20,193 bases of DNA, taken from the IMG/VR virus record IMGVR_UViG_3300046507_000396, positions 1-20,193 of that record. The stretch is one strand, 5' to 3'. Both the position numbers and the translations under genes were made by a program. The DNA comes from a virus. Shown in pieces: positions 1-20,193 of the stretch. The notes under the pieces were generated by a model, which worked only from the letters and a program-made list of their open reading frames with translations, ran no database searches and was not told the origin of the DNA. Positions within the stretch are counted from its first letter, which is position 1; every line of letters begins with the position of its first letter.

Positions 1-802
1 CAGGTGCAGCTGCTGCGGCAGGTGCCGGGGCGGTGGTTGCCTTCGTGGCAGCCGTCGCTTCCATCGCACCGAGGGCCATGTACATCTGGGCGGTCGGCAT
101 TGCAGCAATGCGTGCCGCTTCTGCCGGGTCCTTCGCCAGCGCATACACGATGTCCGGACCATGGGCGCTGCCCTTCAAGGCGGCCAGCATGTCGTGCGTG
201 ATCTGGATGTCGGCTTTGCCCACTACTTCCAGGAAGTCAGGGATACGGCGGGCCGCTTCCTGTGCGCGCTGGTCATAGGTGGCGTCGATGGTGCTTTCGG
301 CGTCCTGCTGGTACTGCTCTGCAGCCTGTTTGGCCTGGTCGGAGGCGACTTTGCGCGCGGCTTCGGTGATCTGGTGCTGGCGCACCGCCGCTTCATAGTC
401 CTCATCCGTGGCGAATTCATGGGCTTGGGGCGCGGGCGCGGCCTTCTGGCCACCTTCCGCGATAGCGCGCCAGCGTGCCGCTTCACGTTCAGCGGCGTGA
501 CGCGCATGGGTAAGCTCATCAATGCGTTTCTGGACTTTGGACTTGAACCGGCCGGCCTCGTCGCGGTCTGCTTCGGGGTCGGCGGGGTTCTTGTTGCCTT
601 CGGCTTGGCTTTGCTGGCCCTGCTGCGTGCCCTCTTCGCCGGCTTTGCCAGCCGCGGGAGTGGTGGTGCCGGTATCGGTCTGGCCCTGGCCGGTCTCACC
701 TTGGCCGCTGGCCGGCGGCGTGGTGGTCTGGCTGGTGTCCGTCGCGCCGGCGGGCGCGGTGCTGGTCGTGGTGGCTGCGGGGGCGTTGGTATCGATTTGC
801 AT
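1..802 (-). CDS. Scaffold-like phage head protein, C-terminal end cut by window
   Basis: The frame is open from an ATG at 802 to the window edge (267 codons without a stop), so the gene is partial. The first 75 residues are a low-complexity T/P/A/G/Q-rich region. Then comes a charged helical stretch (about 85-120, rich in E/A/R/K, likely coiled coil) and an alanine/glutamine-rich helical remainder with no enzyme motif. This composition, and its place directly after the portal gene, match the scaffolding proteins of P22-like phages, which guide procapsid assembly and leave before DNA packaging. The coat protein would be expected next, outside the window. An in-frame ATG at 808 (two codons upstream) is an alternative start; the Shine-Dalgarno match is weak for both. 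The scaffold role is inferred from context and composition. Confidence 0.7.
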   Translation of the reverse strand, partial: MQIDTNAPAATTTSTAPAGATDTSQTTTPPASGQGETGQGQTDTGTTTPAAGKAGEEGTQQGQQSQAEGNKNPADPEADRDEAGRFKSKVQKRIDELTHARHAAEREAARWRAIAEGGQKAAPAPQAHEFATDEDYEAAVRQHQITEAARKVASDQAKQAAEQYQQDAESTIDATYDQRAQEAARRIPDFLEVVGKADIQITHDMLAALKGSAHGPDIVYALAKDPAEAARIAAMPTAQMYMALGAMEATAATKATTAPAPAAAAAP

Positions 803-830
803 GGTCATCCCAAGAATTTAGAACCCGGAA

Positions 831-2906
831 TCACTCCGGTTGGGCCAGGGTTTGCGCCGGTTCCGCTGCTTGGCTGGCAGCGGGGCGGGAATCTTCGGTC
901 TGGGTGGCGGCAGCGGCCAGGGCGGGCGGCGGCTGCATGTGCTGCAGCAGCAGGGCGATCATTCCCTTGATCTCTTCGGCGTCCGCCTTACCCTGCGAGT
1001 TGATGCGCGCGACTTCCTCACGGCTGGCGGCGTCGAGTTGGGCCTTTTGAAGGGCGGCTTGATGCCCGGCCTTCGCCTCGGCCAGTTGCTGCTGCAGCTG
1101 GTCGATAAGCTGGTCGGCCTGCTGGATGTGCTGCTCGATCTCGGGCGGGAGCGGCGGCGGGCCTTGTTCCTGGTCGCCCTCTTCGCCTTGCGTAAGGTTG
1201 GCCGGGATGGTCCGCTTGATCCGACCGGCGATGACGTCGGCGCCGAGGAAGTCCATCGTGCCCACCACCTTGTCGCCAGCCAGGTCCAGCAGCTTCGGCC
1301 AGGCCTTCGCCAGCTGAAGCAGGTTGTCGGACGTTTCTTGGCGCTGGGTCTGGTAGCTCGGGCCGTTGGAGATCGTCACGCCGTATGTGCCGATCGTCAG
1401 GTCGTTCAGCACCTCGGTGACCAGGCCAGTGATCGGGTCGACCTGCGGCACGTTGATCTCGACCGACTCGATCGAGTTGTCTTCGTTCAGGATCTGCACC
1501 ACGCGTTGCGCGTCGTAGTAGTGCGGGATCATGTCGAGCAGGCAGCGGCCGCAATGCAGGTTCGAGCGGTCTAGGTTGTCGGTGTAGTGGAAGTTGGCGT
1601 TGTCGCCCTGGCGCTGCTGCTCGCGCTCCTGCACACCGCTGGTGGCCGTACCGACGGCGCCGAGCGAGGAATCGAACAGGCCGGTGACCGCCTTGATGTT
1701 GTCGGCCGCGTGCATGGCCATCGACAGCATGCCGGCCGGGACGTCCGCCATGGGCGAGCGCTGCGGCGGCGGCGCCATCACGCCGTCGACGGTGACTGGG
1801 TCGTATTCCAGGAAGCCGAAGGTCTTGTTGTTGGCCTGGCCCCACTGCTTCTTATTCGTTTCGAACTGGCCGACCGCACCGATAAACGGCGTCTTCGGGC
1901 GCAGGCTGACCTCTTCGGTGGCGCTGGTCATCCAGAAGTTGTACATCTGCGCTGGGTCCTTGGCGTCACGGATGATGCCGCTGCGGACTACCTTGCCCTC
2001 GATGTCGATCTCGTTGCCCCACACCGGGAAGACCGGGATCCAGCGGCACATGATGTCCGTGCGCTCGAGCACCTTGGTGCCGCCGGCGGTCTTCACCCAT
2101 TTCAACTGCGGCACGGTCGTTTCGCGCGTGGCTTTCGCCGTGACGCCATCGGGCAGCTTCTCGACCACCTGGCCGTTCTCCAGCAGGTAGATGGTCTTGC
2201 GGGTCTGCTCGAAGTAGTAGAACTCGACCATGCGCACGTAGCGGGTGTCCATCCAGCCCGGCTGGACTTCGAAGCCGGCGGCGCTGCCGGTCTGCACCTG
2301 GACGTTCGGGTAGGCGCGGTCGAAGTCGGCCTTGGCCATGTCCCAGACGATCGCGCAGCGCTTCGCGTCACTGCCGTCGGCTTCCACGCTGTTCGGATCG
2401 AAGTAGACCTTGAGGGCGTCGCGCTCGCGTTTGAAGCGAATGACCTGGTTGAAGGACATCGGCGACTCGTACTCGGTGGTCAGGCGCCAGAATCCCCAGC
2501 CGATCGACGCGGCGCTGTTGACCGCGGTGGCGCGCGCGACGTCGGCATTGCTGTCGTACTCAATGTGGCGGATGACGCCCTGCAGGATGGCGGCTTTCTT
2601 CTCGCAAGCTCCGTCGCTTACCGGGTGCACCTTGATGGCGCGCTTGTTCTGGCGCTGGTCGTTCGTGACCTGGCGCTTGTAGGTCGGCAGGCGGTTGAAG
2701 GTCAGGCATGGACGGCCTTCGCGGGCGCGCTGGGCCTTGATCTCGGCCGGCCACTGGTCGCCAGCTTCGAAACGTAGATCCGACTTCGCATTGTCGCGGT
2801 TGTCGCTGTCGGCGCTGATCGCGTGCTCAACGAATTCCCGGACCTCTTTCAGCAGGCCTTCGTCGCTGTTGGCGCCCTCGGCGCTGCTTTTCTCAAGCGT
2901 GCTCAT
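831..2906 (-). CDS. P22-like portal protein
   Basis: The 691-aa protein is close in size to the P22 portal (about 725 aa). Portals form the dodecameric ring at one capsid vertex through which terminase pumps DNA and to which the tail binds. The N-terminal part (residues about 10-100) has the segment FEAGDQWP followed by GRPCLTFNRLPTY and a basic QVTNDQRQNKR stretch, typical of P22-type portals. The centre is mixed alpha/beta with many aromatics. The last 130 residues are Q/A/E-rich and helical, as expected for the portal barrel and crown. Its ATG overlaps the 3' end of the acetyltransferase gene by 14 bp, so translation is probably coupled; a Shine-Dalgarno is hard to see. It follows terS-terL-GNAT and precedes the scaffold-like gene. 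The family call is confident; the virion type is not proven. Confidence 0.9.
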   Translation of the reverse strand: MSTLEKSSAEGANSDEGLLKEVREFVEHAISADSDNRDNAKSDLRFEAGDQWPAEIKAQRAREGRPCLTFNRLPTYKRQVTNDQRQNKRAIKVHPVSDGACEKKAAILQGVIRHIEYDSNADVARATAVNSAASIGWGFWRLTTEYESPMSFNQVIRFKRERDALKVYFDPNSVEADGSDAKRCAIVWDMAKADFDRAYPNVQVQTGSAAGFEVQPGWMDTRYVRMVEFYYFEQTRKTIYLLENGQVVEKLPDGVTAKATRETTVPQLKWVKTAGGTKVLERTDIMCRWIPVFPVWGNEIDIEGKVVRSGIIRDAKDPAQMYNFWMTSATEEVSLRPKTPFIGAVGQFETNKKQWGQANNKTFGFLEYDPVTVDGVMAPPPQRSPMADVPAGMLSMAMHAADNIKAVTGLFDSSLGAVGTATSGVQEREQQRQGDNANFHYTDNLDRSNLHCGRCLLDMIPHYYDAQRVVQILNEDNSIESVEINVPQVDPITGLVTEVLNDLTIGTYGVTISNGPSYQTQRQETSDNLLQLAKAWPKLLDLAGDKVVGTMDFLGADVIAGRIKRTIPANLTQGEEGDQEQGPPPLPPEIEQHIQQADQLIDQLQQQLAEAKAGHQAALQKAQLDAASREEVARINSQGKADAEEIKGMIALLLQHMQPPPALAAAATQTEDSRPAASQAAEPAQTLAQPE

Positions 2907-3264
2907 GTGCGGCTGCCCATTGTTGCGCCACGGTGCGCGGCAGGCGGACCAGGATGGTCGGCGACAGCTGCAGCGGCGTGAAGCCGAACTGGCGCGTGTA
3001 CCAGTCGCCCAGCTGCTCGGCGGTCGGGCCGTCGATGCCGAACGGCTCGGGCGCGATCAGCAGCAGCATGTTGTTCTGGTCGGCCTGGTCGCAGACCTCG
3101 CGCAGCAGCGCGCTGGCGTGGCCCTTGCGGCGCGACCAGCGGTCGGTGCGCAGGTTGGTGATCTCAAGCACGCGGCCGCGCTCGGCGGGCGGCACGATGC
3201 CCGAGTAGCTGAGATCGAGGCTTGCATGGCCCATAACGATGTGGCCGGGCTTCATCCCATCCAT
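2893..3264 (-). CDS. GNAT-family N-acetyltransferase
   Basis: This 123-aa protein has the GNAT layout. A strand with the segment RVLEITNLRT is followed by the acetyl-CoA pyrophosphate-binding loop RRKGHASALL at about residues 45-55, then a helix, a hydrophobic strand (MLLLIAP), and the C-terminal motif LGDWYTRQFGFTPLQ seen in many GNATs. GNATs move an acetyl group from acetyl-CoA to an amine; the substrate here is unknown. The start at 3264 is chosen because AAGGAG lies 7 nt upstream; a second in-frame ATG at 3255 is possible. It overlaps terL by 13 bp and portal by 14 bp, so it is embedded in the packaging operon and made late. It could modify a virion or host protein, which cannot be decided from sequence. 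Confidence 0.8.
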   Translation of the reverse strand: MDGMKPGHIVMGHASLDLSYSGIVPPAERGRVLEITNLRTDRWSRRKGHASALLREVCDQADQNNMLLLIAPEPFGIDGPTAEQLGDWYTRQFGFTPLQLSPTILVRLPRTVAQQWAAAHEHA

Positions 3265-4625
3265 CCGCCTTCTCCTTGATAGTTGTCTTCGGTGTCGGCT
3301 TGCGCCTCTTTCTTGGCGGGCTTGACCAGGGCGGGGAACAGCTCGGCCAGGGCCCAGATATGCGCGTCAGCGCGGTTCGGTGATCGCGGGCCGGTGTAGC
3401 CCGAGGTGGAGAAGGCGCACAGCTCGTCCTCGAGCTTGGCGAACAGGCCGGCGTGACGCACCTTGCCCTGCTCGTAGAGCACGCTGAACGGTTCGGCGCG
3501 CTGGGCCTTGCCACGGCTGGCGGTGACCATCTTGAAGTTCACGCGGGTGCCGGCCTTCAGGGCTGCAGCCTGCACCACGAACTTGACCATGCCGCCGCCG
3601 AAGTTCGTCTCGCCCACGATCACGTCGGCCTGGTGACGCTGGTACGCCTGCACGGCTACGCTTCCCCAGGTCGACGGCCCACCCTTTACGGTCAGGTCCT
3701 CGAGCAGGTAGGCATTGCCGTCGACGCCCAGGCCGGCCACGGTGATGCCGACTTCGTCGTTGTCGGCGTTCTGCTCGTCGTCGCTGGCGCCGCTCGGGTC
3801 GACCGAGATGACCACGCGGACCAGCGCCGGCAGGACGTCGCTGTCGGCGCGCCACTTGTCGATTTCCGCCTCATCGAACAAGGCATTCGGGGTGGCCTCA
3901 GCGAACTCGCCGCGCAGGAAGCGGCGCTTCATCCGCTCGGACAGGCCTTCAAGCGTCGCCAGGTATTCCGGCGACAGGTTGGCGGCGTTGTCGCCCGGGT
4001 TCATCTGGAAGCTGTCGTAGTTCTCCGGGTTCGCCAGCGGTGCCTTCGTCTCCGGATCCAGCTTTTGCTTGAAGACCTTGAAGGTCCAGTGCATCTTGCT
4101 GGGCGGGTTGCAGTCGAACAGGAAGCGCAGCTTCAGGGGCTGCTCGACCCCGTTGATGACCTGGGCGCAGCGCTGCGCCAGGCGGGTCAGCAGGATCTGG
4201 ACACCGGCCCACGCGACCTGGCTGGCCTCGTTGATGTAGATGGTCGCGAACTCCAGGCCCAGGATCTTCTCCATGCGCTCCTTGTCGTCCAGACCCAGAA
4301 ACCATACTTGCGACTCGCCCGGCAGCCAGGCGTAGCCGTTCGACATGTTGATGTCCCAGTCGGTACCGCGCACCAGCTGCGGGAAGCACGTGCGCATGAC
4401 CTTCGGGAAGGTGTCCATCATCACGGACGCCTTCAGGTGGTTGAAGCGAGAGCGGGTGACCAGGTGGCGCGAGCCCGGCGCCTTCAGACAGCGGGTGACG
4501 ATGTTCCGGACGATCAGAAAGGTCTTGCCGGAGCGGCCGCCGCCGAACAGCATCAACCAGGTGGCCATGCCGCCCAGCACGGCCTGCGCCAGCTTCTGGC
4601 GCTCGGTAGGGTTGAAGCCGCTCAT
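3252..4625 (-). CDS. Terminase large subunit
   Basis: The ATPase-nuclease that packages DNA into the prohead, 457 aa. The N-terminal ATPase domain shows a Walker A loop GGGRSGKT (residues 28-35), a Walker B strand ending IYINE (E133 as catalytic glutamate) and a coupling-type motif at DCNPP (171-175). The C-terminal RNase H-fold nuclease shows the three expected acids: D276 in VVISVDPSG, E339 in VIVGETNFGG and D420 in RADAHIWALAEL. The length fits the family. Start and stop overlap both neighbours (ATGA with terS; 13 bp with the GNAT gene). With the P22-like portal it suggests headful packaging, which is inference. Transcription most likely comes from the late promoter at 5245-5273. Confidence 0.95.
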   Translation of the reverse strand: MSGFNPTERQKLAQAVLGGMATWLMLFGGGRSGKTFLIVRNIVTRCLKAPGSRHLVTRSRFNHLKASVMMDTFPKVMRTCFPQLVRGTDWDINMSNGYAWLPGESQVWFLGLDDKERMEKILGLEFATIYINEASQVAWAGVQILLTRLAQRCAQVINGVEQPLKLRFLFDCNPPSKMHWTFKVFKQKLDPETKAPLANPENYDSFQMNPGDNAANLSPEYLATLEGLSERMKRRFLRGEFAEATPNALFDEAEIDKWRADSDVLPALVRVVISVDPSGASDDEQNADNDEVGITVAGLGVDGNAYLLEDLTVKGGPSTWGSVAVQAYQRHQADVIVGETNFGGGMVKFVVQAAALKAGTRVNFKMVTASRGKAQRAEPFSVLYEQGKVRHAGLFAKLEDELCAFSTSGYTGPRSPNRADAHIWALAELFPALVKPAKKEAQADTEDNYQGEGGWMG

Positions 4626-5011
4626 AGGTCAGCGTCCGATGCGGCAAACACGACCTGGAGGGCGCCACCGCCCTCGCCCGTGATCTGCAGTTGCTTGCCG
4701 TACTTGCGCGGCTTCATCTTCTGGGCCTGCTCCACGCGCGCGGCGATGCGCAGCTTGGCCTTGCGGATCGAATCGGCGTCGGCCTTGCAGTTGTCGGCGA
4801 TGTCCACAATCTCGTCCACGAAGGTGTCGGCGCGCTCGTCCGTGGCCTTTTCGTACATCTTCACGAACTCGGCGGACTCGGCCAGCCAGCGGAACACGGT
4901 GGCCTTGCTGGGCATGCCGGCCTTTTTGCAGACCGACCGGAGCGATCCACCATCGGCGATGGCGGCGCAGAACTTGGCGGCCTGCTCAGTCGTGTAGGTG
5001 GTGTTTGACAT
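4622..5011 (-). CDS. Terminase small subunit
   Basis: The 129-aa protein recognises the packaging site and loads the large subunit. A helix-turn-helix is visible at about residues 18-42 (GGSLRSVCKKAGMPSKATVF), followed by a helical oligomerisation region (about 45-95) and a basic segment KMKPRKYGKQLQ before a flexible tail. It overlaps terL by ATGA. The start codon lies only 11 bp after the T-tract of a terminator hairpin and has no convincing Shine-Dalgarno. It is therefore the first gene of the late operon and is expressed only if polymerase reads through that terminator. No alternative ATG lies upstream in frame. Confidence 0.88.
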   Translation of the reverse strand: MSNTTYTTEQAAKFCAAIADGGSLRSVCKKAGMPSKATVFRWLAESAEFVKMYEKATDERADTFVDEIVDIADNCKADADSIRKAKLRIAARVEQAQKMKPRKYGKQLQITGEGGGALQVVFAASDADL

Positions 5012-5022
5012 GGTGTTCGGGC

Positions 5023-5053
5023 AAAAAAAGGCCCGGCTGGTGAGGCCGGGCCT
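5023..5053 (-). terminator. Rho-independent terminator just upstream of terS (second of tandem pair)
   Basis: On the minus strand a 9-bp perfect stem (arms 5045-5053 and 5029-5037, core GCCGGGCC/GGCCCGGC, 7-nt loop) is followed at once by seven T residues. The terS start codon follows within 11 bp. There is no room for a separate promoter between hairpin and gene, so terS transcripts must cross it. That fits a tR'-type terminator overcome by antitermination. Confidence 0.88.
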
Positions 5054-5129
5054 GAATGCCCTGTGGAGCGCAGGGCAGGAGACGCTAGAAACTGGTGCCG
5101 GTGCTGTTCCCGGCCGTCAAACACAAAGC

Positions 5130-5162
5130 AAAAAGCCCCGCGTCATCGCTGACAGCGGGGCT
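5130..5162 (-). terminator. Rho-independent terminator (first of tandem pair)
   Basis: On the minus strand the arms AGCCCCGC (5155-5162 and 5134-5141 as complements) enclose a further GTCA/TGAC pairing. This gives a stem of about 12 bp with one bulged A and a 4-nt loop, followed by TTTTT. It lies about 75-105 nt downstream of the predicted start site of the promoter at 5245-5273. The reverse orientation has only a weak T-tract, so it is read as acting on leftward transcription. Confidence 0.88.
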
Positions 5163-5244
5163 TCTCAGGTCCTCCGGGCGTGCTTCTGGCTCCCATCAGG
5201 GAACCAGAACGCGTCTTGAAGGACGGAAATAAGTTGTTGCCGGG

Positions 5245-5273
5245 AATCTACCGCTGAGATTTCCGACTGTCAA
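5245..5273 (-). promoter_or_regulatory. Predicted late promoter (pR'-like)
   Basis: On the minus strand a perfect -35 TTGACA (5268-5273) is separated by 17 bp from a -10 TAGATT (5245-5250, four of six consensus bases). The -35 overlaps the stop codon of the DUF1737 gene. Initiation would fall near 5238, giving a leader of about 230 nt that crosses both terminators before terS. Position and architecture match lambda pR', where protein Q modifies polymerase. Promoter identity is predicted from sequence only. Confidence 0.72.
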
Positions 5274-5464
5274 GTATTTTCAGGGCCGGTGTCGGTTTCA
5301 TACCGCACGATTGCTTGCGTGTAGACCATCTGCACACCGTCGGAAGAGGCGCTGAGCGATCCCCAAGGCTGCCAGCCAGCCGCGATGTAGTCTTGCATCT
5401 GCTGGACCACCTTGCTTCTGTCGCTGCTCGAAACGATCTGGTATTTCGTGACGCTATTGCTCAT
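5270..5464 (-). CDS. DUF1737-family small protein
   Basis: The 64-aa protein has the pattern of DUF1737: KYQIVSSSD near the N-terminus, a helix (SKVVQQMQDYIAAGWQPWG), then a strand ending VYTQAIVRYE. These small alpha/beta domains occur in phages and bacteria and have no defined function. The start has a good Shine-Dalgarno (AAGGA, 6-7 nt upstream). It is the last gene of the leftward early operon; its stop codon lies inside the -35 of the predicted late promoter. There is a 24-bp gap to the preceding gene. Confidence 0.75.
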   Translation of the reverse strand: MSNSVTKYQIVSSSDRSKVVQQMQDYIAAGWQPWGSLSASSDGVQMVYTQAIVRYETDTGPENT

Positions 5465-5488
5465 CAGGATTCCTTAAAAAGGCCGATT

Positions 5489-5872
5489 TTACCCCGGCCC
5501 CTTCCTACTCTTCCAGACCTCGGCAGCTGCGCGCGTGACGGCGCGGCGGGCTGCAGCGGCCGGGTTGGCGGTGGTCGGCTCGGACGAAGTCCCATCCGCC
5601 AGGACGTCCGAATCGCCAAGCCATGCGATGTCGATGTGAAGCAGAGCGGACAGGTTCAGCATGTTGTCGCTGTGCATGAGCGAGTTCCAGGCGTACGCCA
5701 CCGATCCGTCGGCGAAGTGCAGGTTCACCCAGCTTTCGCCCTCGACGTCTTCGACCCGCACGGCGCCAATCGCGCGCGCGGCCAGGTCGAGCAGCTGGCG
5801 GTCGGCCTCCGGAATGCTGTTACGTGGCCGCGGCAGCAGCTCGTCCACCTCGTAGGTATCGTCCAGGTTCAT
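5489..5872 (-). CDS. Hypothetical acidic phage protein
   Basis: A 127-aa protein with no recognised family. The N-terminal half is acidic (MNLDDTYEVDELLPRPRN); the centre has a probable alpha/beta domain (RQLLDLAARAIGAVRVEDVEGE, then NLHFADGSVAYAWNSL). The last 30 residues are basic and alanine-rich (AAAARRAVTRAAAEVWKSRK), which could bind nucleic acid. The segment with ADGSVAYAWNSLMHSDNML resembles small phage proteins of unknown role that accept substrate-like loops, but nothing catalytic is visible. The start at 5872 is chosen for its ATGA overlap with the upstream antiterminator candidate and the GGCAGGG before it; a longer frame upstream overlaps that gene and reads as arginine/glycine-rich shadow. 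Confidence 0.7.
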   Translation of the reverse strand: MNLDDTYEVDELLPRPRNSIPEADRQLLDLAARAIGAVRVEDVEGESWVNLHFADGSVAYAWNSLMHSDNMLNLSALLHIDIAWLGDSDVLADGTSSEPTTANPAAAARRAVTRAAAEVWKSRKGPG

Positions 5873-6246
5873 CCCTGCCCTTCCATGTTCGTCTCGACCA
5901 GCGATTCTATCGCGGCCTGGGCCTCGCGGAAGCGGGGGACGAACTCCCGCACCGGGAACGAGCACTTGCGGGCCACGACCTCGGGCCGGGCCTGCTCGAT
6001 GTAGCACCAGTTCAGCAGCACGCGATGCGCGATCGACAGCTTGGGCATGGCCAGCTGGATCCGCGCGGCGTCCTTGGCGTCGATGCCGGCGCCGACCTGG
6101 TGGCCGGACCAGACATCACCGAGCGCCGAACGGCGCATGCTCTCGCAGATCGCGCCAGTCATGCAGTCGGCGCCGCGGCTGCCTCGCGCCGTGCACCACC
6201 GCGCCCAGTTCTCCAGGCGCGCACCGATGTCGCGGGGTTCGGTCAA
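5869..6246 (-). CDS. Antitermination protein Q-like regulator
   Basis: The 125-aa protein begins with a TTG codon at 6246: GAGGAGG lies 7 nt upstream, and the TTG overlaps the upstream stop (TTGA). The N-terminal half (ARLENWARWCTARG, then a short serine/arginine linker) and the C-terminal helix-turn-helix-like region (LLNWCYIEQARPEVVARKC, then VREFVPRFREAQAAIESL) resemble Q antiterminators of lambdoid and Burkholderia phages, whose C-terminal part is sigma-region-4-like. Position also fits: it is third from last in the early operon, ahead of a strong promoter and two terminators before terS. Q would bind at that promoter and make polymerase terminator-resistant. The family call rests on pattern and context and was not searched. 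Confidence 0.62.
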   Translation of the reverse strand: MTEPRDIGARLENWARWCTARGSRGADCMTGAICESMRRSALGDVWSGHQVGAGIDAKDAARIQLAMPKLSIAHRVLLNWCYIEQARPEVVARKCSFPVREFVPRFREAQAAIESLVETNMEGQG

Positions 6247-6371
6247 GGCTGGGCCTCCTCCACCTGGTGCTGCGGCTGCAGCTCGACCATGCCGACGCGC
6301 ACGAAGCGGCCCCACAGCCAGCAGACCAGGGCGGACAGGAGCAGCCAAAGGGTGACGCCGGCGGCGATCAT
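6243..6371 (-). CDS. Small single-pass membrane peptide
   Basis: A 42-aa peptide with one hydrophobic segment (GVTLWLLLSALVCWLWG, residues about 5-21), followed by a positively charged residue and a polar glutamine/glutamate-rich tail. The start has GGAGG 5 nt upstream and overlaps the resolvase stop codon (ATGA); its own stop overlaps the TTG start of the Q-like gene. Tight coupling and a good ribosome site support a real gene. Function is unknown; it is short for a holin and lies outside a lysis cassette. Confidence 0.65.
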   Translation of the reverse strand: MIAAGVTLWLLLSALVCWLWGRFVRVGMVELQPQHQVEEAQP

Positions 6372-6838
6372 GCAGCCTCCGGAAGCTGCTCGCGCAGGCG
6401 GGCCAGCGACAGGATCGCCAGCGCGTCGGCCTCGTTGTTGTCCTTCGGGCGGAAGCCCTTGGCGCGCGCGGCCTCGACCATGGCCAGCTTGTCGGCGTTC
6501 CCGGCGCCGGTCCAGTGCTTCTTGACCTGGCCGACGCCCACCGGGCGCAACGGCACGTTGTTCGCCGCGCACCACATCTCCAGGCAGGCCAGGAAGCCGC
6601 CGTAGATGTGCGCCGCCAGCGTGCCGGCGTGGTTCTTCACGTCCTCGTAGTAGACCGCATGGATCTCGCCGGCCTGCAGGCGCTGCTCGGCCAGGAAGGC
6701 GCGGAACTTCAGCCAGCGCTGGCCGGCCATTTCCATGCGCCGCACGGAGAAGTTCTCGCTGCCGCTGGCGATCGAGCCGTCACGCGAGCTGCGCGCCCAG
6801 CCGGTGGTGGTGCCGATGTCGATGGCGAGGATGTTCAT
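6368..6838 (-). CDS. RuvC-like Holliday junction resolvase / crossover junction endonuclease
   Basis: The 156-aa protein has the RNase H-fold layout of phage RuvC-type resolvases. It opens with MNILAIDIGTTTGWA (D7 as first metal ligand), has the second acid in VYYEDVKNH (E65), and ends with NEADALAILSLA (E136 and D138 as final acids). RuvC itself is about 170 aa. The enzyme would cut four-way junctions formed during recombination or replication so that DNA can be packaged. The start at 6838 is supported by AAGGAG 9 nt upstream and by the conserved N-terminal motif; the frame runs further upstream without similarity. It fits a phage that also carries RecT and an exonuclease. Confidence 0.85.
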   Translation of the reverse strand: MNILAIDIGTTTGWARSSRDGSIASGSENFSVRRMEMAGQRWLKFRAFLAEQRLQAGEIHAVYYEDVKNHAGTLAAHIYGGFLACLEMWCAANNVPLRPVGVGQVKKHWTGAGNADKLAMVEAARAKGFRPKDNNEADALAILSLARLREQLPEAA

Positions 6839-6866
6839 GGGTGGGTTCTCCTTGTCGTTGTTGTTG

Positions 6867-6887
6867 CCGCCCGGGCTGGCCGGGCGG
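6867..6887 (-). other. Strong intergenic hairpin without T-tract
   Basis: A perfect 8-bp inverted repeat, CCGCCCGG-5 nt-CCGGGCGG, lies between the Gp49-family gene and the resolvase gene. No T-run follows on either strand, so it is not a standard terminator. It could stabilise or process the transcript. Confidence 0.5.
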
Positions 6888-6897
6888 GTAATGCTGA

Positions 6898-7551
6898 TCA
6901 GACCGACACGTCCTTCTCCCACAGCGCCTGCTTGAGCGCGTAGCCCATGAGGGGCCACAGCTCGGCGCGGGAGTTGTCGACGGCGACCTTCTCACCGATC
7001 TCGGCGTTGTCGTTCGCGGGCGAGACGGCCACGGAAGGCTTGCCGACGACGGCGAAGCCATTTCGGGTGGTCAGGACAGCCCAGCGCAGCACCTGGCCAG
7101 TTAGCGACACGTGCTTCACGAACTCGGTGTGCACGATGTTGGTGTCCAGGTCTGCGGGCGCCAGGCGCGGCGCCGTCAGGCCTTTGGCCCGAATCTCACG
7201 CTCGATCGCGGCTTCGCTGGCGTCGACGTTTCCGGTTTTCGGCTCAGCGGTCGAGGTCAGCTCGTTGGCGTGTTTCTTGGCCTGGCCGATCTGGTACGGC
7301 ATCCAGGCGGCGTAGCGGCCGTCCGCCGGCACCTTCTCGCCTTCCTGGACCAGCTTCACGTAGGGCTCCGAGCGCGAGACGCCAGCGCCGTCGAACACTG
7401 CCAGGTGCACGGCGCCGGCATCGGCATCGACCACGCGGGCGATGATCGCGGCCAGCGGCTCGCCCTCGGTCGGCGGTGTAAAACCGGAAGTGGCCTGGTT
7501 GGTGGCCGGGTAGAACCAGACAACGCGGCCAACGGTGGGGGTGATCTTCAT
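6898..7551 (-). CDS. Gp49/Sf6 gp66-family phage protein
   Basis: A 217-aa two-part protein. Residues about 1-90 contain a small beta-rich unit (GRVVWFYPA, PLAAIIARVVD, VHLAVFDG, then DGRYAAWMPYQIGQAKK) found on many phage proteins. After a linker, residues about 125-217 match the N4 gp49 / Sf6 gene 66 family: GLTAPRLAPADLDTNIVH, then GFAVVGKPSVAVSPANDNAE and a C-terminal helix ending YALKQAL. The molecular function of the family is unknown. The ATG at 7551 has AAAGGG 9 nt upstream; a TTG 18 nt further up is less likely. It lies in the early operon between the replication and resolvase genes. Confidence 0.85.
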   Translation of the reverse strand: MKITPTVGRVVWFYPATNQATSGFTPPTEGEPLAAIIARVVDADAGAVHLAVFDGAGVSRSEPYVKLVQEGEKVPADGRYAAWMPYQIGQAKKHANELTSTAEPKTGNVDASEAAIEREIRAKGLTAPRLAPADLDTNIVHTEFVKHVSLTGQVLRWAVLTTRNGFAVVGKPSVAVSPANDNAEIGEKVAVDNSRAELWPLMGYALKQALWEKDVSV

Positions 7552-7609
7552 GTGTTGCATCCCTTTCAAGGTGTAGTGCTGCGGTTTTGCGCTCGCGCGC
7601 GAAGTGGTC

Positions 7610-8362
7610 TCACGTGGCCTCGTTCGCCAGAGCGTCGCGGGCCATTTGCACCGTCGTCGGCGTCAGCCTCTCGCCAGCGGCAGCGCGCTCGAGGACGCGG
7701 CGGGCCCAGCCCAAACGGTCGGCGGGCGGCTCGCGGTTGATGACCTTGCCGACCAGGTTGCCGATCAGGGCCTTGGCTTTCTCGCAGGTAGTCAGCGACT
7801 GACCCGGCGCGGTGAGCTCGAACACAGGCTCGGGGATCTCGGCCAGCTCGGCCTTGTCCAGCTGCTGCTGCAGCGCGGTTTCCCATCGAACCTTGACGGC
7901 GCTGAAGGCCTGCTCACGCAGCTCGCGGCGCATTGACTGCGCAGCCCAGAAGATCGCCGGGTGCGACCAGGTACCGAACTCGCCCTTCCCTCGGGCTTCC
8001 AGACCGGCGATCGCCTCGTAGTAGGCGCGCATCGGGTCGACGTGCGGCCGGCAGGCCTGGATGAACTCGGCGCAGCTGGGCGGCCAGGCGAAGCGGCGGC
8101 GGCATTCGCGCAGGCCGACCTTCACGTCGTTCGGGGTGATGCCCTCTTCCTCGAAGGCCTCGACCCAGCTTTCAGCCCAGTTGTCGATCGCTTGCTGGTT
8201 CGTGAAGTTCGAGCGCCACTTGTGCGGGTAGGCGCCGTCCAGGCGGTTGAACAGGTGGTCGATGAACGCGATGCCCAAGGTCGGTACCGGATCGAACCAT
8301 TGCGAGAACGGGCGCGTGCTGGGCGATGCTGGCAGGTCGTGGATTTCGGCGAGGTTCGTCAT
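7610..8362 (-). CDS. Replication protein P-like helicase loader
   Basis: The 250-aa protein resembles the lambda P family. These proteins bring the host DnaB helicase to the phage origin through contact with the initiator. The family landmark is the segment RRRFAWPPSCAEFIQACRP (about residues 87-106), preceded by NWAESWVEAFEEEGITPNDVKVGL. A helical C-terminal half follows, ending in ERAAAGERLTPTTVQMARDAL. The start overlaps the stop of the O-like gene (ATGA), the usual O-P order. No ATPase motif is visible, so it is a P-type rather than DnaC-type loader. Host dependence on DnaB is inferred. Confidence 0.82.
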   Translation of the reverse strand: MTNLAEIHDLPASPSTRPFSQWFDPVPTLGIAFIDHLFNRLDGAYPHKWRSNFTNQQAIDNWAESWVEAFEEEGITPNDVKVGLRECRRRFAWPPSCAEFIQACRPHVDPMRAYYEAIAGLEARGKGEFGTWSHPAIFWAAQSMRRELREQAFSAVKVRWETALQQQLDKAELAEIPEPVFELTAPGQSLTTCEKAKALIGNLVGKVINREPPADRLGWARRVLERAAAGERLTPTTVQMARDALANEAT

Positions 8363-9375
8363 GGGGCTCTCCGGTTGCGGTTGACGTGGGCGACAGGGTC
8401 GAACTTCTCGGGGCGGCCTGCGGGAGCGGTGCGCACTGGCGCGTCCTGCGCGTCTGGCGCCTGCAGCAGCTGCTCTACGATCGGGAACAGGTAGCCCAGT
8501 GGGATCGTGCTGTCGCCCTTCGCGGCCTTTGCCTTCGTGATGGCGCGGTTCAGCACGTCATCCGTCACCTTCGGGTTCTGAGCCCAGGTCACGGCCACTA
8601 CCGGGTTCTGCGCGGTAGTCTGAATTCCCTGTGCACGCAGCAGCAGCGCGATCTGGACGTGACGGTCGGTGGGCAGAGGTGGCTCGGTCAGGTGACCGTG
8701 TTCCCCGGGCGGATCCTCGGGCGGGGTAGTTGGCGGTTGAGCAGACGAGGATGTATTTAATTCTCCCTGTCCCTGTCCCTGTCCTTCTCCCTGTCCCTTA
8801 AGAGCGTTTTCCGATGGATTTCCGGCGTCATCGTCATTCTTTCCAGTGGAACCGCCAGTGCTTTCCGCTGGAATTCCTTTCGCTTCCGTCGGAATGTTGT
8901 CAGGAGCGCTACCCGGTTCCGGTGGAAGAGGCAGCATCGGACGGCCCTCAGCCTCGCGCTGCTTGTTGGATTTCCTGATGCGGTCGCACTCTTTCTTCCA
9001 CTGGTGGTGCACCTTCGCCTTCCAGCTTTCCAGCGCTTTCTCGGCGACCACCGGGTGATACAGGCGGCCGTCGGCGCACTTGATCCAGCCGTGCAGCGCG
9101 CCCTCGCGGACGTTCGCCCACTCCTTGACCACGCGGCCATAGCCGGCAGCCTTGGCCAGGAAGCGGTCGTCGTCCGGAAGGGATGCAGCGGGTACCTGGT
9201 GCCATGCGGCGCTCCACAGCAGCACCGCGGCCCAGCATGCTTCAGGGGATTCGTACGCCGCCATGTCGCTGTCGCGCAGGCGTGCGACGTCGAGCGGCAT
9301 GAAGGCGAAGTCCTGCAGGTTGCATTCGGTCGGGGTGAGCGGCGCCGGCAGCGCGCCTTCGGCGTGATTGATCAT
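8359..9375 (-). CDS. DUF1376-containing replication initiator (O-like)
   Basis: A 338-aa protein. Residues about 20-125 match DUF1376 (FAFMPLDVARLRDSD, CWAAVLLWSAAWHQVPAASLPDDD, then GALHGWIKCADGRLYHPVV), a winged-helix-like domain of phage replication proteins. Residues about 130-240 are a disordered linker with a GQGEGQGQGQGE tract and repeated xPxE motifs. The C-terminal 95 residues (PLPTDRHVQIALLLRAQGI, TDDVLNRAITKAKAAKGD) form a separate helical domain. This is the plan of lambda O: DNA-binding head, origin-bearing linker, tail that contacts P. The linker DNA carries five phased repeats (8806-8928). The start overlaps the upstream stop (ATGA); an in-frame ATG at 9384 is possible. Family is confident, the initiator role fairly so. 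Confidence 0.82.
   Translation of the reverse strand: MINHAEGALPAPLTPTECNLQDFAFMPLDVARLRDSDMAAYESPEACWAAVLLWSAAWHQVPAASLPDDDRFLAKAAGYGRVVKEWANVREGALHGWIKCADGRLYHPVVAEKALESWKAKVHHQWKKECDRIRKSNKQREAEGRPMLPLPPEPGSAPDNIPTEAKGIPAESTGGSTGKNDDDAGNPSENALKGQGEGQGQGQGELNTSSSAQPPTTPPEDPPGEHGHLTEPPLPTDRHVQIALLLRAQGIQTTAQNPVVAVTWAQNPKVTDDVLNRAITKAKAAKGDSTIPLGYLFPIVEQLLQAPDAQDAPVRTAPAGRPEKFDPVAHVNRNRRAP
8762..8797. repeat. Hexamer repeat CCCTGT (coding for GQ repeats)
   Basis: Tandem and interrupted copies of CCCTGT lie in the linker part of the O-like gene; the complement has five GGG runs with short spacers. It encodes the glycine-glutamine tract. The array could change copy number by slippage, and the G-rich strand could fold as a quadruplex. 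It sits between the candidate iterons and the AT-rich ATGTATTTAATTCT. Confidence 0.75.
8806..8928. other. Candidate replication origin: five phased iterons in the initiator gene
   Basis: Five near-palindromic copies of TTTCCRNYGGAA begin at 8808, 8840, 8862, 8883 and 8916. Start-to-start distances are 32, 22, 21 and 33 bp, close to whole helical turns. Four copies share one codon phase, but the copy at 8840 is in another phase, so the repetition is in the DNA rather than only in the protein. The hexamer array and an AT-rich patch (8748-8765) lie beside them, as in lambda ori. The origin function is inferred. Confidence 0.6.
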
Positions 9376-9572
9376 GGTGGGCATCCCATCAGCTCGCGGG
9401 CCGCCCATTGGCGATCCTGCTGCTGTTCTGCCTGTGCTTCGCGCCAGCCGGCCTGCCAATCGGCGACGGCCGGCGACATCCAGTTCATGTGGTGATCATC
9501 GACGCCGCGGCCATCGTAGAAGGCCTGGGCGCCGCGTGCGCGCATTTCTTGGCGGGAGACGATCTGTTCCAT
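9372..9572 (-). CDS. Ribosome modulation factor (RMF/CrpP)-like small protein
   Basis: The 66-aa protein resembles the RMF/CrpP fold family. A helix carries RARGAQAFYDGRG, then a short loop with HHMNWMSP, then the characteristic ADWQAGWREAQAEQ. RMF binds 30S subunits and promotes inactive 100S ribosomes. Phage members of this fold are common, mostly uncharacterised, and need not act on ribosomes. The start has GAAGGA close upstream and shares one base with the previous stop (TGATG); its stop overlaps the O-like gene start. The similarity is by eye. Confidence 0.6.
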   Translation of the reverse strand: MEQIVSRQEMRARGAQAFYDGRGVDDHHMNWMSPAVADWQAGWREAQAEQQQDRQWAARELMGCPP

Positions 9573-9763
9573 CAATCCTTCCCCTCGGGCTTGCGGTACT
9601 GCTCGACGGCTTCCGCCAGCTCGTTGCCGCTCTGCTCGTACCGTCCAGCTGCGCGTGCCTTTTCGCTGGCCGGCGCGTGCGCCACAGCCTTGCGGCGGTC
9701 GTACCAGGTGCATGCTTTCGCAAGCACCTTGGTCGCCGCATAGTTTTCGTTCGTTATTGTCAT
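9572..9763 (-). CDS. Hypothetical small helical protein
   Basis: The 63-aa protein has no recognised family. It is charged and probably all-helical: residues about 5-30 (NYAATKVLAKACTWYDRRKAV) and about 35-58 (KARAAGRYEQSGNELAEAVE) form two predicted helices. The start has GAGAAGGAAGT just upstream, a good ribosome site, and the stop is coupled to the RMF-like gene. It belongs to the short cassette between the cII-position regulator and the replication genes. There is a 72-bp gap to the gene upstream. Confidence 0.7.
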   Translation of the reverse strand: MTITNENYAATKVLAKACTWYDRRKAVAHAPASEKARAAGRYEQSGNELAEAVEQYRKPEGKD

Positions 9764-9835
9764 TCTCTACTTCCTTCTCTTGGCCCGGTCGAACTGGGCT
9801 ATCTCGTTACCGGCTCGTGGCGCAGGCGGAAGCCG

Positions 9836-10087
9836 TTAAAGATGCCTCCGGCCGTTGCTTACGCCGCGCGCCCGGCCGGCCTGGCGACCGGGACCCGGAC
9901 ATCCTCGGGATTCCCGGCCGCGCGGCGGGGTCGTACCATGCGTGCGCACGGCGTTGTTGCTGAGGCCGCGCAGGAACGTGCTGCGGGCCATGCCGAAGGC
10001 CTGGCAGATGCGGTCCAGTCCGGAAAGCTCGGCCGGGTTGAACAGCACCTCGACGGTTTCGGTGCGGGTTGCAGGGTTGAGGCTCAT
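9836..10087 (-). CDS. Ribbon-helix-helix-like protein in the cII position
   Basis: An 83-aa protein. Residues about 9-45 have the spacing of a ribbon-helix-helix DNA-binding domain: strand TVEVLFNP, helix AELSGLDRICQAFG, turn, helix ARSTFLRGLSNNAV. The rest is a basic arginine/glycine/proline-rich tail of unknown structure. The start has AAGGAG 6 nt upstream, one of the best ribosome sites in the window; longer frames upstream lack one. It is the first gene after the terminator behind cro, where lambda has cII, so a regulatory role is attractive. It is not homologous to CII by eye. The tail composition leaves some doubt about the true 3' end. Confidence 0.65.
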   Translation of the reverse strand: MSLNPATRTETVEVLFNPAELSGLDRICQAFGMARSTFLRGLSNNAVRTHGTTPPRGRESRGCPGPGRQAGRARGVSNGRRHL

Positions 10088-10176
10088 GTGTTTCTCCTTG
10101 GTGGTGCGGATTACGAGGACGGCCAAACGGCCGGGGTGATGCTAGGCAAATGCCCATGTGCAACTTTTAGGGCGTA

Positions 10177-10202
10177 GAAAAAGCCGCGGAGTTACTGCGG
10201 CT
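10177..10202 (-). terminator. Terminator overlapping the cro stop codon (tR1-like)
   Basis: On the minus strand AGCCGC (10197-10202) and GCGGCT (10182-10187) form a 6-bp stem with a 9-nt loop, followed by TTTTC. The first arm lies in the last codons of cro and the stop codon is in the loop. Position matches lambda tR1, which limits transcription into the replication genes. Confidence 0.65.
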
Positions 10203-10428
10203 GGGATTCGGCAGCTGCGACCTGAGGTGGATCGCCGAAAACGGCGGGATTCAGTTCGTAGCGGGTAACTTGGCCGTTCAGCTTGGCTTCGAGCTCGCGG
10301 CAACGTTCGCCAGGGACGGCGCCCTGGGCCGCCCATTTCTGGATGGCCTGCGGCGTCAGCCCGAGGAGGTTGCCCAGCGCGGTCTGACTTCCAGCGATGC
10401 GAATGGCTTTTGCGATTCCGGTTTCCAT
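10192..10428 (-). CDS. Cro-like repressor (YdaS-type HTH)
   Basis: The 78-aa protein has a helix-turn-helix at about residues 13-34 (SQTALGNLLGLTPQAIQKWA) of the YdaS/Cro type, a short middle region with PGERCRELEAKLNGQVTRYEL, and an alanine/glutamine-rich tail. It is transcribed divergently from the CI repressor across a 116-bp gap that holds three operators. Cro-type proteins bind the same operators as CI and favour lytic growth. The predicted promoter at 10460-10488 would start its transcript about 25 nt upstream of the ATG; the Shine-Dalgarno is weak. Some YdaS-family proteins are toxin-antitoxin regulators, but the context supports Cro. Confidence 0.85.
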   Translation of the reverse strand: METGIAKAIRIAGSQTALGNLLGLTPQAIQKWAAQGAVPGERCRELEAKLNGQVTRYELNPAVFGDPPQVAAAESQPQ

Positions 10429-10449
10429 AGGTCGGTCTGTAGTTGTGGG

Positions 10450-10526
10450 TTACAACCCTAGGTTACATCAGGGCGCCCTTCATTACAACTTATTTTTGCA
10501 GTGATATCTACAACTAATCCTTGTAA
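10450..10526. promoter_or_regulatory. Right operator region: three CI/Cro operators
   Basis: Three 19-bp sites fit YTRCAA-N7-TTGYAR. They are TTACAACCCTAGGTTACAT (10450-10468, right half degenerate), TTACAACTTATTTTTGCAG (10483-10501) and CTACAACTAATCCTTGTAA (10508-10526). The first covers the -10 and the second the -35 of the predicted cro promoter; the third lies just upstream of the repressor gene, like OR3. A shorter GTTGT/ACAAC palindrome (10442-10456) overlaps the first. Binding by CI and Cro is inferred. Confidence 0.72.
10460..10488 (-). promoter_or_regulatory. Predicted early promoter for cro (pR)
   Basis: On the minus strand TTGTAA (10483-10488) and TAACCT (10460-10465) are spaced by 17 bp. 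The elements are modest matches to sigma-70, but the same -10 and spacing recur at the second early promoter (12294-12322), also inside an operator pair. Start expected near 10453. Confidence 0.6.
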
Positions 10527-10544
10527 TATGGATGTGTGGAAAAT

Positions 10545-11258
10545 ATGGCAAATCGACTAAGCGACCTGTTACAGGCGAAAAACGGCGGCAACCAGTCCGA
10601 GATGGCGCGGTATATCGGTGTGACCCCTCAAGCCGTCCAGAAATGGATGTCAGGGGTTACCGAACCCCGTGGCAAGAACCTCGATATGGCGGCCGAATTC
10701 CTCGGCGTGACGCCGGCGCACCTGAAATTCGGCATCCTGGTTGAAGGTGAAGCTGATGCTAAGGCGATGGAAGAGATGCTGCGTACGCTCAAGCCCGGCA
10801 GCTTCATGCGCGTGGAAGGTACCGACCGCGACGACCCCAGGCTCACGATCATTCCGAAGGTGCGCCTTCGCCTTACGGCAGGCCTCAGCGGCTTCGAAGT
10901 CGAGCCGGAACCCTATGACGGCGGGTCGACCACCGTGCCGACCGATTGGATTGAGCGGAACGGATACTCTCGCGACAAGCTGATCGCCATTACCGTGCGC
11001 GGTGAGAGCATGGAGCCGACGTTTTACGAAGGCGACCTGGTCGTCATTAATACGGCGGACATTCAACCTGTGGCCGGTGCTGTTTATGCGGTGAATTATG
11101 AAGGTGAGCCCGCTATTAAGCGTTTGGCGCGCGACGCCGGCCGCTGGTGGTTGGTATCAGATAATGTCGATCAGCGCAGGTATTACCGCCAATCTTTTCA
11201 GAGCGAGACATCGCAGATTATTGGCCGAGTAGTATGGAAGGAAACAGAAAGGTTTTAA
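10545..11258 (+). CDS. CI-type phage repressor with S24 autoprotease domain
   Basis: The 237-aa protein keeps the prophage silent. Residues about 5-62 are an HTH_3-type domain (SEMARYIGVTPQAVQKWMSG). After a linker, the C-terminal LexA/S24 domain has the nucleophile serine in RGESMEPTF (S155) and the lysine general base in GEPAIKRL (K192), the 37-residue spacing seen in LexA. A candidate self-cleavage site is Ala112-Gly113, giving induction through RecA after DNA damage. The ATG at 10545 is preferred over a GTG at 10536 because GTGGAAAAT provides the ribosome site. The operators upstream indicate autoregulation. Its stop overlaps the next ATG (TAATG), so the two downstream genes are probably co-expressed in the lysogen. 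Confidence 0.92.
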   Translation: MANRLSDLLQAKNGGNQSEMARYIGVTPQAVQKWMSGVTEPRGKNLDMAAEFLGVTPAHLKFGILVEGEADAKAMEEMLRTLKPGSFMRVEGTDRDDPRLTIIPKVRLRLTAGLSGFEVEPEPYDGGSTTVPTDWIERNGYSRDKLIAITVRGESMEPTFYEGDLVVINTADIQPVAGAVYAVNYEGEPAIKRLARDAGRWWLVSDNVDQRRYYRQSFQSETSQIIGRVVWKETERF

Positions 11259-11533
11259 TGTTGCACTCGATTCAGCGCCTGCGCGGTGTGCGCATGGCGG
11301 TAGTACTGGTGGAACCTCGCCAGCTGGCCTGGGACTTCGCGGGGCCAATGGTCGCGGACCTGCAGGCGAAGTTTCAGCTGCCGGTGATGCTGGTGGCGCG
11401 CGACAACACGGCTTGGAATAACGCCAGGTCGACCGCCGAATTCGATTCGGTACCCTATCTGCTCGAGCTACTTGCGCACGGCGAGATCGAATGGACTGAG
11501 GCTGTATTTGCTGAGCCTGAAATGCCCTTCTAA
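11258..11533 (+). CDS. Hypothetical protein co-transcribed with the repressor
   Basis: A 91-aa protein with no recognised family. It looks like a small alpha/beta domain: a strand MAVVLVEP, a helix FAGPMVADLQAKFQ, a strand LPVMLVAR, and a C-terminal helix with VPYLLELLAHGEIEW. The start shares one base with the repressor stop (TAATG), with AAAGG upstream; a longer frame starting inside the repressor gene is less likely. Position between CI and a lipoprotein, ahead of a terminator, suggests expression in the lysogen. It may be a small accessory gene; no function can be proposed. Confidence 0.72.
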   Translation: MLHSIQRLRGVRMAVVLVEPRQLAWDFAGPMVADLQAKFQLPVMLVARDNTAWNNARSTAEFDSVPYLLELLAHGEIEWTEAVFAEPEMPF

Positions 11534-11546
11534 CTGCGGCAATAAC

Positions 11547-12173
11547 ATGAAAATCAAATCTCTTGCGTTAGCTGTTTTCGTAACCCTTATTGCCGGGTGT
11601 GCTACACCGAGCGGGAATACACGCAGCAATCCGCAAATGGACGAGCTCAAGTTTTACATCGCATCGAATAAGCCGCGCGCGGAAAGCGGTGCAATGAAAT
11701 GGTCCGAGTATTACAGTGGCGTGTATCAACGTCATGTCGCCGCACACACTTCGCCGGAGCTAATCCAGGTCGTGAATAAATTGCTGTGGAATGCACAGCA
11801 GTACGAAAGCGGAGCCATCTCGAAAGAGGAATTCGACTTCCGGCAGCGGGACCTGCGCCTGGAGGGAGATACGCTTATGCAGCGGCGCGCTGCGGCTGCC
11901 CAGGCTCAGCAACAGGCCCAGACCGCCCTTGCGCTGCAATTGATGCAGGCCAGCCAGCCACGCCCGATGACAGTGGCGCCGGTAGCCGCGCCAACCTTTG
12001 CTACGCCAGCGGCTCCGGCCCAGGTAGGTGCTACCGCTTTCTTTACGGGCAAGCAGCAACAGGTCCAGACCGTCACCTATCAGTACGGCTGGAGCTGCGA
12101 GTACAACTATGCCGGCCGCACCTTCTGGCGCACCTTCGTCGGCAGCTGCCCGTCCAGCGTCCAAGTGCAGTAA
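11547..12173 (+). CDS. Predicted lipoprotein, probable lysogeny-expressed accessory gene
   Basis: A 208-aa protein with a lipoprotein signal peptide: MKIKSLALAVFVTLIAGC, with the lipobox LIAGC and acylation cysteine at residue 18. The mature part has a helical region (ELIQVVNKLLWNAQQYESG, then EEFDFRQRDLRLEGDTLM), a Q/A-rich and P/A-rich stretch, and an aromatic C-terminus with two cysteines (WSCEYNYAGRTFWRTFVGSC). It would be anchored in the cell envelope. The ATG at 11547 is fixed by the signal peptide; the Shine-Dalgarno is weak, and 13 bp separate it from the previous stop. The 5' half is more AT-rich than the phage genes around it. It ends just before a terminator in the repressor transcript, a typical place for lysogenic conversion genes. 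The role is unknown. Confidence 0.8.
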   Translation: MKIKSLALAVFVTLIAGCATPSGNTRSNPQMDELKFYIASNKPRAESGAMKWSEYYSGVYQRHVAAHTSPELIQVVNKLLWNAQQYESGAISKEEFDFRQRDLRLEGDTLMQRRAAAAQAQQQAQTALALQLMQASQPRPMTVAPVAAPTFATPAAPAQVGATAFFTGKQQQVQTVTYQYGWSCEYNYAGRTFWRTFVGSCPSSVQVQ

Positions 12174-12195
12174 CTACAATTTTTAGGTTGCAGCC

Positions 12196-12220
12196 AAACC
12201 CGCCTTGAGCGGGTTTTTTT
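12196..12220 (+). terminator. Rho-independent terminator of the repressor operon
   Basis: AACCCGC (12197-12203), a 5-nt loop and GCGGGTT (12209-12215) form a 7-bp stem followed by five more T residues. It separates the repressor-lipoprotein unit from the second early promoter. Confidence 0.88.
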
Positions 12221-12280
12221 ACGTCTTCCCCCCGCGCTACAACTCCCAGCCCTTCTCCGTTTCAACTTTTTCGCTTGCTT

Positions 12281-12332
12281 TTACAACTTTTACTTGCAGC
12301 ACCTTTCGGCTTGTTGTAACCTGACGTTGTAG
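12281..12332 (+). promoter_or_regulatory. Left-type operator pair and early promoter (pL-like)
   Basis: Two 19-bp operators, TTACAACTTTTACTTGCAG (12281-12299) and TTGTAACCTGACGTTGTAG (12314-12332), match those near cro. The first is identical at 16 of 19 positions to the site at 10483-10501. The 14-bp gap equals the gap at the right operators. A promoter TTGCAG-17 bp-TAACCT (12294-12299, 12317-12322) runs through the pair, with start near 12329 and a leader of about 60 nt. The rest of 12221-12388 holds weaker half-sites (CTACAAC near 12237, TTTCAAC near 12260) and no gene. Confidence 0.72.
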
Positions 12333-12388
12333 TTTGTTGAAACGCAGACAGCTCAGCAACCGCCGAGCAGCTCGACTTGGAGAACCTG

Positions 12389-12733
12389 ATGCGCCACTTC
12401 CGCTTTAACCCTGCCGACCACGAAGACGCGATCGCCATTGCGACCGAAGCCGCCGCCAAGCGCCTGACCGATGCCTTCCTGGCCGACCAGCCAGCGACCA
12501 AAAAACTAATCCTCGACTGCCTCGGCGAGGCCTTGGCCGATGACCAAACCCTGGCCGACGTCGCGCGCCGCGAACTGGCTGGCGAGCCTGCCCTGGGCAA
12601 GCTGCTGGCCGATGTGATTCACGCAGAAGCCGAGCCGCTGGCCCTGCAGGAAGTCGAGAACGCCGCCCGCAGCCGCTACGCCGACTACGTCGACCTGATG
12701 GTCGACATCGCCAAGGACCGCGCGCTGGCGTGA
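12389..12733 (+). CDS. Hypothetical first gene of the rightward early operon
   Basis: A 114-aa acidic, helical protein of unknown family, alanine- and aspartate-rich (RFNPADHEDAIAIATEAAAK, then a helical stretch up to VENAARSRYADYVDLMVDIA). The ATG at 12389 has GGAG 6-7 nt upstream; a TTG 12 nt earlier is less likely. Being the first gene after the pL-like promoter puts it where lambda has N, but it shows no arginine-rich N-peptide, so similarity in role is not supported. Its stop overlaps a possible GTG start of the next frame. Confidence 0.72.
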   Translation: MRHFRFNPADHEDAIAIATEAAAKRLTDAFLADQPATKKLILDCLGEALADDQTLADVARRELAGEPALGKLLADVIHAEAEPLALQEVENAARSRYADYVDLMVDIAKDRALA

Positions 12734-12978
12734 CCGAACAGGAGCGCCGCGCCCCTTACAACGCGCGGCTTGCCCTGATGTCGGGTCAGGAAATCGACGC
12801 AGCGGGACCTGAAATGCCCTGGCAGCCGGAAAAGACGGCATCGAACAACAACCGCCGGCGGCGCCGGCCAGAACGAGGAGCAACATGGACGTCACCTATA
12901 TTGAGTTCCTGTATCCGGGAACTTTCTTTGCCGAGAATAGCAGCCGGCCGGTGCCCCGCCGCGAGCTGCCCGAGGTGA
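12730..12978 (+). CDS. Doubtful small reading frame (GTG start)
   Basis: An 82-codon frame opens with a GTG that overlaps the previous stop (GTGA), as is common in this operon, and its first 50 codons have phage-like composition. But the last 94 bp overlap the well-supported next gene, the tail is arginine- and serine-rich, and there is no good ribosome site. It may be real, may end early in life by frameshift relative to an ancestor, or may be noise filling a 150-bp spacer. Confidence 0.35.
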   Translation: MTEQERRAPYNARLALMSGQEIDAAGPEMPWQPEKTASNNNRRRRRPERGATWTSPILSSCIRELSLPRIAAGRCPAASCPR

Positions 12979-13265
12979 TTCCAGGCCAAGCCACCGGCTA
13001 CCGCTTCTTCACGCGCCGCGAGATCGAAGCCGACGGCGAAAAGTTGGTCGGCCAGCCGAAGGACTACAGCGGCTGGACCTACTTCGGTAAGGAATACAGC
13101 GCCGAGGAAGTGCAGGCTCTGGAAGATGACCGCCTGAGCATCCTGAAATCGAACGTGCGGATCAACGGCTGGCAGCGCATGGTTCTGACCATCTACGGCA
13201 ACTGGTACCAGCTTCAGGCTGACGATCGCGTGGTTGCTGATGCGGACATGGAGCGCGCCCAATGA
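12885..13265 (+). CDS. Hypothetical phage protein
   Basis: A 126-aa protein with mixed alpha/beta character and many aromatics. The N-terminal part (VTYIEFLYPGTFFAENSSRP) is followed by GYRFFTRREIEADGEKLVGQ, a possible strand-turn region, then a helix rich in acids and a C-terminal strand pattern (RMVLTIYGNWYQLQADDRVV). Small early phage proteins with an opening like YIEFLYPG are often found near recombination genes and have no known function. GAGGAG lies 5 nt upstream of the ATG. The stop overlaps the next start (ATGA). Confidence 0.8.
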   Translation: MDVTYIEFLYPGTFFAENSSRPVPRRELPEVIPGQATGYRFFTRREIEADGEKLVGQPKDYSGWTYFGKEYSAEEVQALEDDRLSILKSNVRINGWQRMVLTIYGNWYQLQADDRVVADADMERAQ

Positions 13266-13471
13266 TCGCCGCCGCCCGCATCGCGCGCCGCCTGGTGCGC
13301 AAGATCGCCAAGCCGGTCGCCCTGTGGCTGAACACCCGGGCGCTGGCCCGCGCTGAAGCGCGCGCTGAGCACTTCTACTGCCTGCGCGTCCAGTCCGTAC
13401 CGATGGAGCTGGACGAGCGCAAACGCCAGGTCGTCCTGACGGCGCGCCGCCGCGAAATCGAGGGGTGGTGA
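13262..13471 (+). CDS. Hypothetical basic helical protein
   Basis: A 69-aa strongly basic protein of unknown family. The first 30 residues form an arginine/alanine-rich amphipathic helix (IAAARIARRLVRKIAKPVAL); the rest is helical with alternating arginine and acidic residues (RALARAEARAEHFY, then ERKRQVVLTARRREIEGW). It could bind nucleic acid or another protein. The ATG overlaps the previous stop, and two bases separate its stop from the next start. Confidence 0.65.
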   Translation: MIAAARIARRLVRKIAKPVALWLNTRALARAEARAEHFYCLRVQSVPMELDERKRQVVLTARRREIEGW

Positions 13472-13473
13472 GC

Positions 13474-13614
13474 ATGGTCTGCGCGTCCTGCGGCGGCCAC
13501 GTCACCTGGCGCGGCCCCATCACCAACCTGACCCAAACCGAGTGCGCCGACTGTGGCGCGATCAACAACCAGCTGGTCGACCAGCCCAACGAACAAGAGG
13601 ACGACGAAGAATGA
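13474..13614 (+). CDS. Tiny zinc-ribbon protein
   Basis: A 46-aa protein with two CxxC knuckles (CASC at residues 3-6 and CADC at 24-27) separated by 17 residues, the spacing of a single zinc ribbon, followed by an acidic tail ending EQEDDEE. Such small ribbons often bind nucleic acid or proteins. The ATG has GAGGGGTGG about 6 nt upstream, and the stop overlaps the next ATG (ATGA). The zinc knuckles, ribosome site and coupling support a real gene despite its size. Confidence 0.75.
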   Translation: MVCASCGGHVTWRGPITNLTQTECADCGAINNQLVDQPNEQEDDEE

Positions 13615-13715
13615 TCCGCCACATCCTGAACCAGTACCGCCTGTCGCTGCGCGCCGGCTTCCAGCCCCGCAAAGCCATTACCCGCGCCGTGCGCACCTAC
13701 GTCTACGGCTTTTAA
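13611..13715 (+). CDS. 34-aa basic peptide
   Basis: A 34-codon frame encodes a basic peptide (MIRHILNQYRLSLRAGFQPR, ending YVYGF). It starts at the ATGA overlap with the zinc-ribbon gene, and 14 bp separate its stop from the recT start. Similar short peptides with an R-x-G-F-x-P-R-K-A core occur in phage operons as uncharacterised products. Coupling to its neighbour is the main support. Confidence 0.6.
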   Translation: MIRHILNQYRLSLRAGFQPRKAITRAVRTYVYGF

Positions 13716-13729
13716 CCACGAAGGAAACC

Positions 13730-14497
13730 ATGAACGAACTGACCATCCAGGGCGAATCGACGTTCTCCCTTTCTCCCCGCTCCTTGGCTGAGGCCATGGA
13801 GTTCTCGAAGATCATCGCCTCTTCGGACATGGTGCCGAAGGACTATGTCAACAAGCCCGGCAACGTACTGGTAGCGGTGCAGACTGGCGCCGAGCTGGGC
13901 CTGAAGCCGATGCAGTCGCTGCAGGGCATCTCGGTCATCAACGGCCGTCCCAGCATCTGGGGCGATGCAATGCGGGCGCTGGTGATCAGCCACCCGGAAT
14001 TCGAGGATCTGCAGGAGGACAAGCAGGATACCCACTGCACCGTCACCTTGAAGCGGCGCGGGCGCTCGGCGGTGGTCACCACGTTCACGATGGAAGACGC
14101 GAAGAAGGCTGGCCTGGCCGGGAAGTCGGGACCATGGCAGACCGCGCCTAAGCGGATGCTGCAGATGCGCGCCTTCGCCTTCGCCGCCCGCGACCTGTTC
14201 GCCGATGCCCTCAAAGGTATCAAGTCGACCGAGGAGCTGCGCGACTACCCCACCGAAGAGCGCATCGAGCGCGACATCACGCCGGCGCCCGCTGCGGCCG
14301 CCGCGGCGGCGCCAGCGCGGACGGAACTGCCGGTGTGCACGCCGGAGAAGTTCGCCGAGAACACCCAGGCCTGGCGTGACCTGATCCTGTCGGGAAAGAA
14401 GACGCCGGCCGCACTGATCTCGATGTTGAGCACGAAGACCATCCTCAGCGAAGACCAGAAGCTCACGATCGACAGCTGGGCCCACGAAGGCGAATAA
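13730..14497 (+). CDS. recT: RecT-family single-strand annealing protein
   Basis: A 255-aa protein that coats single-stranded DNA and anneals complementary strands. The RecT-type core runs from residue about 15 to 170: SLAEAMEFSKIIASSDMVPK, then VLVAVQTGAELGLKPMQSLQ and ISVINGRPSIWGDAMRAL, then GPWQTAPKRMLQMRAFAFAA. The C-terminal third is an alanine-rich linker (AAAAAAAPARTELP) and a helical tail that may contact SSB or the exonuclease. The start at 13730 has AAGGAA 4 nt upstream; the frame continues upstream as shadow of the zinc-ribbon and peptide genes. It is followed 10 bp later by the exonuclease, the usual recombination pair. Confidence 0.92.
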   Translation: MNELTIQGESTFSLSPRSLAEAMEFSKIIASSDMVPKDYVNKPGNVLVAVQTGAELGLKPMQSLQGISVINGRPSIWGDAMRALVISHPEFEDLQEDKQDTHCTVTLKRRGRSAVVTTFTMEDAKKAGLAGKSGPWQTAPKRMLQMRAFAFAARDLFADALKGIKSTEELRDYPTEERIERDITPAPAAAAAAAPARTELPVCTPEKFAENTQAWRDLILSGKKTPAALISMLSTKTILSEDQKLTIDSWAHEGE

Positions 14498-14507
14498 GGA
14501 GAACACC

Positions 14508-16277
14508 ATGGCAACTATTCACGACCTGACCCAAGGCAGCCCAGAGTGGCAGCAGTACCGTCTGGAGAAATTCGGCGCCAGTGAGGCGGCCGCGATGCTG
14601 GGCATCTCGCCACTGGTCACGCGCACAGAGCTGCTGCATATGAAGGCTACCGGCACCGCGCAGGAGTTTAGCGATTGGGTGCAGAAGAACATCCTGGACT
14701 ACGGCCACCAGGTCGAAGCGCTGGCGCGCCCGCTGGTCGAAGACCTGATCGGCGAAGACCTCTACCCAGTTACCTGCTCGGACGGCCGCCTGTCGGCTTC
14801 CTGCGACGGCCTGACGATGGGCGAGGACATCGCCTTCGAGCATAAGCAGTGGAACGAGACGCTGGCGGCCGCGATCGTCGCCGGCGCGCTGCCGGACGAA
14901 TACATGCCGCAGCCGCAGCAGATCATGATGGTCACCGGCTGCAGCAAGGTCGTGTTCGTGTGCTCGGACGGCACCCTCGACAACTTCGTGTACCTGTGGG
15001 TGCTGCCCGATCCGGCCTGGCAGGAGCGCATCCGCGCCGGCTGGACACAGTTCGAAGCCGATCTGGCCACCTACCAGCATGTCGAAGTTCTGCCGGCGCC
15101 GGTGGCCGCCGCAGTGCAGGACCTGCCGGCGCTGTCGATCCGCGTCGACGGCCAGCTGACCCTTAACCACAATCTGGTGCTGTTCGGCGAGCGGCTGCAA
15201 TCGTTTATCGCCGACATCGACACGAACCCGAGCGATGACCAGGCCTTCGCCGATGCCGAACAGGCGATCAAGGTGATGGAACGCGCCGAGAACGCGTTGG
15301 GCGCCGCCGAGGCGTCCGCGCTGGGCCAGATCTCGACGGTCGATGAAATGGTGCGCACGGTCGCCAGCTACAAGGAACTGGCGCGCAAGACGCGCCTGAT
15401 GCTGGAAAAGGTCGTCAAGGCGCGCAAGGAGACGATCCGCGTCGAGATCCAGCAGTCCGGCAAGGAACGGGCCACGGCCCACATCTCCTCGCTGAATGCA
15501 CGCCTGGGCAAGCCGTACATGCCGGCCATCGCCGTGGACTTCGCCGGCGCCATGAAGGGGAAGAAGACCGTCACCAGCCTGCGGGACGCGGTGGACACCG
15601 AGCTGGCGCGGTTCAAGATCGAGGCGAACGCCGTGGCCGACCGTATCCAGATCAACCTGACCACGCTGCGCGAGCTGGCCGGCGCACATGCCTTCCTGTT
15701 CGCCGACACTGCGTCGATCGTTCTCAAGGCCGCCGACGACCTGACTGCCCTGGTCAAGATGCGTATTGCCGAACATGAGCAGGCCGAGGCGGCGAAGGCC
15801 GAAGCTCTGCGCGCACGGATCGTCGAAGAGGAGCGCGTCAAGGCCGAGAAGGCCGCTGCGGACGCCGAGCGCGCGCGTGTCGCGGCTGAAACGAAGCGTC
15901 AGCTGGACGAGCAGGCCGCCAACCTGGCCGCGGCGCGCGCGCAGGAAGAAGCGGCAGCACGTGCAGCATCCGCCAGCACCGCGCCTGCGCCCGTTCACGC
16001 CGCCGAGGCGCAGCCGGCAGCGCCGGCCCAGGTGATGCCAATCGCCGCCGCGCGCCCGGCAGCCGCACCGACCACGGCGCCGGCCCTGCGTCTGGGCCAG
16101 ATTAACGAGCGCCTGGCGCCGATCGCGCTGAGTGCCGACGGCCTAGCGCGCCTGGGCTTCGCGCCGGCTGCGACCGACAAGTCGGCGAAGCTCTACCACG
16201 AAGCCGACTTCCCGGCGATGTGCGCCGCGCTGATCCGCCACGTCGACGGCGTGGCCCAGCAGGCGAAGGCCGCGTGA
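14508..16277 (+). CDS. YqaJ/lambda-exonuclease-family recombinase with long coiled-coil extension
   Basis: A 589-aa protein. Residues about 1-200 are a YqaJ-type nuclease: GSPEWQQYRLEKFGASEAAA (entry motif), E70 in DYGHQVEAL, then D100, E111 and K113 in LSASCDGL...IAFEHKQW, a PD-(D/E)xK active site. This resects double-stranded ends to give single strands for RecT. Residues about 205-410 are helical with a central region resembling the DUF1351 type. About 410-495 are an alanine/glutamate/arginine-rich coiled coil, then a proline/alanine linker and a distinct domain (about 525-589, with INERLAPIALSADGLARLGF). Lambda Exo is only about 226 aa, so most of this protein is extra. Start: GGAG 8 nt upstream. 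Confidence 0.88.
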   Translation: MATIHDLTQGSPEWQQYRLEKFGASEAAAMLGISPLVTRTELLHMKATGTAQEFSDWVQKNILDYGHQVEALARPLVEDLIGEDLYPVTCSDGRLSASCDGLTMGEDIAFEHKQWNETLAAAIVAGALPDEYMPQPQQIMMVTGCSKVVFVCSDGTLDNFVYLWVLPDPAWQERIRAGWTQFEADLATYQHVEVLPAPVAAAVQDLPALSIRVDGQLTLNHNLVLFGERLQSFIADIDTNPSDDQAFADAEQAIKVMERAENALGAAEASALGQISTVDEMVRTVASYKELARKTRLMLEKVVKARKETIRVEIQQSGKERATAHISSLNARLGKPYMPAIAVDFAGAMKGKKTVTSLRDAVDTELARFKIEANAVADRIQINLTTLRELAGAHAFLFADTASIVLKAADDLTALVKMRIAEHEQAEAAKAEALRARIVEEERVKAEKAAADAERARVAAETKRQLDEQAANLAAARAQEEAAARAASASTAPAPVHAAEAQPAAPAQVMPIAAARPAAAPTTAPALRLGQINERLAPIALSADGLARLGFAPAATDKSAKLYHEADFPAMCAALIRHVDGVAQQAKAA

Positions 16278-16278
16278 C

Positions 16279-16533
16279 ATGACCGGCCTGCGCCCGTGCC
16301 TCTGGACCGTCCTGCAGTGCAAGCAGCAGGACTTCCAGCGCTTCCTCGGCGTCGACGGTGAAGCCGCCGCCGCGCGCCGGGTGAAGGAAGTATGCGAAGT
16401 CGGCTCGCGCGCCCAGCTGGACCGCGACCCGGCTGCGCAGGCCCGCTGGAATGAGCGGATCCGGCGCGCCTACCTAAATTACCAGCAGCAGAACCACCCT
16501 ACCAACGACCACAACCAGGACCAGGAGATGTAA
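16279..16533 (+). CDS. Hypothetical small phage protein
   Basis: An 84-aa protein, probably helical. It has a cysteine-containing start (LRPCLWTVLQCKQQDFQRFL), then a helix AAAARRVKEVCEVGSRAQLD and a C-terminal helix with ARWNERIRRAYLNYQQQ, ending in a hydrophilic tail of asparagine, histidine and aspartate. The FQRFLGVDGE...VCEVGSRAQLD pattern looks like small proteins next to recombination genes in other Burkholderiales phages, function unknown. The ATG comes one base after the exonuclease stop, so translation is likely coupled. Confidence 0.72.
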   Translation: MTGLRPCLWTVLQCKQQDFQRFLGVDGEAAAARRVKEVCEVGSRAQLDRDPAAQARWNERIRRAYLNYQQQNHPTNDHNQDQEM

Positions 16534-16538
16534 CCACC

Positions 16539-17066
16539 ATGCTCGAAATTCGCTCCCTAAAAACCCAGCTTGCATCCGTGAACGCCCGCGCCGAGCTGCA
16601 CGGCCAAGAGAAGAAACCGGCCTTCGACCTGAAGCTGATCTGCGCTATGCCGAACGACGTGCTGATCGACTTTCACCCGGAGCTGCGCTCCTGGCTGTTC
16701 AAGCCGAACGATGATCCCGACCAGGATCCCGACCTGGTCGCGCAGGCCGATCCCGGCGCGCTGACGGCGCTGCGCTTCCCGAAGCTGGGCGCCCAGAAGT
16801 GGGATTTCGAAGCCGAGGGCTACACGCTGCGCATCGCTTACGGCATCGGCGGTCCGAGCGACATCGTGCTGTCGGAGTGCAAGGTGCATAAGGTGTCGTT
16901 CGTCTGCCAGCAGGGCGGCACGGTGTCGGTGCAATGCACGGTTATCGCGCACCCGGATTCGGCTGTGGTCGGGCGCCTGTGCGAGATGATCCAGCAGACG
17001 GTCGAGATGGACCTGACGCCGCCCGAGCCGGCGACCCTGGGCCAGCTGTTCGGCGAGGCGGCCTGA
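16539..17066 (+). CDS. Hypothetical conserved-looking phage protein
   Basis: A 175-aa protein with an opening (MLEIRSLKTQLASVNARAEL) and all-beta-looking body: FDLKLICAMPNDVLIDFHP, then a loop rich in aspartate and proline (NDDPDQDPDLV), then KWDFEAEGYTLRIAYGIGG and KVHKVSFVCQQGGTVSVQCT. The strand-rich pattern and acidic tail (ending PATLGQLFGE) would suit a binding protein, and an SSB-like role is conceivable next to RecT, but nothing proves it. The start follows a 5-bp gap with CAGGAGATG about 13 nt upstream. Confidence 0.75.
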   Translation: MLEIRSLKTQLASVNARAELHGQEKKPAFDLKLICAMPNDVLIDFHPELRSWLFKPNDDPDQDPDLVAQADPGALTALRFPKLGAQKWDFEAEGYTLRIAYGIGGPSDIVLSECKVHKVSFVCQQGGTVSVQCTVIAHPDSAVVGRLCEMIQQTVEMDLTPPEPATLGQLFGEAA

Positions 17067-17068
17067 TC

Positions 17069-17440
17069 ATGGCGGCGCGCAATCAAGCCCCTGCATCGGC
17101 CGAGATGATCGCGCGCCGCGACGAAGCGCTCGAGCAGATTCGCCTGATGTTGACCGATCAGCGCATGTCGGCACTCGACGTCGCTACGGCGCTGGCCGAG
17201 CCGGCGCCCACGGTCTACGGCTGGCTGGTCTACATGCGCGACCTCGGTGAGGCACACCAAGTGGCCGCGCCCGGCGGCCGCAAGCTGTGGGTGCTCGGCC
17301 GCGATCCGGTGACGTCTGAGATTGAAGGCGTCGATGAGAATGCCCAGCGCGCCTGGATCGTGCCGGCGCGCCAGGTCGGTATGTTCCGCCACTGGATGGA
17401 TGTGGCATTTTTCGGTCCGGCAAAGGGAGCGGCAGCGTGA
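17069..17440 (+). CDS. Winged-helix-like DNA-binding protein
   Basis: A 123-aa protein. Residues about 20-75 have a winged-helix pattern: helix ALEQIRLMLTDQRMSALDVA, recognition-type helix with PAPTVYGWLVYMRDLGEAHQ, then a wing with GGRKLWVLG. The rest is a short alpha/beta tail (RAWIVPARQVGMFRHWMDVA). The start at 17069, two bases after the previous stop, is chosen over a longer frame that runs inside the upstream gene. Its stop overlaps the GTG start of the DndC-like gene, so the two are coupled. It may regulate the operon or act with its partner; the fold is predicted by eye. Confidence 0.65.
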   Translation: MAARNQAPASAEMIARRDEALEQIRLMLTDQRMSALDVATALAEPAPTVYGWLVYMRDLGEAHQVAAPGGRKLWVLGRDPVTSEIEGVDENAQRAWIVPARQVGMFRHWMDVAFFGPAKGAAA

Positions 17441-18666
17441 ACCAGGTCGACATCTTCGGCGCCGGCGCGCGCCGCCTGCAGATGACGGAATCGATCGAGC
17501 TGACGATTCAGTCGCTGCAGGCCTACGGCGCCACGCACGATCACTGGGGCGTGGCCTGGTCGGGCGGCAAAGACAGCTCCGCCACACTGACTCTGCTTAT
17601 GTACCTGCTGGACACCGGCAAGATCCCTCGACCGAAGACTTTGACGGTGTTCTACGCCGACACCCGACAGGAGCTCCTGCCGTTGGCAGCGTCGGCGCAG
17701 CAGATCATGGACGAGCTGGACGAGCGTGGCGTGCGCGTTGAGGTTGTGATGGCGCCGCTGGATGACCGCTTCATGGTCTACATCCTCGGCCGTGGCGTGC
17801 CGCCGCCGAACAACAACACGCTGCGCTGGTGCACCGGCCAAATCAAGATCGAGCCGATGGAGGAGGCGCTCCGCCGCCACGTCGAGCAGATGGACGGCCA
17901 GGTCCTGATGATCACCGGCGTGCGCCAAGGCGAGAGCGCGATCCGCGACCGTCGCATCGAGATGAGCTGCGGGAAGGATGGCGCCGAATGCGGACAGGGC
18001 TGGTATCAGCAGGTGCTGCCGAACGCGAAGGGTCTGCGCGGTCGACTGGCCACCCTGGCGCCGCTGCTCCACTGGCGCGTGTGCCATGTGTGGGAATGGC
18101 TCAAGCACTGGGCACCAACGGCGGAATTTGGCGACTGGAGCACGGCCGCTATTGCCGACGCCTATGGCGGCGATGAGGCCGAGGAGATCAACGCGCGCAC
18201 AGGCTGCGTCGGCTGCCCGCTGGCGCAGGAGGATTCGGCGCTCGACACCATCCTCAAGAATCCGCAGTGGGCCTACCTGGCGCCGATGAAAGGCATCAAG
18301 GTGCTGTGGCGCGAACTGCGCGAACCGCAGCACCGGCTGCGTAAGTCCGGCGCCGAGCGGCTGAAGGACGGTAGCATCGGCAAGAACCCGCAGCGCATGG
18401 GGCCGCTCACGCTGGAAGCGCGGCTGATGGGGTTGGAACGGCTGCTCGCCATCCAGAACGAGGTGAATGCGGCCGCTGCACGACTCGGGCGCCCGATGGT
18501 CGACATGATCAACGCCGAGGAAGAGGCGCGCATCCGCGAGCTGATCGCCGCCGGCACCTGGCCGAACAAGTGGGACGGCTCGGAGCCGATCGCCACCACC
18601 GTGATGGACACGGTCTACCAGAACGGTGCGGTGCAGCCGCGCCTGTTCTCCGAAAGCGAACTGTAA
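17437..18666 (+). CDS. DndC-like PP-loop protein (PAPS reductase/sulfurtransferase family)
   Basis: A 409-aa protein with the PP-loop SGGKDSS (residues 42-48), which binds and activates ATP. The segment ILGRGVPPPNNNTLRWCTGQ followed by IKIEP (about 116-140) is close to the matching motif in DndC, the sulfur-transfer enzyme of DNA phosphorothioation. Cysteines C178, C185, C257 and C260 (the last pair in TGCVGCP) could hold an iron-sulfur cluster, as in DndC. The C-terminal third is helical and charged. No dndB, dndD or dndE-like gene is present, so it stands alone and would need host sulfur donors such as IscS. Start is GTG overlapping the upstream stop (GTGA). PAPS reductase or tRNA thiolation are alternatives; substrate is unknown. 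Confidence 0.82.
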   Translation: MNQVDIFGAGARRLQMTESIELTIQSLQAYGATHDHWGVAWSGGKDSSATLTLLMYLLDTGKIPRPKTLTVFYADTRQELLPLAASAQQIMDELDERGVRVEVVMAPLDDRFMVYILGRGVPPPNNNTLRWCTGQIKIEPMEEALRRHVEQMDGQVLMITGVRQGESAIRDRRIEMSCGKDGAECGQGWYQQVLPNAKGLRGRLATLAPLLHWRVCHVWEWLKHWAPTAEFGDWSTAAIADAYGGDEAEEINARTGCVGCPLAQEDSALDTILKNPQWAYLAPMKGIKVLWRELREPQHRLRKSGAERLKDGSIGKNPQRMGPLTLEARLMGLERLLAIQNEVNAAAARLGRPMVDMINAEEEARIRELIAAGTWPNKWDGSEPIATTVMDTVYQNGAVQPRLFSESEL

Positions 18667-18692
18667 AAAATACAACCACGACAGGACAATCC

Positions 18693-19337
18693 ATGGACAA
18701 AAAAGACCTGTGCGAGCACACCCGAATCCGCCTGATCGCGGCGGCCATCGGCCACCAGCAGTGCACCGCAACCGCGGCGAACGTGATCCCGATCCCCGGT
18801 ACCGAGCGCTTTATCGCCATCGGCGCACCGGCGGAAGTGTGGCAGCTGCTGCGCAAGCAGATGCCTGCCGAGGAATCGCTGCCAATCGCGGGCGCGGTCG
18901 ATGCGGAGACGAACCTGCCCGAAGACGTGGCCGCCCTATTCGGCGCTTGCGGCTTCGAGATCCGGTCGACGAACCCGGCCGAGAAGCATCCGCTGGCGGT
19001 CTGCGGTTCGCTCGACGCGGCCGGCCTGGTGGTGGAAAAACTGATGGTGGACGAGTTCAGCGACGCCGCGCGCGACGTGCTGGCTGAACGCCGCCGCCAA
19101 GTGGAAGCCGAAGGCATGACGAACGAAGGCGATGACCGCTACCATGCCGCCGAGCTGCCGCGCGCCGCGGCATCGTACGTCCTGAACGGCGCCAACGATG
19201 AGGTGCCGTGTATCTGGCCCTGGGCGAAGTCGTGGTGGAAGCCGCGCGATGCCCGCGCCAATTACGTGCGCGCCGCTGCGCTGTTGCTGGCCGAGATCGA
19301 GCGCATCGACCGCGCGCAGGAAGGAGCGGCATCGTGA
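18693..19337 (+). CDS. Hypothetical phage protein with C-terminal WPWxxxWWKP domain
   Basis: A 214-aa protein in two parts. Residues about 1-120 have no clear family (RLIAAAIGHQQCTATAANVI, then IPGTERFIAIGAPAEVWQLL). The C-terminal 85 residues form a recognisable phage module: DVLAERRRQVEAEGMTNEGD, then HAAELPRAAASYVLNGA, then CIWPWAKSWWKPRDARANYV and AALLLAEIERIDRA. It occurs widely in phages, often alone, and its function is not established; MazG-like nucleotide hydrolases are a loose comparison only. GACAGGACAATCC precedes the ATG. There is a 26-bp AT-rich spacer after the DndC-like gene. The stop overlaps the next GTG. Confidence 0.75.
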   Translation: MDKKDLCEHTRIRLIAAAIGHQQCTATAANVIPIPGTERFIAIGAPAEVWQLLRKQMPAEESLPIAGAVDAETNLPEDVAALFGACGFEIRSTNPAEKHPLAVCGSLDAAGLVVEKLMVDEFSDAARDVLAERRRQVEAEGMTNEGDDRYHAAELPRAAASYVLNGANDEVPCIWPWAKSWWKPRDARANYVRAAALLLAEIERIDRAQEGAAS

Positions 19338-19513
19338 AAGAACGAGGACCAGACCGGCGCTGCAGCGCGTCGTCGTACTTCACCAGCCCGGTCAACGACC
19401 GGCGCCGGCCGAGCTTCGAGCGACGCGGCACGGTCCCGGCCCGGCCTGCGCCGACGCCAGCGCAGCGGCTGTACGGGGAACGCCGCGTCCTTCCAGATGC
19501 GGGATTGGAATAA
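19334..19513 (+). CDS. Small basic hypothetical protein
   Basis: A 59-aa arginine- and proline-rich peptide (GPDRRCSASSYFTSPVNDRR, then RPSFERRGTVPARPAPTPAQ) with no recognised family and no clear fold. It starts with a GTG overlapping the previous stop (GTGA), with AAGGAG 9 nt upstream, as do other genes in this operon; that is its main support. It ends 10 bp before the AlpA-like start. Low-complexity content keeps confidence modest. Confidence 0.5.
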   Translation: MKERGPDRRCSASSYFTSPVNDRRRPSFERRGTVPARPAPTPAQRLYGERRVLPDAGLE

Positions 19514-19523
19514 GGAGATGAAT

Positions 19524-19754
19524 ATGCAAGCTGAAACCAGTAACACCCTGCCGTCCACCGGCTTCGTGCGCGAGCGCGACCTGATCGGCAACGCGCAAGC
19601 GCGCGGCCCGGTTCCGTTCTCGCACGCCACGCTGTGGCGTAAAGTGAAGTCGAATCAGTTCCCGGCGCCGGTAAAGCTGTCCGAAGGCGTCACGGCCTGG
19701 CGCGTCGAAGACGTGCGCGCATGGATCGCGAAGCACGCTGGAGCCAGCGCGTAA
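19524..19754 (+). CDS. AlpA-family regulator / excisionase-like protein
   Basis: A 76-aa protein with a MerR-like helix-turn-helix of the AlpA type: FVRERDLIGN, then PFSHATLWRKVKSNQFPAPV and the strand KLSEGVTAWRVEDVRAWIAK, the usual closing motif. AlpA-like proteins act as excisionases or regulators of integrase in prophages. The ATG at 19524 is chosen because AAGGAG lies 6 nt upstream; two in-frame ATGs further up have no ribosome site. It is the last gene of the rightward operon, right at the edge of host sequence, the place expected for an excisionase. No integrase follows. Confidence 0.85.
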   Translation: MQAETSNTLPSTGFVRERDLIGNAQARGPVPFSHATLWRKVKSNQFPAPVKLSEGVTAWRVEDVRAWIAKHAGASA

Positions 19755-19758
19755 GCGC

Positions 19759-19778
19759 GTTGGTATTTTTGTTGGTAT
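19759..19778. repeat. Direct repeat GTTGGTAT x2 near the prophage end
   Basis: Two exact copies (19759-19766, 19771-19778) have a 12-bp period; a related inverted ACCAAC lies at 19852-19857. They fall between the AlpA-like gene and the host gene, so they could be binding sites for excisionase or integrase. The att core itself cannot be placed from one end. The rest of 19755-19873 has no gene. Confidence 0.45.
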
Positions 19779-19818
19779 GTCCCCTACCCCATCAGGCAGA
19801 AACCCACCAATCATGCGC

Positions 19819-19850
19819 CCTCCGGCCGTTTTCCCGATTCCGGCCGGAGG
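19819..19850. repeat. 9-bp inverted repeat in the boundary spacer
   Basis: CCTCCGGCC (19819-19827) and GGCCGGAGG (19842-19850) form a perfect stem with a 14-nt loop, 24 bp past the stop of the host gene. Neither side has a T-tract, so a terminator role for the host gene is possible but not shown. Confidence 0.5.
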
Positions 19851-19873
19851 CACCAACAGCTTGCAGCGCAGTC

Positions 19874-20193
19874 CTACCCCTTGACGTACCCACTCTTCTT
19901 CATCGCCCGCACCAGCACGTAAGCGACAAGCCAAAGGCACAGGCCCACGGCCAGGGTTCGCGTCGAAGGCAGCACCGCCTCCCCCCGCACCTGATAATCG
20001 GACCAGAGCTTCACGGCAACCAGCGCCAGCGATGCGACGAAGATCGTGTTGTATTCCTTGACCATTACCCGCCGCCAGTTGAAGCGCATTCCTGCGATCG
20101 ACGCGCGCCAGCCATGCCACTTGGGGATCCAGCGGTTGACGCGGCGGCAGTACTGGTCGAACTCCGCGCCGAAGGTCTTTCGCAGGAACTGTT
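19874..20193 (-). CDS. C-terminal part of isoprenylcysteine carboxyl methyltransferase-like membrane protein (host)
   Basis: The frame is open from the window edge to a stop at 19874, so only about 106 C-terminal residues are seen. It begins FLRKTFGAEFDQYCRRVNRW, the landmark of the ICMT/phospholipid methyltransferase family (FG..Y..Y...V.RW.P), followed by IPKWHGWR. Two hydrophobic stretches follow (TIFVASLALVAVKLW and LAVGLCLWLVAYVLV), then a short basic tail. An internal ATG at 20089 is not the true start. These are integral-membrane SAM-dependent methyltransferases. It faces the phage operon end to end and has no phage features, so it is read as host chromosome. Confidence 0.72.
   Translation of the reverse strand, partial: QFLRKTFGAEFDQYCRRVNRWIPKWHGWRASIAGMRFNWRRVMVKEYNTIFVASLALVAVKLWSDYQVRGEAVLPSTRTLAVGLCLWLVAYVLVRAMKKSGYVKG

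Follow-up and report, generated by a model that had tools for sequence, protein, structure and literature searches.

The 20,193-base virus record analysed here (IMG/VR IMGVR_UViG_3300046507_000396, read on one strand and hereafter called the window) likely belongs to a soil-type temperate phage with a lambda-like OR/OL switch, in which a CI repressor would silence the promoters pR and pL through five operator sites; we put the probability of this reading at about 0.88. That one repressor co-regulates both early operons had been proposed in a first-pass annotation of the same DNA, and comparison with relatives supports the proposal well, since the sites follow the DNA-binding domain (DBD) of CI, the five recur jointly and strays are few. 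Very probably, one repressor shuts two early promoters 1.8 kb apart, acting at operator pairs that are nearly alike. Site positions, spacing conservation, the linkage to the CI DBD, gene content and protein fold were all computed.

The operator cores are five 17-bp near-palindromes, given here without strand, with the common pattern TRYAA-N7-TTRYA. Three lie between cro and cI: OR1 (10451-10467, TACAACCCTAGGTTACA), which overlaps the pR -10 element, OR2 (10484-10500, TACAACTTATTTTTGCA), which overlaps the pR -35 element, and OR3 (10509-10525, TACAACTAATCCTTGTA), which overlaps the pRM -10 element. The other two lie ahead of the recombination operon and are the OL -35 operator (12282-12298, TACAACTTTTACTTGCA) and the OL -10 operator (12315-12331, TGTAACCTGACGTTGTA). 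Centre to centre, OR1 and OR2 are 33 bp apart, OR2 and OR3 25 bp, and the OL pair 33 bp. The five positions proposed earlier were borne out by a position check, a pattern search and an independent matrix; the 14-bp gaps between the 19-bp sites as first drawn, the 33-bp centres, the 17-bp promoter spacers and the TAACCT -10 elements all proved exact. Allowing at most one mismatch, the pattern matches the window eight times against 1.04 expected, and none of 100 shuffles reached eight. As this consensus was composed after the sites were known, a matrix test without the window weighs more. Built from 47 unique sites in relatives, with the window left out, the matrix returned exactly these operators as the top five in the window at 18.7-22.9 bits, against 11.5 bits for the sixth match and a highest score of 16.1 bits across 100 simulated sequences. 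The sixth match (16558-16574) is at chance level and falls just within a small gene after the RecE-like gene. That the sites reflect chance or a general likeness of promoters, and are not operators, can hardly be believed: both -10 sites hold TAACCT, so the likeness is partly promoter-derived, but the matrix, the shuffles, the reversed-pattern controls and the conservation all contradict this explanation, and OR3, next to another -10 element, is no less palindromic.

A third site had been claimed beside cI only. OR3 is that site, and a search of the window with the matrix found no complete third site at OL, which comprises two. In relatives, a CAACTTTTTTCGC tract recurs about 21 bp ahead of the OL pair and a TACAAC-type half-site about 44 bp ahead of it. 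In most of them 6-9 C residues precede such a half-site, and this combination lies about 44-55 bp ahead of the pair, bordering the variable genes (window 12220-12280). Some relatives also have a degenerate 18-bp palindrome ahead of OL, too variable to be given operator status. A blastn search of the switch region against phage records gave no match, and the literature searched described neither these operators nor any from Massilia prophages.

The promoters are predicted from geometry. The putative pR, on the minus strand, has a TAACCT -10 element (10460-10465) with a predicted +1 near 10453 and, 17 bp away, a TTGTAA -35 element (10483-10488); AGGTTACA is nearly invariant at its -10 in 21 aligned relatives. 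The putative pL, on the plus strand, has a TTGCAG -35 element (12294-12299) and a TAACCT -10 element (12317-12322), the latter invariant in 21 aligned OL regions, with a predicted +1 near 12329. Both lie far from the sigma-70 consensus (a promoter scan returned no 9-of-12 site), and because the consensus scores are poor, their identity as promoters rests on conservation and geometry. The first-pass description of twin promoters with the same operator pair stands for the -10 operators, which share one orientation, but needs amending for the -35 operators, which are inverted: the pR site reads TGCAAAAATAAGTTGTA and the pL site reads TACAACTTTTACTTGCA. The -35 hexamers of pR and pL differ because of this inversion. 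It is retained among aligned relatives, and a symmetric dimer would be blind to it. On the cI side of OR3, a TANNNT hexamer overlaps the operator 6-7 nt ahead of the start codon in aligned relatives; in the window it is TAATAT (10524-10529, plus strand), the putative pRM -10 element, with a predicted +1 at 10536, exactly where the cI start codon begins. This position predicts that the cI mRNA is leaderless, as in lambda.

Viral contigs and bacterial genomes both supplied CI relatives, the bacteria being Massilia, Duganella, Janthinobacterium, Pseudoduganella, Rhizobacter and Hydrogenophaga. All relatives with a window-like CI N-terminus have OR1, OR2 and OR3 at -85, -52 and -27 from the start codon, give or take a base or two, and those whose contig reaches far enough have the OL pair 1.1-2.2 kb downstream (4.3 kb in L123). 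The five operators recur jointly in every complete relative, the relatives being not fully independent of one another. As cI, cro and OR are adjacent, their inheritance as a block is possible; OL lies 1.2-4.3 kb off, beyond genes that differ. Across 12 phage contigs of relatives (35-65 kb), 60 of the 62 pattern matches are the five operators, and the reversed pattern gave four matches. Host-wide scans covered the genomes of two relatives' hosts, with 23 and 17 matches against 19 and 27 for controls; outside the prophage the numbers are those of chance. Many equally good sites spread at random would have spoken against a dedicated switch, and such a scatter was looked for and not seen: the phage contigs are nearly without strays and the hosts are at chance level.

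The gene cI (10536-11258, plus strand) encodes an HTH_3 domain and an S24 peptidase with cleavage site A115-G116 and catalytic dyad S158/K195, all of which are conserved. The CI sequence had no match in the PDB; its predicted structural model (mean pLDDT 80) matches lambda CI and LexA, and the DBD of the model matches P22 c2 with an rmsd of 1.0 A over 67 residues at about 25% identity. All 13 protein-fetched relatives with a CI DBD identity of at least 0.67 carry the operators, while none of the 73 relatives below 0.40 carries the operator pair; these are plain counts over related sequences, uncorrected for kinship. Identity of the C-terminal domain (CTD) ranges from 0.26 to 0.99 among operator carriers (0.26-0.28 in L059, L073 and L077) and reaches 0.95 among non-carriers (L010). 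Since carriers split by DBD identity whatever the CTD identity, the operator motif goes with the DNA-binding domain of CI, not with its C-terminal domain. Escherichia phage Tritos was set aside as a candidate, its DBD matching at 46% over 46 residues yet without such sites. In L009, L010, L011 and L014, the CI CTDs are 90-95% identical and the DBDs unrelated, a pattern of repeated repressor-head swapping; judged from their sequences, the CI genes in this set are mosaics.

The cro-like gene (10192-10428, minus strand) is first in the rightward early operon and of the YdaS/P22-Cro type (PF15943, 3e-18; P22_Cro, 3e-6; PHROG transcriptional repressor). Cro and CI have the helix motif TPQAxQKW in common, and probably both read the same sites. 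It is conceivable that Cro is the main user of the sites and that CI binds only some of them, or other DNA altogether. The common helix would permit this, as would the constant company of a close cro, which is present in every operator-bearing relative with region sequence at hand. We nevertheless regard such an arrangement as very improbable, given that the sites follow the CI DBD also in repressors whose remainder has been exchanged and that the group-A regions examined show no other repeated palindrome of similar strength.

Gene content follows the plan of lambda: O-like and P-like replication genes flank the switch next to cro, and RecT-like and RecE-like genes next to OL. The latter belong to a leftward-type early operon (12389-16277, plus strand) under the predicted pL, with a RecT-like annealing protein from about 13730 and a RecE-like exonuclease at 14508-16277. 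From the layout we infer CI binding, promoter activity and the order of occupancy as follows. CI dimers would occupy the 17-bp pseudo-palindromes, one on the -35 and one on the -10 element of both pR (toward cro and the O/P-like genes) and pL (toward the RecT/RecE genes). Either operator, once filled, would block RNA polymerase, so that both early operons would be silent in the lysogen. With OR3 over the pRM -10 and OR2 just upstream, CI would stimulate its own synthesis to begin with and shut it down once abundant, on the lambda pattern. The lytic choice would fall to Cro, which has a near-identical recognition helix and would bind these sites as well, and SOS-induced self-cleavage of CI, for which the AG site and Ser/Lys dyad are suited, would free both promoters.

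The separation of OR and OL by 1.8 kb, two genes and a terminator was also confirmed. The two accessory genes, both on the plus strand, are 11234-11533, of no family, and 11547-12173, a predicted lipoprotein (LIAGC lipobox, identified by eye), likewise of no family; an intrinsic-terminator-like hairpin (12196-12216, plus strand) ends the cI-accessory transcript. The gene set of this interval (window 11234-12216) differs in nearly every relative, where it includes predicted lipoproteins and membrane proteins. Two Rap1a-like proteins occur there (L007, L016); L006 has a weak match to the Cor superinfection-exclusion protein, L059 a surface-adhesin E match and L123 an RmrA-like HTH-IrrE protease. 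The interval looks like a hotspot for lysogenic conversion or exclusion, the counterpart of rexAB in lambda.

To follow the spacing of the paired operators, we scanned 2.9 million viral contigs with the gap left free from 3 to 33 bases. The OR1-OR2 centres are 33 bp apart in 19 of 20 pairs and 34 bp in one; the OL centres are 33 bp apart in 17 of 18 and 21 bp in one. L113 (10580-10617) is a natural spacing variant, its OL pair being 21 bp apart and its OR pair 34. Spacing at OL is less constant than at OR, with 21 bp in L113, 20 bp in Pseudomonas phage PS-1 and one clear site in Pseudomonas phage vB_PaeP_Tr60_Ab31 (Ab31). The earlier suggestion that 33 bp favours paired dimers gains from the near-universality of this distance in relatives and from its recurrence with unrelated motifs and promoter registers, but loses from the example of phage 933W, whose OR works without cooperativity (PMC3317979). 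The suggestion is thus only indirectly supported, and dimer cooperativity across 33 bp is something we infer.

A de novo search of the remaining relatives yielded about 13 further palindrome types common to OR and OL, with OL centres 22-25 or 31-35 bp apart. Adding group A (33 bp, once 21), PS-1 (20 bp) and a Klebsiella phage (32 bp) gives OL classes of 20-25 and 31-35 bp and none at 26-30 bp. The survey covers about 14 operator types, taken from prophages whose hosts are Oxalobacteraceae or their kin, together with PS-1 and the Klebsiella phage. The gap at 26-30 bp (P about 0.004 to 0.02 under simple uniform nulls, with ranges set after seeing the data) is a lead, not proof. Often a phage has its pR and pL in one spacing class; a class is reached with unrelated motifs and differing promoter registers, and it can change among phages with a single repressor type. 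The motif TTAGG-N4-CCTAA occurs at both spacings, L022 differing from L008, L024 and L054, and each of these phages keeps its two promoters in one class (the middle OR site of L022 and L054 is weak and was placed by hand). Class mixing, with a long OR and a short OL, occurs in group L, L113 and PS-1. No clear OR emerged for types F, H, K and N. Tentatively, and at somewhat less than even odds, paired prophage operators may be confined to two separate ranges of spacing that differ by about one helical turn, with helical phase conserved in place of sequence or promoter layout.

The 33-bp spacing may instead be a by-product of promoter geometry, with dimer contact unneeded and CI binding independently, as in 933W. 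With a 17-bp spacer, the centres come to lie 33 bp apart if the -35 element occupies the right half of a site and the -10 element the left half of the following one, and 23 bp apart if both elements occupy right halves. The register in the window, with the -35 at +6.5 and the -10 at -3.5 from the site centres, fits exactly, and the 23-25 bp types have both elements in right halves as expected, an arrangement that holds for most of the short class and for lambda. The non-cooperative binding reported for the 933W repressor (PMC3317979) also agrees. In the long class, however, the -35 element lies either in a half-site, as in the window, or in the gap between sites, and L022, L031, L039, L061 and L063 keep 31-35 bp though their best -35 candidate falls in the gap. 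L113 and PS-1, with OL pairs at 20-21 bp, likewise break this geometry yet stay near two helical turns. We rate the by-product explanation as possible but less likely than not.

These prophages amount to an extensive natural collection of lambda-type switches beyond the enteric model phages, with one CI C-terminal family joined to many DBDs, each DBD having operators to match it at two promoters far from each other. Operator specificity becomes predictable from the repressor helix, and the long-standing question of whether operator spacing is set by promoter layout or by helical phase together with contacts between dimers becomes testable.

Among isolated phages, Ab31 and PS-1 have a related DBD and resemble the window in the CI helix type (SPQAVQKW in Ab31) and in OR spacings of 33 and 25 bp. 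Ab31 has only one clear OL site and a differing CI C-terminal domain, and in PS-1 the OL spacing falls short of the 33 bp in the window. The annotated cI start lies upstream of or inside the operators in both; from the OR3 position, the real start is probably 3956 in Ab31 (L126, HG798806, 3848-3956) and near 3500 in PS-1 (L129, AP014684, 3465-3500). A Klebsiella prophage has OR spacings of 33 and 36 bp and an OL spacing of 32 bp. P22 is alike in the fold of the c2 DBD and in its type of Cro but probably different in operator sequence and spacing. Looping has been demonstrated for HK022 CI and phiKO2 CB, and its range in lambda reaches 2.3 kb (PMC8053113). OL and OR are about 700 and 630 bp apart in HK022 and phiKO2, against 1.8 kb in the window, over which OL-OR looping would be possible (1.2-4.3 kb in relatives, 2.3 kb in lambda).

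Lambda itself is alike in its 17-bp pseudo-palindromic operators, three at OR and a further set at OL, in the order cro-OR-cI-accessory genes-OL-recombination genes and in the position of OR3 over pRM; the predicted leaderless pRM transcript would be a further likeness. Between its cI and OL lie rexA and rexB, where the window has its two accessory genes. Features of a lambda-type switch found in the window are divergent cI and cro with operators between them, the same motif at the other early promoter, a repressor of the HTH plus S24 self-cleavage type, and early operons that hold replication genes beyond cro and recombination genes beyond OL. Operator sequence differs from that of lambda, and Cro is of the YdaS/P22 type. 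The lambda record gives centres of 24 and 23 bp at OR and 24 and 20 bp at OL, so the 33-bp pairs of the window are about one DNA turn wider than the 20-24 bp between adjacent lambda sites, and OL has two sites where lambda has three. We take the wider spacing as a variant and treat neither spacing nor OL3 as a strict criterion, the latter because the lambdoid phage 933W, like the window, has an OL without a third site, and its repressor reportedly binds non-cooperatively (PMC3317979); neither OL3 nor cooperativity can therefore be assumed. The design of the switch is familiar, and its spacing and the orientation of the -35 site are the variant features.
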